Below, one piece after another: positions 1 through 64,000 of a DNA stretch of 64,000 bases. Origin of the DNA: Streptomyces triticisoli (GTDB lineage: Bacteria; Actinomycetota; Actinomycetes; Streptomycetales; Streptomycetaceae); assembly GCF_003270085.1 (NCBI RefSeq), contig NZ_QFDQ01000068.1, positions 1 to 64,000 on the forward strand. The letters run 5' to 3'. The position numbers were made by a program, and so were the translations under genes. Below the pieces are notes generated by a model, which had not been told where the DNA came from, did not search any database, and saw only the letters and a list, made by a program, of their open reading frames with translations. The stretch's first letter is position 1. The number at the start of each line of letters is the position of its first letter.

Positions 1-33
1 CGCTCAGGACACCTTGGTCAGTCGCAGACCGGG

Positions 34-438
34 TCAGGCCACGGCCCCGTGCGGAACACAATCATCCTCACAGTCGCAGACCACGAACGGTCTGGCGTCC
101 CAGTGCAGTTCGCCGTCCTCCGCGATGTCGACGCGGGCCCGCCACCTCGATGTGCCGCCGCGGTGGTCGTACGCGACCAGGCCGGACGGTTCGGTCAGCT
201 CCAGGCGGGCTCCGGGGCCGACCGAGATGTGCAGCAGCAGGTCGTCGCCCGCGAGCAGACCGGCGCGGGTGCCGACCAGGGCGATCCGCACACGGTCGGG
301 GACCGGCAGCAGGGGGCGGGGGGCGAGGAAGGCGCCGGGACGCAGTTCGCGGACGAGGTGGCGGCCCGCGCCCTCGCGTTCGACGGCGACGATCGTGGGA
401 TCGGCCGGCTCGGTGCCGGCAGCCGTGCGTCCGGTCAC
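34..438 (-). pseudogene. ureD: Urease accessory protein UreD, C-terminally truncated
   Basis: UreD helps UreF and UreG insert nickel into apo-urease. The 134-residue frame has the UreD N-terminal half (an AGLLAGDDLLL segment then SVGPGARLELTEPSG) but stops after a Cys-rich tail (CDCEDDC). Full UreD proteins are about 240-290 residues, so about half is missing. None of the three leftward frames to the window edge restores recognisable UreD. The start overlaps the ureG stop by 4 bases (ATGA), so it is translationally coupled as last gene of the operon. The UreD identity is fairly secure; whether the short protein works is unknown, and a frameshift or assembly error near base 36-60 is possible. 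Confidence 0.6.
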
Positions 439-1187
439 GAGTCGTGGTGGGCGTGGCTGTGGGGTGCCATCGGCCCCGGGTCGGTGGGGATGTGGGTGCC
501 GTCGCGGTGGCGTGCGAGCACCGACCGTACCCAGTCGGCGAGTTCAATGATCGACGCCGGATCGTGCTGGGAGAGCGCGAGGACCGGCAGACCGTCGCGG
601 GCGCTTCGGGCGTCGGCGACCATCGTGTCCACGTCGACCCCGACATGGGGCGCCAGGTCGGTCTTGTTGACGATCAGGAGGTCGGCGCCGGTGATGCCGG
701 GACCGCCCTTGCGGGCGACGTCGCCGCCGCCCGCGACGTCGATGCAGAACAGCTGGGCGTCGGCGAGGGCCGGGCTGAACGTGGCGGTGAGGTTGTCGCC
801 GCCGCTCTCGACGAGCACCAGGTCGAGCGGCCCGAACTCCTCCTCCAGGTCCTCGACGGCGTCGAGGTTGGCGCTGACGTCGTCGCGGATGGCGGTGTGC
901 GGGCAGGCGCCCGTCTCCACCGCGCGGATGCGCTCCGTCGGCAGGACACCGGCCGAGCGCAGGAAGCGGGCGTCCTCGTCGGTGTAGATGTCGTTGGTGA
1001 CGACAGCCATGGCGAGTTCACCGGCCAGTTCACGGCACAGGGTGGCGAGGACCGAGCTCTTGCCGGTGCCGACGGGGCCCGCGACTCCGAGGCGCAGGGC
1101 GCGGGGCCGGCCGAGCGGCTGGGGGTGGTGCCGGCGGGGCTGCTGGTCAGGCAAGGAACAGTCTCCGTTCTCGTCGTGCGTGTTCAA
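435..1187 (-). CDS. ureG: Urease accessory GTPase UreG
   Basis: UreG is the SIMIBI-class GTPase that supplies nickel to the urease active site together with UreD and UreF. The 250-residue protein has a P-loop GPVGTGKS at residues 37-44, the conserved [13 protein letters not shown] and [13 protein letters not shown] segments, the ESGGDNL motif, and an NKTDL guanine-recognition motif. The C-terminus ends in a small His-rich tail (HSHAHHDS). The first ATG lies inside the end of ureF, giving an overlap of about 40 bases; a shorter start is possible, but the N-terminal HxxH stretch resembles the metal-binding leaders common in UreG. It is followed by an ATGA overlap with ureD. Confidence 0.93.
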
Positions 1188-1812
1188 GTGCCCACTGCTC
1201 GGTGAGCAGGGGTGTACGGACGGGCAGTTGGGCCGGGGTCCGTACGGCGAGGGCCTCGTTCACCGCGGCCGTGGCGTCCGGCTCGGCGGCGAGGATCCAG
1301 GCGACCGTGTCGAGGGGGTCGCCGGGCAGCAGCTTGAGCGCCGCCGAGGTGACCGTCTGCAGTTCGTCGTAGACGACACCGTGCGCCAGGTCCTCCTCGG
1401 ACACCTTCATGACGGCTCCGAGGGCGCCGAGCGCGACCGGCCGCAGCGGGCGGGGACGGACCGCGGACAGGGCGGTGACCGCGGGGTGGTCCGGGGCCAG
1501 CCGTCGTGCGAGGCGGTGCACGCCCCGGCCCAGTGCCGCCGACGCCTCGCGCAGGGGCGCGGTGGGTGTCCGGGCGGCGAGGGCCCGCTGTACGGGACCG
1601 TAGTCCACGGGGTTTTCCACGGCGGCCCGCAGGGCGAGGACGGCCGCGGCGGCTTCGGTGACCGCCGCGGTGCGCAGCCGGGCCCGCAGCAGTGCGGGAA
1701 CGTGCTCGCGGGTGAGGCCTGCCGCGACGGCCGGTTCGAGTCCGGCGCTGTAGGTGTACGCGCCGACCGGGAGCCGTCCGTCGCCGAGCAGGAGGGGTGC
1801 GAGGCCGGGCAT
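1147..1812 (-). CDS. ureF: Urease accessory protein UreF
   Basis: UreF acts as activator and scaffold in the UreD-UreF-UreG nickel insertion complex. The 221-residue product begins [20 protein letters not shown], matching the UreF signature in which a (S/D)xxxPxGxxxYSxGLE motif follows the start. It is largely helical and ends ERRLFLA. A longer upstream frame exists, but this ATG shares its A with the ureC TGA stop (TGATG), a typical coupled start, so it is preferred. It sits between ureC and ureG in the usual actinomycete order. Confidence 0.9.
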
Positions 1813-3515
1813 CAGAACAGGGAGTACCGCTGGGCGAGCGGCAGTTCGGTGGCGGGGGCGGGTTCCACGAGTTCGCCGTCGATCCGGATGGCGAACGTCT
1901 CCGGGTCCACGTCGATGTCCGGGAGCGCCGTGTTGTTCGGCAGGTCCGCCTTGGTGAGGTGGCGGGTGGGCCGAACGGCGACCAACTCCCTTCCAAGGCC
2001 GAGGCGTTCCGCGAGGCCGTCCTCCAGGGCCAGCGGGGCGACGAAGCTGACCGAGAGGTGCGGGGCGGCACCGGCCGCGGCGGTGGGGCGGAGCAGGACG
2101 GGCTGGGTGGTGGGGATCGCGGCATTGGCGTCGCCCAGGGGCGCGTACACCACCATGCCGCCCTTGATCACCGCGGCGGGGCGGATGCCGAAGAAGGCCG
2201 GGTCCCACAGCACCAGGTCGGCGAGCTTGCCCGGTTCGACGGAGCCGACGACGTGGTCGATGCCGTGGGCGACGGCCGGGCAGATCGTGTACTTGGCGAC
2301 GTAGCGGCGGGCGCGCTCGTTGTCGGCGGGCAGTTCGCCCGCACGGTCGCCGAAGCGCTGCTTCATGGTGTGGGCGACCTGCCAGGTACGGCAGACGACC
2401 TCACCGACGCGCCCCATGGCCTGGGCGTCGGAGGAGGTGATGGACAGGGCGCCGATGTCGTGCAGGACGTCCTCGGCCGCGATGGTGGTGGCGCGGATGC
2501 GGGACTCCGCGAAGGCGAGGTCCTCGGGGACGCGCGGATTGAGGTGATGGCACACCATCAGCATGTCGAGGTGCTCGGCGACGGTGTTCACGGTGTGCGG
2601 AAGCGTCGGGTTGGTGGACGCCGGAAGGATGTTGGGGTGGGAGGCGACGGTGATGATGTCGGGTGCGTGGCCGCCGCCGGCGCCTTCCGCGTGGAAGACG
2701 TGGATGCCGCGTCCGGCGATGGCGTCGAGGGTTCCCTCGACGTAGCCAGCCTCGTTGAGGCTGTCGGCGTGCAGGGCGACCTGGACACCGTAGGCGTCGG
2801 CCGCCTTCAGCGCGGCGTCGATGGCGGCGGGGGTGGCGCCCCAGTCCTCGTGGACCTTGTACCCTCCGGCGCCGCCGAGGGCCGCTTCGCGCAGGGCCTC
2901 CTCGCCGACGGTCGAGCCCTTGCCGAACAGCATGACGTTCAGCGGGACGCGGTCCAGGGAGCGGTGCATCATCGCGAGGTTCCAGGCACCGGGGGTGACC
3001 GTGGTGGCCTTGGAACCCTCGGTGGCGCCGGTGCCGCCGCCGATGACGGTGGTGGTGCCGGTGGCGAGGGCCTCGTGCAGGGCCTCGGGCATCAGGAAGT
3101 GGACGTGGGTGTCGACGGCTCCGGCGGTGAGGATGCGGCCCTCTCCGGAGACCACGTCGGTGCCGGGGCCGATCACCAGGCCGGGGTGGACGCCGTCGCT
3201 GATGTCGGGGTTGCCGGACCGGCCGAGGGCCACGATCCGGCCCGCCCGGACACCGACGTCCGCCTTGACAATGCCCCAGTGGTCGAGGACGACGACGTTG
3301 GTGATGACGAGGTCGAGGGCGCCGTCGGCGCGCGAGGTGGTGGCCTGGCCCATGGATTCGCGGATGGACTTGCCGCCGCCGAAGACGGCCTCGTCGCCGC
3401 CGAAGCAGCGGTCCTCCTCGACCTCGATCCACAGGTCGGTGTCGGCGAGGCGGACGCGGTCGCCGGTGGTGGGCCCGTAGAGCGACGCATAGGCGGCCCG
3501 GGTCAGTTCTGCCAT
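1812..3515 (-). CDS. ureC: Urease alpha subunit UreC
   Basis: This is the catalytic subunit of urease (urea + H2O to 2 NH3 + CO2), cytoplasmic and nickel-dependent. The 567-residue protein has the family length and begins [20 protein letters not shown]. Nickel ligands and catalytic motifs are visible in order: [17 protein letters not shown] with the lysine that is carbamylated, [29 protein letters not shown] with the catalytic-flap histidine, and the [12 protein letters not shown] aspartate motif. The start was set at this ATG because upstream residues are out of family. It lies one base from the ureB stop and overlaps ureF by one base. Confidence 0.97.
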
Positions 3516-3516
3516 G

Positions 3517-3837
3517 TCACGTGTCCTCCGTTCCCGCGGCCCGGTCGCCGGGCACGACGATGCCGGGCACCTCCCGACGGCCGCCCAGTTCGACGAGGGT
3601 GACCTCGGCACCGACCCCGGGCTCGAAACGCAGGGACGTGCCGGAGGGAATGTCGAGCCGGAATCCCCGGGTCAAAGAGCGGTCGAAGGAAAGCGCGGGA
3701 TTCGCGTCGGGGAAATGCAGATGTGATCCTGTCTGAATAGGGCGGTCGCCCTCGTTCACCACTGTCACCTGAAGTCGAGTACGGTTTCCGTTTATTTCCA
3801 GTACGCCGGACCCGGTCCGGATCTCGCCGGGGATCAC
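3517..3837 (-). CDS. ureB: Urease beta subunit UreB
   Basis: This is the small structural beta subunit of the urease trimer. The 106-residue protein starts MIPGEI, contains the conserved [15 protein letters not shown] segment and [19 protein letters not shown], and keeps the RFEPG turn. The usual GSHYHF reads GSHLHF here, a mild divergence. It overlaps ureA by 4 bases and abuts ureC. Separate A and B subunits are the normal bacterial arrangement. Confidence 0.95.
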
Positions 3838-4136
3838 GGGATCGGCGAGGTGATCGTGACGAGCTTGCGCCCGTCGGGGAAGGTCGCCTCGACCTGGACG
3901 TCATGGAGCATCTCGGGAACTCCTTCGAGCACGTCAGAACGGGTGAGGACATGTCGCCCCTCGGCCATCAGGTCGCTGACGCGGGCGCCCTCGCGGGCAC
4001 GCTCCATCGCCCAGCAGGCGAGCAGCGCGACGGCTTCCGGGTAGTTGAGCCGCACCCCGCGCTCCCGTCGGTCACGGGCGACCATTCCGGCAACACTCAG
4101 CAGCAATTTCTCCGTGTCGGACGGAGTGAGAAACAT
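3834..4136 (-). CDS. ureA: Urease gamma subunit UreA
   Basis: This is the 100-residue gamma subunit, first gene of the leftward urease operon. It has the family hallmarks [43 protein letters not shown] and a C-terminal [19 protein letters not shown] strong ribosome site (GGAGG, complement of 4143-4147) precedes the ATG by about 6 bases. The six genes ureA-B-C-F-G-D run with overlaps or single-base gaps, which indicates one transcript. Confidence 0.96.
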
Positions 4137-4195
4137 GGGAAACCTCCGTGGCCGGCAGTCACCGGAATTCCCGGAATCGCTTCGGCCACGCTCCT

Positions 4196-4225
4196 CTTAT
4201 AAACCTCTTGGCCTCATCGTGGCAA
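4196..4225 (-). promoter_or_regulatory. Candidate vegetative promoter of the urease operon
   Basis: Reading leftward, a TTGCCA hexamer (4220-4225) is followed after 18 bases by TATAAG (4196-4201), close to the consensus for the main actinomycete sigma factor. It lies about 60 bases ahead of ureA with a good ribosome site in between. This is a sequence match only. Confidence 0.45.
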
Positions 4226-4393
4226 CTCGAACCGCACCGCGATAAGTTCCTTTCTGCCCTTATCGCCTGCCATATACGGGCAATACGGACAGTTTTTGCC
4301 CATTGAGGGGATGGGGGCGGAGGCATGAACCGGGTGTTCCGCGAAGGGGTCCGAGCGGCGGCGGTGCCGTCTCGTCAGGGTCGGGGAAGGGTC

Positions 4394-4434
4394 TTGACAG
4401 GTGACTGTCATGCGGCATGCAATATGTTGCATGC
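4394..4434 (+). promoter_or_regulatory. acdS-locus promoter with GntR-type operator
   Basis: TTGACA sits at 4394-4399. Downstream is a perfect 8-bp inverted repeat GCATGCAA / TTGCATGC (4415-4422 and 4427-4434) with a 4-base centre. It covers the expected -10 and transcription start and includes the likely ATG of the GntR gene at 4431. GntR/FadR proteins bind short palindromes of this kind, so autorepression is the simple reading. Confidence 0.55.
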
Positions 4435-5141
4435 CAGTTCCACAGAGCCGCGGACTCGTCTCCAGGTCACTCCTCCGGGACAACGCCTACCGGGCGATCC
4501 GGGACGCCATCGTCGACGGCACGCTCGCACCGGGGGAGCGCCTCAACGACAGTGACCTGGTGGAGTGGCTGGGGGTCAGCCGCACACCGGTCCGGGAGGC
4601 CCTGGCGCGTCTGGAGCAGGCCGGCCTGGTGCAGACGAAGCCCGGCCGCTACACGATGGTCAGTCCGCTGGACGTCCGCGCTGTGCGGGCGGCCCAGTCG
4701 GTGACCGCGGCCATGCACGAACTCGCCGTCCGCGAGGCGATGCCCCACCTGTCCGCCGCCGAACTGGATGCCATGCGCGAGGCCAACACACGCTTCACCG
4801 AGGCTCTGTGCCGCAATGACGTCGACGCGGCGATCACGGCCGACGACGCTTTCCACGGCGTCGCCGTCACCGCCTGCGCCAATCCGGCCGTCCGCACCGT
4901 CCTGGAGCAGTTCACACCGGTGCTGCGGCGACTGGAGAGGCTGCGTTTCTCCTCGCTGAGCGGCCGGGGATCGGTCGCCCAGCACGACCGGATCATCGCG
5001 CTGTGCGAAGCCGGGGACGTCGAGGGGGCCGTAGCCGCCACCCGCGCCAACTGGCGGACACTGCTGCCCCTGCTCGACACCGTGCTCCCCGACGGCGACG
5101 AGCCGGACGGCGGATCCGGCGGTGTTCCCTCCCCGCACTGA
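4431..5141 (+). CDS. GntR/FadR-family regulator (FCD domain)
   Basis: This is a transcriptional regulator, likely controlling the ACC deaminase gene 57 bases downstream. The N-terminal winged helix (about residues 15-75) contains DNAYRAIRDAIVDGTLAPGERL and VSRTPVREALARLEQAGLV, the GntR signature. The remainder is a helical FCD effector domain with conserved histidines (DDAFHGVAV, AQHDRII). ATG 4431 is chosen over the upstream GTG at 4401 because it starts the conserved region. No ribosome site precedes it, so the message may be leaderless. The start codon is inside the palindrome at 4415-4434. GntR regulators beside acdS are known in actinobacteria; the ligand is inferred. Confidence 0.88.
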   Translation: MPVPQSRGLVSRSLLRDNAYRAIRDAIVDGTLAPGERLNDSDLVEWLGVSRTPVREALARLEQAGLVQTKPGRYTMVSPLDVRAVRAAQSVTAAMHELAVREAMPHLSAAELDAMREANTRFTEALCRNDVDAAITADDAFHGVAVTACANPAVRTVLEQFTPVLRRLERLRFSSLSGRGSVAQHDRIIALCEAGDVEGAVAATRANWRTLLPLLDTVLPDGDEPDGGSGGVPSPH

Positions 5142-5198
5142 TCCAGCACTCCGCACGACCCACAGCCCACGCCGGGCGCATCCTGCAAGGAGTCACAG

Positions 5199-6206
5199 AT
5201 GTCCCTCGAGGCCTTCGAGCGCTACCCCCTGCTGTTCGGCCCCAGCCCGGTCCACCCGCTGGACCGGCTCAGTGATCACCTCGGCGGTGCCCGCGTCTGG
5301 GCCAAGCGGGAGGACTGCAACAGCGGGCTGGCCTTCGGCGGCAACAAGACCCGCAAGCTGGAGTACCTGATCCCCGACGCGCTCCGGCAGGGTGCGGACA
5401 CCCTGGTCAGCATCGGCGGGGTCCAGTCCAACCACACCCGGCAGGTGGCCGCGGTCGCCGCGAAGGCGGGTCTGAAGGCCGTCCTGGTCCAGGAGAGCTG
5501 GGTGGACTGGCCGGACGCGGTCAACGACAAGGTCGGCAACATCCTGTTGTCCCGCATCATGGGCGCCGACGTGCGCCTGGTCCAGGCGGAGTTCGGCATC
5601 GGTTTCAAGGACAGCTGGCAGCAGGCCATGGAGGACGTCCGGGCCGCCGGCGGCACTCCGTACGCGATCCCCGCCGGAGCCTCCGACCACCCCCTGGGTG
5701 GCCTCGGCTTCGCCAACTGGGCCTACGAGGTCCAGCAGCAGGAACGCGAGCTCGGGGTCTTCTTCGACACGATTGTGGTGTGCAGCGTCACCGGGAGCAC
5801 TCACGCGGGCATGATCGCCGGCTTCGCGGGCCAGGACCGGCCCCGCCGCGTGCTGGGCATCGACGCCTCCGCCAAGATCGTCGAGACCCGTGCCCAGGTG
5901 GAGAAGATCGCCCGCAACACCGCCGAACTCATCGGCCTCCGCCGGGACTTGCGCGACGACGAGATCACTGTCCTGGAGGGCTGGGCCGGCGACCACTACG
6001 GCATCCCCGTCGAGTCCACCCTGGATGCCATCCGGCTCACCGGCCGTCTCGAAGGCATGATCATCGACCCCGTCTACGAGGGCAAGTCCATGGCCGGACT
6101 CATCGACCTGGTCCAGCTCGGAGACATCTCCGAGGACTCCAACGTCCTGTACGCCCACCTGGGCGGCCAGCCCGCCCTCAACGCCTACAGCGGCGTCTTC
6201 CACTGA
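5199..6206 (+). CDS. acdS: 1-aminocyclopropane-1-carboxylate (ACC) deaminase
   Basis: This is a PLP enzyme that converts ACC, the plant ethylene precursor, to 2-oxobutyrate and ammonia. The 335-residue protein follows the AcdS family end to end: [43 protein letters not shown] with the PLP lysine at residue 50, [29 protein letters not shown], and the [11 protein letters not shown] and [16 protein letters not shown]-terminal motifs. The last two separate true ACC deaminases from D-cysteine desulfhydrases, although substrate specificity still needs assay. An AAGGAG ribosome site precedes the ATG. It is probably co-transcribed with the GntR gene. Confidence 0.93.
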
Positions 6207-6217
6207 TCCGGGCACGC

Positions 6218-6250
6218 ACCCGGCCGGCCCTCATGGATCCCCGGCCGGGT
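6218..6250 (+). terminator. Hairpin after acdS
   Basis: Perfect 10-bp arms ACCCGGCCGG / CCGGCCGGGT are separated by 13 bases, 12 bases after the acdS stop. No U-tract follows, which is usual in Streptomyces. The 278 bases from 6251 to 6528 show no convincing gene. Confidence 0.5.
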
Positions 6251-6528
6251 CCAGGCTCATCAGCGCCCTGCGGACGCACTTCATCGCCGATGTCGCCCGT
6301 GGGTTCGGTGTCCGTCTGCCGGTCGTCCGACGGATCCCCACATCCAGCCTCGACGCATCGAGGCCGCCGGGTGCGACCACCGGCGCCTTGACGCCGTGAT
6401 CGGAGAAATCCCGCCCCACGAAAGGGAGTTCAGCCCCTAGGCTCGGCTTCAGTCCCGACCGGCGGCCGGGGTCCACGCACAGAGCCGCCACCGGTCGGCT
6501 CCCCTTCGGCTGAAGACGGGCGGTACCC

Positions 6529-7341
6529 ATGACCCACCGGACGACTCCGGAACCAGCGGCGCACCGGAAGATCGACACGTCGGTGCCGCACTCGGCCCGG
6601 ATCTGGAACTACTGGCTGGGCGGGAAGGACAACTACCCCGTCGACGAGGAGGCCGGCGACGCGTACACCGCCGTCTTCCCCGGCATCGTCACCATCGCCC
6701 GCAGCAGCCGGGCCTTTCTGCGCCGCGGCATCACATATCTGGTCGCCGAGGCGGGCATCCGCCAGTTCCTGGACATCGGAACCGGTCTGCCGACGGCTGA
6801 CAACACCCATGAGGTGGCCCAGCGCATCGCCCCTGAGTGCCGGATCGTCTACGTCGACAACGACCCGATGGTCCTGACACACGCCCGCGCCCTGCTCCAC
6901 TCCACACCGGAGGGGGCAACCGACTACGTCGACGCCGACGTACTGGACCCGGACCGCATCCTGGCGGCCGCCGCCAGGACGCTGGACCTCACCCGCCCCA
7001 CCGCCCTCATCCTCAGCAACATCCTGGGCCACATCTCCGACTTCGACCAGGCACGTTCCATCGTCACCCGCCTGATGGACACGTTGCCGTCCGGCAGCTA
7101 CCTCTCCATCAACGATGGTTCACGGGGCGTCGACCCGGTCTTCGAACAGGCCCAGGACGCCTACAACGAAAGCGGCGCCGTTTCCTACAACCTGCGCACC
7201 GTCGAGCAGATCACGACGTTCTTCGACGGCTTGGACCTCATGGACCCCGGAGTCGTCTCCGTCCCGCACTGGCGCCCGGATCCCGGCTCCCCTGCCGCGG
7301 AACCCGTCGCCGAGCACGGCGGCCTCGCCCGCAAGCCCTGA
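6529..7341 (+). CDS. SAM-dependent methyltransferase, DUF574 type
   Basis: This 270-residue protein belongs to the DUF574 (Methyltransf_19) family that is heavily expanded in Streptomyces and other actinomycetes. It carries the family opening PHSARIWNYWLGGKDNYPVDEEAGD, the SAM-binding QFLDIGTGLPTADNTHEVAQ, and VDNDPMVLTHARALL. Substrates are unknown for nearly all members. It stands alone between acdS and the uridine locus. The ATG at 6529 fits the family start, but the upstream ribosome site is weak. Confidence 0.87.
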   Translation: MTHRTTPEPAAHRKIDTSVPHSARIWNYWLGGKDNYPVDEEAGDAYTAVFPGIVTIARSSRAFLRRGITYLVAEAGIRQFLDIGTGLPTADNTHEVAQRIAPECRIVYVDNDPMVLTHARALLHSTPEGATDYVDADVLDPDRILAAAARTLDLTRPTALILSNILGHISDFDQARSIVTRLMDTLPSGSYLSINDGSRGVDPVFEQAQDAYNESGAVSYNLRTVEQITTFFDGLDLMDPGVVSVPHWRPDPGSPAAEPVAEHGGLARKP

Positions 7342-7542
7342 CCACACCCGACGGGCCTACACCCGACGGGCCCACGTCCGGCCGAGCCGCACCCCGACCG
7401 GTTGCTCCGAGTGAGCGGGAGCCCGGGGTGTTTCGCACGCGGACTCAGAAGTACGACTGCCGCACAGGGGACGCCGCGGGCGCGGGCTCCGACGGGCTCT
7501 CGGCGAGGTGGGGTCCACCGGCCATGACGACGCAGGTCCTCC

Positions 7543-7590
7543 GGACTCCCGGTGCCCGGGCTGCCGAGCGCGCCCGGGCACCGGGAGTCC
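7543..7590. repeat. Perfect 18-bp inverted repeat (hairpin)
   Basis: GGACTCCCGGTGCCCGGG (7543-7560) and its exact complement (7573-7590) are separated by 12 bases. It lies about 200 bases after the methyltransferase and may be a long intrinsic terminator. The rest of 7342-7757 shows no convincing gene. Confidence 0.6.
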
Positions 7591-7714
7591 GTGAGGCGTA
7601 CGAGGACAAGGGCTGGGGTGCCGGCACGGCGGCCTTCATCGTGATGACGTCGTGGCCGCGTGAGGTCCTCGACGACACCCGACCAGCCGGACCGTACTGA
7701 CCGGCGCACCTCCA

Positions 7715-7752
7715 CCCTCTCCCACCGGGAAGGACTTTCCGGCGGGAGAGGG
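7715..7752 (-). terminator. Hairpin at the end of uriT
   Basis: CCCTCTCCCACCGGGAA pairs with TTCCGGCGGGAGAGGG around a short loop with one mismatch. It begins 5 bases beyond the transporter stop and is the probable terminator of the leftward transporter/hydrolase operon. Confidence 0.6.
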
Positions 7753-7757
7753 GGTGC

Positions 7758-9200
7758 TCAACGTGCTTCCGCGACCACCGGCTTGGGGATGAGGAACGAC
7801 GTCGCGATGGCGACGGTCATGATGACGGCACCGGTGATCATGGCGGTGGTGTAGCCGCCGGTCGATGCCGGATCCGCGGGCGCCACCGCGGTCTTGACCG
7901 CGTACAGTGCCGCGAAGCTCAGACCGGCGCCGAGGTTGAACGCACCCGCGTTCAGGCCGGGCAGGAACCCGGGGTTCTCGCGCGGGGACAGCACGATGCC
8001 GAGCCCGTTGAGCACGATGTTCCCGATCCCCGCATAGGTGATCCCGACCAGGATGGACGCCGTCAGCAGCAGGGCGCGCGAGTGGCTGCCGAGGGTGAGG
8101 ACCAGCAGGACGACGGTCCCCACGGCCCCGACCAGGCCGAACCGCAGGACCCGCCCGTACCCGAGGCCGGCGGCCAGCCGGCCCGCGAGCGGGCCCATGG
8201 CCAGCCCGGCTAGGGCGTACGGCGTGAGGGTCCACCACGCGGACTGCTGGGCGGACATGCCCAGTCCGGTCTGGGCGTCCTCGGCGAACGCCGGGATCAG
8301 CCCGTTCATGATGGCGAACACGCCCGTCATGGTGAGCACCGTGGTCAGCAGGAGCGCCCAGGTCGAGCGCTGCCTCAGATGGTGCGTGGCGACCAGCGGG
8401 TGCCCGCTGCGGCCCTCGGTGCGCCAGAACAGGACGAAGGCGGCGGCGGCGACCACGAGGAGGAGGGCGACGAGCGGCCAGTTGGCCGCGGCGAGCTTTC
8501 CGGCCTCGTTCAGCGCGATGAGCAGCGAGCCGACCGAGACGACGAGGAGAACGACGCCGGGCCAGTCCATGCGGGCGGCGACGGGCGCCTTGGACTCGGA
8601 GGTCATCAGAGCGACCATGACCGTGGCGACGGCCGCGACGACGGCCATCGTCCAGAAGACCGACTGGAACCCGTGGTGGTCGGAGAGGTAGCCGCCCGCG
8701 AGGGCGTCGACGCCGGCGACTCCGCCGTTGAAGGCGGTGATCACACCGAGCAGGGTGCCGTAGAGCTTGGGCTCGGGCACCTCCACCCGCAGCATGATCA
8801 GGCACAGCGGGACGACCGGGCCGCACACGCCCTGGAGGACACGTCCGGCGAACAGGACCGGCACGTTGTGCGCGAACGCGGCGATGACGCATCCGACGGC
8901 CATCAGGGCCAGCATCCCGGTGAGGACCTTGCGGCGGCCGATGACATCGCCCAGCCGGGGCAGGAAGAGCGAGAACAGGGCCGCCGAGGTGAAGAACGCG
9001 GTCTGGGTGAGCCCGATCTCGGCGGAGGTGGCGTTGAGGGCGCCCTCCATGCTCTTCAGTGCCGGGCTGAGCATGCTGGCGTTGAGCTGGAAGGCCACGC
9101 AGGCGGCGAGCAGCGCGGTCAGCAGCACACCGATCCGGACCGGGGAGCCCTGCGCCGGGCAGGGCGGTTTGTCGGTCGTGGGAAAGCTGGGAGCGGTCAT
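7758..9200 (-). CDS. uriT: MFS transporter, probable uridine importer
   Basis: This 480-residue major facilitator protein has about 14 predicted membrane segments. Typical elements include the loop LPRLGDVIGRRKVLTG after the second helix and the first-half motif AGRVLQGVCGPVVPL. It overlaps the nucleoside hydrolase stop (ATGA) and shares a locus with a LacI regulator and ribokinase. That layout matches the Corynebacterium glutamicum uriR-rbsK1-uriT-uriH cluster, so uridine or a similar nucleoside is the inferred cargo. A decayed paralogue with the same VLNGLGIVLSP...PGFLPGL stretch lies at 38.7-39.4 kb. Confidence 0.82.
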   Translation of the reverse strand: MTAPSFPTTDKPPCPAQGSPVRIGVLLTALLAACVAFQLNASMLSPALKSMEGALNATSAEIGLTQTAFFTSAALFSLFLPRLGDVIGRRKVLTGMLALMAVGCVIAAFAHNVPVLFAGRVLQGVCGPVVPLCLIMLRVEVPEPKLYGTLLGVITAFNGGVAGVDALAGGYLSDHHGFQSVFWTMAVVAAVATVMVALMTSESKAPVAARMDWPGVVLLVVSVGSLLIALNEAGKLAAANWPLVALLLVVAAAAFVLFWRTEGRSGHPLVATHHLRQRSTWALLLTTVLTMTGVFAIMNGLIPAFAEDAQTGLGMSAQQSAWWTLTPYALAGLAMGPLAGRLAAGLGYGRVLRFGLVGAVGTVVLLVLTLGSHSRALLLTASILVGITYAGIGNIVLNGLGIVLSPRENPGFLPGLNAGAFNLGAGLSFAALYAVKTAVAPADPASTGGYTTAMITGAVIMTVAIATSFLIPKPVVAEAR

Positions 9201-10144
9201 GCCTCGACGTCACCGATCCGCTCGAGCGCGTCCACCACGAGATTCCAGAACCGCTCGTGGTCCAGCTTCACCGCGACCTGGGTGTGGCAGTCGTCCGGGG
9301 CGGGCGCCCGGAAGTCCGCCACGGTCATGCCTAGGGTGAGGGTGCCGGTGAGCTCGATGTCCACGGGCGCCTTGCGCACCGTCATGACGTCCGGGTCGAT
9401 GACGTACGCGACCGCGCACGGGTCGTGCACGGGCGGGAACCGGAAGCCCTGCGCCTGCTCGTACATCGCGCCGAAGAAGTCCAGCAGCTCCAGGACGAAC
9501 TTGGCGGGCCCGGTGCCGACCGCGGCGATCTTCTCGACGACATCGGGTGTCGCGAGCGCCTGGTGCGTCAGGTCGAGACCGACCATGGTGACCGGCCAGC
9601 TCTCGTTGAAGACGATGTGGGCGGCCTCGGGATCGATCTTGATGTTGAACTCGGCGACCGCGCTCCAGTTGCCCTCGTGGTAGCCGCCGCCCATCAGGAC
9701 GACCTCGCGGACTCGGGAGGCGATCCGCGGTTCCTTGCGGACCGCCATGGCGATGTTGGTCAGACCGGCGGTCGGCACGATCGTGATCTCACCCGGCTCG
9801 TGCGACATCACCGTGTCGATGATCAGGTCGACCGCGTGCCGGCGGTCCAGCTCCAGGGTCGGCTCGGGCAGCACGGGTCCGTCGAGCCCCGACTCGCCGT
9901 GGATGTCCGGCGCGATCTCGATGGGGCGCACCAGCGGCCTGGGGCAGCCCGCGGCGAAGGGCACTCCGGTGATCCCCGCGATGCGTGCCACGGACAGGGC
10001 GTTGCGGGTCACCTTCTCCAGGGTCTGGTTCCCGACCACGGTCGTGACGGCGACCAGCTCGATGTCGGGATTGCCGTGTGCCAGAAGCATGGCGATGGCG
10101 TCGTCATGGCCGGGGTCGCAGTCGAGGATGATCTTTCTGGCCAA
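9197..10144 (-). CDS. uriH: Nucleoside hydrolase, probably uridine-preferring
   Basis: This enzyme cleaves ribonucleosides to base plus ribose. The protein (315 residues) opens KIILDCDPGHDDAIAM, the DxDxGxDD calcium-site signature of inosine/uridine hydrolases, and has the VVLMGGGYHEGN and VHDPCAVAYVIDPD motifs with the late catalytic aspartate. A TTG start at 10144 is preferred: AAGGGG lies 7 bases upstream and the family begins here. The longer ATG frame (to 10279) would run through the LacI-type operators. The released ribose would feed the neighbouring ribokinase. Confidence 0.88.
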   Translation of the reverse strand: MARKIILDCDPGHDDAIAMLLAHGNPDIELVAVTTVVGNQTLEKVTRNALSVARIAGITGVPFAAGCPRPLVRPIEIAPDIHGESGLDGPVLPEPTLELDRRHAVDLIIDTVMSHEPGEITIVPTAGLTNIAMAVRKEPRIASRVREVVLMGGGYHEGNWSAVAEFNIKIDPEAAHIVFNESWPVTMVGLDLTHQALATPDVVEKIAAVGTGPAKFVLELLDFFGAMYEQAQGFRFPPVHDPCAVAYVIDPDVMTVRKAPVDIELTGTLTLGMTVADFRAPAPDDCHTQVAVKLDHERFWNLVVDALERIGDVEA

Positions 10145-10245
10145 CGGAGAGCCCCTTCGCTTGCTGAACTGTGGTGAAACCGATCTCCGGGGGACGCGCG
10201 GGCGGTCGAAGCCGGAGGGGCGCCGAGTGGGTTCGGCGCTGGGGG

Positions 10246-10386
10246 AAACGTTTGGGCAAACGTTCTCCCGAACGGTCACCTATTTTTCGCTCAGATGTCA
10301 ATGGCAACTACACCTTGTTTTTCGTCACACAGGTCCACGTCCCTCATCGCGCACATCGGAGGCGGGGAGCCGAGTGATAACGTTCT
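10246..10386. promoter_or_regulatory. Cluster of LacI-type AACGTT operators between uriH and uriR
   Basis: Two adjacent 8-mers, AAACGTTT (10246-10253) and AAACGTTC (10258-10265), lie near uriH. A third site, GATAACGTTCTC (10376-10387), lies nearer uriR. A central AACGTT or similar palindrome is typical of LacI-family operators. Sites on both sides of the divergent intergenic region suggest that UriR controls both transcripts. Confidence 0.6.
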
Positions 10387-10450
10387 CCGACACCGGTGCT
10401 GGAGGCGTGTGTTTGCCGGGAAGTCGACCGACAGAAGGGGCCGGAGCGCG

Positions 10451-11506
10451 GTGACCGAGGTGACCTTGCGGGACGTGGCCCGCGTGTCGGGCTGCTCCGT
10501 CGCCACGGTGTCCCGGGTGCTGGCCGGCACCCGTCCGGTGGGCGCCGAGACCGCGCGCCGCGTAAGGGCCGCGGCCGAAAGCCTCGGCTACCGGCCCAAC
10601 CAGGTCGCCCGTGCCCTGCGTAGCCGCTCCACCGGCACCATCGGCCTGGTGCTGCCGCAGATCATGAACCCCTTCTTCCCCTCCCTCGTGCGGGAGGTCG
10701 AGCACGCCCTGCACGCCGGGGGCCGCGGCCTGCTGCTCGCCGACTGCGACGACGACCCGGCGACCGAGGCGGACCGGATCACCGCCCTGCTGGACCGGCA
10801 GGTGGACGCGCTGCTGGTCATCCCCGTCGACGAAAAACGCAGCCGCGACGCCGTCGCGCTCGCGGCGGCCCGGGTGCCGCTGGTGCTGCTGGACCGGGCC
10901 TGCGGCCCCGGGATCGCCGACTCGGTGGCCGTCGACAACGCCGCCGGCATGGCCCTCGTCCTGGACCACCTGGCCGGCACCGGACGCCGCCGTTTCTGCT
11001 TCCTGGGCGCCGCCGGAACCGCCTCGACAGCCGTCGAGCGGCGCATCGCCTACGAGACCGGGGTCGCCGCTCTGGACCCATCGGCCCCCGGCCGCGTCGA
11101 ACTCGGCGACTTCTCCGTGGAATGGGGGCGGGCCGCGGTGGACCGGATCCGGCCGGCCCGCCCGGACGCCGTCATCTGCGCCAACGACCTCATCGCGGTC
11201 GGTGCGGTGCAACGCCTCCGGCAACTCGGCGTGGACGTGCCCGGCGAGGTCGCCGTCACCGGGTTCGACGACATCCCCATGGCGAGCCTCGCCGAACCGG
11301 CCCTGACCACGGTCCGCCAGCCGGCCGCCGAAGTGGCGGCCGAGGCGCTCCGGCTCCTCGACCAGCGGCTCGCCGGCAGGGGCGCGGAGGCACACCGGTC
11401 CGTCCGCCTCGCGCCCGAACTCGTCGTACGCGCCTCCAGCTCTGCCCGCGCCGCCGCGCCCAGAGCCGTCATCCCCAGCAGCAGAACCTCAGAGGAACAC
11501 CAGTGA
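10451..11506 (+). CDS. uriR: LacI-family regulator of uridine/ribose use
   Basis: This 351-residue regulator has an N-terminal LacI helix-turn-helix (VTLRDVARVSGCSVATVSRVLAGTRPV), the hinge GYRPNQVARALRS, and a periplasmic-binding-protein-like sugar domain ending in VAVTGFDDIPMASLAEPALTTVRQP. GTG at 10451 is chosen because the HTH begins three residues later; the upstream ATG frame crosses an operator. It overlaps the ribokinase start by 4 bases (GTGA). The effector is likely ribose or a phosphate of it, inferred from context. Confidence 0.85.
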   Translation: MTEVTLRDVARVSGCSVATVSRVLAGTRPVGAETARRVRAAAESLGYRPNQVARALRSRSTGTIGLVLPQIMNPFFPSLVREVEHALHAGGRGLLLADCDDDPATEADRITALLDRQVDALLVIPVDEKRSRDAVALAAARVPLVLLDRACGPGIADSVAVDNAAGMALVLDHLAGTGRRRFCFLGAAGTASTAVERRIAYETGVAALDPSAPGRVELGDFSVEWGRAAVDRIRPARPDAVICANDLIAVGAVQRLRQLGVDVPGEVAVTGFDDIPMASLAEPALTTVRQPAAEVAAEALRLLDQRLAGRGAEAHRSVRLAPELVVRASSSARAAAPRAVIPSSRTSEEHQ

Positions 11507-12396
11507 TCGCAGTCGTCGGAAGCCTCAACCTGGATCTCGTCACACCCGTTCCCCGGCACCCGGTGCCGGGCGAGACCGTGCTCGGTGGGGACATCGCCGA
11601 GCACCCCGGCGGCAAGGGGGCCAACCAGGCGGTCGCGGCGGCCCGGCTCGGCGGACAGGTCGCCATGATCGGCCGGGTCGGCGAGGACGACGCGGCCGAC
11701 GTGATGGCCGCGGCGGTACGCGCCGAGGGCGTGGACACCACGCACCTGGTCCGCACTCAAGGCGTGCCCACCGGGCGCGCGCTGATCGCCGTCAACCCGT
11801 CGGGCGAGAACTCCATCATCGTCAGCCCCGGCGCCAACTCCCGCCTGACCGCGGCCGACTGCCGAGGCGCCGCCGACGTGCTGGGCCGCGCCAAGGTCAC
11901 CGTCCTGCAGCAGGAGGTCCCCGACGAGGCCAACCACGCCGCCGCCGAACTGGCCGGAGGCATCGTCGTGCACAACCCCGCCCCCGCCGTCACCGGCGCC
12001 CTCCCGCCCCGCCATGTCGACGTGCTGGTCCCCAACCGCACCGAGTTGGCGGCCCTCGCCGGCACCCCGGAGCCGAGGACGGTCGACGAGGTCGTCGCCG
12101 CCGCGGGGAAACTGAGAGGCGCGGGCGCCGTGGTCGTCACCCTCGGCGGGGACGGCGTGCTGCTCCTGGAGGGCACCTCGTACCTGCACATCCCGGCCTT
12201 CACGGTCGAGCCGGTGGACACCACGGCGGCCGGTGACTGTTTCTGCGGCGCGCTCGCCGTCGAACTGGCCGAGGGCCGCGCCCTGGAACAGGCCGCCCGC
12301 TGGGCCTGCGCCGCGGCGGCACTCAGCACCACCCGCGCCGGTGCCCAGCCGTCACTGCCCCGCCGCGACGAGGTGGAGGCCTTCCTCCAGCGCTGA
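11503..12396 (+). CDS. rbsK: Ribokinase
   Basis: This is a PfkB-family sugar kinase (297 residues) that phosphorylates ribose to ribose 5-phosphate. N-terminal GSLNLDLV, the substrate-site EHPGGKGANQAVAAARLG and the anion-hole/catalytic motif DTTAAGDCFCGAL are present. The GTG at 11503 overlaps the regulator stop and follows an AGAGGAA ribosome site. Together with the hydrolase and transporter it completes a path from imported nucleoside to ribose 5-phosphate. Confidence 0.9.
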   Translation: MIAVVGSLNLDLVTPVPRHPVPGETVLGGDIAEHPGGKGANQAVAAARLGGQVAMIGRVGEDDAADVMAAAVRAEGVDTTHLVRTQGVPTGRALIAVNPSGENSIIVSPGANSRLTAADCRGAADVLGRAKVTVLQQEVPDEANHAAAELAGGIVVHNPAPAVTGALPPRHVDVLVPNRTELAALAGTPEPRTVDEVVAAAGKLRGAGAVVVTLGGDGVLLLEGTSYLHIPAFTVEPVDTTAAGDCFCGALAVELAEGRALEQAARWACAAAALSTTRAGAQPSLPRRDEVEAFLQR

Positions 12397-12512
12397 GACC
12401 CCACCCGGCCAGCCCGGCCGCGATGCGCTTCGCGAGGAGCTGGTCCCCCGCAGCGGACGACAAAAGGCAAAGGCAAGGAAGTCACCCACTCCTTGCCACT
12501 CTCAACGTATAG

Positions 12513-14051
<1,539 letters not shown>

Positions 14052-14159
14052 GGGCCGCGGGGGCGCGAAAAGGCGGGGCCCCTCTCCGCCTGGTGGGCCG
14101 AACACGGGCGCCGGCCGCGCACGCGCCTGTGAGAAGGACCACCTGAGCTGGGGTTCTCT

Positions 14160-14257
14160 TTGACATTAGAGACCCTTATGGCAGATAAAGATGATGCTTT
14201 GGCCACCTATTCACGCGGCGTGACATCTGCGGCGTGATACCGACGAACGCTGCGTGA
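14160..14257 (+). promoter_or_regulatory. Promoter and palindromic operator ahead of the peptide-transport operon
   Basis: TTGACA (14160-14165) is followed after 18 bases by GATAAA. Downstream is a palindrome TCACGC-G-GCGTGA (14211-14223), then repeated half-sites GCGGCGTGA (14229-14237) and GCTGCGTGA (14249-14257). The locally AT-rich sequence and clustered half-sites suggest a repressor or activator site for the DUF1684/ABC operon. No regulator gene is adjacent. Confidence 0.45.
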
Positions 14258-14269
14258 ATGAGTCCTGAC

Positions 14270-14998
14270 ATGCCCCAGTCCGCCCCCGGCCTGCCCGCCG
14301 CTGCTCCCGCGGGGGAGTGGCAGGCCTGGCGCGCGGAGCGTCATCGGGCCCTCACCTCGCCGACCGGGAACCTCGCCCTCGTCGAGACCCGCTGGCTGCC
14401 GGCCGGTGAACGCCCCGACCCCGAGGCCGCCCGCACCGGCCGGCCGCACACGGTGACCGTGACCACGCTCCAGCGCACCGACCTCGCCACCGGCGAGAGG
14501 GAGCACGGCCTGCGGTTCTGGGACGCCGACTCGCCCGCCGTCCGCCACTTCGACCGGGTCGACGTCTTCCCCTACGACCCGGCCTGGGTGCTCGCGGCCA
14601 CCTACACGCCCGTGCCCGGAGCCCGGCGCGTCCCCTTCGAGCACATCCGGGACAACGGCGGCACCCGTGACCTCGTCGTCCCCGGCGACATCACCCTCAC
14701 CGTCGACGGCCGCGCCTACACCCTCAGCGCCTTCGACGACGACGGCTCCCTGCTGCTCGTCTTCGGCGACCCCACCAACGGCGACACCACCTACGGAGCC
14801 GGCCGCTTCCTCTTCGTCCGGCGCACCGAGGACGACCACCGCGTCCTGCTCGACTTCAACCGCGCCTTCGTGCCGCCCTGCGGATTCTCCGACCAGTACA
14901 ACTGTCCGATGCCGCCGCGGCAGAACCGCTTCCACCTGCGCGTCGAGGCCGGCGAGAAGCTCCCCGTCCTCCGCGGCGGCTTCCCCGCGCAGCACTGA
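14270..14998 (+). CDS. DUF1684-family protein
   Basis: This protein of about 242 residues has the DUF1684 pattern: an N-terminal helix (WQAWRAERHRALTSPTGNLALVETRWL), a central VPGDITLTVDGRAYTLSAFDDDGSLLLVFGDPTNGDTTYGAGRFLFV, and LDFNRAFVPPCGFSDQYNCPMPPRQNRF. Function is unknown. ATG 14258 is also in frame; 14270 is an equally good choice. It is 46 bases ahead of the lipoprotein gene on the same strand and probably shares its transcript. Confidence 0.8.
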   Translation: MPQSAPGLPAAAPAGEWQAWRAERHRALTSPTGNLALVETRWLPAGERPDPEAARTGRPHTVTVTTLQRTDLATGEREHGLRFWDADSPAVRHFDRVDVFPYDPAWVLAATYTPVPGARRVPFEHIRDNGGTRDLVVPGDITLTVDGRAYTLSAFDDDGSLLLVFGDPTNGDTTYGAGRFLFVRRTEDDHRVLLDFNRAFVPPCGFSDQYNCPMPPRQNRFHLRVEAGEKLPVLRGGFPAQH

Positions 14999-15044
14999 TC
15001 ACCCCACCGCTTCCCGCACCGCAGCACGAAAGAGCTCCTCACCC

Positions 15045-16565
15045 ATGCGCCTCAACAAGACGTTCCTGTACGGCACCGCCACCGCGGCCACCCTCGCCCT
15101 GACCCTCACCGCCTGCGGCGGCTCCGGCTCGGGCGGCAGCGCCTCGGGCGGCACCTGGGACAAGAACGCCACCGTCAACATCGGCTCCCTCTACGAGCCG
15201 CAGAACCTCGACAACACCGCCGGCGGTGGCCAGGGCGTGACCGAGGCCCTCAACGGCAACGTCTACGAAGGGCTGTTCAAGCTCACCGACGACGGCAAGG
15301 TCGAGAAGCTGCTCGCCGAGGACTACAAGGTCGGCGACGACGGGCTCACCTACACCTTCACCCTGCGCGACGGCGTGAAGTTCCACAGCGGCAAGCAGCT
15401 GACCAGCCAGGACGTCAAGTACAGCCTGGAGAGGGTCATCGCGGACGACTCCCAGTCCGCCCGCAAGAGCAACCTCGAGGTCATCAAGGACATCGCCACC
15501 CCCGACGCGCGGACGGTCGAGGTCACGCTGTCGAAGAAGTCGATCTCCTTCGTCTACAACCTCACCTACGTCTGGATCGTCAACTCCCAGGCGAAGGACC
15601 TGAAGACGGCCGAGGACGGCACCGGCCCCTACACGCTGGACAAGTGGACCCGCGGCTCCGCCCTCAGCCTCGACCGGTTCCCCGGCTACTGGGGAGACGC
15701 CGCGAGCAACAAGCGCGTCGTCTTCCACTACTACAAGGACGCCACCGCGCTGAACAACGCGCTGCTGACCAACGCCGTCGACGTGGTCACCAGCGAGCAG
15801 TCGCCCGACGCCCTCGACCAGTTCAAGAACAACCCCGCCTACAAGGTCACCGACGGCAACTCCACCACCAAGCTGCTGCTCGCCTTCAACAACAGGGCCA
15901 AGCCCTTCACCGACGTCAAGGTGCGACAGGCCGTCTCCGCCGCCATCGACGACAAGAAGCTGCTGCAGTCCGTCTGGGGCGAGTACGGCAAGCTCATCGG
16001 CTCGATGGTGCCGCCCTCCGACCCCTGGTACGAGGACCTCACCAAGGTCAACGCCCACGACCCGGACCGCGCCAGGAAGCTGCTCGCCGAGGCCGGCTAC
16101 GACAAGGGCTTCAGCTTCACCCTCGACACCCCGAACTACGACCCGCACCCCACCGCCGCGACCTTCATCAAGTCCGAGCTCGCCAAGGTCGGCGTCGACG
16201 TGAAGATCAACACGATCACGTCGGACGAGTGGTACACGAAGGTCTACAAGAACCGCGACTTCACGGCCACGCTCCAGGAGCACGTCAACGACCGCGACCT
16301 GGTCTGGTACGGCAACCCCGACTTCTACTGGGGCTACGACGACAAGCAGGTCACGCGGTGGGTCCAGCAGGCCGAGGAGGCCTCCACCACCGACGAGCAG
16401 ACCGAACTGCTGAAGAAGGTGAACCGCAAGACCGCCGAGGACGCGGCCAGCGACTGGCTCTACCTCTACCCCCAGATCGTCGTCGCGAGCAGCAAGCTGT
16501 CCGGCTACCCGGTCAACGGCCTCAACTCGCAGTTCTACGCCTACGACATCGAGAAGAAGGGCTGA
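15045..16565 (+). CDS. ABC peptide-type substrate-binding lipoprotein
   Basis: This family 5 extracellular solute-binding protein (506 residues) is the lipid-anchored receptor of the importer encoded downstream. The signal peptide ends in a lipobox with Cys (LTLTAC, then GGSGSGG). SBP_bac_5 features include LAEDYKVGDDGLTYTFTLRDGVKFHSGKQLTSQDVKYSLERV and the VRQAVSAAIDDKKLL segment. It is lysine-rich for this genome, as usual for secreted binding proteins. Its stop shares bases with the permease start (TGATG). The ligand could be oligopeptides, but the family also takes nickel, opines and sugars. Confidence 0.9.
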   Translation: MRLNKTFLYGTATAATLALTLTACGGSGSGGSASGGTWDKNATVNIGSLYEPQNLDNTAGGGQGVTEALNGNVYEGLFKLTDDGKVEKLLAEDYKVGDDGLTYTFTLRDGVKFHSGKQLTSQDVKYSLERVIADDSQSARKSNLEVIKDIATPDARTVEVTLSKKSISFVYNLTYVWIVNSQAKDLKTAEDGTGPYTLDKWTRGSALSLDRFPGYWGDAASNKRVVFHYYKDATALNNALLTNAVDVVTSEQSPDALDQFKNNPAYKVTDGNSTTKLLLAFNNRAKPFTDVKVRQAVSAAIDDKKLLQSVWGEYGKLIGSMVPPSDPWYEDLTKVNAHDPDRARKLLAEAGYDKGFSFTLDTPNYDPHPTAATFIKSELAKVGVDVKINTITSDEWYTKVYKNRDFTATLQEHVNDRDLVWYGNPDFYWGYDDKQVTRWVQQAEEASTTDEQTELLKKVNRKTAEDAASDWLYLYPQIVVASSKLSGYPVNGLNSQFYAYDIEKKG

Positions 16566-17530
16566 TGGCCCGCTATCTCCTGCGCCGCCTCGCCTTCCTC
16601 CTGGTGTCGCTGGGCCTGGCGAGCGTGGTGCTGTTCGCCCTGCTGCGCATGCTGCCGGGCGACCCGGCCAACGCGCTCACCGCGGTGGGCGCGAGCCCCG
16701 AACAGATCGCCGCGGCACGGCAGGCCATCGGATCCGACAGGCCGCTGCCCGAGCAGTTCACCCACTGGCTCGGGCAGCTGGCGAACGGCGACCTGGGCAC
16801 CTCCTTCGTCAGCTCGTTGCCCGTCGGACCCGAGGTCACCTCCCGGCTGAACGTCACCGTGCCGCTGACGCTCGCCGCGTTCGTCCTCGCCGTCCTCATT
16901 GCCGTACCCGCCGGGTTCGTCGCCGCACACAAACGGCACACCTGGTACGGCGCGCTGCTCAATGGCGTGTCCCAACTGGGCATCGCCGTCCCGGTGTTCT
17001 GGCTCGGGATGATCCTCATCGCCGTCTTCGCGCTGAACGCCGGCTGGCTCCCGGCCGGCGGCTTCCCCCCGGACGGCTGGTCGGAGCCGGCCGAGGCGAT
17101 CCGCGCACTCGTCCTGCCGGTCGCCACCATCGCCCTGGTGATGAGCGCGTCCCTGATCCGCTACGTCCGCTCCGCCACCCTTGACGTCCTCGGCAGCGAC
17201 TACCTGCGCACCGCCCGCGCCCTGGGGGCCTCGTTCGGACGGGCCATGTGGCGGCACGGCCTGCGCAACGCCTCCGTACCGGTCATCTCCATCCTCGGCA
17301 TCGAGCTGGCCTCGACGCTGCTCGGCGCGGTCGTCGTGGAGTCGGTGTACGCGCTGCCGGGCCTCGGCTCCCTGCTCGCCACCGGCATCGCTCAGCACGA
17401 CTACCCGGTCGTCCAGGGCGTGCTGTTCGTCTCCACCCTGGCCGTGCTGCTCATCGGCTTCGTCGCCGACCTGGCCCAGCGGATCATCGACCCGCGGCTG
17501 CGCGGACGACTCTCGGGAGGCGCCCGATGA
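16565..17530 (+). CDS. ABC transporter permease, DppB type
   Basis: This integral membrane subunit (321 residues) of the peptide-type importer begins MARYLLRRLAFLLVSLGLAS and has the DppB/OppB N-terminal region LPGDPANAL. The EAA loop that contacts the ATPases reads SDYLRTARALGASFGRAMWRHGLRNA. About six membrane segments are visible. The start overlaps the binding-protein stop, and the end overlaps the next permease by 4 bases. Confidence 0.93.
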   Translation: MARYLLRRLAFLLVSLGLASVVLFALLRMLPGDPANALTAVGASPEQIAAARQAIGSDRPLPEQFTHWLGQLANGDLGTSFVSSLPVGPEVTSRLNVTVPLTLAAFVLAVLIAVPAGFVAAHKRHTWYGALLNGVSQLGIAVPVFWLGMILIAVFALNAGWLPAGGFPPDGWSEPAEAIRALVLPVATIALVMSASLIRYVRSATLDVLGSDYLRTARALGASFGRAMWRHGLRNASVPVISILGIELASTLLGAVVVESVYALPGLGSLLATGIAQHDYPVVQGVLFVSTLAVLLIGFVADLAQRIIDPRLRGRLSGGAR

Positions 17531-18405
17531 CCCGGACAGACGTGCTCAGGCCCGTACGGGACGAGAAGGCACCGCCGCGCGGGCGCCAGCCGCGGGGCTC
17601 CGCCACCCTCGTCACCGGCTGCGTCCTGGCCGGTCTCATCGCGCTGCTCGCCCTGGTCTCCCTGTTCTGGCTGCCCTATCCCGCCGACGACACCTCCGGC
17701 GGACGGCTGGCCGGCCCCGGGGGCGGACACCTGCTGGGCACCGACAAGCTCGGACGCGACCTGTTCACCCAGGTGATGACCGGCTCGCGGATCGCCGTCC
17801 AGGCGGGCCTGGGGTCGGTGCTCATCGCCGCCGCGATCGGCGTCACCCTCGGTGTGCTCACCGCGTTCGCGCAGGGATGGCTCGACGACACGCTCGCGGC
17901 GTTCCTCGACATCCTGATCGCCTTCCCGACGCTGCTGCTCGCGATGCTCATCGTCGCCGCCCGCTCGGCGACCCTCGGCTCGGCCGTCCTCGCGATCGGC
18001 CTGGCGCAGAGCGCGGTCGTCGCCCGGCTGGTGCGCGTCCTCGTCAAGCGGGTGCTGGCGCAGGACTACATCACCGCCGCCCGCACCTCCGGCACCTCCT
18101 GGCCCCGGACCGTGGCCGGCCACGTGCTGCCCAACATCTGGCCCACCCTTGTGGTCAACCTCGCCCTCCAGTTCGGGCTCGCCGTACTGGCCGAGGCCGG
18201 ACTGTCCTACCTCGGGCTCGGCGCACCCCCGCCGAACGCCTCGTGGGGCCGGATGCTCCAGGAGGCCCAGGCCACCTTCACCACCGCCCCGGCGGGCGCG
18301 CTCGCCCCCGGCATCCTGCTCGTCCTGCTCGTCATCGGCGTCAACCTCATCGCCGACGGCCTGCGCGACACCCTCGACCCGGCCACCCGCGGCAGGCGCG
18401 CATGA
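17527..18405 (+). CDS. ABC transporter permease, DppC type
   Basis: This is the second membrane subunit (292 residues). It shows the DppC signature after the first helix (HLLGTDKLGRDLFTQVMTGSRIAVQAGLGSV), the EAA loop QDYITAARTSGTSWPRTVAGHVLPN, and AEAGLSYLGLGAPPPNASWGRML. It is flanked by 4-base overlaps on both sides, consistent with stoichiometric coupling. Confidence 0.93.
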   Translation: MTRTDVLRPVRDEKAPPRGRQPRGSATLVTGCVLAGLIALLALVSLFWLPYPADDTSGGRLAGPGGGHLLGTDKLGRDLFTQVMTGSRIAVQAGLGSVLIAAAIGVTLGVLTAFAQGWLDDTLAAFLDILIAFPTLLLAMLIVAARSATLGSAVLAIGLAQSAVVARLVRVLVKRVLAQDYITAARTSGTSWPRTVAGHVLPNIWPTLVVNLALQFGLAVLAEAGLSYLGLGAPPPNASWGRMLQEAQATFTTAPAGALAPGILLVLLVIGVNLIADGLRDTLDPATRGRRA

Positions 18406-19202
18406 CCCTCCTCGACGTCCGCGGGCTGACCGTCCGCACCGGTGACGGCCGCACCCTGGTCGACGACGTGTCCTTCACCGTGGCCGGCGGCGAACGCCTC
18501 GGCCTCATCGGCGAGTCCGGCTCCGGAAAGTCCCTGACCACGCTCGCCGTGCTCGGCCTGCTGCCCGACGGCATGACCGCCACCGGCAGCGTCGAACTCG
18601 CGGGCACCCAGGTCATCGGCGCCCCCGAGAAGCGGCTCACCACCGTCCGCGGCCGGGACGCCGCCGCCGTCTTCCAGGAGCCGCTCACCGCGCTCGACCC
18701 GCTGATGCGCGTGGGCCGCCAGATCGCCGGACCCCTCGGCCGGCGCACCGGCCTGAAGGGCAAGGACCTGCGGCGCGCCGTGGCCCACGCCCTCGCACAG
18801 GTACGGCTGCCCGACCCCGAGCGCATCGCCCGCGCGTTCCCGCACGAGATCTCCGGCGGACAGCGCCAGCGCGTGGCCCTCGCCATGGCCCTGGCCTGCG
18901 AACCCAGGCTGCTCGTCGCGGACGAGCCGACCACCGCCCTGGACGTGTCCGTGCAGGCCGAGATGCTCGAACTCATCGACACGCTGGTCCGTGAGCGCGA
19001 GATGGCCGTGCTGTTCGTCAGCCACGACCTCGCCGTGGTGGCCAAGGTGACCGACCGCGCCCTGGTACTGAAGGACGGGCGGGTCGTGGAGGAAGGCGCG
19101 GTCCACACCATCGTCGGCGCACCCCGCGAGGAGTACACCAAGGCCCTCGTGGCCAGTGCCCGGCGACTTGAGTCCGCCCTGGACCTGAGGAGCGCGCGAT
19201 GA
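18402..19202 (+). CDS. ABC transporter ATP-binding protein, DppD type
   Basis: This is the first ATPase subunit (266 residues). It has Walker A GESGSGKS, Q-loop FQEPLTALDPL, signature ISGGQRQRVALAMAL, Walker B LLVADEPTTALD and switch FVSHDL. The C-terminal peptide-transporter extension is short. The start overlaps the permease stop, and its stop overlaps the next ATPase. Confidence 0.93.
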   Translation: MTLLDVRGLTVRTGDGRTLVDDVSFTVAGGERLGLIGESGSGKSLTTLAVLGLLPDGMTATGSVELAGTQVIGAPEKRLTTVRGRDAAAVFQEPLTALDPLMRVGRQIAGPLGRRTGLKGKDLRRAVAHALAQVRLPDPERIARAFPHEISGGQRQRVALAMALACEPRLLVADEPTTALDVSVQAEMLELIDTLVREREMAVLFVSHDLAVVAKVTDRALVLKDGRVVEEGAVHTIVGAPREEYTKALVASARRLESALDLRSAR

Positions 19203-19963
19203 CCCCCGTACTGGAACTGTCCGACGTCGCGCTGCGCTACCGGGGCAGCACGCACAACGTGGTCGAGGGCGTCTCCCTCGCGGTCGAGGCCGGACACAGT
19301 CTCGCCCTGGTCGGCGAGTCGGGAGCGGGCAAGACCACGCTGCTGCGACTGCTGCTGGGACTTGCCCGCCCCACCGCCGGCCAGGTCCGCTTCGACGGCA
19401 CCGGGCTGTCCGGGCGGAACCGGGAGCAGATGCGCCGCTTCCGGCGCAGCGTCCAGTGCGTCTTCCAGGACCCCTACTCCTCGCTCGACCCGCGCCGCCG
19501 CGTGGGCGCCACCGTCGCGGAACCGCTGCTCTCCCTCGGCATCGACCGCCGCGCCACGGCCGGACCGAAGGTGGCCGCGGCCCTGGAGCGGGTCGGCCTG
19601 CCGGCCGATGCGGCAGGCCGCTATCCGCACGAGTTCTCCGGCGGACAGCGCCAGCGGATCGCCATCGCCCGCGCCACCGTCTGCTCACCGCGGGTCCTGC
19701 TGGCCGACGAACCCGTGAGCGCGCTCGACGTCACCACCCGGGTGAAGGTGGTCGACCTGCTGGCCGAGCTCAAGCAGGAGCAGGGGCTGACGCTCGTGAT
19801 GGTCTCCCACGACCTGTCGGTCGTCGCCTCCCTGTGCGAGCGCACCGCCGTCCTGGAACGCGGCCGTGTGGTCGAACACGGCGACACCGCCCAGGTACTG
19901 GGCCGGCCCGCGCACCCGTACACCCGCCACCTGATCGACAGCGTGCCGCGGCTGCCGGCCTGA
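19199..19963 (+). CDS. ABC transporter ATP-binding protein, DppF type
   Basis: This is the second ATPase (254 residues), pairing with the DppD-type subunit. Walker A is GESGAGKT, followed by VFQDPYSSLDPRRRVG, FSGGQRQRIAIARA, Walker B VLLADEPVSALD and VSHDLSVV. It ends the five-gene importer operon and stops 14 bases from the end of the convergent P450 gene. Confidence 0.93.
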   Translation: MTPVLELSDVALRYRGSTHNVVEGVSLAVEAGHSLALVGESGAGKTTLLRLLLGLARPTAGQVRFDGTGLSGRNREQMRRFRRSVQCVFQDPYSSLDPRRRVGATVAEPLLSLGIDRRATAGPKVAAALERVGLPADAAGRYPHEFSGGQRQRIAIARATVCSPRVLLADEPVSALDVTTRVKVVDLLAELKQEQGLTLVMVSHDLSVVASLCERTAVLERGRVVEHGDTAQVLGRPAHPYTRHLIDSVPRLPA

Positions 19964-19977
19964 ACCGCCGACCGTAC

Positions 19978-21183
19978 CTACCAGGCCACCGGCAGCTCCA
20001 GGGGAAACCGCCTGATCGTCTCCGTGTCCCACCGCACCTCCTGCGGCGGCACCGCGAGCCGCAGCCCGGGAAAACGCTCCACGAGCCGCCCGACGGCCAC
20101 TTCGAGCTCCGCCATGGCCAAGGGCATCGCGATGCAGCGGTGCCCGCCCCAGCCGAACGTCATGTGCGGGCGGTTCGGCCGGTCGGGGTCGATGACGTGC
20201 GGGTCCGGGTAGCGCTCCGGGTCACGGTTGGCGGTCAGGTACGACACATGGACGAAGTCGCCCGCCGGGATGCGCACACCGTCCAGTTCCACGTCCTCGA
20301 GGGCCACCCGGGGAATTCCCACCCCCTTGCGGAACGGGATGTGGCGGAGCAACTCGTGCAGCACGTCGGTCAGCGTCCCGGGCCGGCTCCTGAGACGCTC
20401 CATCAGCTCGGGGCGGGTCAGGAGCAGATACACGATGTCGCTGATCTCGCAGGTCGCCGTGTCCTGGCCGCTGAGCGCCAGCGTGAGCGCCATGACCGCC
20501 AGTTCCCTGTCGTCGAGCTGCTCCGCACCGTCCCGCGCCGCGGCCATCGCGCTGATGAGGTCCACACCGGGCGAGCTCCGGCGCTGTCCGACGAGTTTGG
20601 CGAAGTAGGCCGTCAGATCGGCCTTGGCGCTCGCGGAGGCCTCCTTGTTGTCCGCGTCCACGACGAGCAGCTGGCGCACGGACTCCTGGATGCGGGGCCA
20701 CTCCTCCCGCTCGATGCCGAGGAGGTCCAGCACGGTGTGCTGGGGAAGCGGGTCGGACAGGTGCTGGACCAGATCCGCCGGCGGGCCCGCCTGCTCCATC
20801 TCGTCCAGCAGCTGATCCGCGAGCCGGACGATCCGGTGGCGCATGCTCTCGACCTGCTGCTGGGTGAAGGCCTGCGAGGCCAGGTGGCGGACGCGGCTGC
20901 TGTGCGGCGGGTCCATCACATTGATCGATTCGGGCGACACGATGGGCTCGGGCGTCATCCGGGGGTAGTCGTGGCCGATGATGCCCGCCCGGCTGAACCG
21001 GTGATCGGTGGTCACCTGCTTGACGGCGTCGAAGCCGGTGACCAGCCAGGCGTCGGCATCGCCGTAGCGAAGCCGGATCCGTGCGGGGGACTCACGGCGC
21101 ATCAGGTCCGCGAGCGCGGGGTCGAACTCCAGGGCTTCACTGAAATCGAACGGGCAGCTGACCGTCTCGTTCTCACCGGTCAT
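19978..21183 (-). CDS. Cytochrome P450
   Basis: This soluble bacterial-type P450 (401 residues) has the I-helix oxygen motif ALSGQDTATCE, the K-helix ExxR in HELLRHIP, and the heme loop FGWGGHRCIA with the cysteine ligand at residue 350. Its substrate is unknown. It starts at an ATG sharing a base with the stop of the DUF1259 gene upstream (TGATG), so the two are co-translated. No ferredoxin gene is adjacent, so redox partners must come from elsewhere. Confidence 0.93.
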   Translation of the reverse strand: MTGENETVSCPFDFSEALEFDPALADLMRRESPARIRLRYGDADAWLVTGFDAVKQVTTDHRFSRAGIIGHDYPRMTPEPIVSPESINVMDPPHSSRVRHLASQAFTQQQVESMRHRIVRLADQLLDEMEQAGPPADLVQHLSDPLPQHTVLDLLGIEREEWPRIQESVRQLLVVDADNKEASASAKADLTAYFAKLVGQRRSSPGVDLISAMAAARDGAEQLDDRELAVMALTLALSGQDTATCEISDIVYLLLTRPELMERLRSRPGTLTDVLHELLRHIPFRKGVGIPRVALEDVELDGVRIPAGDFVHVSYLTANRDPERYPDPHVIDPDRPNRPHMTFGWGGHRCIAMPLAMAELEVAVGRLVERFPGLRLAVPPQEVRWDTETIRRFPLELPVAW

Positions 21184-22181
21184 CAGTCGGCTCCTCCGGG
21201 CATGGGTACGACGTTGGTGGTGTCCACGGCCTGGCGAAGGGCGTGTGCGAGCCTCACGGCATCGCCGACGGCCCAGTAGTGGACGAAGAACAGGCGCGGT
21301 TCGTCGGTCAGGTTGTGGTGGTGCAGCTCGACGAGTTCGATGCCGCCGCGCCGCAGGGCCGTGAGGGCGGGCTGGACCTCATTGGCGATCATCACCAGGT
21401 CACCACTGATCGCGGCCCTTCCGCCGCCGAGCGGCTGGAAGCTGACGGCGGTGGTGGCGCCCAGACCCGGAGGCAGGATCACAGAGCCGTCGACCACGGT
21501 CTCACGGCGGACGAAAGTGCACTTGTAGATCTCCTCGTCGGCGAATCCCTTGACACCCATCGCGGCGTCGATCGCGGCGGTGTCCAGGTCGACGCGCGGC
21601 GGAGAAGTGACGGGTACGGGGGGCGGGGTGCCGGTGGAGTCGATCGCGGCGCGCAGACCGCGGGCGATGGCGACGGGGTCGTGGCCGTGGGCGTGCACAT
21701 GAACCCACCAGATGTCCGGCTCGTGGGCGAGCAGGTGCTTGTGGAGGGCGGTCTGCATGATCCCACGCGCCTGCAGGATGTCGACGAAGCGCTGCAGTTC
21801 GCGCTCCGTGACCACGGCGTCGCCCATCAGGAACGTGCTGTGATCGGCGTACCGGACGAAGGACACGTGCGTGCCCAGGGCGAGTGCGGGGTGGATCCGG
21901 ATGCCGTGGGAGTGGACCGTGAGGTCCCGGCGCGGAAAGCCCGTGTGGTACATGAACCGCCTCATGTCACCGGGTCGGCCGAGAACCCTGCCCACGTCCT
22001 TCCAGTCCGCCAGCTTGGTCATCACCGGCTCGACCGGAGCGCGGGTTCCCGGCCCGGCGGACAGGGCGCGGGCACCTGCCGACACCCCGGTGAGCGCGGG
22101 TGCCAGGGCCGCCGCGGCCAGTACGCGGCGCCGGGACGTAGTGAATCGAGAACGGGTTTCGTACTGTAGTTGATCAGCCAT
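21183..22181 (-). CDS. DUF1259 secreted protein (LppY/LpqO type)
   Basis: This 332-residue protein has a Tat-like signal (SRRRVLAAAALAPALTG). Two DUF1259 repeats are seen, at roughly residues 55-170 and 200-320, including SHGIRIHPALALGTHVSF, HVHAHGHDP, and VELHHHNLTDEPRLFFVHYW. Mycobacterial lipoproteins LppY and LpqO share the domain; function is unknown. ATG 22181 follows an AGGAGG site and is preferred to a 46-residue longer frame. The His-rich motifs suggest metal binding, which is inference. Confidence 0.8.
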   Translation of the reverse strand: MADQLQYETRSRFTTSRRRVLAAAALAPALTGVSAGARALSAGPGTRAPVEPVMTKLADWKDVGRVLGRPGDMRRFMYHTGFPRRDLTVHSHGIRIHPALALGTHVSFVRYADHSTFLMGDAVVTERELQRFVDILQARGIMQTALHKHLLAHEPDIWWVHVHAHGHDPVAIARGLRAAIDSTGTPPPVPVTSPPRVDLDTAAIDAAMGVKGFADEEIYKCTFVRRETVVDGSVILPPGLGATTAVSFQPLGGGRAAISGDLVMIANEVQPALTALRRGGIELVELHHHNLTDEPRLFFVHYWAVGDAVRLAHALRQAVDTTNVVPMPGGAD

Positions 22182-22354
22182 ACCATATGCCTCCTGGCGC
22201 GATGGAATCACGGGAGAAAGCGCGGACCCGTGACCCGCTCCGCCACGCCCAGCCAGGTGGGCTAACGGCTCTTCCCCGTCACCTGGACCTTCCCCGCCGC
22301 AACCGCGCGGGAGTGTCATGAATCAGGTGTGCGGCTCCCCGAAGGAGTCACCTG

Positions 22355-22805
22355 ATGGGTACGACAACGGATCACCGGATCGAGACCTTGGCCAGCGTGT
22401 CGCTTGCCGTGGCCGACGGCAGTGTCCAGGGTGCCGACGTGAAGTCGATGCCGGTGTCGCCGAACGGTCTGTCCCGCGAATTGCTGGAGGAACCGGCCGC
22501 GCTCGCGGCCGAGAAGGTCCGCGGGGAGGGACTGCGGCTGATGGGCGAGGGCGGGCTGCTGCCCGAACTGGCCCAGCACCTGATGCAGGCCGCCCTGGAG
22601 GCGGAGATGGACGAGCACCTGGCCGCCGAGGCCGGCCGGGGCGGCGGGCGCGGGTCCCGCTCGGGCGGCAACATGCGCAACGGCTACCGGGCCAAGAAGG
22701 TCATGACGGAGGCCGGCGCGGTGACGGTGCAGGTCCCCGGGACCGGCTGGGCACTTTCCGGCCCCGGCTGCTGCCCGGGTACGCCCGCCGCACCGGCGCT
22801 GGAAC
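22355..22805 (+). pseudogene. IS256 transposase, N-terminal part
   Basis: The frame beginning MGTTTDHRIETLASVSLAVAD carries the IS256 N-terminal region (LPELAQHLMQAALEAEMDEHLAAEAG, then GNMRNGYRAKKVMTEAGAVTVQVP). A frameshift near 22740 moves the match (GDRLGTFRPRLLPGYARRTGA) to another frame. The catalytic DDE core that should follow is missing. Confidence 0.8.
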
Positions 22806-23337
22806 GAAGGGGGTCAGAAACGCCGCACAGCTCTGCCGCGAGATCAAAGAACTGGGTTGTCCCGGAGGGGAGTTGGCAGTTCAGCGTCATCTGCTGCGCT
22901 ACCGGGCCGGGCGTGGACACGCATCCGTGGCGGGGCCCAAACCTCCGTCGGTCCGCGAGGCCACCTCGTGGATCATGACCCACCCGGAACACTTGCGGGA
23001 CGAGGACGCGGACAAGCCGCACCGTCTGCGCGAGCGGGATCCCGAGCCGGACCGGCTCACCCTGTACGTCAGGAGGTTCGCCGCGATGATGACCGGCCAC
23101 CACGGCGACCGTCTCGAGAACTGGATCGCCGACGTCGAACGGAACACCCCGGCCCCGCCGGCGCCCTTCGCCCGCATTTTCCGCCGGGACTTCGACGCCG
23201 TCCGCAACGGGCTGTCCCTGCCCCGTAGTTCCGGTGCCGTGGAGGGTGACATCAACCGGCTGAAGATGCTGAGACGCCAGATGTTCGGCCGGGCCGGACT
23301 CGATCTCCTTCGCGAACGCGTCCTGCTCGCACGATGA
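22806..23337 (+). pseudogene. ISL3-family transposase, C-terminal part
   Basis: From about VRNAAQLCREIKELG onward the frame matches ISL3 transposases: KPPSVREATSWIMTHPEHL, RRFAAMMTGHHGDRLENWIADV, and the strongly conserved end SSGAVEGDINRLKMLRRQMFGRAGLDLL. It is joined directly to the IS256 sequence with no intact N-terminus. A second ISL3 tail occurs at 27.8 kb. Confidence 0.8.
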
Positions 23338-23359
23338 GCCGGACCACCCGGATCACAAG

Positions 23360-23843
23360 ATCGTCGACAGAACGCCGAGGCCGCCCGTGGTCTCAAGTCC
23401 GTCCACACCGCCGTCAACGAGGAAGAGGCCCGGGCGCGTCTCGTCGGCTTCGACGCCACCTGGGGCAAGCGCTACCCCTCGATCACGGGAACCCGGGAGC
23501 GGGCCTGGAGCGAGTTCGTGCCCTTCCTCGGCCTGCCTGACGCCATCCGGCAGGTCGTCCGCACCACCAACGCCATCGAGAGCCTGAACGCCCGCTACCG
23601 GCGCGGGGCCCAGGCCTGCGGGCACTTCCCCAACGAGCAGGCCGCCCTCAAACGCCTCCACCTCGCCGCCCTCGCCCTCGACCCACAGGCCGCGGCCGCC
23701 GGTGCTGGAACAACCGCTGGAAGTCCGCCCTCAGCGAGTTCGACGTCCTCTTCGACGGCCGCCTTGCCGTCGGACGAGTGCGGACCGATCAGCTCACCGA
23801 CCAACTCGTAGGCCAAACAGGCGAATCACGCCTGAATTCCTGA
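23360..23843 (+). pseudogene. IS256 transposase, C-terminal part
   Basis: The frame reads VRTTNAIESLNARYRRG and HFPNEQAALKRLHLAALALDP, the IS256 C-terminus. A frameshift near 23700 shifts the ending NRWKSALSEFDVLFDGRLAVGR to a different frame, which stops at 23843. It is the downstream remnant of the same element as the N-terminal part at 22.4 kb. Confidence 0.8.
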
Positions 23844-23853
23844 TAGACCCAAC

Positions 23854-23892
23854 TGACACTGCTGCGGTCGGCAGTTGACCGCAGCAGTGTCA
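23854..23892. terminator. Long perfect hairpin between the IS relic and the transglycosylase-like gene
   Basis: TGACACTGCTGCGGTC (23854-23869) and its exact complement (23877-23892) flank a 7-base loop. It lies 52 bases beyond the stop of the leftward secreted gene and at the edge of the IS relic, so it may terminate either side. Confidence 0.65.
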
Positions 23893-23943
23893 GGGCATCG
23901 CGGCCCGGGCAACACCGGCCCGCCCCGTGCGGGGTGCGCCGGA

Positions 23944-24471
23944 TCAGTAGGCGGAGTTGACGTTGTCGATGGAACCGTAGCGGTGGGCGGCGTAGTTGGC
24001 CGCTGCGGTGATGTTGGCGACCGGGTCGGTGACGCTGTGGGCGGTGCCGGAGACGTGGTAGGCCTTGAAGGTGGGGTCGATGACCTGGAGGAGGCCCTTG
24101 GAGGGGGTGCCCTTCTTGGCGTTGACGTCCCAGTTGTTCTGGGCGTTGGGGTTGCCGCCGGACTCGCGCATGATGTTGCGCTTGAGGCCCTCGTAGCTGC
24201 CGGGGATGCCCTTGGCCTTCATGACCTTCAGGGACTGCTTGATCCAGCCGTCGAGGTTGTTGGCGTAGCCGGTCTTGCCCTGGTAGGCGGTGCGGCTGTC
24301 GTGGGAGGCGGCCGTGACCACGGAGGAGGCGTTCACCTGCGTCGCTTCGGCGGCCTGTGCGGGCGAGGGCATCAGGGTGAGCGCGGCGGCTGCGGCGCCG
24401 GTGGTGGCGATGCCGGTCAGGGTGAGGGTGCGCAGGCGGGCGAGGCGGCTGGTGCGGGTGGTCGCGGTCAT
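23944..24471 (-). CDS. Secreted lytic transglycosylase-like protein
   Basis: This 175-residue exported protein has a cleavable signal peptide (LRTLTLTGIATTGAAAAALTLMPSPAQA). The mature part is an SLT-type domain: LKRNIMRESGGNPNAQNNWDVNA with the catalytic glutamate in the MRESGG motif, SKGLLQVIDPTFKAY, and VANITAAANYAAHRYGSI. Such proteins trim peptidoglycan during growth or germination. ATG 24471 is chosen because the signal peptide begins there and GGAGA lies upstream. Confidence 0.88.
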   Translation of the reverse strand: MTATTRTSRLARLRTLTLTGIATTGAAAAALTLMPSPAQAAEATQVNASSVVTAASHDSRTAYQGKTGYANNLDGWIKQSLKVMKAKGIPGSYEGLKRNIMRESGGNPNAQNNWDVNAKKGTPSKGLLQVIDPTFKAYHVSGTAHSVTDPVANITAAANYAAHRYGSIDNVNSAY

Positions 24472-24774
24472 GCGGAAGGAATCTCCAGTGGGGTACGTCG
24501 TCAGGGGTGCCGGCCGCTGTCGGTCGCGGTGGCGTTGGGGCGAGGCCCCGTGCTGCGGGCCTGAGCGCGGATCCGGCGGAGTCCGCCCGGTCGTCCGTCT
24601 CGTGGCTCGAAGCAACGACAGCCATGGTTAGCGGCGGGCGGGATGGAGCGCAAAGGTGTGACGTACTACCCGACTACGGAGAAATATCCGAAATGCTCAA
24701 ATTCGGAACCTTTTGCGCTGCTTGGTGCGGTCGGACCTCTACTACCCGCGGTAGGACGTGATCCGGCTCCTATG

Positions 24775-25850
24775 GGTGGCATCACATCGACGGGCCCCAT
24801 CGAGGCCGCCGTTCGGGCCTCCGCGGGACAGCTGGTGAGTGTGTACGCGCTGGGCACCGTTCTCGCCGCGATTCCGGCTACCGCGATGACGCGCGGTCCG
24901 CGCCGTAAGCCGGTGCTGATCGGCGGGCTGAGCGGCTTCCTCGTCGCCAACACGATCACTGCTCCGGCCCCCTCTCTGGCGGTGGCCCTGGTGGGCCGGC
25001 TGCTCGCGGGGGCCTTCGCGGGGCTGCTGTGGAGCATGCCGGCCGGGTACGTGCGGCACATCGTCGCCCCGCGGTTCGCGGGACGTGCGCCGGCCGTGGC
25101 GACCGCCGGCACTCCGGTCGCCCTGGCCATCGGTGCACCGGTCGGGTCCTGGCTCGGCAGCGTGACCGACTGGCGCTGGACGTTCGGCGTGATGTCGGTG
25201 CTGTCCGTGATCGTCATCGCCTGGGCGCTGCTGGTCGTCCCGGACGCACCGGGGCAGCCCAAGCAGGCGCGCAAGCCGCTGCTGAAGGTCGCCGCGATCC
25301 CCGGCATGGTGCCGATCCTGGTCACCGTCGTGGCCTGGATGTTCGCCCACAACGTGCTCCACACCTGCATCGGCCCTTACCCGCACGGCTTCGGCATCTC
25401 CCCGGACGTCGACCTGGCGCTGCTGATCTTCGGTGTCCCTCGCCGGCCGGCCTGGTGATCACTGCCGCGGTCGTGGACCGGGCGCTGCGCCGGGTTACCC
25501 TGGGCGCACTGGTGCTGTTCATCGCGGCCGCGGTGCTCCTGAGCACCGGTGAGGTGTCGGGCGTGCCCGCCGTGGTGGGCCTGGTGCTGTGGGGCCTGGG
25601 CTTCGGTGGTGCCGCCACCCAGATGCAGGCCGCGCTGGCCGGGGCCGCCGGCCCGGACACGGATGCGGCCGTGTCGGTGTTCACCGTCGCGTTCGACCTG
25701 GCCATCGCCGTCGGCGGCGTCATCGGCGCCGTCCTCGTCGAAGGCACCGGAGCCGCGGCCCTTCCCGCCGCGATGGGCGCCGCGGCCCTCGTCGCGTTCG
25801 GCGCGGTTGCCTCCTCCCACCGCACCGCATTCCCCGCCGGCCGCCGCTGA
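24775..25850 (+). pseudogene. MFS transporter, frameshifted and lacking its first helix
   Basis: The first frame covers SAGQLVSVYALGTVLAAIPATAMTRGPRRKPVLIGG through the middle helices to LLIFGVP near 25440. The match then continues in another frame (PAGLVITAAVVDRALRR to the C-terminus PAGRR). A single-base deletion at about 25435-25445 explains the break. The usual first membrane segment is absent at the N-terminus too. It is a DHA1-type drug or sugar efflux protein by pattern. Both defects suggest decay rather than one sequencing error. Confidence 0.8.
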
Positions 25851-25949
25851 GGCTGAACGAGCCGCCCCGTTTTCCGCCCGTACCCGCCTGGCCGGACACC
25901 CCGGTCAGGCCCCCCGTCGCCCTGCCCGCCCATGAAAGGAAGGCATCTC

Positions 25950-26627
25950 ATGAGCCCCCGCCCCCAGTCCGCCGCCCCCCGCTCCTCCCAGCCGGTCACC
26001 ATCCGCGTCTGGTCGGACTTCGTCTGCCCCTTCTGCCTGCTGGCCGAGACGCCTCTGCGCGAAGCGACCGCCGACCTGGACGTGGACATCCACTGGATGC
26101 CCTTCGAGCTGCGGCCCCACCCGACCCCCACGCTGCGGCCCGAGGACCCCTACCTGCCCACGACGTGGGAGCGCGGCGTCTACCCGATGGCCGAACGTCT
26201 CGGTGTCGACATCACCCTCCCCACCATCTCGCCCCAGCCCTACACGCGCCTGGCTTTCGAGGGCTTCCAGTACGCCGCCGCCCACGGCAAGGGCGACGCG
26301 TACACCCCCCGCGTGCTGCGGGCCTTCTTCCAGGAGAACCGCGACATCGGCCGGATCGGTGTCCTGAGTGACATCGCCGCCGAACTGGGCCTGGACGCCG
26401 CCGGCTTCACCGCCGCCCTGGAGCAGGGCACCTTCACCCGGGCCCACCAGGAGGCGTTGCGCGAGGCCGCGGCACACCGCATCACCGTCGTCCCCACCCT
26501 GATCATCGACGGGCACACCCGCATCGAGGGCGTCCCCGACCCCGCACGCATCCGCAAGGCCGTGCTGGACGCACAGGCCCACAGCACCGACGCGCAGGGA
26601 CCGACCTGCGGCATCGACGGCTGCTGA
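25950..26627 (+). CDS. DsbA-family oxidoreductase (FrnE/2-hydroxychromene isomerase-like)
   Basis: This 225-residue thioredoxin-fold protein has the redox motif CPFC at residues 26-29 (WSDFVCPFCLLAE), a helical insertion, and ITVVPTLIIDGHTRIEGVPDP with the cis-proline. It has no signal peptide, so it is cytoplasmic like FrnE. It ends GPTCGIDGC with two extra cysteines. An AAGGAAGG ribosome site supports ATG 25950. It follows the MFS relic by 99 bases. Confidence 0.88.
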   Translation: MSPRPQSAAPRSSQPVTIRVWSDFVCPFCLLAETPLREATADLDVDIHWMPFELRPHPTPTLRPEDPYLPTTWERGVYPMAERLGVDITLPTISPQPYTRLAFEGFQYAAAHGKGDAYTPRVLRAFFQENRDIGRIGVLSDIAAELGLDAAGFTAALEQGTFTRAHQEALREAAAHRITVVPTLIIDGHTRIEGVPDPARIRKAVLDAQAHSTDAQGPTCGIDGC

Positions 26628-26643
26628 CAAGCCGGCCCGGACC

Positions 26644-26677
26644 GTGGGGGCACACGGTGCGCATCGTGTGCCCCCAC
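26644..26677 (+). terminator. Terminator hairpin after the DsbA-family gene
   Basis: Perfect 13-bp arms GTGGGGGCACACG / CGTGTGCCCCCAC flank an 8-base loop, 16 bases after the stop codon. Confidence 0.75.
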
Positions 26678-27060
26678 GCCGCACGCCCGGCGGGCCACCG
26701 CCGCTACGCCGCCTGCGCGGTGGGCGGACGGCCGGCCTTCCGGGACCATCCGGGAACTGCCCAGCGGACACCCAAACCCTCCTGGCGCACCGCACCCGGG
26801 TCGAACAGCGGCTGGCCGTCCACTGACCAGCCCCGCCCGGCAGGAAAGGAACGCCTGGGTGCGGTGACTGCGGCACCGGCCGCGCCCGGGCCCCTGGGGG
26901 GAGAGCCCCTTCGGCAGCAGTCCCAGTCCCTCTGTCCTGGTCGCCCGGGCGCGCGCCCTGAACCGACTGACCGCCCCCACCCGCACTCGCACCGGACCCC
27001 GGCGGAGGCCTGGCCGGCACATCCGCGGCCGTCCAGGCACCGCTGACGGATGTGCGGAAC
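26678..27060. other. No recognisable gene
   Basis: About 380 bases without a convincing coding frame on either strand. It separates the DsbA-family gene from the symporter tail and may be eroded coding sequence. Confidence 0.5.
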
Positions 27061-27065
27061 GAACC

Positions 27066-27403
27066 ACCGCACCGCGGGCCTGCACCGCCTACGGCACCTT
27101 CGTCTCGGTGATCGGCTCGGCGGCACCGCCGGTCCGACGGGCGCGACCGTCATGCTGACGCTCACCCTGTCCACCCTCGGCCTGCCGATGGAGGACGTGG
27201 GCCTGCTGCTCGCCGTCGACCCGATCCCGGGCATGATACGTACCGTCGGCAACGTCGCGGGCCAGGCCCTCGTCCCGGTGCTCGTCTCCGCCTACGCGGA
27301 GATCCTGGACCGGACGAAGTACGACAACGCCTCGGCCTCCCCGGCCGGCCACGTGCAGAGCGTCTACGACGAGCCGCAGCCGGCCGCCCCGGTGTCCGCC
27401 TGA
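27066..27403 (+). pseudogene. Dicarboxylate/amino-acid:cation symporter, C-terminal relic
   Basis: The tail reads ATVMLTLTLSTLGLPMEDVGLLLAVDPIPGMIRTVGNVAGQALVPVLVSAYAEILDR, the last region of DAACS-family (GltP/DctA-like) transporters, where LPLEGI...DRILDMIRTxxNVxGD is conserved. Just upstream TAYGTFVSVIGSAA lies in another frame. The first 300 or so residues are missing. A terminator hairpin follows. Confidence 0.75.
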
Positions 27404-27431
27404 CGCCCGTCTCGTTCCGGGCACACGACCT

Positions 27432-27466
27432 CCCCGCCCTGCCGGCCGACAGTCGGCAGGGCGGGG
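27432..27466 (+). terminator. Hairpin after the symporter relic
   Basis: CCCCGCCCTGCCG pairs perfectly with CGGCAGGGCGGGG across a 9-base loop. It is probably the old terminator of the transporter gene. Bases 27467-27777 show no recognisable gene. Confidence 0.7.
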
Positions 27467-27777
27467 CGCGTCCAGGAACGGGTTGCGGGTGCGGGCCGGC
27501 GCTGACCGCGCCGACAGGCGGTGGCAGGTGGTTCGCTGCCCGGCGCCTTGACAGCTCATCTCATTGGGCCAGTTCGGTGGACATGGTGCAGGAGGCGGCC
27601 CCGGGATCGCCGAACGCGCCGTCCGGGTGGACCAGTTGCAATGATGGAGGCGACGGCCGGGGAGAGGATGCGGCCGAGGACAACCACGAGCATGACCGCG
27701 TAGGGGGTTGTCTGTTTCGCCGTGGGCTCCTCGGGAAGCGTGGTGACCTCGCCGAGTCCGAGACAGGAGTACACGGC

Positions 27778-27927
27778 GACCGCGACGCCGTCATCGCCGA
27801 TTTCACCCTGCGCGGGAACTCGGGCGTTGTCGAAGGCCATGTCGACCGGATCAAGATGCTCAAGCGCCGGATGTTCGGCCGTACCGGCTTCGAGTTGCTG
27901 CGCAAGCGGGCCCTGCCGGCCCGCTGA
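27778..27927 (+). pseudogene. ISL3-family transposase tail
   Basis: The last 49 residues, ending GVVEGHVDRIKMLKRRMFGRTGFELLRKRALPAR, match the ISL3 C-terminus. Only this end survives. It resembles but is not identical to the ISL3 piece at 23.2-23.3 kb, so they come from different element copies. Confidence 0.8.
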
Positions 27928-27971
27928 GCGTGCCGGCCCACTGGGCTGTGCTCGACGCGAGAAGCAGCCCG

Positions 27972-28330
27972 ATGGACCCTCGCACACCCCGCGTGCGGCG
28001 CAAGCCGACCGCCGCCCGGATCGCAGCACTCGAGTCCGAACGCGCCGTCACTCTCCCCGACCCGTACCGGCAGTTCCTTCTGCACATCGGTGGATCCGGA
28101 GCAGGGCCCTTGCACGGCCTCGAGGCTCTGGAGAACTGCACTCTGCTCGTCATGCAGCCGGGCTCGGCGCCGGGTACGCCACGCGGCTTCGACGAGGCGA
28201 GCGGCGCGGAGGAAGGAGATCTCTTCCCGCACATCATCGAGACGGGCTGCACGGACGTGTGTCTTCTGGCTCTCACCGGCTCCCTCACAATGGCCCGGGG
28301 CCTGGACAGCCGAGCGCCGGAACTCACCTC
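27972..28330 (+). pseudogene. SMI1/KNR4 (SUKH)-family relic
   Basis: The frame from MDPRTPRVRRKPTAARIAALESERAVTLPDPYRQFLLHIGGSGAGPLHGLEAL shows the SUKH opening helix and the LPDPYRxFLLxxGxxGAGP motif. The protein loses family character after CLLALTGSLT, where the conserved Trp-containing C-terminus should follow, so a frameshift or truncation is likely. SUKH proteins often serve as immunity proteins to contact-dependent toxins; no toxin gene is visible nearby. Confidence 0.55.
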
Positions 28331-28439
28331 GCCACGACTTTGCGGCCACCCGGACCGGCCGGGCCGAGGCCAAGCACTGGCCTGGATCCGGCGCCGGCCC
28401 CGATCGGCCTCGGCCCCGATCCTGCCGAATGCCTGCGCG

Positions 28440-28886
28440 TCACCGGACCTGTCCGGGCACCGGCCGGGCGGAGCTCCTGGTGCCGCCGCGGCGGACCAGG
28501 CCCGACAGGGCCAGGGCTCCCGGTCCGAAGAAGACCAGCAGCAAGAAGCCCCAGCAGAACAAGGCCGGGGACAGGCCGCCGTTCTGCAGCGGGAAGAGCC
28601 CGTCCTTCTGGTGCTCGGTGAAGTAGGCGAAGGCCATGATTCCCGAGCTGAGGAATGCCGCGCTGCGTGTCGCGACTCCGAGGAGGACAAGAGCGCCACA
28701 GACCAGCTCGATCACCCCTGCGTACCAGAACGGCCAGTCACCCGTGGGGCTGCTCCGCCGGCCCAGTACCCCGAAGACCGTGGCGGCACCCTCGCTGGTG
28801 AACAGCAGACCAAGGACGATACGGAACAAGCCCAGAACGAGAGGCTGGTGGCTCGACAGCCGGTCGCCCAGGCGAACGGTGCTCAT
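28440..28886 (-). CDS. DoxX-family membrane protein
   Basis: This 148-residue protein has four predicted membrane segments. It has the DoxX-like first helix GLFRIVLGLLFTSEGAATVFGVLG and WYAGVIELVCGALVLLGVATRSAAFLSSGIMAFAYF. DoxX proteins are linked to redox and thiol-stress complexes. GAGGAG about 9 bases upstream supports the ATG at 28886. Its right end overlaps the eroded sequence after the SUKH relic. Confidence 0.82.
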   Translation of the reverse strand: MSTVRLGDRLSSHQPLVLGLFRIVLGLLFTSEGAATVFGVLGRRSSPTGDWPFWYAGVIELVCGALVLLGVATRSAAFLSSGIMAFAYFTEHQKDGLFPLQNGGLSPALFCWGFLLLVFFGPGALALSGLVRRGGTRSSARPVPGQVR

Positions 28887-29144
28887 CGGTGTGTACTCCT
28901 CGAATCGGTCGGTGCGCCGTAGGGGTGAGGGCCAACGGGAGAGGCCCTCCGCCCTTCTCTACGCGCGCGCCGGGCGGGCGGTTCAGCGGAACCCCGCCCG
29001 TCGGCGGCGAGGACGCCGTTGAAGGGGCAACCAGTGCCGCACTCCATGCCTGGCGCACATCCGGTGACGATCGCCGAGCAGCGCCCGTGCACGCCGGACA
29101 GGACCGGGCTCGCTCCGCCTCGGCGGACACCATCGGTGTGGTGG

Positions 29145-29405
29145 TCGGGCCGCGAGGACAGTCTCGTACTCGGCGGGACTGCGGTAGCCGAGGCTGCTGT
29201 GCAGCCTCCGCAAGTCGTACCGGCTTTCGATCCACTCAAGGACCGCGGTGTGGGCGGCTGCCCGACTGGGCACGGCCGGACGACGGCCGTGGCAGGCGGC
29301 CCGCAATGCGTCGGCGACCGGTTCGGTCCGCAGGTGGACGGCGGTGGCCCAGCCGGCCACGCGGCGGGAAGCGATGTCGATGACGGTGGTCGGGTACAGC
29401 CGGTC
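29145..29405 (-). pseudogene. IS3-family transposase (OrfB) relic
   Basis: The fragments TTVIDIASRRVAGWATAVHLRTEPVADALRAA and VLEWIESRYDLRRLHSSLGYRSPAEYE are the integrase-core start and C-terminal end of an IS3 OrfB. The stretch between them, containing further catalytic residues, is deleted. It directly abuts the IS110 relic, both on the minus strand. Confidence 0.78.
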
Positions 29406-29411
29406 CTCCTC

Positions 29412-29640
29412 GGTCGGGCTGCAGGATGGTGGGGGCCGGGGGCAGACGGAACCCTCCGCGCGTGCGCTGGAAGGTGGCGAGGAGTCCGGGGAAGCGCTCG
29501 CGCAAGCGGGAGCGGAGCGTGTTGCGGGCCTGAGCGCGGTCCCGGACCGCGTTCTGCTGAGCCCGGGCCGACACGGCGACGGCCTGGGCGAGTTCGCTGT
29601 CGTCCGGCAGCGGCCGGTGGGCGGCCCGGTCCGCGAAACG
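29412..29640 (-). pseudogene. IS110-family transposase relic
   Basis: HRPLPDDSELAQAVAVSARAQQNAVRDRAQARNTLRSRLRERFPGLLATF matches the central coiled region of IS110 (DEDD) transposases. Both the N-terminal catalytic domain and the C-terminal transposase_20 domain are missing. Bases 29641-29787 contain no gene. Confidence 0.75.
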
Positions 29641-29787
29641 GTGGGGCGGGGATGCGGGGTGGGGCGGCAGCAGGTTCCGGAACAACGGAACCCCGACGTA
29701 CGAAGGCCGTAGGGAGGTGCACCTCCCTACGGCCTTGGCACGGCACCGCAGCAGACCTGCTTCCGCGTGGCGTCGAAGCGACGGCGC

Positions 29788-30333
29788 TCAGTTGCGGATG
29801 AGCAGGACGAGGCCGGCGAGCACGACGGCGAGCACGACGGCGGCGACACCGTGTACCAGCCGGTGCGCGCGCAGCCCGGGCAGGAAACGGTCGGCGGCGA
29901 TCCTGCCGGGCCCGGTGAGGGCCAGTCCGGCCGCACCGGCGATCAGCAGGACTTCGTACTCGACGCCCTGCGGAGCGAAGAAGCCGCCGCCCCACTTGAC
30001 GGCCAGCGCGTTGATCATCGTGCCGAGGACGGCCGCGCCGGCGAGCGGCGTCAGCAGACCGAGCGCAAGGCCGAGCCCGCCGAGGGTCTCGCTGAGTCCG
30101 GCGATCGCGGCCATCGTCTCGCCCGAGGGGTAGCCGCTCATGGTGAAGAACTGGGCGGTGCCCTCAATCCCTCCGCCGCCGAACCAGCCGAACAGCTTCT
30201 GTGCCCCATGCGCTGCGACGGTCAGTCCGAGGGCGACGCGGACGATCAGCAACCCGGCGTCGTAGGAGTGCAGCGAGGTGCCCTCGGTGACGGTGGGGGA
30301 GGAAGCGGTGGAGCGGGTGAGGGGGGAAGTCAT
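29788..30333 (-). CDS. DoxX-family membrane protein
   Basis: This 181-residue DoxX protein has four membrane segments, with the family motifs HGAQKLFGWFGGGGIEGTAQFF, GLSETLGGLGLALGLLTPLAGAAVLGTMINAL and LALTGPGRIAADRFLPGLR. It is closely similar to the DoxX protein at 33.2-33.8 kb. A palindrome, GAGCTTGAA-AA-TTCAAGCTC, lies 34 bases upstream of its start and probably controls it. Confidence 0.88.
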   Translation of the reverse strand: MTSPLTRSTASSPTVTEGTSLHSYDAGLLIVRVALGLTVAAHGAQKLFGWFGGGGIEGTAQFFTMSGYPSGETMAAIAGLSETLGGLGLALGLLTPLAGAAVLGTMINALAVKWGGGFFAPQGVEYEVLLIAGAAGLALTGPGRIAADRFLPGLRAHRLVHGVAAVVLAVVLAGLVLLIRN

Positions 30334-30366
30334 GTCGCACGGATCTTTCTGAAGGAACGAGAGGAA

Positions 30367-30419
30367 GAGCTTGAAAATTCAAGCTCCTGGTCGAGGGTAA
30401 TCCATGCGTGAAAGTTCAA
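30367..30419 (-). promoter_or_regulatory. Palindromic operator upstream of doxX-like gene
   Basis: GAGCTTGAA (30367-30375) and TTCAAGCTC (30378-30386) form a 9-bp inverted repeat with a 2-base centre. A partial second copy, TGAAAGTTCAA (30409-30419), follows. MarR- and HxlR-type repressors of DoxX/quinone-stress genes often use TTGAA/TTCAA half-sites. The other bases to 30696 hold no clear gene. Confidence 0.55.
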
Positions 30420-30696
30420 CAACTTTTCGATCGGCTCCAGCACCACGCAGATCACGGTTGCCTTGGCGACGGGGAGGTGCCGTCTGCCGTGGCCCAGGAG
30501 GAGCGTGGTGGGGCGGCTTGGAGCGGAGCCGGTCCCAGGAGCGGGCGGTGGCGGTTCCGTACGGACGTGCACGGGTGACGGTTTCGGTGTCCGGGGTGCT
30601 CCGGGTGCCGGGCCGGCCGAAGACGAACTCGCTTCCATGAGGTCAGTCCCTGCAGGACGGTCGGCCTCAACGGTGTTGCCATGACGTCGGCACGGG

Positions 30697-31350
30697 TCAG
30701 GAGGCCGCGCTGGTGAGGGCGAGGAACTCGCTGCGGGAGCGGGCGTCGGTGCGCAGCAGACCGAGGAGGGTGGAGGTCATGGTGCTGGAGCCGGTGGCCT
30801 GGACGCCGCGCAGGGTCATGCAGGTGTGCTCGGCCTCGATCACCACGCCGACGCCCTTGGGCTCCAGATGCGCCTGCAGCCAGTCGGCGACCTGCTTGGT
30901 CAGGCGTTCCTGGACCTGCGGCCGACAGGCGAAGTGCTCGACGACACGGGCCAGCTTCGACAGGCCCAGGATGCGGGCGCCGGGCAGGTAGCCGACGTGG
31001 GCGGTGCCGACGAACGGCAGCAGATGGTGCTCGCACACCGACCGGACGGGTATGCGGCGGGCCAGGACGAGTTCGTCGTAGCCCTCGTCGTTGGGGAAGG
31101 TGGTCAGGTCGAAGGGACGGGGGCTGAACAGTTCGGCATACGCGCGGGCCATCCGGCCCGGTGTGCCGCGCAGGCTCTCCGAGGCGGTGGAGATGCCGAG
31201 AGCGTCGAGGAACTGGCCGACCGCGTGTTCCGCGGCGGCCAGGTCGATACCGCCGGGCTCGTGGACCACCCGCAGGGCGGGCCGTGCGGATGCCGTTCCG
31301 TCCTCGTATGCGTCTGCGCGGGCGGTGGCGCGGTGCGGGCGCTCGGTCAT
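30697..31350 (-). CDS. folE: GTP cyclohydrolase I
   Basis: This enzyme converts GTP to dihydroneopterin triphosphate, the first step to folate and other pterins. The 217-residue protein has the zinc/catalytic motifs SVCEHHLLPFVGTAHVGYLP (Cys106, His109) and EAEHTCMTLRGVQ (Cys177), and ends TDARSRSEFLAL. It is not in a fol gene cluster; a small membrane protein gene stops 1 base upstream. The main folate folE in Streptomyces lies beside ftsH/folP, so this may be a second copy with a special role (inference). Confidence 0.93.
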   Translation of the reverse strand: MTERPHRATARADAYEDGTASARPALRVVHEPGGIDLAAAEHAVGQFLDALGISTASESLRGTPGRMARAYAELFSPRPFDLTTFPNDEGYDELVLARRIPVRSVCEHHLLPFVGTAHVGYLPGARILGLSKLARVVEHFACRPQVQERLTKQVADWLQAHLEPKGVGVVIEAEHTCMTLRGVQATGSSTMTSTLLGLLRTDARSRSEFLALTSAAS

Positions 31351-31351
31351 G

Positions 31352-31753
31352 TCAGCCGCTCCCGACGCTCAGGGCGGTGGGCAGGACCAGGACGAGAGTG
31401 ACCACGGCGAACAGGCCGTGTGCCGGCACCACCGGCAGCGGGAAGCGCCGTTCGGTGGGGACGGCCCCTCCGGCTCCGTGCGCCGTGGCGGCGGCCGGTA
31501 TCGCCCCGGCAGAGGCGTGGTCCCGGTGGGCGGGGATCCAGCGGGCCGGCATCACGAACCCCGGCAGGGCGGCCGGCGGCAGCAGACCGAACGAAGTCCG
31601 GGCCAGGGCGAAGTGCCCGAAGACGACCGGCGCGGGCAGGCGGCTGGTACCGGACTGCTGCCGGCGGATCCCGCTGTGCCGGATCCAGGCGCCGAGCAGG
31701 TGAAGGCCGCCGAGGGCGGTGGCCGCCCGGGTGATCAGTGCGGCGATGTCCAT
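31352..31753 (-). CDS. Hypothetical membrane protein before folE
   Basis: This 133-residue product has hydrophobic stretches near both ends (LITRAATALGGLHLLGAWI; VVPAHGLFAVVTLVLVLPTAL) and one in the middle. No family is recognised. Its stop lies one base from the folE start, so it is translationally linked to it. Third-position GC and the tight spacing favour a real gene. Confidence 0.55.
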   Translation of the reverse strand: MDIAALITRAATALGGLHLLGAWIRHSGIRRQQSGTSRLPAPVVFGHFALARTSFGLLPPAALPGFVMPARWIPAHRDHASAGAIPAAATAHGAGGAVPTERRFPLPVVPAHGLFAVVTLVLVLPTALSVGSG

Positions 31754-31834
31754 GGGGAACCCCCAAGTGATGACGATGACGGAGGCGTCCGGACGGCACC
31801 GGCCGTCGTGGCAGGCGCTCGGAGCGGCTCACAC

Positions 31835-32112
31835 GACGGAACGCACGCCCTGTGCGGTCCGGCCGGGCGGGTATCCCGCGGGCTGGGTGCTCTCGTCGGC
31901 GACTCGTACGCCGTAGCGGTGGGCGAGCCTGCCGCCCAGGAACCCCAAGACCGCCCGAGCGGCCGGGCTGAGCGCAGACCGCACGAGTTCGCCGACGCCG
32001 ACAGGGCGCCGATCGGCACCGTCACCAGGATCGGGTGGAACGGGTGGCCGTGCGGGCCGGCGAGCGAGGCGCCGACCGGACGCCTCGCCCGAAGCTGAGA
32101 CTCACTGGCCAT
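31835..32112 (-). pseudogene. DUF2231 membrane protein relic
   Basis: The frame starts MASESQLRARRPVGASLAGPHGHPFHPILVTVPIGALSAS, the DUF2231 N-terminus. It then shifts: VLGFLGGRLAHRYGVRVADESTQPAG, a DUF2231 C-terminus, appears in another frame. The central helices are gone. It was probably the first gene of the leftward folE unit. Confidence 0.6.
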
Positions 32113-32132
32113 CGCAACCTCCGGTAATTTCA

Positions 32133-32153
32133 CCAATAAGTCTTGGCTTATTG
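32133..32153 (+). promoter_or_regulatory. Inverted repeat in the divergent intergenic region
   Basis: CAATAAG (32134-32140) and CTTATTG (32147-32153) are separated by 6 bases. A nested CCAA...TTGG pair is also present. This AT-rich site lies between the leftward DUF2231/folE unit and the rightward regulator and is a likely operator for that regulator. Confidence 0.5.
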
Positions 32154-32232
32154 CGTGAGGGCGTCAAGGTGCCTCGGCGCAGAAGCTGAAAAGAGCGGTT
32201 GCGCCTACGTGAATGGGAGTTACGGTGGTCTC

Positions 32233-33036
32233 GTGGTCTCCGAACCAACCGTGTCGGCCGACGCCGCCGGCACCGCCATCGACTCCGTCAGCGTCCTGAG
32301 TGACGAATCACGGCGGCGCATGTTCGCCTTCATCCGGCGCGCCCGCCGCGCCGTCACCCGCGACGAGGCCGCTGCCAGCGTCGGCATCTCACGCAAACTC
32401 GCAGCCTTCCACCTCGACAAACTCGTCGATGCCGGGCTGTTGCGCGCGTACTACGAAACACCCGGCGGGATCCGCAAGGTCGGCAGGCGGCCGAAGGTGT
32501 ACGAAGCCACCGACGCCCAGATCACGGTCAGCATCCCCGAGCGGCGCCACGAACTCCTGGCGGACCTTCTGCTGGATGCCGTTCTGACCGAAGGCGCCGA
32601 CGAGAGCGCCACGCAGGCAGCCGTGCGGTCGGCCGAACAGCGGGGCCGACGGATGGGCGAGGCCGCGCGGGAGGAGACCCGGCCGGGCCGGCTGGGCCCC
32701 GAGCGCGGGCTGACCGCCTGCGAACGCCTGCTGGACCGTTACGGCTACGAGCCCGTCCGGGAAACCCCCACCCGGCTCCGGCTGCGCAACTGCCCCTTCC
32801 ACCCGCTGGCCGCAAGGGCTCCCGACCTGGTGTGCGGCATGAACCAGGCTTTTCTCAGCGGCTACCTCAACGGCCTTCAGGTCAACGGAGTCCAAGCCGT
32901 CCTGGCGCCCGAGCCCGGCGAATGCTGCGTCCGGCTCGAGCCCGGCGACACCGATGGCGACCCCGCCCCGGTCTCTCCGCAGACCGCGCCCGGACGTACG
33001 ACCACGTCCGCTGCGGAAAGATCCGACGGGCGTTGA
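32233..33036 (+). CDS. HTH regulator with C-terminal cysteine cluster (SufR/ArsR-like)
   Basis: This regulator of about 267 residues has an N-terminal winged helix (LSDESRRRMFAFIRRARRAVTRDEAAASVGISRKLAAFHLDKLVDAGLLRA) followed by a sensor domain. C-terminal cysteines are arranged as NCPFH, VCGMN and GECCV, as in Fe-S cluster regulators of the SufR/DUF2087-like group. An Fe-S or metal ligand is an inference. GTG 32233 is chosen; an in-frame GTG at 32209 is possible. The last 20 residues belong to a duplicated DNA segment. Divergent placement suggests control of the folE side and perhaps the DoxX gene. Confidence 0.75.
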   Translation: MVSEPTVSADAAGTAIDSVSVLSDESRRRMFAFIRRARRAVTRDEAAASVGISRKLAAFHLDKLVDAGLLRAYYETPGGIRKVGRRPKVYEATDAQITVSIPERRHELLADLLLDAVLTEGADESATQAAVRSAEQRGRRMGEAAREETRPGRLGPERGLTACERLLDRYGYEPVRETPTRLRLRNCPFHPLAARAPDLVCGMNQAFLSGYLNGLQVNGVQAVLAPEPGECCVRLEPGDTDGDPAPVSPQTAPGRTTTSAAERSDGR

Positions 33037-33127
33037 TCAGACAGCCGAAGACCTCTGACTCCGCGTCGGCCTCCTCACAGACCGGGCCCGGACGCACGAC
33101 CCCCTCCGCTGCGGAAGGACCGGCGGG
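32980..33127. repeat. Imperfect tandem duplication at the end of the regulator gene
   Basis: About 50 bases at 32980-33030 recur at 33078-33127 with roughly 80-90 percent identity (shared cores CGGACG, ACGACC, TCCGCTGCGGAA). The first copy encodes the C-terminus QTAPGRTTTSAAERSDGR; the second encodes a similar QTGPGRTTPSAAEGPAGG in a shifted frame. Confidence 0.75.
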
Positions 33128-33238
33128 AGGGAAAGCTCTCCACGACGCCACGCGGGGTTCACCAAGTGACCGGTGCCTCGGCATTCGACCGAGCTGGGGG
33201 GACATATCCGTTCTGGTATTGCCTACCGGAGCATCATC

Positions 33239-33796
33239 ATGTCGACCAAGCGCATCCTCAACCGATCTGAACATTTCACGGAACCGGCAGCGCGTCCGAC
33301 CGCCGCGCCCACGGCGACCGCGGCCGACTGCGGCCTGCTGCTCATCCGCCTGACCTTCGGCCTGCTGATGGCCGCACACGGTGCCCAGAAAATCTTCGGG
33401 CTGTTCGGAGGTGGTGGCCTGACGGCGACCGGCAAGGGTTTTGCGGCCCTGGGCTATCGTCCGGGAAAGCTCTTCGCCTTGATCGGGGGCCTGTCCGAGT
33501 CGCTGGGCGGCCTCGGCCTGGCCCTCGGGCTGCTCACGCCGCTCGCGGCTGCCGCCCTGATCGGCGTCATGATCAATGCGATGGCAACGGTCACCGGCGC
33601 CCACGGCCTGTGGGAGACCGACGGTGGCGTCGAATACAGCGTGTGCATCGCCGTCGTCGCCCTGGCTGTCACGGCCATCGGTCCGGGCCGGCTGGCTGTC
33701 GACCGATTGTTCCGCTGGGGCGCGGGCGGCTGGAAGGAGGCTGCCTTCGCCCTCGGCCTGGGCGGCGCCGCAGCTGCGATCACGCTCAGCCTCTAG
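33239..33796 (+). CDS. DoxX-family membrane protein
   Basis: This 185-residue protein has four membrane segments and the motifs LTFGLLMAAHGAQKIFGLFGGGGLTATGKGF, GLSESLGGLGLALGLLTPLAAAALIGVMINAM and IGPGRLAVDRLFRW. ATG 33239 starts MSTKRILNRS; a longer frame upstream is less likely. Its C-terminus (GPGRLAVDRLFRW...AAFALGLG) matches a short relic at 45.7 kb. Preceded by the Fe-S-type regulator, it may be its target. Confidence 0.85.
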   Translation: MSTKRILNRSEHFTEPAARPTAAPTATAADCGLLLIRLTFGLLMAAHGAQKIFGLFGGGGLTATGKGFAALGYRPGKLFALIGGLSESLGGLGLALGLLTPLAAAALIGVMINAMATVTGAHGLWETDGGVEYSVCIAVVALAVTAIGPGRLAVDRLFRWGAGGWKEAAFALGLGGAAAAITLSL

Positions 33797-33894
33797 TAAA
33801 ACTCCATCAGGTCTTCCTTTCGGTCCTGTTCAAGAGCACGTTGGACGAGTGGACGCACATGAAGTGAACCGGGTCCGGGCGACGTCGGCGTTGT

Positions 33895-34170
33895 TCGTGG
33901 CCGAACGAACGCAGTTCCCTGGGACCGGCACATCACCCTCGCGATGCTCGCGCACGCCTTCCTCGCGGTGATGACCGCGCAGGAGCGCGAAAAGGGGGCT
34001 GCACCGGTGAGGAAGCTGAGGCCATCGAGCTCACCGTGGCGGAAGTGCGGCGACTTGTGGCAGCTCGCGCTCCCCGCCACCCTCACATCCACGCGTTGAA
34101 CCGGTCGCGCCGGCGCCGACGACGCCGGGCCGTGGCCAGCCACTGCCACTACCGCCGTCGGGGGCACCCT
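33895..34170 (+). pseudogene. IS701-family transposase C-terminal relic
   Basis: The reading WDRHITLAMLAHAFLAVMTAQEREKGAA, then in another frame IELTVAEVRRLVAARAPR...HALNRSRRRRRRRAVASHCHYRRR, reproduces the C-terminus of Streptomyces IS701 transposases. Only the end survives, with at least one frameshift. Confidence 0.75.
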
Positions 34171-34260
34171 TCGAGGGGCGGGCGGGCAGAAGCCGCCCGT
34201 GACCACAGCCCGCCCGCTACACTCCCACCGCTCGACGTTTCCCCAGGTCAGACATCAAAG

Positions 34261-34290
34261 TGCTGCTGGAGTATCAGTACCCCAGCAGCA
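34261..34290. repeat. Hairpin at the edge of the IS701 relic
   Basis: TGCTGCTGGAGTA and TACCCCAGCAGCA form 13-bp arms with one mismatch and a 4-base loop. It is about 90 bases past the transposase tail and could be the element end or a terminator. Bases 34291-34514 show no gene. Confidence 0.5.
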
Positions 34291-34514
34291 GATCGTGATC
34301 TTCATGTTTGATTCGCGGCCTGTCAGCGGCGATGGCCGGCCCAGGCTCGGGCCTGGTGGTGACGTCGTCGGGTGGGCCCGTCGGGCCGGCGACCGGATCG
34401 TGCAGGGGGCGGACGACGAACGCGGTGAATGGTCGATGAGGCCGTACCGGCAGCCGAAACGCGGATCAGTCTGTCCGGGACGGGGCGTCGGGGTGGGTGT
34501 GTCACCATCGCGGG

Positions 34515-34885
34515 ATGAATGCCACCCCGGCCTCGACGCGCGACGCCCAGCTCTCGCAGTTGCGGCAGCTACGCATGGCCAAGGACGCCATGGACCGTGA
34601 TTGGGCCGAGCCCATCGACATGGAGGCGGTCGCCGCGCACGCCGGGTACTCGCGCTACCACTTCGTCCGCGTCTTCCGGGCTGTGTACGGGCAGACACCC
34701 GGGCAGTATCTGAGCCGCCGCCGCATCGAGCGCGCGGAGAACCTGCTGCGCACCGCCGACCTGTCGGTCACCGAGATCTGCGCACTGGTGGGCTTCACCA
34801 GCCTGGGGCTTCACCAGCCTGGGGTCCTTCTCCTCGAGCTTCAAGAAGCGGGGGTGTCCCACTGGAGGTGGTGGACGGCGCGTGA
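34515..34885 (+). pseudogene. AraC-family regulator broken by a 16-bp tandem duplication
   Basis: The N-terminal frame has a typical AraC DNA-binding domain: MDRDWAEPIDMEAVAAHAGYSRYHFVRVFRAVYGQTPGQYLSRRRIERAENLLRTADLSVTEICALVGFTSLG. Directly after, GCTTCACCAGCCTGGG is repeated (34792-34807, 34808-34823). Removing one copy restores the canonical SFSSSFKKR, so the duplication caused the frameshift. The sequence beyond FKKR is also diverged, so the C-terminus may have been lost separately. Confidence 0.85.
34792..34823 (+). repeat. Exact 16-bp tandem duplication
   Basis: Two consecutive identical copies of GCTTCACCAGCCTGGG are seen. The unit length is not a multiple of three and disrupts the AraC-family frame. 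Confidence 0.95.
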
Positions 34886-35014
34886 TGGTCGGATGATGGC
34901 TGATGAGCTGCCACCCCCTTCCGCCCCGGCAGCCCGGCGCGGGAGCGGACGTACTCCTGCGCGGGCGGTCGGGCCGTGCTGCGCGGACGGGACCACGAAG
35001 GAGTGAACCCGCAG

Positions 35015-36895
35015 ATGGACGTCTACCGCGAGCTCCACCGGCGCAGCATCGCCGACCCCGAGGCCTTCTGGGCGGAGGCCGCCAAGACCGTGACCTGGGA
35101 CCGCGACCCGGTGCGCGTCCTGGACTCGGACCGGCCCCCCTTCCACCGCTGGTTCCCCGACGCCCGGATCAACACCTGCCGCAACGCCCTGGACCGTCAC
35201 GTCGAGGCCGGCCATGGCGCCCGCACCGCCCTGATCCACGACAGCCCGGTCACCGGCACGAAGAGCAGCCTCACCTACACCGAACTGCTGGACCTGACCG
35301 CCCGGTTCGCGGGCGTGCTGCGCGGCCTCGGCGTCGGCAGGGGCGACCGCGTGGTCATCTCCATGCCGATGGTGCCGCAGGCCGTGGTCGCGATGCTGGC
35401 CTGCGCTCGGCTCGGCGCCGTCCACTCCGTCGTCTTCGGCGGCTTCGCCGCCAAGGAACTCGCCGTGCGCATCGACGACGCCCGGCCCAAGGTCGTCGTC
35501 TCCGCCTCCTGCGGCATCGAGGCCGGCCGCGTGGTGCCGTACCAGCCGATGCTCGACGAGGCGCTGCGGCTGGCCCACCACGCGCCCGAGCGCTGCGTGA
35601 TCCTGCAGCGCCCGCAGGCCCTGGCCGACCTCACCGACCGGGACCTCGACTGGGACGAGGCGATGGCCGCCGCCGAACCCGCCGACTGCGTGACGGTCGC
35701 CGCGACCGACCCGTTGTACATTCTCTACACCTCGGGCACCACAGGCCGGCCCAAGGGCGTCGTCCGCGACAACGGCGGCCACGCCGTAGCCCTCGCCTGG
35801 AGCATGCGTCACGTCTACGGCATCGGCCCCGGCGACGTGTGGTGGGCCGCCTCCGACATCGGCTGGGTCGTCGGCCACTCCTACATCGTCTACGCCCCGC
35901 TGATCATCGGCGCCACGACCGTCGTCTACGAGGGCAAGCCCGTCGGCACCCCGGACGCGGGCGCCTTCTGGCGGGTGATCGCCGAGCACGGCGTGAAGGC
36001 CCTGTTCACCGCGCCCACCGCGCTCCGCGCGATCAAGAAGCAGGACCCGGACGCGGCCCTGCTCGCCCGGCACGACCTGAGCGGCCTGCGCAGCCTCTTC
36101 CTCGCGGGCGAGCGCCTCGACACCGGCACGTACTCCTGGGCGACGCACGTCCTCGGGGTGCCCGTGGTCGACAACTGGTGGCAGACCGAGACGGGCTGGC
36201 CCATCACCGCTGTCCCGCGCGGCGTCGGCGGAGTGGACATCAGGCCCGGCTCGCCCGGCGTGCCGATGCCCGGCTACGACCTGCGCATCCTCGACCCGAG
36301 CGGCCACGAGTGCGCCCCGGGCCAGGACGGCGCCGTGACCCTGCGGCTGCCGCTGCCGCCGGGCACCCTGCCGACGCTCTGGGAGGACGACGAGCGGTAC
36401 GTGGCCTCGTACCTGTCCGCGTATCCGGGGCACTACCTCACCGGCGACGGCGGGCACGTCGACGAGGACGGCTACGTCTTCGTCACCGGCCGGACCGACG
36501 ACGTCATCAACGTCGCCGGGCACCGGCTGTCCACCGGCGCCATGGAGGAGGTCGTCGCCGCCCACCCGGATGTCGCGGAGTGCGCGGTGATCGCCGTGCG
36601 GGACGAGCTGAAGGGACAGGTGCCGCGGGCCCTCGTCGTCCTCAAGTCCGGCGCCGACACCACGCCCGACCGGCTGGAACGGGAGATCGTCGCCGAGGTA
36701 CGCGACCAGGTGGGCGCCGTCGCCTCCCTGAAGCAGGTCACCGTGGTGCCCGCACTGCCGAAAACCCGCTCCGGGAAGATCCTGCGGGCGGCCATGCGCG
36801 ACATCGCCGACGGCCGTGACACCCCGACGCCCGCCACGGTCGAGGACCCGGCCGTACTGCATGCACTGCGCAGCACCCTCCGCCCCAGGGCCTGA
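35015..36895 (+). CDS. Acyl-CoA synthetase, PrpE-like (propionyl/acetyl-CoA synthetase)
   Basis: This AMP-forming acyl-CoA ligase (626 residues) activates short carboxylates with ATP and CoA. Motifs are YILYTSGTTGRPKGVVRDNGGHAVAL (P-loop), the WWAASDIGWVVGHSYIVYAPL region, VVDNWWQTETGWPI, the hinge GYVFVTGRTDDVINVAGHRLSTGAMEE and catalytic lysine in KTRSGKILR. The sequence is closer to PrpE/ACSS3 than to AcsA (for example VVRDNGGHAVALAWSM), so propionate is a likely substrate. ATG 35015 has AAGGAG about 12 bases upstream. A CoA-transferase relic follows. Confidence 0.9.
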   Translation: MDVYRELHRRSIADPEAFWAEAAKTVTWDRDPVRVLDSDRPPFHRWFPDARINTCRNALDRHVEAGHGARTALIHDSPVTGTKSSLTYTELLDLTARFAGVLRGLGVGRGDRVVISMPMVPQAVVAMLACARLGAVHSVVFGGFAAKELAVRIDDARPKVVVSASCGIEAGRVVPYQPMLDEALRLAHHAPERCVILQRPQALADLTDRDLDWDEAMAAAEPADCVTVAATDPLYILYTSGTTGRPKGVVRDNGGHAVALAWSMRHVYGIGPGDVWWAASDIGWVVGHSYIVYAPLIIGATTVVYEGKPVGTPDAGAFWRVIAEHGVKALFTAPTALRAIKKQDPDAALLARHDLSGLRSLFLAGERLDTGTYSWATHVLGVPVVDNWWQTETGWPITAVPRGVGGVDIRPGSPGVPMPGYDLRILDPSGHECAPGQDGAVTLRLPLPPGTLPTLWEDDERYVASYLSAYPGHYLTGDGGHVDEDGYVFVTGRTDDVINVAGHRLSTGAMEEVVAAHPDVAECAVIAVRDELKGQVPRALVVLKSGADTTPDRLEREIVAEVRDQVGAVASLKQVTVVPALPKTRSGKILRAAMRDIADGRDTPTPATVEDPAVLHALRSTLRPRA

Positions 36896-37294
36896 GCCGA
36901 GCCTCTCCCTCTGCGCTGTCTCGTGCGGGGGAGAGGCCCCACCCACGCCGGGCGCACACACCACGCCCCGGGCAGCAGCCACCACCCGGCCGCGCCCCGC
37001 GGGCCGGCGCAGCCGGCTGCGCACGACAGCAGGACGCGACAGCAGGCCGGCGCACAGGATCGTCTTTGCCGACGAGGCGGCCGCGCTGATCCCGGCGGGC
37101 TCCACCGTCGGCATGAGCGGCTCCACCGGACCCGGATACCGGCGATTTCCGGCCACCGTGTCGTTGGGGATCATGGCCGGAGAGGCGCTGGTGGGATGTC
37201 GGTGCGGTGACGGAGAATGCCGCCAGAAAGAGAGATCAACTTTGCCCGTGCTGGGTAAGCGATCTTCAGTCCCGCCTTCAGGAAGGTCACGCTG
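36896..37294 (+). pseudogene. Acetyl-CoA hydrolase/CoA-transferase N-terminal relic
   Basis: At about 37050-37165 the frame reads RIVFADEAAALIPAGSTVGMSGSTGPGYRRFPATV, the N-terminal CoA-transferase signature (AAxLIPxGxTVGxSGFTxxGYP). The remaining several hundred residues are missing. The rest of 36896-37294 has no recognisable gene. Placement after the acyl-CoA ligase suggests a former carboxylate-handling pair. Confidence 0.6.
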
Positions 37295-37672
37295 ATGCGG
37301 TCCGTCTCCCGCCCGGCACAGGCCGTCGTCCTGCACTACCGCAGCCGCGACGTCGTTCCGCTCCATCCCCTGGATGTCGCGGATGGTGAACTGCTGCGCA
37401 TCATCTGCGACCCCTACACGCCGGTGTTCCTCACGGTGCACGCGGGCGGACGCCGCAGATACAGCTACTGGCAGCCGTTCGACGCCCGTACCGGCAAGGG
37501 GAGTTGCTACGTCGCCCTGCCGACTGACGTGTGCGACATACTGCACTCCACCGGACGGATCACGCTGGGTGAGCCGCTCGTCGACCCGGGCAGGACGATC
37601 TACCGCGTCCGGCCCGCCGACACCCTGACCGCTGCCCAGCGCTTGGTGCGGAAAACGGCTCACGCGGCATGA
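37295..37672 (+). CDS. Conserved-looking hypothetical protein, 125 residues
   Basis: The product opens MRSVSRPAQAVVLHYRSRDVVPLHPLDVAD, then ICDPYTPVFLTVHAGGRRRYSYWQPFDARTGKGSCYVALPTDVCDILHSTGRITLGEPLVD. It is soluble, with no signal peptide. No family is recognised. AGGAAGG about 9 bases upstream and coherent amino-acid composition favour a real gene, isolated among relics. Confidence 0.6.
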   Translation: MRSVSRPAQAVVLHYRSRDVVPLHPLDVADGELLRIICDPYTPVFLTVHAGGRRRYSYWQPFDARTGKGSCYVALPTDVCDILHSTGRITLGEPLVDPGRTIYRVRPADTLTAAQRLVRKTAHAA

Positions 37673-37689
37673 TCGAGGCTGCTCGGCGG

Positions 37690-38489
37690 TGCGGCCGCCG
37701 CCGTCGCGGTGCTGTACGCGCCGGGGCCGGACGTGCTCGCGGCTCTTGCTGGTCTGGAGGCGCCGGGGGCTGTGGGCAGGGTCATGGTCGGGCGGTGCGC
37801 GGCGGCTGCGCGGGGCGTCTGCCGTACCCACAGGCCGATCGCGACCATTACGGCGGAGAACAGGAACCGGCACGCGCCAGCCCCAGTTCAGGAAGGCCTC
37901 GGAGGGCTGCGACGGGTCGGCACCCGCCGTGGACGGCAGCAGCGCGCCGATGATCAGGAAGAGCCCGTTGCCGATGATGAAGCCGAGCGGGGCTCCCAGC
38001 TGGGGGAACGTGCCGTAGAGGGCGCGCTTGTCGCTGGGGGCGTTCTCGGTGGCGACCAGGGCGGGGCCGCTCCACTCGCCGCCGAGTGCGAAACCCTGCG
38101 CGAGCCGCATCAGCACCAGCAGCACGGTGGCGATCCAGCCGGCCTGCGCGTAGGTGGGCAGCACGCCGATGAGGAAGGTGGCGATGCCCATGGTGAGAAG
38201 CGAGGCCACCAGCGTGCCCTTGCGGCCGATCCGGTCGCCGGGGTGTCCGGAAGACGACGGCGCCGATCGGGCGGGCGACCATCGCGGCGCCGAACACCGC
38301 GAAGGACGACAGCAACGCTGTGGTCGGGTCGCTGCTCGGGAAGAAGAGCGCGGGGAAGACCAGGACGGCGGCGGTCGCGTAGATGTAGAAGTCGTAGAAC
38401 TCGATCGTCGTGCCGATGAGGCTCGCGACGAGGACGCGGGACCGCGAGTTGACGGGTGCCTGGGCTGGGCTGGTGGTTGGTGCGGGCAT
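37690..38489 (-). pseudogene. Metabolite:H+ symporter (MHS-type MFS) relic
   Basis: The frame begins MPAPTTSPAQAPVNSRSRVLVASLIGTTIEFYDFYIYATAAVLVFPALFFPSSDP, the MHS family start (ShiA/KgtP-like). A frameshift near 38240 moves the continuation GDRIGRKGTLVASLLTMGIATFLIGVLPTY to another frame. It reaches LRLAQGFALGGEWSGPALVATENAPSDKR and FLNWGWRVP, then loses similarity after a further shift. The C-terminal half is absent. Confidence 0.85.
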
Positions 38490-38689
38490 TTCTTGGTCTT
38501 TCGCACGCGGGCGAAGAACGGTCGCCGGCGGTATGCGCCGACGGTCCGCACGACGGCACGCGTTCCCCTTCGGGAGACGGCTGCGCGAACGGTGCGGGCA
38601 TGGTGACGATGTCAAGAATCTCATTCATCAGTCACCTCATGCCAAGATGTGAGACGAGCCCGGGCTGCCGGGCATTCTGGGAGCGTGCC

Positions 38690-39420
38690 GGCGAACGGTC
38701 CGGCGCGGACCGGGAACAGCCGCAGGCCGTCAAGGACGTCGCGATGGCGGCGGCCAGGTCGACGACTCCGGCGATCATGCCGGCGGTGCGGTCGGCGGGC
38801 GACGTGGGAACGGAGGGCAGGGCCGCCGTCTTGACCGCGTACAGCAGCGCGAAGCTGAGACCGGTACCGGGGCTGAACGCCCCCGCGCTCAGGCCGGGCA
38901 GGAACCCTGGACTCCCCTTGGGGGAAAGGACGATGCCGAGCCCGTTGAGCACGATGTTCGCCGCGTCCTCGAAGCGGACGATCCGCCAGTTCGGCAATCG
39001 CCTCCGGCGACGGAGGACGTGACTTACGGGGCTGCCCATCGGTCCGCCCGCTCGTCCTGGGCGAGTGCCGGGGTCAGTCCGTCACGGCGAGGAGTGCGAC
39101 TCCCGGCCGGTCCATCCGGCCGCGGCGGGTGGCTTGGACTCGGGGGCCAGGGCGGCGACCAGAACGGTGGCGAGGATCGCCACGACGGCCGTCGTCCGGA
39201 AGGCCGACCGGAAGCCGTGGTTGCCGGCGGAAGCCACGGGCCGGGGCGTCGACACCGGCGATGCCGCCGTTGACGGCAGTGATCACGCTCAGCGGGGTGC
39301 CGTACGTCTTCGACTCGGTCGCCTCCACCCCGGCATGATCAGGCAGAGAGGGACGACCGGGCCGGACCACCCTGGATGATGCGGTCGGCGAACAGTACGG
39401 ACTTCCAGGCATTTCAAACT
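38690..39420 (-). pseudogene. Decayed second copy of the uridine-type MFS transporter
   Basis: Leftward fragments match the transporter at 7.8-9.2 kb: KTYGTPLSVITAVNGGIAGVDAPARG against KLYGTLLGVITAFNGGVAGVDALAGG, then after a gap VLNGLGIVLSPKGSPGFLPGLSAGAFSPGTGLSFALLYAVKTA against its C-terminal region. Several frames are used and the middle of the protein is deleted. No regulator, hydrolase or kinase relic accompanies it. Confidence 0.85.
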
Positions 39421-39711
39421 GTGCGCGTTGGTGATTGGTGCGGCAAAGCAGGTCAAAACTTCCATCGCGCATCAACACCAGCCGCCCTGCTGGGGCCCAC
39501 CCGATTGCGGCATGACATAGGTCACGGAGTGTCTGGCTCGATCTTGGAATGCGCAGCCCCCTGCCACTGCTGCACTCCTTGAAGGCTTGCCCTGTTCCAA
39601 GGGCGTGCTGGGCAATGGTGCTCAGCGCGACGGGCCACGGGGGCTGGAGACGACCCGGGCCTTTCTGCCCCTCGTTCCTGGATTGCTGTTGTTGAAAGGT
39701 TTTCCTGCGTC

Positions 39712-41019
39712 ATGCCACTGGCTCTGCTGGCTCTGGCTGTCGTTGCGTTCGGTATCGGTACGACCGAGTTCGTCACGATGGGGCTGCTGCCCCAGATCGC
39801 TGACGGGATCGGCGTGTCCGTGCCGGACGCCGGCAACCTCGTCTCGGCCTACGCGCTCGGTGTTGTCGTCGGCGCACCCGTGCTGACGGGTATCGGCGCG
39901 CGGGTACCCCACAAGCGGCTGCTGCTGTTCCTGTCCGGGCTGTTCGTGGTCGGCAACATCGCGTCCGCGCTTGCTCCCAGTTTCGGCCTGCTGTTCGCCG
40001 CGCGTTTCCTGGCAGGTCTGCCGCACGGGGCGCTGTTCGGTGTGGGCGCCGTCGTGGCCTCCCGGCTGGTCGCCCCCGAACGGGCTGCGCGCGCCGTTTC
40101 GAGGATGTTCCTCGGGCTCACCGTCGCGAACATTGTCGGCGTCCCGGCCGGAACGGCCCTCGGGCAGCAGTTGGGCTGGCGGTCCGCCTACGGCGCGGTC
40201 GCCGTGATCGGCCTTGTCGCGCTCGCCGCGCTGGCACTCTTCGTTCCTCACCAACCGCGCGGCCGGCAGTCCGGAATTCGGCACGAGCTGCGGGCCATGG
40301 GCAACAGGCAGGTCGCGATCGGGCTGGTCACGGCAGTTGTGGGCTTCGGCGGGTTCTTCGCCGTCTACAGCTACCTGGTGCCCATGCTGACGAACCTGAC
40401 GGGCGTCTCCGGCTCCTCGACCACTTTGGTTCTTGCTCTCTACGGCGTCGGCATGACGCTCGGCACACTGATCGCGGGCCCTCTCACGGACCGGGCCCTG
40501 CGCCCGACGCTGTACGCGGGGCACGCTCTGCTCGCCGTGGCACTGGTGGCGTTCTATTTCACCGTCCACAGCACCGTGCCCGCCCTGGTGACGATCACCT
40601 TCATCGGTGCGATGGGTTCCTTCATCACCACGCCCGTCCAGATGCTGCTCATGGCCAAGGCGAAGAACGCTCCCACGATGGCGGCGGCCTCCAACCACTC
40701 CGCCTTCAACCTGGCCAATGCGGGCGGTGCCTGGCTTGGCGGCTTGGCCATCTCGGCAGGCTGGGGCTGGGCCTCGCCCAGCATGGTCGGCGCGGCTCTT
40801 GCCGCGGCAGGCCTCGGCCTGGCCCTCATCGGCGGTCTCATGGACCGAGGCGGCCCCGGCTCCGTGGTGATCACGTCGTCCGGTGCGGAAGCCTCGACGG
40901 GAGCCGGACAGGTCAGGGCAGCCCAAAGCATGGATGAACCTGCTCGCTCCCCCCAGCCTCCGGGAACCGGGAGCAGCGCCCCGGGGCCCCGGCGACCTGA
41001 TGGGCTCGGCCCGGCTTGA
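39712..41019 (+). CDS. MFS exporter, DHA1 family (CmlR/AraJ-like)
   Basis: This 435-residue, 12-helix major facilitator protein begins MPLALLALAVVAFGIGTTEFVTMGLLPQIADGIGVSV. The motif-C-like GLTVANIVGVPAGTALGQQLGWRSAYG and VQMLLMAKAKNAPTMAAASNHSAFNLANAGGAWLGG are typical of the drug or sugar efflux group that includes actinomycete chloramphenicol exporters. Substrate is unknown. The last 55 residues after MDRGGPG are low-complexity and probably read into eroded sequence, so the original stop may have been lost. Upstream 39421-39711 shows no gene. Confidence 0.82.
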   Translation: MPLALLALAVVAFGIGTTEFVTMGLLPQIADGIGVSVPDAGNLVSAYALGVVVGAPVLTGIGARVPHKRLLLFLSGLFVVGNIASALAPSFGLLFAARFLAGLPHGALFGVGAVVASRLVAPERAARAVSRMFLGLTVANIVGVPAGTALGQQLGWRSAYGAVAVIGLVALAALALFVPHQPRGRQSGIRHELRAMGNRQVAIGLVTAVVGFGGFFAVYSYLVPMLTNLTGVSGSSTTLVLALYGVGMTLGTLIAGPLTDRALRPTLYAGHALLAVALVAFYFTVHSTVPALVTITFIGAMGSFITTPVQMLLMAKAKNAPTMAAASNHSAFNLANAGGAWLGGLAISAGWGWASPSMVGAALAAAGLGLALIGGLMDRGGPGSVVITSSGAEASTGAGQVRAAQSMDEPARSPQPPGTGSSAPGPRRPDGLGPA

Positions 41020-41184
41020 AGCACTGTTGGCCGCCCCGGTCGAGAGCCGCACCAACAGAGCCCGGTGCGGGAGCGGCCGGCCGGGGCGGCGGCCGTATCG
41101 ACACCTGCCGGGACGGCCGCCAAGGGGCACGCGGCACGGACCGGCACCCGATGGCCGGTCAACGAATCCCGGGGAACGGCGGTT

Positions 41185-41395
41185 TCCTCCTCCAGGACGG
41201 CGGCAGTGGCCAGGCGGCGTGCGCGGGTGACGACTACGTACCACACGCGCAACGTCTCGTCCGGCGGGATCGCCTGTGGCCCAGCGGCGTACGCTGTCCT
41301 GCTCAGACAGGAGCAGGAGCACTCCGTCGGCTTCGTCGCCCTTGAACTGGTGGACGGCGCTGGTGCGGATTCCGGTGGCGGGGGTGGGCCGGTGG
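41185..41395 (-). pseudogene. UvrD-type helicase C-terminal relic
   Basis: Leftward fragments read GIRTSAVHQFKGDEADGVLLLLSEQDSVRRWATGDPAG and, in another frame, DETLRVWYVVVTRARRLATAAV. These are motifs V-VI of the UvrD_C_2 domain. The ATPase core is missing, and at least one frameshift is present. Confidence 0.75.
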
Positions 41396-41405
41396 GAACG
41401 CCGAG

Positions 41406-41561
41406 GGCCGCGACGCCTTCGCCAAGGCAGTGGCAGAACTGCGCCGGATCGACTACCTCGTAGCCGACGCCAGCACACCCAGCGGCGTCGGGGAGCGCCT
41501 GGTCGTCGACCTCGCTCCTGCACTGGACGCCCAGCTCCTTCCTCGCCCCCGGATCTTCTGA
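41406..41561 (+). pseudogene. Unidentified C-terminal fragment
   Basis: A 51-residue open end reads GRDAFAKAVAELRRIDYLVADASTPSGVGERLVVDLAPALDAQLLPRPRIF before a TGA. The composition is protein-like but there is no start and no family is recognised. It looks like the tail of a gene whose front was lost. Confidence 0.35.
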
Positions 41562-42732
41562 GCCTTCCGGAAACGCCACCAGCATGCCTGAGCGGAACAA
41601 ACAGTTCGGCCTGTACGGCGTTCGCGGCACCAAGGGCCGTGAAGCCGTCGCCCACCCCCAGCTCCGCCTCGCCCGCCCTCCTCGCCGAGGACCTCCGCCG
41701 CCCTGGGAACGGCCCAGCGAGTCCTGTCGGCTCACCCCCGCCCGGGTCCGCCGGGGGTTCCGCCGCCTTTGCGTGAGGGCCACCAGTCCCGCAGGTGCGC
41801 CCAAACCTTCCCGGCGCGGCCCGGATGTTCACCAGGCTCACAGAACCGCAGGCCGGCCCATGTTACGAGCCGGGAAAGACCGTGAAGGAGTCGCAGCCGG
41901 TCGTGTCCCGCCAAAAGCGCCGGTGTTGCACTCCAAGGGACACCATCCGGTTCCCCATCGATTTCAGGGCGGTCGCCGACTCCGAGGAGGTGCCCTGCCA
42001 CACCGGCGTGACGGACTGCAACCCGTGGGCCTCTGAGCCGTTCGACACCGGCCTCAAGACGGGGGTGGGCCGGAGGGAGCGGTTCACCGAGCTGGTGGGC
42101 CGAGCAGCTGAGCTCCGGCATTTTGCCGGCGCTGGCAGCACCCGGAGGGAGGCGCACCCGCCCTCCTGGTCGCAGACCCCCCAGGCCCCTCGGCTGGAGG
42201 CGCAGAAGATCACATCTGTCGGCGGGCCGGCGGCGGTCAAGGTGCCCAGAGACCGCCGTGACGTCGCCCACCACATACGCGAGGCATTCTCGGGTCCTTC
42301 GGCCGGGAGCCTCCTGACGGTCGCGCAGACAGTGGCGGCCCGCACCAGCCAGTACGAGGCCGGTGAGATCAGTGCCGGTGCGGTGGCCGGCAGACTCCCA
42401 CTGACAACCTTCCCGGCGTCCGGACCGTCCCCGGATCCAGCCCGCTGTCCGCCCGCAAGATCACCTGACCCGTCCGTCCCCCTCCCCGGCGGCGCGTGCC
42501 CCGTCGGGAGGGGTTCCCGACATCGCCCGGGGCCCGGGACCCGTCTGGTCGTCCTTTCCGCGCGGGCGGAGGTGAGCCGCACGCTGCCGAGCCCACCGAC
42601 GGCGGCTACCTGGAGCACAGGGGGACTCCCCTCCGTGCCTGGCGCCCGGTGGGCGCGAGGCGACTGCGGCTGCCTCCGGCATCGCATCGCCGGGTGCCCG
42701 GGGGAGAGGCCCGCGGAACGCCACACCGGTCG
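41562..42732. other. About 1.2 kb without a supported gene
   Basis: Several long frames cross the segment, but none has convincing composition, a ribosome site, or a known domain. Short stretches look like eroded coding sequence. I see no terminal repeats or RNA genes. Confidence 0.5.
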
Positions 42733-43434
42733 TCAGGGCATCTCACGCATCCGGCTGATCTCGCTGGTCTGCTGTGCGATCACATCGTTCGCCATCTCCT
42801 CGACCTGTACGTTGTTGCCGTCCGAGAGCACCGAGGTGGCCATGATGATCGCGCCGTCGTGGTGCGTGATCATGAGTTTCAGGAACAGCTCGTCGAAGGC
42901 CGCGCCCCGCGCCGCGCGCAACTGCTTCAGCTGCGCCTCGGTCGCCATGCCGGGCATCGCGGCATGGTCGTGATTGTGCCCCGAGCTCGCGCCGCCACTG
43001 GCGCGCCGCGCCCCGCCGTGGTGCTTCAACCACCCCTTCATGGCGTCGATTTCAGGCCCCTGACCTGCGGCAATACGTGAAGCGATCCGCTTCACGCTGT
43101 CCGACTTCGCCTGGTGCGCGGCGAGTTCGGTCATCTCCAGGGCCTGGCCGTGGTGGATGATCATCATCTGGATGTACTCGAAGTCCGCCGCATTGGGGGA
43201 GTCGTCGGGCATCTCCTTCGCGGCGTCCTCGGCGGGCAGGGTCCGGGCGGGCTCACCGGGCTTGCCGGGAGCGATCACCGAGGGACCGGGCGCGCTCTTC
43301 TTCCCCGGGGCGTCCGCGTCCGAGTCGCACCCGCTGACAGCGAGGGCGGCAAGAGCGAGAGCGGTGACCGCCCGCCACTTGACACGATCAAAGATTTTCA
43401 CGACGAGTGCGTTGCCATCTTCTGATCTGTACAT
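42733..43434 (-). CDS. DUF305-family lipoprotein
   Basis: The protein of about 233 residues has a lipoprotein signal (LALAALAVSGC) and two DUF305 motifs: FEYIQMMIIHHGQALEMTELAAHQAKSDSVKRIASRI and FLKLMITHHDGAIIMATSVLSDGNNVQVEEMANDVIAQQTSEISRM. A Met/His segment (SGHNHDHAAMPGM) lies between. The paired HH motifs suggest a metal-binding ferritin-like fold, possibly for copper (inference). ATG 43434 is one option, GTG 43401 another. It is divergent from the LVIVD protein gene, and the two families commonly occur side by side in Streptomyces. Confidence 0.88.
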   Translation of the reverse strand: MYRSEDGNALVVKIFDRVKWRAVTALALAALAVSGCDSDADAPGKKSAPGPSVIAPGKPGEPARTLPAEDAAKEMPDDSPNAADFEYIQMMIIHHGQALEMTELAAHQAKSDSVKRIASRIAAGQGPEIDAMKGWLKHHGGARRASGGASSGHNHDHAAMPGMATEAQLKQLRAARGAAFDELFLKLMITHHDGAIIMATSVLSDGNNVQVEEMANDVIAQQTSEISRMREMP

Positions 43435-43499
43435 GAAAAAGACGATACTGCCGCTGTCCGTGCACCGTTCCCTTGCGAACGGAGAGCAGGGAGGAAACA

Positions 43500-45002
43500 G
43501 TGAACCTGTTGAACAGTCCCCGAACACGGCGCAGACACCTGGGAGTTGTGGCAGCCGCCACCGGCCTGCTGGCGGCGCTGCTCACGGCAGCTCCGGCCGT
43601 GGCGACGCCCGACCCCGGCGACGCCACCACCGCGCCTCAGCGTGTGTCGAAGAGTGAGGCGACCGAGATCAGCACGGCCATCGCCAAGGGCGAGATACCG
43701 GCGCCGGACGAGATCGTCCACTCCGACAACATCGAACACCTCGCCAACGTCCCCAAGGACGCCCTGCCGGATCTCAACTCCGACCTCGCCTTCCAGGGCA
43801 AGTACGCGTTCGCCGGCAACTACGACGGCTTCCGCATCTTCGACATCAGCAACCCGAAGGCTCCCAGGACGGTCTCCCAGGTGTTGTGCCCGGGGTCGCA
43901 GAACGACATATCCGTCTCCGGGAACCTGCTGTTCCTGTCCACCGACTCCTCACGCAGCGACAACTCCTGCTCGAGCACGACGCAGCCCGCGAGCGAGAAG
44001 TCGTCGTGGGAGGGCATGAAGATCTTCGACATCAGCGACAAGAAGAACCCCAAGTACGTCGCGGCCGTCGAGACCAGCTGCGGCTCACACACGCACTCCC
44101 TCGTCCCCCGCGGCCGCAACGTCTACATCTACGTGTCCTCGTACTCCCCGAGCCCGTCGTTCCCCGACTGCCGGCCCCCGCACGACGGCATCTCGATCGT
44201 CAAGGTGCCGCGCAACGCCCCCGAGAAGGCCGCGGTCGTCAACTTCGCGGTGCTCTTCCCGGGTGACGGCCCCGACGGCGGCGGCAACCCCGGCGCGCCC
44301 ACCAACCCGGGTGTCTCCAAGACGACCGGCTGCCACGACATCACCGTGCTGCCGTCGAAGGACCTGGCCGCCGGTGCCTGCATGGGCGACGGCATCCTGA
44401 TGTCCATCAAGGACCCGGAGCACCCGAAGATCATCGACCGGGTCCAGGACAACGTCAATTTCGCGTTCTGGCACTCGGCGACCTTCAACCAGACCGCGAA
44501 GAAGGTCGTCTTCACCGACGAACTCGGCGGTGGAGGCGCCGCGACCTGCAACGCGGCCATCGGCCCGAACCGCGGTGCCGACGGCATCTACGACATCGTC
44601 GGCAAGGGCGACCGGCGCAAGCTCGTCTTCCGCGGCTACTTCAAGATCCCCCGGCACCAGGCGGACACCGAGAACTGCGTCGCCCACAACGGCTCGCTGA
44701 TCCCGGTCAAGGGCCGCGACATCATGGTCCAGGCCTGGTACCAGGGCGGCGTCTCGGTCTGGGACTTCACCGACTCGGCGAAACCGAAGGAGATCGGCTA
44801 CTTCGAGCGGGGCCCGCTCACCACGGACCTGCTGACCGTGGGCGGCTCCTGGTCCGCGTACTACTACAACGGCTACATCTACTCGAACGACATCGCCAAG
44901 GGCTTCGATGTGCTCAAGCTCAGCGACCGGCGCACCGACCCGGCCCGAGAGATCCGCCTGGACCAGCTGAACGTCCAGACCCAGCCGGACTACTTCGACT
45001 GA
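43500..45002 (+). CDS. Secreted LVIVD-repeat protein
   Basis: This 500-residue exported protein has a signal peptide (HLGVVAAATGLLAALLTAAPAVA). It contains LVIVD-type beta-propeller repeats, for example YDGFRIFDISNPKAPRTVSQV, WEGMKIFDISDKKNPKYVAAVET and GGVSVWDFTDSAKPKEIGYF. Conserved His/Cys residues (CGSHTHSLV, TGCHDITV, WHSATFN) may bind a metal. The GTG at 43500 follows a strong GGGAGG site with ideal spacing. Function is unknown. Its partner is the divergent DUF305 lipoprotein, 65 bases away. Confidence 0.88.
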   Translation: MNLLNSPRTRRRHLGVVAAATGLLAALLTAAPAVATPDPGDATTAPQRVSKSEATEISTAIAKGEIPAPDEIVHSDNIEHLANVPKDALPDLNSDLAFQGKYAFAGNYDGFRIFDISNPKAPRTVSQVLCPGSQNDISVSGNLLFLSTDSSRSDNSCSSTTQPASEKSSWEGMKIFDISDKKNPKYVAAVETSCGSHTHSLVPRGRNVYIYVSSYSPSPSFPDCRPPHDGISIVKVPRNAPEKAAVVNFAVLFPGDGPDGGGNPGAPTNPGVSKTTGCHDITVLPSKDLAAGACMGDGILMSIKDPEHPKIIDRVQDNVNFAFWHSATFNQTAKKVVFTDELGGGGAATCNAAIGPNRGADGIYDIVGKGDRRKLVFRGYFKIPRHQADTENCVAHNGSLIPVKGRDIMVQAWYQGGVSVWDFTDSAKPKEIGYFERGPLTTDLLTVGGSWSAYYYNGYIYSNDIAKGFDVLKLSDRRTDPAREIRLDQLNVQTQPDYFD

Positions 45003-45068
45003 CACGGCAAAGGCATGCCGGGCTCCGGGCCCAGGAACCCGGAGGCGCGGGCAAGCGCCATGGCACCG

Positions 45069-45100
45069 GTCCCGCCGGGCGGCTCACCGCCCGGCGGGAC
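45069..45100 (+). terminator. Terminator of the LVIVD gene
   Basis: Perfect 14-bp arms GTCCCGCCGGGCGG / CCGCCCGGCGGGAC with a CTCA loop lie 66 bases after the stop codon. Confidence 0.8.
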
Positions 45101-45159
45101 GCCCGGCTCCCGGTCCAGACCGAAGCGGTGGATGATCCCGCCGACTCCGCTCAGTACCA

Positions 45160-45646
45160 GGCGAGTGCTCGGGGGAACAGTTCGCCTTGTCCCGTACTCC
45201 CGCGGTCCACTTGGGGTCGGCCATGCCGGTGCGGGCCCGGCGCACTGCACGGGCAACCGCGGTGACGGCCTCGTCCTGGCCGACGACGCACTGGTGCAGG
45301 TGCTCCTCCAGCTTCATAAGCCGGTCGCGTTCCTCCAGGGTGAGCCGGGCGACGGGCATGCGGGTGGCGCGGGAGGCGACCTCGGCGATGTCCTCGGCCG
45401 TGACCTTGGGCTCTTCCGTGCGTCCCGGCTCTGTTCCTGGGCGACGGCCAGGTCGTCCTGGGCCTACTTGACCCGATCACGCAGGTTCTTGGCGCGGTCG
45501 TAGTCCTCCTCGGCGACGGCCTGGTCCTTTTCCCGGCGCAGTGCCGCCAGGCGGTCTTCCAGCTCACGTGTGTCGGCCGGAGCTGTCCTGGCGCGCAGCC
45601 GAACCCGGGCGGCGGCCGGGATGCTGGTCATCCAGGGCTGATCCAC
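45160..45646 (-). pseudogene. ClpC/ClpA-type ATPase relic
   Basis: The leftward fragments are LEDRLAALRREKDQAVAEEDYDRAKNLRDRVK (the UVR-like middle domain), then TRMPVARLTLEERDRLMKLEEHLHQCVVGQDEAVTAVARAVRRARTGMADP (start of the second AAA domain). Frameshifts separate them. The N-domain, both Walker motifs and the C-terminus are missing. It is a remnant of a Hsp100 chaperone paralogue. Confidence 0.8.
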
Positions 45647-45657
45647 AGGTACTGAGC

Positions 45658-45810
45658 ATGGCTCCCGTCATCGCCCTGTTGATCGCTGCCATCGGCTCCG
45701 GCCGACTCGCCGTCGACCGGTTCTTCCGCTGAGGTACCGGCGGCTGGGCCGAAGCCGCCTTCGCCCTCGGACTCGGCGATATCGGTGCCGCCGTCACGCT
45801 GAGTCTCTGA
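45658..45810 (+). pseudogene. DoxX C-terminal relic
   Basis: The reading IGSGRLAVDRFFR, a stop codon, then GTGGWAEAAFALGLGDIGAAVTLSL aligns with the DoxX C-terminus at 33.66-33.80 kb (IGPGRLAVDRLFRWGAGGWKEAAFALGLG...). The stop replaces the Trp codon (TGA for TGG), and the first three helices are gone. Confidence 0.85.
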
Positions 45811-46091
45811 CGGCATTCCGGCAGGCCGTGCCACATGGTCCTCCGCCAAAACGGCAATCCAAAAAGGCGCCGCTTACGTAACCGAAGTACGGCTACACCT
45901 GGGGATACGTCCCTGGTCGGCTGGTTCCCGCGCAGCGGGGATCTTGGATGCGAGACGTGCTCCTCGAACGTGCGGGGCGACGCCCACGACCGTGCCGCTC
46001 CCCTGCGGCCGCGGTCATCCATTTCGTGCCGCCAAGACCGCGCCGGCCGGGTCACACGGGCCGACGCGGCAGAAGGAAGAATGCATTCATC

Positions 46092-46364
46092 ATGCGAGCA
46101 AAAGGCGCTATGCGTCTCGTCGCGACGTCGGCCGCCGTTCTGATGGCCGGCGGCGCTGCGATCGGCGCGGCTGGCACGGCCGCAGCAGCAGCCCCTGCCG
46201 TGCACACCCATGTGACCACCAGTCGGTGCTTCGGCGACGACTGGCGCTGCTTTGACCATGGCGGGTTCCGCTTCGATGACGACTTCGACCACGGCGGGTT
46301 CCGCTTCCACCACCACTTCCACCACCGCTTCGACCGCGGCCCCGTCGTGATCATCGTGCGCTAG
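46092..46364 (+). CDS. Small secreted His/Phe/Asp-rich protein
   Basis: This 90-residue product has a classical signal peptide (MRLVATSAAVLMAGGAAIGAAGTAAAAA) and a mature part of about 55 residues. The mature region has two cysteines (46 and 53), then near-repeats FDHGGFRFDDD and FDHGGFRFHHHFHHRFDRG, ending in PVVIIVR. The dense His/Asp pattern suggests metal or surface binding, which is inference. No family is recognised. A GAAGGAAG ribosome site precedes the ATG, and a strong terminator follows. Confidence 0.72.
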   Translation: MRAKGAMRLVATSAAVLMAGGAAIGAAGTAAAAAPAVHTHVTTSRCFGDDWRCFDHGGFRFDDDFDHGGFRFHHHFHHRFDRGPVVIIVR

Positions 46365-46384
46365 TAGCGGTCGCCGCTGGAACT

Positions 46385-46419
46385 CAAGGGGGCGCGCTCA
46401 TCGCGGGCGCGCCCCCTTG
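46385..46419 (+). terminator. Terminator of the His-rich protein gene
   Basis: CAAGGGGGCGCGC pairs perfectly with GCGCGCCCCCTTG across a 9-base loop, 20 bases after the stop. Confidence 0.85.
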
Positions 46420-46655
46420 TCGAAGAAGATCAGTAGGCGTGCCGGTCCTGCTTCCCCGTAATGCGCCGTTTGTCCAGGAGCAGCAGCGGCCAGGCTCGTG
46501 GCCGCCCCCCAGCGCTTGGGCCGCTCGTGTACGTGTGGCCGACCGGGCAAACCAGGCGGTACGGGGTGGAACGGCTGGTGGCTCCTTCCGCTGCAGGAGC
46601 CGGAGCATGCCCACGATCAAGGGCTGTTTCCAGGCATGAACGAAGGAATAGCAGC

Positions 46656-46860
46656 ATGGCCAGCGGCACCGTGAAGTGGTTCAACCCCGAAAAAGGGTTA
46701 TGGCTTCATCGCCCAGGACAACGGAGGTCCGGACGTCTTCGCCCGCTACTCCGAAATCCAGGGCGACGGCTACCGTCAGCTGACCGAGGGCGAGCACGTC
46801 ACCTTCGGCATCGCCCAGGGACAGAAGGGCCCGCAGGCACAAAACATCGTCCGGGGCTGA
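46656..46860 (+). pseudogene. Cold-shock protein (CspA family) with one-base frameshift
   Basis: The reading MASGTVKWFNPEK is followed by a run of five A (46690-46694). Dropping one A restores EKGYGFIAQDNGGPDVFARYSEIQGDGYRQLTEGEHVTFGIAQGQKGPQAQNIVRG, a full 67-residue cold-shock protein with RNP1-like KGYGFI and RNP2-like DVFAR (normally DVFVH). Everything else is intact. The defect may be a real mutation or a homopolymer sequencing error; if an error, the gene is functional. GAAGGAATAG upstream is a plausible ribosome site. Confidence 0.85.
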
Positions 46861-47046
46861 CCGCTCACGGTGATGCAAGGCGGGTTGCCGGAACAGGCAG
46901 CCCGCCTCTTTTGTGCGGGGAGACAATCGAATGCAGGCCGTGAGCTGGAGATCGGCCGCGCCCTGCGCGCCTGACCACGGCCGCACGCGCCCGTGACATG
47001 CCCTCGGATGGCCCATCCGGCAGCCAGAAAGCTGTCTGATTATAAC

Positions 47047-48114
47047 GTGCAGAATGTGAAGAAATGCCACATCGTCCTTCTCCTGAGCGCGGTAGGGCTC
47101 GTCGCCTCCTGCACCGCTGCCGCAACGCCCGACTCGGCGCAGCGTACGTACCTCGTGCACCCGGGGGAATCAATCCAGAAGGCAGTGGACTCTGCCAAGG
47201 CGGGCGACACCGTGAAGGTGCTGCCCGGTACCTACCACGAGAGCGTCAAGGTGACGACGCCCGGCCTGACCCTGCGTGGCACGGGCACCGCCACCGTCAT
47301 CAAGCCGGCGGCGAAGGCCGCGAACGACTGCGGCAAGCGAGGCAACGGCATCTGCGTATTGGGCACCAAGACCAAGCGGCTCAAGGGTGTCACCATCTCC
47401 GACCTGAAGGTGACCGGCTTCTCCCACACCGGAGTGATCTCCGTAGCCACCGACGACCTGACCGTGCGGGAGGTGACCGCCGAGAAGAACGCCGTGTGGG
47501 GCCTCGCCGAAGAGCGCTCCGAGCACAGCACGTACCGGGCGAACACCGCCCGGAACAACGGGGACGCGGGCATCTTCCTGGCCAACACCGTCACAGCCGA
47601 ACAGGGTGCCGCCGACGCCAAGGGCACGCTGGTCACCGGCAACCGCCTGGAGGGCAACCGGATCGGCGTCACCGTCCGCCGGCTGCGCAACCTGACCGTC
47701 ACCAGCAACAACGTCACCGGCAACTGCGCGGGCGTCTTCGTCGTCGGCGACGAGAACAAGCCGAGGGCCGGCGCGCTGACCGTGCGCGGCAACCAAGTCG
47801 TGAAGAACAACAAGTACTGCGCCAAAACCAAACGGCTGCCCTTCCTGCAGGGCTCGGGCATCATCCTGACCGGCGTCGAGAAGACCGACGTCACCGGCAA
47901 CGAGGTGACCGGGAACTCCGGCACGTCCCCGCTGTCGGGCGGCATCTTGCTCTTCAAGAGCTTCGTCGGAGCAACCAGCGACAACAACCGGGTCAGGGAC
48001 AACTCGCTGCAGGACAACTCCCCCGCCGACCTGGTCAACCAGGAGAGCACCAAGAGCGGCAACACCTTCGCCCACAACTCCTGCCGGGCGTCCAGGCCTG
48101 CCGGGCTGTGCTGA
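47047..48114 (+). CDS. Right-handed beta-helix lipoprotein
   Basis: This protein of about 355 residues has a lipoprotein signal (KKCHIVLLLSAVGLVASC). It opens with the pectate-lyase-like segment YLVHPGESIQKAVDSAKAGDTVKVLPGTYHESVKV, typical of NosD/copper-type and polysaccharide-lyase beta-helices. Repeated G-N-x-V/L turns follow (TGNRLEGNRIGV, TSNNVTGNCAGV, RGNQVVKNNKYC). No catalytic site can be assigned, so it may bind or cleave polysaccharide. The start is uncertain (GTG 47047, GTG 47056 or ATG 47008), with no clear ribosome site. Confidence 0.78.
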   Translation: MQNVKKCHIVLLLSAVGLVASCTAAATPDSAQRTYLVHPGESIQKAVDSAKAGDTVKVLPGTYHESVKVTTPGLTLRGTGTATVIKPAAKAANDCGKRGNGICVLGTKTKRLKGVTISDLKVTGFSHTGVISVATDDLTVREVTAEKNAVWGLAEERSEHSTYRANTARNNGDAGIFLANTVTAEQGAADAKGTLVTGNRLEGNRIGVTVRRLRNLTVTSNNVTGNCAGVFVVGDENKPRAGALTVRGNQVVKNNKYCAKTKRLPFLQGSGIILTGVEKTDVTGNEVTGNSGTSPLSGGILLFKSFVGATSDNNRVRDNSLQDNSPADLVNQESTKSGNTFAHNSCRASRPAGLC

Positions 48115-48525
48115 GGCCGTAACCCGTAGGCCATGTCGTCATATTCCCGTCGCCCGCCCGAAGGACGGGCCCCGCGACATCTGGTGCGTGCGATCGCAAG
48201 GAGCGGGAGCGCTCCCGACGGAGGTCCCCTGCTCGAAGCAGCTTGGGGAAGTGCGTGCCCGGCGCCGCGGGGCGGGTCGGAATTTGACGACGCTGCCTCC
48301 AGAGCGATGGGGACCGCCCCTTCGTAGGTGTCGAAGTACTCGATGACGACCCCAGTGATCGCCTCAGTCCGTTGCTGCTTCTGCGGGTCAAGCGGCCAAA
48401 GCAGGCCAGCGCCTTGTTCTCGGGCAGCGCCGCGTACACAGCGGCCGTGCGGATGCCCAAGCGCTCCAGCTCAGCGGCCTACGGGCTCCCCACAGCCTCC
48501 ACACTGACGATGCCGGCGCCCAAGG
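48115..48525. other. No supported gene
   Basis: About 410 bases with only eroded-looking frames. A leftward stretch reading TEAITGVVIEYFDTYEGAVPIALEAAS near 48285-48370 has protein-like composition but no recognised family and no start. It is probably a gene relic. Confidence 0.4.
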
Positions 48526-48807
48526 TTGTCCCGCTGCTGTCGACGGCGAGAGGGCTGGCATCCGCCGGCATCAGTGCGGCTCAGCATCCGACCTGCCGAC
48601 CTGGAGTCGCTGGCCTGGAGCTGCGACTTCTGTGGTGAACGGATCACGTTGAGCCCAGGTGGAGACGCCCTCGTCCTGGACTCGCGGAGCAACGACGGTG
48701 CAGGAAGCCACACCCTCATCTCCCACCGGCACTGCCTGGCCGAGCGAATCCGCCCAGAGAACACCGGAGAGCGGGCGCGAGCATTGAAGATCGGGAAGAT
48801 GTACTGA
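48526..48807 (+). CDS. Hypothetical small protein with CxxC
   Basis: The frame gives about 77-93 residues depending on the start (TTG 48526 or GTG 48574). The body reads LAWSCDFCGERITLSPGGDALVLDSRSNDGAGSHTLISHRHCLAERIRPENTGERARALKIGKMY. CDFC and HRHC could form a zinc site. No family is recognised and there is no ribosome site, so it may be the tail of a larger lost gene. Confidence 0.4.
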   Translation: MSRCCRRREGWHPPASVRLSIRPADLESLAWSCDFCGERITLSPGGDALVLDSRSNDGAGSHTLISHRHCLAERIRPENTGERARALKIGKMY

Positions 48808-48881
48808 GGATCGTCAGGGCCGTGCCTACCGGCGTGGCTGAGCTCGACAGCTCATTCGGCGGGAACCGACCGATGGTTCAG

Positions 48882-49139
48882 AGAAGCGGTGATCTTCCAC
48901 AACGCGCTGGACATCGCGGAGATCGTGCGCGGCTCCAGGAGGAGGGCCACATCATCGACCCAGAGGACCTGGCACACATCTCGCCGTACCTGATCGAGCA
49001 CATCCGCCGCTTCGGCGAGTACTCCACCCACGAACTCGGCCTTGAGCCCGAGGCGTACGACCCGCACCTCGATGTCGACTTCAGCTCGCTCCGCGGCGAC
49101 GATCCGCCCGAGGCCGACGGCTACGGCCAGGCAGCATGA
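48882..49139 (+). pseudogene. Tn3-type transposase C-terminal relic
   Basis: The reading EAVIFHNALDIAEIVR continues, after a one-base deletion (GTGCGC-GGCTCC), as LQEEGHIIDPEDLAHISPYLIEHIRRFGEYSTHELGLEPEAYDPHLDVDFSSLRG. This matches the C-terminus of Tn3-family transposases (HISPY..EHIRRFGxY). A second copy of the same tail is at 58.97-59.21 kb. The catalytic domain is absent. Confidence 0.7.
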
Positions 49140-49345
49140 CCCCTCGCCCACGGTCTCGGTCAGCCGCTGTTCGTCACCGACTTCGCCGCACCGCACGTAC
49201 AGGTGCCCGCCGAGCTCCCCGCCTCCCGGGAGCAACTGGAGGGACGGATGCTCGGTGCCCTGGAGGAGTTCGACGCCCACATACCCTGTCCGGAAGGTCA
49301 TGAGCAAAGCCAGATGCCGGTGCCACAAGCGATGGGATGTCATAC

Positions 49346-50290
49346 ATGGATGGTGTCGAGATCGACGAGGGCTTGGTGCGCTCCTTGCTGCAGGAGCAGC
49401 ATCCGGACCTTGCAGGGCTGGCCATCCGCGAAGTAGCGGGCGGATGGGACAACCAACAGTGGCGCCTCGGGGACGAGTTGGCCGTGCGCATGCCGCGTAC
49501 GGAACGTGCCCCGGATCTCCTGCGCAAGGAGCGCCGGTGGCTGCCCGTCCTGGCCCCGCGCCTGCCGCTCCCGGTTCCGACCCCTGTACGGATCGGTGAA
49601 CCGTCCGCGCGTTTCCCGAAGCCCTGGACCATCATGACGTGGGTTCCCGGCGAGCCACTCGACTCCACCTCGATCAGCCGCGGCGACCACGCGGCCGACA
49701 CTCTGGCGGGCTTCCTCAGGGCGCTCCATGTGGAGGCGCCCGCCGAGGCGCCGACCAGTTCGGACCGCGGCGCTCACCCCAAGAACTGCACGGACGGCTT
49801 CGACCACTTCTTTCAAGCCGTCGCCCTCGGCGGCATTGCCGACGAGGTCCGGGCCGTCTGGGACGATGCCGTTGCGGCCCCCGAGTGGGAGGGCCCACCG
49901 GCATGGCTGCACGGTGACCTCCATCCCGCGAATGTCGTCGTCTCGGACGGCACGCTCTCGGGCGTGATCGATTTCGGTGACATGTTCGCCGGCGATCCGG
50001 CGTGGGACCTCGCGGCCGCGTGGCTGCTCCTTCCCGCGGGTACGGCCTCACGGTTCTTCGACGCGTACGCGCATGCGGACGGGGCGACGATCCGACGCGC
50101 CCGAGGGCTGGCTGCTCTGAAAAGCCTTTTCCTCGTCCTCATGGGCCAGAACGGGGAGCGGGGCCTTCCTGGCGGCAAGCCGACTTGGGGACCCGCGGGC
50201 CGGGCGGCGCTCGATCGTGTTCTGACATTCAGCTTGGGCCGGCCCTCTCCCTGCGAAGGTGCCGCACCCACGCACAGGCGCTACCCGTAG
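49346..50290 (+). CDS. APH-family (aminoglycoside phosphotransferase-fold) kinase
   Basis: This 314-residue phosphotransferase_APH protein has an N-lobe DNQQWRLGDELAVRMPR, catalytic loop WLHGDLHPANVVVSDG (HGDxxxxN) and metal motif GVIDFGDMFAGDPAWDLAAAW. Members phosphorylate aminoglycosides, choline, macrolides or unknown metabolites; the target here cannot be told. ATG 49346 is preferred to 49337. The upstream 49140-49345 shows another protein-like fragment (LFVTDFAAPHVQVPAELPASREQLEGRM) of unknown origin. Confidence 0.82.
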   Translation: MDGVEIDEGLVRSLLQEQHPDLAGLAIREVAGGWDNQQWRLGDELAVRMPRTERAPDLLRKERRWLPVLAPRLPLPVPTPVRIGEPSARFPKPWTIMTWVPGEPLDSTSISRGDHAADTLAGFLRALHVEAPAEAPTSSDRGAHPKNCTDGFDHFFQAVALGGIADEVRAVWDDAVAAPEWEGPPAWLHGDLHPANVVVSDGTLSGVIDFGDMFAGDPAWDLAAAWLLLPAGTASRFFDAYAHADGATIRRARGLAALKSLFLVLMGQNGERGLPGGKPTWGPAGRAALDRVLTFSLGRPSPCEGAAPTHRRYP

Positions 50291-50763
50291 GTTTTCTGCC
50301 GCTGACTGATGAGATGCCATCCGGCGCCGTCCTGTCGGCAAACGTTGTCTGAAGCCAGACGGGAGACGTGCGAGAACAGGCGGGAGCGCCCGGGGACTTC
50401 GGCAGGCACTACTTGCGGCACGTTCAAGCCCGTTGGCTGATGCGGGTCGGCCCCGGTCCCTGGGGTGTGGCACCGGGGCCCTCACGTACGTCATCGGCGG
50501 CCGGTCGCTGCAGAGGACAGTGCGGAGCGCCTGCTGTGCCCGTGGAGCGGCTCATGGGCCCGGAGAGCGGTCGGGGCGCAGCCGAGAGCGAGCAGCGGCC
50601 GCAGGGAGTCGTACAGCGGCCTGCTCGCCGGCCATTGGGCCCGCGTGGCGTTGGGAGCGGGTAGCGGCCAACGCGTCGGCGGCACCCCGTCCTGGTCGCT
50701 TGATCAGATGGGCAGGGTCGCAGCCAGCGGTGCACCGATCCGGATGTCGAGGTAGGCCACGAG
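50291..50763. other. No supported gene
   Basis: About 470 bases with no frame of convincing composition and no strong hairpin seen. It lies between the APH kinase gene and the resolvase relic. Confidence 0.5.
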
Positions 50764-51183
50764 ATCACCTCCGTCGACAGCACCCCTACGCGCGTCGATG
50801 TCACCGTCGTCGGCGAACTGCGCAGGCGCGAGATCGGCTTCACCTCGCCGCACGAGCGGCTCGACACCACCACCCCCGGCGGGCGGCTGGTGTTCCACGT
50901 ATTCGCCGCTCTGGCGGAGTTCATCCGGGAGCTGATCGTCTCCGGCACCCGCGAGGGCCTGGCCGCCACCCGCGCCCGGGGCAAGGTCGGCGGTCGGCCC
51001 GGCGTCGTCAACGCGGACATCATCCGCGCCGCCCGGGACATGCTGCCCGACCCCGAGCACTCGATCACCTCGATCGCCCGCCTGCTCGGCGTCAGCCCGG
51101 GGACGTTGTACAACCACATCCCCGACTTGCAGGAGCTCCGGGCCGACCGTGTCCCGGCCCAGCTCGAAGGCGGAATCCGATGA
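50764..51183 (+). pseudogene. Serine recombinase (resolvase/invertase) relic
   Basis: The frame reads VVGELRRREIGFTSPHERLDTTTPGGRLVFHVFAALAEFIRELIVSGTREGLAATRARGKVGGRPGVV, then the HTH part IIRAARDMLPDPEHSITSIARLLGVSPGTLYNHIPDLQELRA. This is the second half of a Tn3-type resolvase. The catalytic serine domain is missing or degenerate. It may belong to the same decayed Tn3-type transposon as the transposase tail 1.6 kb to the left. Confidence 0.82.
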
Positions 51184-51323
51184 TCCCCGGCCCGCACCGC
51201 ACCAAGGGCGGTTCGTTCACAAGGACTTGTGCAGTCTCGACGAGGGCGGCCATGGTCAGCACCGGGTCGAGCACATGTCTGATCTCGGTGGCCCGGGCCG
51301 GCGGCAGCTTCTAGGATCTGCGC

Positions 51324-52061
51324 ATGGCAACAAGACTCGTGCAGATCAATATGAAGGCCCAGGACGACTCCCTGCTCGGTCGGTTCTGGGCGGAGGCGCT
51401 CGGTTGGGGTGTCGACAGCGAGGCACCCGGTGTGACCAACCTCGAACCCGTGGGCTTCGCCTACCCCGACCCCGTGGCCGTCTGCGTCGACATCGTCGCC
51501 CGCCCGGAACCCAAAACGGTGAAGAACCGGGTGCACCTTGATCTGGCCACCACCTCGACCGCCCATCAGGTGGAGTTGGTCGCGCGCCTGAAGGACCTCG
51601 GCGCGACGCTCGCCGACGTGGGTCAGGGTGACGTCCCCTGGACGGTCATGGCCGACCCGGAGGGCAACGAGTTCTGTGTCCTGGAGCCCCGTCCGATCTA
51701 CCGGGACACCGGGCCGATCGCCGCGGTGGTGGTCGACTGCACCGACCCACGAGGGATGGCCCGGTTCTGGGGCGGGGCGATGGACTGGACGCTGCACGAG
51801 GTCACCGACGACCATGCGACCATGCGCTCCGCCAAGGGCGTCGGCCCCTACCTGGAGTTCCTCCGCACCCCCGACACCAAGAGCGTGTGGAACCGTGTCC
51901 ACCTCGACGTCTGCCCCTACCCCGGTGACGACCTGGCAGCAGAAGAAGCCCGGCTGCGCGCCCTGGGTGCCACCGACCCTGGTATCGACCAGTCCGCAAT
52001 CTCCTGGACGGTTCTGGCCGACCCGGAAGGCAACGAGTTCTGCCTCCTCACCCCTCGCTGA
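51324..52061 (+). CDS. Double-domain VOC (glyoxalase-like) protein
   Basis: This 245-residue protein is made of two vicinal-oxygen-chelate halves. Each has a FW(A/G) motif near its start (LGRFWAEALGW; MARFWGGAMDW) and ends with ADPEGNEFCVL or ADPEGNEFCLL. Such Glyoxalase_6 proteins are common in Streptomyces with unknown substrates; some bind antibiotics. The preceding sequence (agcttctaggatctgcgc) has GGA at -10. It stands alone. Confidence 0.85.
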   Translation: MATRLVQINMKAQDDSLLGRFWAEALGWGVDSEAPGVTNLEPVGFAYPDPVAVCVDIVARPEPKTVKNRVHLDLATTSTAHQVELVARLKDLGATLADVGQGDVPWTVMADPEGNEFCVLEPRPIYRDTGPIAAVVVDCTDPRGMARFWGGAMDWTLHEVTDDHATMRSAKGVGPYLEFLRTPDTKSVWNRVHLDVCPYPGDDLAAEEARLRALGATDPGIDQSAISWTVLADPEGNEFCLLTPR

Positions 52062-52109
52062 CCTCGAGCAACGGCTCCGGCCGTTTGCGGGGCAGCGGCG
52101 AAGGCCGCG

Positions 52110-52200
52110 TGGCGTCAGCGCATGCCGCCGGAGACGGGGATGGTGTCCCCGGTGATCCAGCGCGTGTCATTGGATGCCAGGAAGGCCGCCCTGGACAGTC
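52110..52200 (-). pseudogene. Short-chain dehydrogenase C-terminal relic
   Basis: The reading LSRAAFLASNDTRWITGDTIPVSGGMR is the classical SDR C-terminus (ASxxxxWITGxxIxVxGG). Only about 29 codons remain. Confidence 0.75.
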
Positions 52201-52659
52201 CGCCCCGCCCCTGGAAGTGGCTGTCCATCGAGCAGGTATCGAGTAGGTGTGGGGTGACTCCCGATCAGGGGGTGGCCGTTTTCAACGAGCGTCATCAATG
52301 CCCGCCGCCTCACCGGCGCGAGCGCCCCACCCGGCGCGCTGCGCAGGCGGTGGATGCGTGAACCTCCAGCTCCCGCTCGAGGCACTCGGCCTCCGGGAGA
52401 ATGCCGCACCGGCCCCGGTCGGCGACCTGCAAGGACAGATCGCCGAACCGCAGGGGCGGCCGCGGGAGGAGGACCCGCCTCGCACACCTGGCGATCACCC
52501 GGAAGACCGTCACCGCCCTCTGAGCATTGCTCGCCTGCCCCCGCGCCGGCCGCCCAAGCCCCCTGCGCGGGCAGCGTCACGGATCCGGGCTGCTGTCGGC
52601 GACTCGGACGGTCGGCTCAGTGGGTTGACCTTGCCTCATCGGGCTGTGCGGTGCTGGTG
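52201..52659. other. No supported gene
   Basis: About 460 bases with shadow frames only. It separates the SDR tail from the TetR tail, both leftward, and may have held the rest of either gene. Confidence 0.45.
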
Positions 52660-52850
52660 GCGCGGGGACTCGCGCAGTGCGAGGCGCAGGATGCAGCGCG
52701 TCACGACGAGGCCGGCGATCCGCGCACAGAACGCGCCGGCACGCTCGCGGGCATCCACACCGCCGAGCCTGGCGGCGATCTTGTCGATCATCTCCCGTTC
52801 CATCATCTCCTTCACCAGGCCGGCGACGGCCTGATCCTGGGGGCGCCGGA
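52660..52850 (-). pseudogene. TetR-family regulator C-terminal relic
   Basis: The reading EMIDKIAARLGGVDARERAGAFCARIAGLVVTRCILRL matches the effector-domain end of TetR regulators (GxxxxxRAxxxxxxxxGLxxxRxxLR). The DNA-binding part is missing. It could once have controlled the SDR gene. Confidence 0.6.
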
Positions 52851-53113
52851 CCCGCAGGGTGCCGCAGCCGGCCGCGCAGCAGCCGGCGCGGATGCCACCA
52901 GGCACGAGGGGCCGGCACGGGCAGCGGTCCGGGAACGCGGCGGTGAGGGTTGCGGACGGGGCCGGCCGCGGCGGTTGCCGCCGGCCGGACGAGTACTGCT
53001 GCCGGGCCGGCACCTGCCGCACGAATCTCACCGTGCGGCAGTCGGCCGGCCCCGCTGTTCGGCGTCCCGCCCGCCACGGCGTGCCGGGTGATCACAGCCT
53101 TCCGCAGCACCCC

Positions 53114-54634
53114 TCAGGCGTCACAGGTCACGTCCTCGGCCGGCAGGCGGCCGGTCGCGAAGTACCTGTTGACGCTCGCATCGACGCAGGCACTGCCGAA
53201 CACGCCGTACACCGCGTGCTGGTCCGTGCCCCGCAGGGTGACCAGGCGGGAGCTGGGCCAGTTCCGGCGCTGTGCGACGGCGCCCGGGTAGATGGTGCGC
53301 GGGTCACCGGTGGCGTTGACGAGCAGCGCCGGGAAGTCGCCCCGGATGGCCGTCGGGGCCTCGCGCGGCGGGGCCCAGAAGGCGCAGGGGCCGATGTTCC
53401 GCGTGACGGGAGCGAAGAGCGGGTCCTGTGCCCGGGAGCGCTGGATGTCGCGCCAGTACACCTCCGGGTCGCGCGGCGCGGCCACGTCGCCGCACAGGAT
53501 CGCCGACTGCACGCTGCCGTAGGCGGAATCGGAGCCCGTGAGCACGAACTTCAGCGTATCGGCGAAGCCCGGACCGGGCCGGACACGCTGCCCCTGGGCG
53601 GCACGGCTCATGTCCCGCACGGCCCGCGCCAGGGCGCCGTGGGCATCGTCGTTGTCCTGGGAGAGACCGCTGAAGACGATCGTCGGAACGGTGTGATCGT
53701 CCAGCCGGTAGGAGCCCACCTTCAGTGGCGCGCGCGTCGCGGCGGCCTGGATGCGGTTCACCGACGCCAGTACGGCGTCACGGGTGCGGCCCAGACCGTA
53801 CGTGGTGTTCCGGGCGGCGGTCCACGACGCCCAGTTGGCCAGCGCGTGCCGGTTGGCCGCCTCGGCGCCCCGCAGCAGGCGGGGTGAGTACCGGCCGGGG
53901 TCGACCACCCCGTCCAGGACCATGCGGTCGACACGGCCGGGGAACATCGTGGCGTACACCGCGCCGAGGTAACTGCCGTAGGAGTAGCCGAGGTAGGAGA
54001 TCCTGCGCTCGCCCAGCGCGGCACGGATGATGTCCATGTCGCGGGCGGTGTTGCGCGTGGTGACGTACGGCAGTACCGGGCCCTCGGACGTCCGGCAGCG
54101 CTGCGCGAGGTCACGGGCGAACGCCGTCGTGCGGTCGAACCCGGCACGGCCGGCACCCGCACCCTGGATCGAGGTGCCCGTCGGCCAGTGGCAGTCCAGC
54201 GGGGTGCTGCGGCCCACGAAGCGGGGGTCCACCCCCACGACGTCGTACCGTGCGCCGACGTCCTTCAGCGCCTGGCGTACCCACGGCGCGTCGCCGAGCG
54301 TCTGGCCGCCGGGGCCGCCGCCGTTGAGCAGCAGCGGGCCGACGCGGTGAGGGGTGTCGGTGGCCCGGATCCTGGAGATCGCGACGGTGATGGTCCGCCC
54401 GCCGGGGTCGTCGTGGTTCAGGGGGACGGTGACGTCGGCGCACTCGGCGCCGGCCTGGTGGAGTTCCTTGCCCGTGTCGTCGTCCGGGCCCTGGACACAG
54501 CTCTTCCAGGCGAGGTGCTGGTGGTGGAAGCGGGTCAGAGGGCCGCCGGCGCCCGTGGCCGCGGTGGCGGCGGGCGCGGACAGCAGGGGGACGGCCAGGG
54601 CGAGGGCCGCGCAGAGCGCGGTGCGGCGGTTCAT
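53114..54634 (-). CDS. Secreted alpha/beta hydrolase, TAP-like (tripeptidyl aminopeptidase family)
   Basis: This 506-residue exported hydrolase has a signal peptide (ALCAALALAVPLLSAPAATA). It shows the oxyanion region LLLNGGGPGGQ, the nucleophile elbow GYSYGSYLGAVYA, DGVVDP, and a C-terminal TAP-like domain with PALLVNATGDPRTIYPGA (Asp) and GTDQHAVYG (His). Cysteines in the mature chain suggest extracellular disulfides. Relatives such as SlpD/SlpE release short peptides from the N-terminus. Its start overlaps the stop of the beta-lactamase-fold gene (ATGA), so the pair is co-expressed. Confidence 0.9.
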   Translation of the reverse strand: MNRRTALCAALALAVPLLSAPAATAATGAGGPLTRFHHQHLAWKSCVQGPDDDTGKELHQAGAECADVTVPLNHDDPGGRTITVAISRIRATDTPHRVGPLLLNGGGPGGQTLGDAPWVRQALKDVGARYDVVGVDPRFVGRSTPLDCHWPTGTSIQGAGAGRAGFDRTTAFARDLAQRCRTSEGPVLPYVTTRNTARDMDIIRAALGERRISYLGYSYGSYLGAVYATMFPGRVDRMVLDGVVDPGRYSPRLLRGAEAANRHALANWASWTAARNTTYGLGRTRDAVLASVNRIQAAATRAPLKVGSYRLDDHTVPTIVFSGLSQDNDDAHGALARAVRDMSRAAQGQRVRPGPGFADTLKFVLTGSDSAYGSVQSAILCGDVAAPRDPEVYWRDIQRSRAQDPLFAPVTRNIGPCAFWAPPREAPTAIRGDFPALLVNATGDPRTIYPGAVAQRRNWPSSRLVTLRGTDQHAVYGVFGSACVDASVNRYFATGRLPAEDVTCDA

Positions 54635-55833
54635 GAAGATGTCCTTCTGGAAGGGCGGTCCTCGCAGAACGCGGTCTGCACGACGTCGAGGAAGTTCTGT
54701 TCGGCCTGGAGCGTGGAGGGCACTTGGTTGAGCGCGACGGACACGCTGCGCCCGTCCGGACCGACGGCGGTGAAGGCGCGATGGCCGCCCGGTACGGTCC
54801 CCGCGTGCCCCCACCACGCGCCGCCGCAGCGCAGCGGGGTCGAGATCAGGCCGAGGCCGTAGCGGGCCCCTGGCCAGATCCGGTCGGGATCGGCGGCCAC
54901 GGTCTGCCGCATCGCCGCCAGTTGGGCCGGGGGCAGCAGGCGGCCGGAGAGCAGGGCATGGGCGAAGCGCGCGAGATCGGCCGGTGTGGAGACGAGCGCG
55001 CCTCCGACGCCGCCGAAGGTCATGTTCCAGGCGGTGCCGTCGACACGGCGGCCGTCCTGGTCGGCGAAGTAGCTGCGGGAGTGCTTCCCGCGGAGGCGGA
55101 TGTCGTCGCCCGGCCAGTACGTGTCGCGCAGCCCGAGCGGGCGCAGGATGCGGCGGGTGATCTCCGCCTCGGGGGCGTTGCCGGTGACCTCACGGATGAG
55201 CAGGCCCGCGATCAGGTAGTTCGTGGTGGCGTAGTGCCAGGAGGACTGCGGACGGGGGAGTTCCAGGGCGCGGGCGACGAGTTCGCGCGGCTCGAAGTGG
55301 CGTCGCCGCATCCGTTCCGGGTGGTCCCATTCGGGTGCGTCGAGATGGTCGGGCAGCCCGCTGGTGTGCTGCAGAAGCTGCCGCACCGTGATCCGGCGGC
55401 CGTCATGACCGTGGGAACGGATCAGGCCGGGCAGGTGGCGGTCCACCGGGGCGTCGAGCGACAGCCGGTGCTCGGCGACGAGTTGGAGCACGACGGTGGC
55501 GGTGAACGTCTTGGTGACGCTGCCGGCGCGGAGGCGGTCGGTCGCGTTCATCGGGCGTTTGGTGCGCAGGTCGGCCGTTCCGGAGGTCTGCGTCCAGCGG
55601 GTGCATGACGGCCCGTCGGGGTGCGCGGGGTCGGTGACCAGGACAGCGGCTCCGACGATGCCGTCGTGCGCGACCAGGGTCCTCACGGCCTGTTGCAGTT
55701 GCCGGTGGTCACCGCAGTGGGCGGCTGCCGGTGGGCGGGGTCGTGGGAACGCCGCCGGAGCGGCGGACAGGACCAGGCCGGCGACCACGGCCGCGACGCC
55801 TGCCCGCCGGACGGTCGGGGGTAAGGAAAGCAT
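54631..55833 (-). CDS. Serine beta-lactamase-fold hydrolase (class C/DD-carboxypeptidase-like)
   Basis: This 400-residue secreted protein has a signal peptide and the Beta-lactamase family motifs: SVTK (Ser105, Lys108), YATTNY (YxN) and the HAGTVPG third motif. It resembles the Streptomyces R61 DD-peptidase and related peptidases or esterases. It is coupled to the TAP-like hydrolase downstream, so both may act on extracellular peptides or the cell wall. No clear ribosome site is seen; the ATG at 55833 fits the signal peptide. Confidence 0.87.
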   Translation of the reverse strand: MLSLPPTVRRAGVAAVVAGLVLSAAPAAFPRPRPPAAAHCGDHRQLQQAVRTLVAHDGIVGAAVLVTDPAHPDGPSCTRWTQTSGTADLRTKRPMNATDRLRAGSVTKTFTATVVLQLVAEHRLSLDAPVDRHLPGLIRSHGHDGRRITVRQLLQHTSGLPDHLDAPEWDHPERMRRRHFEPRELVARALELPRPQSSWHYATTNYLIAGLLIREVTGNAPEAEITRRILRPLGLRDTYWPGDDIRLRGKHSRSYFADQDGRRVDGTAWNMTFGGVGGALVSTPADLARFAHALLSGRLLPPAQLAAMRQTVAADPDRIWPGARYGLGLISTPLRCGGAWWGHAGTVPGGHRAFTAVGPDGRSVSVALNQVPSTLQAEQNFLDVVQTAFCEDRPSRRTSS

Positions 55834-56110
55834 GGTCAGCCATGGTAGGCAGGCCCGGGCGAACGCTCACTGCGGAGGGCAGGTGTCTTGCGAGGGGTGC
55901 CGGCCCCCGGTGGCGGCCTGTGGTCTTCCCCACCTCCCACCTCCCACCTCCCGCCTTCCCGCTGTCGGCGACGCGTGGTGTTCCCGCTCGGCGATCGCGA
56001 GGACCGAAGCGCCCATGCGGCCGAGAGGCAGGCTTTGAACCTTACGGAACAGACCAACTCCTCAGCCCATATGCCATGAATGGGGCATTGCCCCGCGCCG
56101 AGCTCCGCAA
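55834..56110. other. Intergenic region with short CACCTCC repeats
   Basis: Three consecutive CACCTCC-type units lie at about 55929-55950. No gene or clear hairpin is seen. Confidence 0.5.
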
Positions 56111-56480
56111 CTTCCGTACGGACCTTGGGTGACCGAAGCTTCTTGTGGCGTCATGAGTCCTGCTGCTGGAGCCCCCGACCCCTACGCCGTCCTGCACGCA
56201 TGGCTGTCCGGGACGTACGCCCCGACGGCCAGGAAGTCCGCGGCCGCTCCTGGGACGACGACACCCGGTACCGCTACGGCCTCCTCCTCGCCGGCGTCGA
56301 CGCCCCGCCCGGATGGACCCACGACTGGTTCACCTGCATCGGCGACCTCGTCCGGCACTTCAAACCCCTGCACATCCAGGACTGCGCCGCCCGCCTGACG
56401 AACCTCGACGGCACCCCCACGGCCGACTCCTCCCGCGGCCGCGCCGTCTCCGCCATCCGCTCCTTCTACGCCCACGGAGA
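56111..56480 (+). pseudogene. Tyrosine recombinase N-terminal relic
   Basis: The reading YAVLHAWLSGTYAPTARKS, then in another frame RSWDDDTRYRYGLLLAGVDAPPGWTHDWFTCIGDLVRHFKPLHIQDCAARLTNLDGTPTADSSRGRAVSAIRSFYAHGEV, looks like the SAM-like arm-binding domain of an actinomycete integrase. It is frameshifted and the catalytic part is absent. A C-terminal recombinase relic lies at 60.85-61.52 kb. Confidence 0.6.
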
Positions 56481-57440
56481 AGTGCGCTCGGCGGAACGGA
56501 ACCGCACACTGCGCACAGCGGGGCTCGGCCTGTGCACGGCACGCATCCTCTCCGCGGCACTCGCCTCCTCGACGGCCATGGTCGGCGGACACGGCCTCTC
56601 CCCGGTGCTGTCCTACGCCGCACTGTGCGCTGCGACGGGCCGGGGTCTGGTGCGCCGGCTGGAGCGGGTGGTGACGGTCTGCACACCGACAGTGCGCGAC
56701 GGTCGCAGGCCGCGACTGCTGCTGTGTGCGGTACCGGTTCTCTGCGCGGCAGGGACATGGCCTGCGCTGCTGTACCTGCTGCATCTCCCCGAGGCGACGC
56801 TGTACGCCTCCTCGTTCGTGGCTCCGGGCCGGCCCGGAGCAGTCGTGTTCTTCCTGGCCGTACAGCACATGAGCCAAGTGGGCACGGCCGCTTGGGTGTC
56901 ACTGGCGATCGTGACCGCATACGTACTGCTGCTCGCCGGACAGGGGTGGTCCTGGCGGCCGTCGGCCGTGGCCGCGCGTGGTGAGTTCGTCCCGGTCAGG
57001 CCGCCGGGGTGGCTGTGGGCACGGCTCGGCGCCCCTGCCGGGCTGGTGGCCTCGGTGCTCCTCACCCCCTGGTGCTGCTGTACACGCTGAGCACCTGGAA
57101 GGTGGCGCTCCGGACGTTGATCGCAGCTGTACAGATGGCGGCCGCCCTGTGGGCCGGGCGCGGCCCCGCCTGCTGCCCGTCGCACGGGCTGCGCTCGCCG
57201 CCTACGGCGCCGGCGTTGTCGCGATGGTCGGCTGGGCCACGCAGATTGCTCTGCTCGGCTGCGCGGTGGGCACGAGCGCCTGTCACCCGCTGCCGCAGCC
57301 GAGCATGCTGAAGCCGGGCATGAAGACCGCGGCACCCGGAGCGCTGCTCGCCGCAGGCGTCTGCGCAGCACTGTACGCGCGGCGCGAACGCAGGCATCGC
57401 CGCGAGGCCGCAACTCGTCCCCTCGGGGCGCCGTTGACGA
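56481..57440 (+). pseudogene. Hypothetical multi-spanning membrane protein, frameshifted
   Basis: In one frame (to 57090) several hydrophobic helices are seen: LLCAVPVLCAAGTWPALLYLL, GAVVFFLAVQHMSQVGTAAWVSLAIVTAYVLLLAG, and GAPAGLVASVLLTPW. After a shift near 57075, similar helices continue in other frames (YGAGVVAMVGWATQIALLGCAVG, PGALLAAGVCAALYARRERRHRR). No family is recognised. The simplest reading is one membrane protein gene with one or two indels. Confidence 0.5.
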
Positions 57441-57624
57441 GCGGCGGGCCACACAGGTGGCCCCGACCACCGCTGAACCAACGGTCTGAGCATCACAGGC
57501 AGCCGCCTTGCCCCGGGGACAGCGTTGGGAGTCCGGGGCGGCCGATGTTGCCGTTGCCGGGGACCCTCCCGGTGGCGAGCTGCTCCCGGGTGGGCCCCGG
57601 ACTCCCAGCACAGACACCGGGGAC

Positions 57625-57653
57625 ACGGCGAACCCGCGGAATGTTGCGCAAAC
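57625..57653 (+). repeat. Copy 1 of the CGAACCCGCGGAATG repeat
   Basis: CACGGCGAACCCGCGGAATG followed by TTGCGCAAAC matches the terminal repeats of the 235-bp element at 58606-58840 with a few changes. It is oriented opposite to the copy at 58606. Confidence 0.7.
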
Positions 57654-57697
57654 GCCGCCGTCTGCCAGCTCGCGCAGAGCCGGTTTCGCCAGGCGAT

Positions 57698-58399
57698 CTA
57701 CGCCGGGACAAGGACGGTAAGCCATTCCGCTTCGCGTGGCCGGTACCCGTACCGATCCCACAGGCCCGACACGATCGCCGGGACGTGGCCGGCCCCGTAG
57801 ACGATGGCCACCCGGATCGGCTCGTCGCCGCGCTCCGCATGGATCTCGCCGAGCACGGCGAGCAACCGCCGGTCGCGCCGACCGGTCATCGCGTGCTTCA
57901 CAGGATCGTCGGCCATCATCTCCGCCCGCAGTGTCGACGGCAGATCCTCGACCACCAGATCCTCATCGAGGAAGGCGCGCGGACCGCGCAGCGCGAACAC
58001 CAGGCCCATCACGGGAGCCGCGACCATGAGCAGCAGGTACGTCCACCGCGGCAGCGTCTTCAGGTCCGCGATCGCCTCCGCCGCGGTCACATCCGGGTTG
58101 ACGACCGGCACGCCCTCGGGAAGCAGCAGCTCCTCGCGCTGCTCCTGCAGGCCGTTGCGCCGTCGGCGTGGGGCGAACCGGTAAGCGAGCGTGAGGGCAC
58201 TCACTCCGACCGACTTCCCTCGGATTCCCTCGATGACTATGAGGTCGCATTCCCTGAGCCTGATGCGGACCTGGGAGTAGAAGGTCGGCGAAGCCACATG
58301 AAGCATCGGGAAGATCACGAATTCAAGTGGCGTTCCTGTCCGCCTCATGGTGATCACAGCAGATCGGACGGCATAACCGGTCACCTCGATGATCTGCAT
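57698..58399 (-). CDS. TraB/PrgY-family protein
   Basis: This protein of about 233 residues has the TraB signature: an N-terminal LEFVIFPMLHVASPTFYSQVRIRLRECDLIVIEG and a C-terminal VAIVYGAGHVPAIVSGL. One membrane segment (LLLMVAAPVMGLVFAL) lies in the middle. Family members include pheromone-shutdown and GumN/TIKI-like metalloproteases; the role here is unknown. ATG 58399 is preceded by GGGGG; a longer frame upstream reads poorly. The gene is flanked by inverted copies of a 25-29 bp repeat (57625-57653 and 58606-58634). Confidence 0.75.
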   Translation of the reverse strand: MQIIEVTGYAVRSAVITMRRTGTPLEFVIFPMLHVASPTFYSQVRIRLRECDLIVIEGIRGKSVGVSALTLAYRFAPRRRRNGLQEQREELLLPEGVPVVNPDVTAAEAIADLKTLPRWTYLLLMVAAPVMGLVFALRGPRAFLDEDLVVEDLPSTLRAEMMADDPVKHAMTGRRDRRLLAVLGEIHAERGDEPIRVAIVYGAGHVPAIVSGLWDRYGYRPREAEWLTVLVPA

Positions 58400-58605
58400 G
58401 ATTCCCCCGCGAACCTCGCCCGGTCTCTCTTCCACCCGTACCAGGACACGAGCCCGCCCAGGGCCGCGGTTCCCCCGGCGCAAGCCGTGTCGCCGGACAG
58501 TGGGGTATCGATCAGGCACTCCCGCGACACCACCTGGCCGCCGACCACCCTCGGCAGCACGTGATCAAACCGGCCACAACGCGAAAACGACGCAGCCCTG
58601 GCCCA

Positions 58606-58840
58606 GTTGTGCGACATCCCGCGGGTTCGCCGTGCCCCTCGGTTCCTTGGCATGGGGCCTGACCAGGCACCTCGTCGCCCTCGACCTGTGCGTCTGTGCG
58701 TCTGTGCAGGGATCATGATGGTTCTTCGGGAATCCCGAAGAACCATCATGATCTATGCGGATCCCTCGCTCCCGTCTGACGGGTTGACCTGCGGCAACGG
58801 GAGATGGCAGCCAGGACGAACCCGCGGAATGTCGCACAAC
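58606..58840. mobile_element. 235-bp foldback (MITE-like) element
   Basis: The ends are 24-bp inverted repeats with one mismatch: GTTGTGCGACAT / CCCGCGGGTTCG at 58606-58629 and its complement at 58817-58840. The centre holds a 43-bp palindrome. No coding frame is contained. A third copy of the end repeat lies at 57625-57653. A Tn3-type transposase tail starts about 120 bases to the right, so the element may be a derivative of a Tn3-family transposon. No target duplication was identified. Confidence 0.65.
58711..58753. repeat. 43-bp perfect palindrome (21-bp arms, 1-base centre)
   Basis: The left arm starts GATCATGATGG and ends TTCTTCGGGA; the right arm is its exact complement. It is markedly AT-richer than the surroundings and sits near the centre of the 235-bp element. 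Confidence 0.95.
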
Positions 58841-58964
58841 GGATACAGGGGGAGGCGCGGTCAGGGCCCTGACGCGATGATGACCGACACTGTCTTGGCG
58901 AGGGCCATGAGCGGCACCGTCGACTCGCCTCTGCCCCCTCTGCCGGATCGTGTCGCAGAGCTTC

Positions 58965-59212
58965 TGTCTGAAACGCCCTGGACATCGCGGAGATCGTGCG
59001 CCGGCTCCAGGAGGGGGGGCCGGATCGTGGCCCCCGAGGACCTGGCCCGCATCTCCCCGTGCCTGACCGAGCACATCCGCCGCTTCGGGGAGTGCTCCAC
59101 CCACGAACCCGGCCTCCAGCCCGAGGCGTACGACCCGCACCGGGACGTCGACTTCAGCCCGTTGCGCGACGATGATCCGCCCGGAGCCGACGGCTACGGC
59201 CGGGCCGCCTGA
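58965..59212 (+). pseudogene. Tn3-type transposase C-terminal relic, second copy
   Basis: The reading LDIAEIVRRLQEGG shifts in a run of G near 59016-59022 and continues as RIVAPEDLARISPCLTEHIRRFGECSTHEPGLQPEAYDPHRDVDFSPLRDDDPPGADGYGRAA. It is clearly homologous to the tail at 48.9-49.1 kb but broken at a different base. Upstream catalytic sequence is absent. Confidence 0.7.
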
Positions 59213-59604
59213 CCCGCAACCCCAGGACCAGCGGACCGGGGCCAGGGGGGGGCCGCGTCCCGCTGCGCGACCTGGACACGCTCCGTGAGGAAGACGGAGG
59301 CGGGCAAGAACGAGCGTTGCATCCCGGAGGCGGAAGCCGGGGCGGGGCAGCCCGGATGCCATGGAATGATCCGAGTTGGACGACCCATGTCCGCACTGCG
59401 ACGGTCAGGCTGTCTCGGGATCGTCATGATGACTGGTTACGGCGTCAGGACGTGCCGGGAGTGCAAGAGCTCGCGTAGGCGGCAGCCCGGCTGTGACGCT
59501 TCCTCCGGCAGTCGGCTGTCGTCACGTGGTTGATCTGCTCGCCGGGACGCTCCGCGACGTGTCGGCGACCCTGTAGGGTCGCGGGTCGGAGCCGGGCGGC
59601 GCGG
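59213..59604. other. No supported gene
   Basis: About 390 bases with an 8-base G run near 59247. Only short, poor frames are seen. No strong hairpin at the end of the neighbouring genes. Confidence 0.5.
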
Positions 59605-60747
59605 TCAGCCCTTGACCGTCATGCTCTCGACGCCGGGAAAACCCTTGTCCCACCAGTGCCCATAGCGCCGGTATACGACCGGCTCACGGACGGCGAGCAG
59701 CCTCCACAGCCGCTCCGCCTCTTCGGCCAGACCTTGCCACGCGACCTTGCCGAGCTTGTGGAAGGCTGTCAGCTCCAGCCCGCCGTCGCCGGCCCGCCAC
59801 ACTCCGGCGACCTGCCCGTCGACAAGCAGGCAGGGCAGCACGTCGCCGTTGCGCCGGACGACCAGCGGCCGGTACTCCTCGGGCACGAGCCGACCGGGGC
59901 CGGCGTGGGCCAGCAGCGTGCTGTCCCACATCGGCAGCAGCCGCGGCGGCGCCGGGGTGTCCTCGGCCGGCACGGTCGCATCCGCCAGGTCGAACAGGGC
60001 GGCGCGGCCCGGGCCCGCCACCCGCACCACCCGGTCGCCGAGTTCCTGCAGCGCCTGCGTGATCACGGGACGCGTGAGCAGGGTGAACCGGGCGAAGTCC
60101 GGGGCCGACGCGGGCCCGAACGCCCGCAGGTAGGAGAGCAGCAGCCGCCGTACCCCCGCGCCCGCGTCCTGCGGCGCGGACCCGGGGGCCGCCGCCGGGG
60201 AGGCGAAGTAGGCGTTCGGCTGCGTGAACGACCACGGGCCGCCGGTCGGCGCGTGATGCGCCGCCGCGTACGTCCGCAGCGCCCACCACACGCGGTGCGC
60301 GTGCTCGCCGAACCGCCCAGTTATTTCGTCCTGCACCTCGGCACCGGTGCGGGGGCGCGCCAGGAACCCGGCGAGCTCCGGGAGCAGTGCGTCGGCGTCG
60401 GCGTGGGTCAGCCCGGTGGCGGTGAAGCGGCGGTCGTACAGCCGCGCCGCCCGCAGGCTGCTCAGCATGGCGGCGTGGTAGGGCGCGTAGTCCTCGGCGT
60501 GGACGGCGTGCAGCGTGATCCGCATGAGGGACGCCTTCACGATCCGGCGCTCCGCGAACGCCGCGTCGAGATCCTCGGGCGCGAAGTCCCGCACACGGTT
60601 CCACAGCGCCAGGTACGGCGACGCCGGTTCCTGCGCCTGCAGAGCGCAGACCCGGCGGACCGCCTCCGCCACATCGAGGCGCCGGCGTTCGAGCAGGAAC
60701 TGACGCTCCAAGGTGGCCAGGGCGAGCTGTCGCGCGGTGAGGATCAT
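59605..60747 (-). CDS. AlkZ-like (HTH_42/YcaQ) DNA glycosylase
   Basis: This 380-residue winged-helix protein is of the HTH_42 superfamily. Gln37-Ala-Gln39 in [20 protein letters not shown] reproduces the catalytic QxQ motif and even the numbering of Streptomyces AlkZ, a glycosylase that excises alkylated or cross-linked bases. Later family features are [44 protein letters not shown] and [14 protein letters not shown]. AlkZ-type enzymes often protect producers of DNA-alkylating antibiotics, but housekeeping paralogues exist and no such cluster is visible here. ATG 60747 fits the family; the longer frame is rejected. Confidence 0.82.
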
Positions 60748-60849
60748 GCGTGGATTATGCGGCTCCCGACCGACTGACGTTTCCTCGGCGATTATCACTT
60801 CCAGGTTCTGTTGAGAGCGAGGGCGGCGCGGGCGATGTCGCCGATCCGG

Positions 60850-61520
60850 CTCGGGCTGAGGGCGACCCCGCCGGACTCCGAGACCCCGGCCGCTCGAAAA
60901 TGGCGATCGACCGGCTGATCGCGCGGCGTGAGGTGCACCTGCGGGAGAAGACGCTGTGGCGGATGCTCCATGAGACCGTCGCCCGCGTCGAGGAGATCCT
61001 GGGCGTCAACACCGAGGAGCTGGACCCGGCCGGGCGCCGTGCTCCGGTGAAGGTCAAGGCGCTCGTCCTCGTACGCGTCGCCGCGGTGCCGTCCCGTGAG
61101 GGCTTCGTCCTGGAGGCGGTCCACTGGGACGTGGGTACCGCCCGGCTGCTGCCCGCCTTCTCAAGGGCCGTACTTGCGGCCCGTGTTCGTCACCCACCGC
61201 AAGCCAGGTCCCGGCGAGGTCGTCAGCCCGCGCGACATCTGCCCGGACACCGGGCTCGCCCGCCTCTCCCACGGGCAGGCCCGGATGCCTCTGGACGAGC
61301 ACGCGGCCCTTGGGCGGCGAGCCGGGCACGGGCTGGGACCTCATGGGTGGCGGCACTCCGGTCTGACCCCACCGGCGAGGGCGGGCGGGACGAGCCTGCT
61401 CATGCTGATGGCGAAGTCCCGGCACAAGAAGGCGGAGAACGTACGGAAGGATTTCCACCCTCCCCGGAGGCGACCGCCGCAGTCACCAGCCTGCTCGCGC
61501 CGGGCGACCGCCGACGCTGA
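60850..61520 (+). pseudogene. Tyrosine recombinase C-terminal relic
   Basis: Successive fragments in different frames read [100 protein letters not shown] and [22 protein letters not shown]. These carry the catalytic box I Arg region, box II HxxRHS (His replaced in [11 protein letters not shown]) and the C-terminal end. At least three frameshifts make it inactive. Confidence 0.82.
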
Positions 61521-61757
61521 GCACGGGCGGGTTTCCTCCCGTACTCTCCTTCGCTGTATAGGGGGCGTGGCTGCAACTCACCTGCGTGCATGCGATGTTC
61601 CCGAAGTCCGCCAGGACCTCCTCCCGTGGGGACACTGTCAGGATCGTCATCCCACTGCTCAGGGTCCCACTCATCGCCGAGAGTCGGCCGCATGCGCCAC
61701 AACCCGGCCAGGGGCGGGTCCGTGGACGACGAAAGGCCCCGCCTCTACGATGAACCG

Positions 61758-62192
61758 ATGGCGTCGATCAAGCAGTTCCAAGTCACCTTCGACTGCGCGG
61801 AACCTGAGCGCGTCGCTCGTTTCTGGTGCGAGGTGCTGGGGTACGTCGTACCGCCGCCGCCGGAGGGGTTTGCCACGTGGGACGATTTCGACCGCTCGCT
61901 GCCGCCTGGGCATCAGGGGTCGGCGTTCGCCTGCGTTGATCCCTCAGGCGTGGGTCCGCGCCTGTTCTTCCAGCGCGTTCCCGAAGGGAAGGTCGTCAAG
62001 AACCGGCTGCATCTCGACGTGCGGGTCGGCACCGGGCTCGTGGGGGAAGAGCGCCTGGCCGCACTCGAGGCCGAGTGCGCACGCCTGGTCGCGCTCGGCG
62101 CGGCACGCGTGCGACTGCTGCGTGCCGACGGCGTCAACGAGTCGTGCCTCGTGATGCAGGACATCGAGGGCAACGAGTTCTGTCTCGACTGA
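61758..62192 (+). CDS. VOC (glyoxalase-like) protein
   Basis: This 144-residue single VOC-type protein has [47 protein letters not shown] and the ending [13 protein letters not shown], typical of Glyoxalase_6. Substrate is unknown. ATG 61758 is chosen because the VOC fold begins there. It is isolated between a recombinase relic and the ArsR gene. The 62193-62438 stretch has no clear gene. Confidence 0.83.
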
Positions 62193-62438
62193 GGGGCCGC
62201 GAACATGGCCTCGTTCTGTCCCCGTGGGCCAAGACGAAGAACCGCCCCGATCTGTCAGGGTGCTGTGGCGCAGATCGCCGGACCAGGCGCTCGGGACGGG
62301 CGAGCCGTCCGGCCGGTTCGACGGATTACGACAAGTTCGATGAGACGGACCCGGTGGTCTGCGTCTCACCGAGTCTGGCGCACCGCACGGCCCAGCGGCG
62401 ACGCTCTGCGCCAGGCCGGATGCGAGAGGACAGCAGCG

Positions 62439-62789
62439 CTATTCCGCAGCGGCAGGCTCCTCGGCTGCGAGAATGGCGGTCAGTAGACCGGGAAAGCGCT
62501 GTTCCAGCTCCGTTTCACGCAGCTCGCTGTAGCGCGAGGTGCCTTCCTCGAACTGCGAAATGACGCCGCTCTCCCGCAGGACCTTGAAGTGGTACGTCGA
62601 GGTCGACTTGGACACCGACAGCCCGAACGAGCTGCAGTTCATGGGACGGCCGGCCCGGGCGAGGGAGCGCACGATGCCCAGCCGCAGCGGTTCCCCGAGG
62701 GCACGCAGAACCAGGTGCACCGGGATCTCGCGCAGGTCGGGGTGGGGCAGGGCCTTCTTGGCGGGCGCACGTCTGACATGGGTGGACAC
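62439..62789 (-). CDS. ArsR-family transcriptional regulator
   Basis: This 116-residue winged-helix regulator reads VHLVLRALGEPLRLGIVRSLARAGRPMNCSSFGLSVSKSTSTYHFKVLRESGVISQFEEGTSRYSELRETELEQRFPGLL. It lacks an obvious metal-binding CxC motif, so it probably senses an organic or redox signal. It is divergent from the Old Yellow Enzyme gene, and a TCGTAGTACGA palindrome lies between them, so it likely represses that gene. Confidence 0.87.
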   Translation of the reverse strand: MSTHVRRAPAKKALPHPDLREIPVHLVLRALGEPLRLGIVRSLARAGRPMNCSSFGLSVSKSTSTYHFKVLRESGVISQFEEGTSRYSELRETELEQRFPGLLTAILAAEEPAAAE

Positions 62790-62832
62790 ACGAGGAGTCT
62801 ACGTCGGTCGCCAGGCAGTGGTACGTTGAATC

Positions 62833-62855
62833 TCGTAGTACGAAAAAATTACGAC
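62833..62855. promoter_or_regulatory. Palindromic operator between arsR-type and OYE genes
   Basis: TCGTA-G-TACGA (62833-62843) is a perfect 11-bp palindrome, followed by a run of A and another TACGA (62851-62855). It lies 44 bases upstream of the regulator start and about 113 bases before the OYE start. It is a candidate site for the ArsR-type regulator. Confidence 0.6.
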
Positions 62856-62955
62856 AATGGTCTGGGCGCCGCGCGGGCACGCATGAGCACGCGCCGTGCG
62901 CGGGCAGGCCGAGTCGAGAACTGTCGCATACGACCAAGGCGCAACGGAGAAACCC

Positions 62956-64000
62956 TTGACCGACCCCGCCCCGCAGCACGGCGCGACCGATGACCTGCTG
63001 TTCACCCCCTTCGACCTTGGCGGTGTCCGCCTGAGCAACCGCACCGCGCTGGCCCCCATGACGCGGATCAGCGCCACCGAGGACGGCCTGGTCACCGACC
63101 GCAATGCGCGCTACTACGCAGGATTCGCCCGCGGCGGGTTCGCACTGGTCATCACTGAGGGCGTCTACCCCGACACGGAGTACAGCCAGGGCTATCTGCA
63201 CCAGCCGGGGCTCGCGACACCGGCCCAGGGCGAGGCGTGGCGGCCGGTGGTCGAGGCCGTGCACGCGGAGGGCGGCGCCATATTCGCCCAGCTCATGCAC
63301 GCAGGCGCGCAGGCCCAGGGCAACCGCTTCCGCCAGGCAACGGTCGGTCCCTCCGCCGTGGCGCCACGCGGCGAGCAACTCTCCTTCTACCGGGGCAGCG
63401 GTCCCTACCCCACGCCGAGGGCCCTGGACTCCCGCGGGATCGCGGACATCCGCCGGGGCTTCGCGGACGCGGCCCGCCGCGCGGCCGCAGCGGGCTTCGA
63501 CGGTGTGGAGGTGCACGGCGCGAACGGCTACCTGCTCGACCAGTTCCTCACCGACTACCTCAACCAGCGCGAGGACGGGTACGGCGGCGGCGTCGAAAAC
63601 CGCGTGCGCCTGGCGGCCGAGGTCGTGGACGAGGTGCTCCAGGCCGTGGGCTCCGATATCGCGGTCGGCATCCGCATCTCCCAGTCCAAGGTCAGCGACT
63701 TCCACCACCGCTGGGCCGGCGGCATCGAAGAGGCCGAGACCATTTTCACCACCCTGGCCCGCACCGGCGCGCACTTCCTGCACACCACCGAATACCGGGC
63801 GCTCGGCCCAGCCTTCTCCACCGGTACGGAAACCCTGGCCGAGCTCGCGAAGAAGTTCAGCGGGTTGCCGGTGATCGCAAACGGCCACCTGGAGGACCCG
63901 GAGGCCGCCCGTGCCGTATTGGAGTCCGGGGCTGCCGATATCGCCGCGCTCGGCAAGGGCGCTCTCGCACAGCGGGACTGGCCCCACCGGGTGCGTGACG
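62956..64000 (+). CDS. NADH:flavin oxidoreductase, Old Yellow Enzyme family (runs off the window)
   Basis: The open frame of about 348 residues continues past the window end. It has the OYE FMN barrel: FTPFDLGGVRLSNRTALAPMTRISATEDG, FAQLMHAGAQAQGN, FDGVEVHGANGYLLDQFLTDYLNQREDGYGGGVENRVRL (HxxN substrate/FMN motif) and a late LPVIANGHLEDPEAARAVLESGAADIAALGKGALA. Such enzymes reduce activated alkenes of enones or nitro-compounds with NAD(P)H. The TTG at 62956 follows CGGAGA with good spacing, and no in-frame ATG fits better. It is divergent from its probable ArsR-type regulator. Confidence 0.88.
   Translation, partial: MTDPAPQHGATDDLLFTPFDLGGVRLSNRTALAPMTRISATEDGLVTDRNARYYAGFARGGFALVITEGVYPDTEYSQGYLHQPGLATPAQGEAWRPVVEAVHAEGGAIFAQLMHAGAQAQGNRFRQATVGPSAVAPRGEQLSFYRGSGPYPTPRALDSRGIADIRRGFADAARRAAAAGFDGVEVHGANGYLLDQFLTDYLNQREDGYGGGVENRVRLAAEVVDEVLQAVGSDIAVGIRISQSKVSDFHHRWAGGIEEAETIFTTLARTGAHFLHTTEYRALGPAFSTGTETLAELAKKFSGLPVIANGHLEDPEAARAVLESGAADIAALGKGALAQRDWPHRVRD

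Follow-up and report, generated by a model that had tools for sequence, protein, structure and literature searches.

By its sequence, a 231-bp stretch in the window, meaning the whole 64,000-nucleotide DNA analysed here, is a member of a MITE-like family that encodes nothing and occurs in Streptomyces and in one Embleya. I consider it reasonably probable, from the match of its ends to those of larger elements, that it is a non-autonomous element moved in trans by a tyrosine recombinase of the type which these larger elements encode. Bacterial MITEs usually go with DDE transposases; if this reading is true, partnership with a tyrosine-recombinase transposon would widen the range of partners known for such elements. 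The family would also offer a 231-bp natural substrate for testing the movement of Tn554-like transposons in a laboratory Streptomyces, and would point to one way in which genes are shuffled on Streptomyces plasmids.

Structure and distribution of the miniature element

The sequence-only reading had described 58606-58840 as a gene-less foldback element with 24-bp inverted ends carrying one mismatch and an exact central palindrome with 21-bp arms, and each of these points was recovered. A repeat search and own-genome BLAST both found the 24-bp ends with their one mismatch (58606-58629 versus 58817-58840, 96% by BLAST), which are contained in a larger inverted repeat found by the repeat search (58596-58634 / 58812-58850, 82% complementary). 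The repeat search also recovered the central repeat, 58711-58753, which BLAST matched to itself at 98%, and every arm pair of this 43-bp palindrome matches (21/21). No convincing gene lies inside 58606-58840, as the ORFs listed there only cross the element or overlap its edges. The outermost base of the element differs among copies, and the limits conserved across them run from the T of TGTGC at 58608 to the A of GCACA at 58838, i.e., 231 bp. The features of the element are as follows:

58608..58838, no strand: miniature element, non-coding; 186.8 bits and E 7.4e-55 with the R1 profile on its own genome; aligned with 15 other copies
58608..58629, plus strand: left terminal inverted repeat TGTGCGACATCCCGCGGGTTCG; pattern match with 0 mismatches
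58817..58838, minus strand: right terminal inverted repeat TGTGCGACATTCCGCGGGTTCG, read on the minus strand; pattern match with 0 mismatches
58711..58753, no strand: 43-bp palindrome with outer arms GATCATGATGG/CCATCATGATC and core CTTCGGGAATCCCGAAG; 21/21 arm pairs, conserved in the alignment

The R1 profile was built from 16 copies, that of the window included, so the own-genome score is that of a copy already in the profile.

The sequence-only reading had taken the element for a possible MITE and had proposed counting its copies by BLAST, with a single copy whose end repeats are absent elsewhere as the outcome that would speak against it; the family instead proved to be multi-copy, with conserved inverted ends and no gene. 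The same genome holds a second copy at C238:14969-15147 (86%, left end lost), and about 25 further copies, some of them truncated, were found in other Streptomyces chromosomes and plasmids and in one Embleya. A search of 295 genus genomes with the window copy matched six at E <= 1e-6, G279 among them through no more than a 44-bp fragment, while two other copies as queries matched 9/392 and 7/392 genus genomes at E <= 1e-5, the seven including a 49-bp match in G311 that was unconfirmed by the profile. Two candidates were scored per genome, so these copy counts may miss some; seven copies, one truncated, were found in G142. The matching plasmid records numbered 12 (11 from Streptomyces and one from Embleya), and a phage origin was dropped, given 0 matches among 50,697 phage records. 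A scan with the palindrome only, covering one genome per species in 84,980 species, returned 15 stretches, six of them from Streptomyces; the nine others were treated as unrelated, having no end at <= 6 mismatches and, in five cases, a weak profile match (best E 6e-4, L029).

The complete copies (n = 16) measure 214-234 bp between the conserved end bases, and all 16 have terminal inverted repeats. Conservation in their alignment is highest at the ends, in the palindrome arms and in a few inner blocks, and the outer arms of the palindrome are nearly invariant. As a side observation, a 94% match to 54435-55934 in G279 leads directly into the 44-bp element piece (58678-58721, 91%; L014 1-1544), which has the short internal GTCTGTGC repeat of the window copy; this stretch is apparently the same region as the window with a deletion.

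Folding energy of the element lay far below that of shuffled sequences (z = -8.5 as RNA and -10.5 as DNA, with 0/200 shuffles as low in either case), and this energy, together with a plan that recurs in about 25 other copies, places the ends and the palindrome far from chance. Such a stable fold and the nearly invariant outer arms might be read as a conserved functional RNA or regulatory hairpin that was spread by other means. However, only 2 pairs were changed on both sides among the 16 copies, compared with a shuffled mean of 3.6, so covariation was no higher than in shuffles; an Rfam search of 56000-62000 returned nothing at E <= 1, no promoter- or terminator-like consensus site was found in 58300-59200, and patchy presence with conserved terminal repeats is typical of a mobile element. 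I regard the RNA or hairpin reading as very unlikely. The cruciform or long RNA hairpin suggested by the sequence-only reading can indeed fold, but selection for pairing is unsupported since the arms covary no more than shuffled columns. A perfect palindrome is also rare, as only 2 of 24 palindrome-holding copies (the window copy and L165) pair at every arm position; this comparison had 25 rows, of which L043 was left out, being truncated before the palindrome. A protein-bound dyad fits the palindrome at least as well as an RNA or cruciform role.

Borders, inverted pairs and the neighbouring Tn3 fragment

Three further features of the window lie beside the element:

57568..57651, minus strand: truncated second copy, the left end of an inverted element; its terminal inverted repeat at 57629-57650 has 0 mismatches
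57652..58605, minus strand: DNA between two inward-facing left ends; 57652-58482 is 93.6% identical to G196:C96, 58513-58603 83% to G019
58972..59215, plus strand: C-terminal fragment of a Tn3 family transposase gene, about 77-84% identical to annotated plasmid genes; a neighbour, not judged part of the element

The left ends of the element are sharp: in the comparisons available, homology ended there or no more than 5 bp away. Plasmids of NBC_01340 and NBC_01483 have 1833 bp in common at 98.9%, starting from the left end of the element, and the DNA outside differs; in the P9-2B-2 plasmid, two inverted copies share 345 bp at 99.7% identity and diverge within 5 bp of their left ends. In the window, the block shared with G196 starts at 57652, immediately after the solo end, and the fragment in common with G019 ends at 58603, four bases short of 58608. 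Sharpness was seen for left ends only, and homology continued beyond the right ends in both plasmid cases.

The sequence-only reading had proposed looking for 5-bp target duplications and empty sites, and the outcome was negative on both counts. Direct duplications of 5 bp or more flanked 0/16 complete copies, two of which had 4-bp matches at shifted offsets, and the flank searches returned no clean, uninterrupted empty site, only blocks that start or stop near the element ends. Movement by a tyrosine recombinase would not be expected to leave target duplications; their lack could also come from the age of the copies.

The Tn3 remains that had been noticed next to the element are real, as 58972-59215 matches annotated Tn3 family transposase genes, but the further proposal that a Tn3-type enzyme mobilised it did not hold up. 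A Tn3-derived, TIME-like miniature would have ends on which a Tn3 transposase acts, making 5-bp duplications, and the transposase fragments at 58972-59215 and 48901-49142 may be cited for it, as may a pair of copies in Streptomyces sp. GQFP that is flanked by AATTC/AATTC three bases outside its ends. Against this, AATTC is a single match obtained from three such composites, each examined at eight offsets (hence 1/3, at a shifted offset), the complete copies lack the 5-bp duplication, and their ends correspond to those of tyrosine-recombinase elements. In four Tn3 loci, of which two have only short annotated transposase genes, TGTGCRACATCCC ends at <= 4 mismatches were absent, the best match to the 22-nt end having at least 5 mismatches. 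The Tn3 reading is largely refuted, and I hold it to be very improbable.

The same C-terminal transposase fragment is present twice in the window (48901-49142 and 58972-59215, 86%), which also has two diverged direct-repeat pairs, 8539-8858 / 39084-39398 and 7795-8022 / 38732-38959. Matches of 81-82% to 58847-58971 in G243 and G174 continue into other DNA, whereas in the window the Tn3 fragment brings this stretch to an end. In NBC_01340 and its near-identical relative NBC_01562, the copy is preceded at a distance of 11 bp by the end of an ISL3 transposase fragment; ISL3 was dropped as a mover, as among the loci looked at the fragment was near copies in these two only.

The solo left end at 57568-57651 sits 957 bp left of the miniature in inverted orientation, and is matched by BLAST (57616-57651, 86%, E 3.9e-4) and by R1 (E 8e-4), the R1 match being weak if taken alone. 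Two copies with their left ends facing and 957-1477 bp between them were found at four loci, namely the P9-2B-2 plasmid, Streptomyces sp. GQFP, Embleya, and the window, where the left partner is truncated. The gene inside the P9-2B-2 pair is annotated as a winged helix DNA-binding protein, the GQFP pair encloses a 304-aa ORF, and the window pair encloses ORF 57698-58519, which has no Pfam match and may be TraB-like. In G196, a stretch corresponding to 58518-58575 directly precedes that corresponding to 57652-58482, the reverse of the window order, which may reflect a circular permutation or a repeated flank.

Four facing pairs are unlikely to arise from independent insertions at few copies per genome, which suggests composites or rearrangement between copies, the number of cases being small. 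The mobile unit might accordingly be the inverted pair plus the DNA between, carrying a gene as a composite, with single copies as leftovers. The recurrence of this layout at four loci and the start of the inner block of the window right after the solo end are in its favour, but four cases are few, the outer borders gave neither a consistent duplication nor an empty site, the outer flanks in P9-2B-2 run on as a 116-bp inverted repeat, and most copies were single in the stretches fetched; overall, I find the composite unit unlikely.

Recombinase-encoding relatives and a proposed mode of movement

The 22-nt end pattern was found at <= 2 mismatches in 132/392 genus genomes, compared with 10/392 for a reversed-pattern control, many of the matches being one unrelated conserved sequence, TGCGCGATCTCCCGCGAGATCG, or close to it. 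The end scan of the 392 genomes also brought up a widespread variant, TGTGCGACATCCCGTGAGTTC[CT]. Behind this variant end, most of the large elements read have a hairpin like CTTCGGGATTCTTGAAG about 100 bp inward, to which the palindrome core of the miniature is similar, and inward of the hairpin follow, in this order, a 359-aa tyrosine recombinase (Phage_integrase, 7e-23), an HTH gene (HTH_26, 2e-10), and a second protein that is weakly recombinase-like (weak SAM-like/integrase). These recombinase-encoding elements are roughly 3.8-4.6 kb long; some occurrences of the variant (L157, L158b, and L160) are lone ends only. An identity with the GMT system was rejected, as GmtY/GmtZ models scored far below the cut-off.

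Twin large elements in two plasmids of NBC_00984, identical over 6829-10671 (3843 bp) and with different left flanks, fix the ends as TGTGCGACATCCCGTGAGTTC on the left and CTTCAGTTTCCCTGAACTCACGGAGGTC, an imperfect inverted repeat of it, on the right. The genome of the window has a large element of its own on contig C51, with the recombinase at C51:9208-10284 (378-aa open frame, no stops) and a right end ~4.57 kb from the left that has 7 mismatches in 28 and a 143-bp match to the NBC_00984 right end. Most of the large elements scanned carried the right-end consensus with 1-7 mismatches in 28; it was not convincing in L153 (9 mismatches), L159, and L167. In L153 (G237, 5162-5516), ~178 bp of left end are joined directly to ~178 bp from the second-gene end and, as judged from this junction, it is an internal-deletion derivative of a recombinase-encoding element.

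Some further observations concern these relatives. L158 in G019 has two large-element left ends, at 1514 and 10260, in opposite orientation and 8.7 kb apart. Both NBC_00984 copies (L171 and L172) have a similar sequence, GATGATCTTGAAG, at their right border (10672-10725), which resembles an inverted repeat close to a Tn3 transposase gene in L119; its presence at the right borders is possibly a target preference. Broken ORFs at 60750-61520 of the window, for which there was no Pfam match, may be pieces of another tyrosine recombinase.

A profile of the miniature (nhmmer, built from 16 copies) was compared with 21 left ends of large elements, 20 of which beat the best of 4200 Markov shuffles (7.1 bits); 15/21 align from the end through the inner hairpin at nearly the same spacing (best E 2e-8), and it is on the end and this hairpin that the match rests. 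The end pattern itself had served to select 16 of the 21 left ends. Of those selected by protein search, 4/5 match the profile, two of these being the identical NBC_00984 twins, and the low score of the fifth, L175, means little as it was scored at the wrong position (its left end is near 5706). A second program, run from the same alignment, was in agreement (E 2.7e-8 for L171 and E 6e-6 for L173).

The miniature thus has its end motif in common with the recombinase-encoding element, as a derivative of a Tn554-like transposon would, but it has only one of the two end types that such a derivative would carry: both of its ends are left-type, and those of the large element are of two different kinds, left-type and right-type. 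It is therefore at its left-type end only that a related larger element shares the ends of the miniature, and a simple internal deletion of the large element does not make the miniature. Since both halves resemble the left end, the impression is of two left ends set in mirror image around a hairpin.

Co-occurrence of the miniature with TnpA is weak, which counts against the recombinase reading. A TnpA relative at E <= 1e-20 was present in 3/9 miniature-carrying genomes, the source in the genome of the window being C51; the best match in G142 is truncated and that in G339 has only 37% identity. In a sample of 246 genomes, close TnpA was found in 21, which include the carriers G000 and G142 and do not include the carriers G012, G024, G079, and G170. 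The weak co-occurrence and the two left-type ends would be in keeping with some other mover enzyme that recognises similar ends, the resemblance to tyrosine-recombinase elements then coming from shared binding sites or convergence; since the match takes in not only the 22-nt end but also the inner hairpin and the spacing, I think this doubtful.

In the preferred reading, i.e., movement by a tyrosine recombinase of the large-element type, the recombinase, the HTH protein and the second protein of large elements would be supplied in trans. At both ends of the miniature, they would bind the end motif GACATCCCGYGRGTTC, flanked on its outer side by TGTGC, and they would also bind the inner CTTCRGGAWTCCYGAAG dyad; the two ends would then be joined, probably through a circle, and the miniature DNA would be inserted elsewhere without target duplication. 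Tn554-like movement would be expected to carry along a 6-bp footprint from the donor flank. The palindrome may serve as a dimeric binding site or accessory recombination site at the centre of symmetry. I infer all three of these points: mobilisation in trans, passage through a circle and what the palindrome does. A more speculative extension, which I would put forward only tentatively, is that a class of gene-less, self-symmetric miniatures, with the recombinase-side end mirrored on either side of a palindrome, is moved by a tyrosine recombinase, that the palindrome folds on a single-stranded circle as a site of recombination or a start site for second-strand synthesis, and that inverted pairs take up intervening genes and carry them along.

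Comparison with known systems

Bacterial MITEs, including the Tn3-derived TIMEs, are short and gene-less, with terminal inverted repeats, several copies and a larger relative, and the miniature is like them in all these respects. It differs in having no target duplication, a long central palindrome, and ends that match those of a tyrosine-recombinase element and not of a DDE transposase. The palindrome-associated elements (PATE) of haloarchaea likewise combine a palindrome with a small mobile repeat; they belong to another domain of life and are likened here by description.

According to the relevant parts of PMC10214605, SEs have imperfect inverted end motifs and leave a 6-bp footprint instead of a duplication. 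SE, GInt, and RIT elements, as presented there, resemble the large element in having more than one recombinase-type protein and differ from it in their gene sets and, for SE and GInt, also in their hosts; gene-less members, such as the miniature, are absent from those descriptions.

The Tn554-related transposons of actinobacteria have two adjacent tyrosine-recombinase-type genes and occur on plasmids and chromosomes, including those of Streptomyces (Van Houdt et al., 2012, PMC3414803). As in the part of that account drawn on here, the large element has two recombinase-type genes, one of a typical size of ~350 aa. Unlike the transposons described there, it has an HTH gene between the two, the annotated length of its second protein is 418-532 aa (L171, L173, and L174) versus 611-828 aa, and the miniature encodes nothing. 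Plasmid pNOCA01, given in Table 2 of PMC3414803, carries a relative at 42.5%, an overlap at the level of the plasmid in which the locus may differ. Tn554 does not duplicate its target, to go by the title of a reference cited in PMC10214605, and the miniature is likewise without target duplication. The open-licence PMC literature searched held no gene-less relatives of Tn554-like transposons and no Streptomyces MITEs with these ends. The gene-less member would be new and the kind of transposon is already known, with the mobilising enzyme being one that I infer; by its two recombinase-type genes, the recombinase-encoding element resembles the Tn554-related transposons of actinobacteria as they are set out in PMC3414803.
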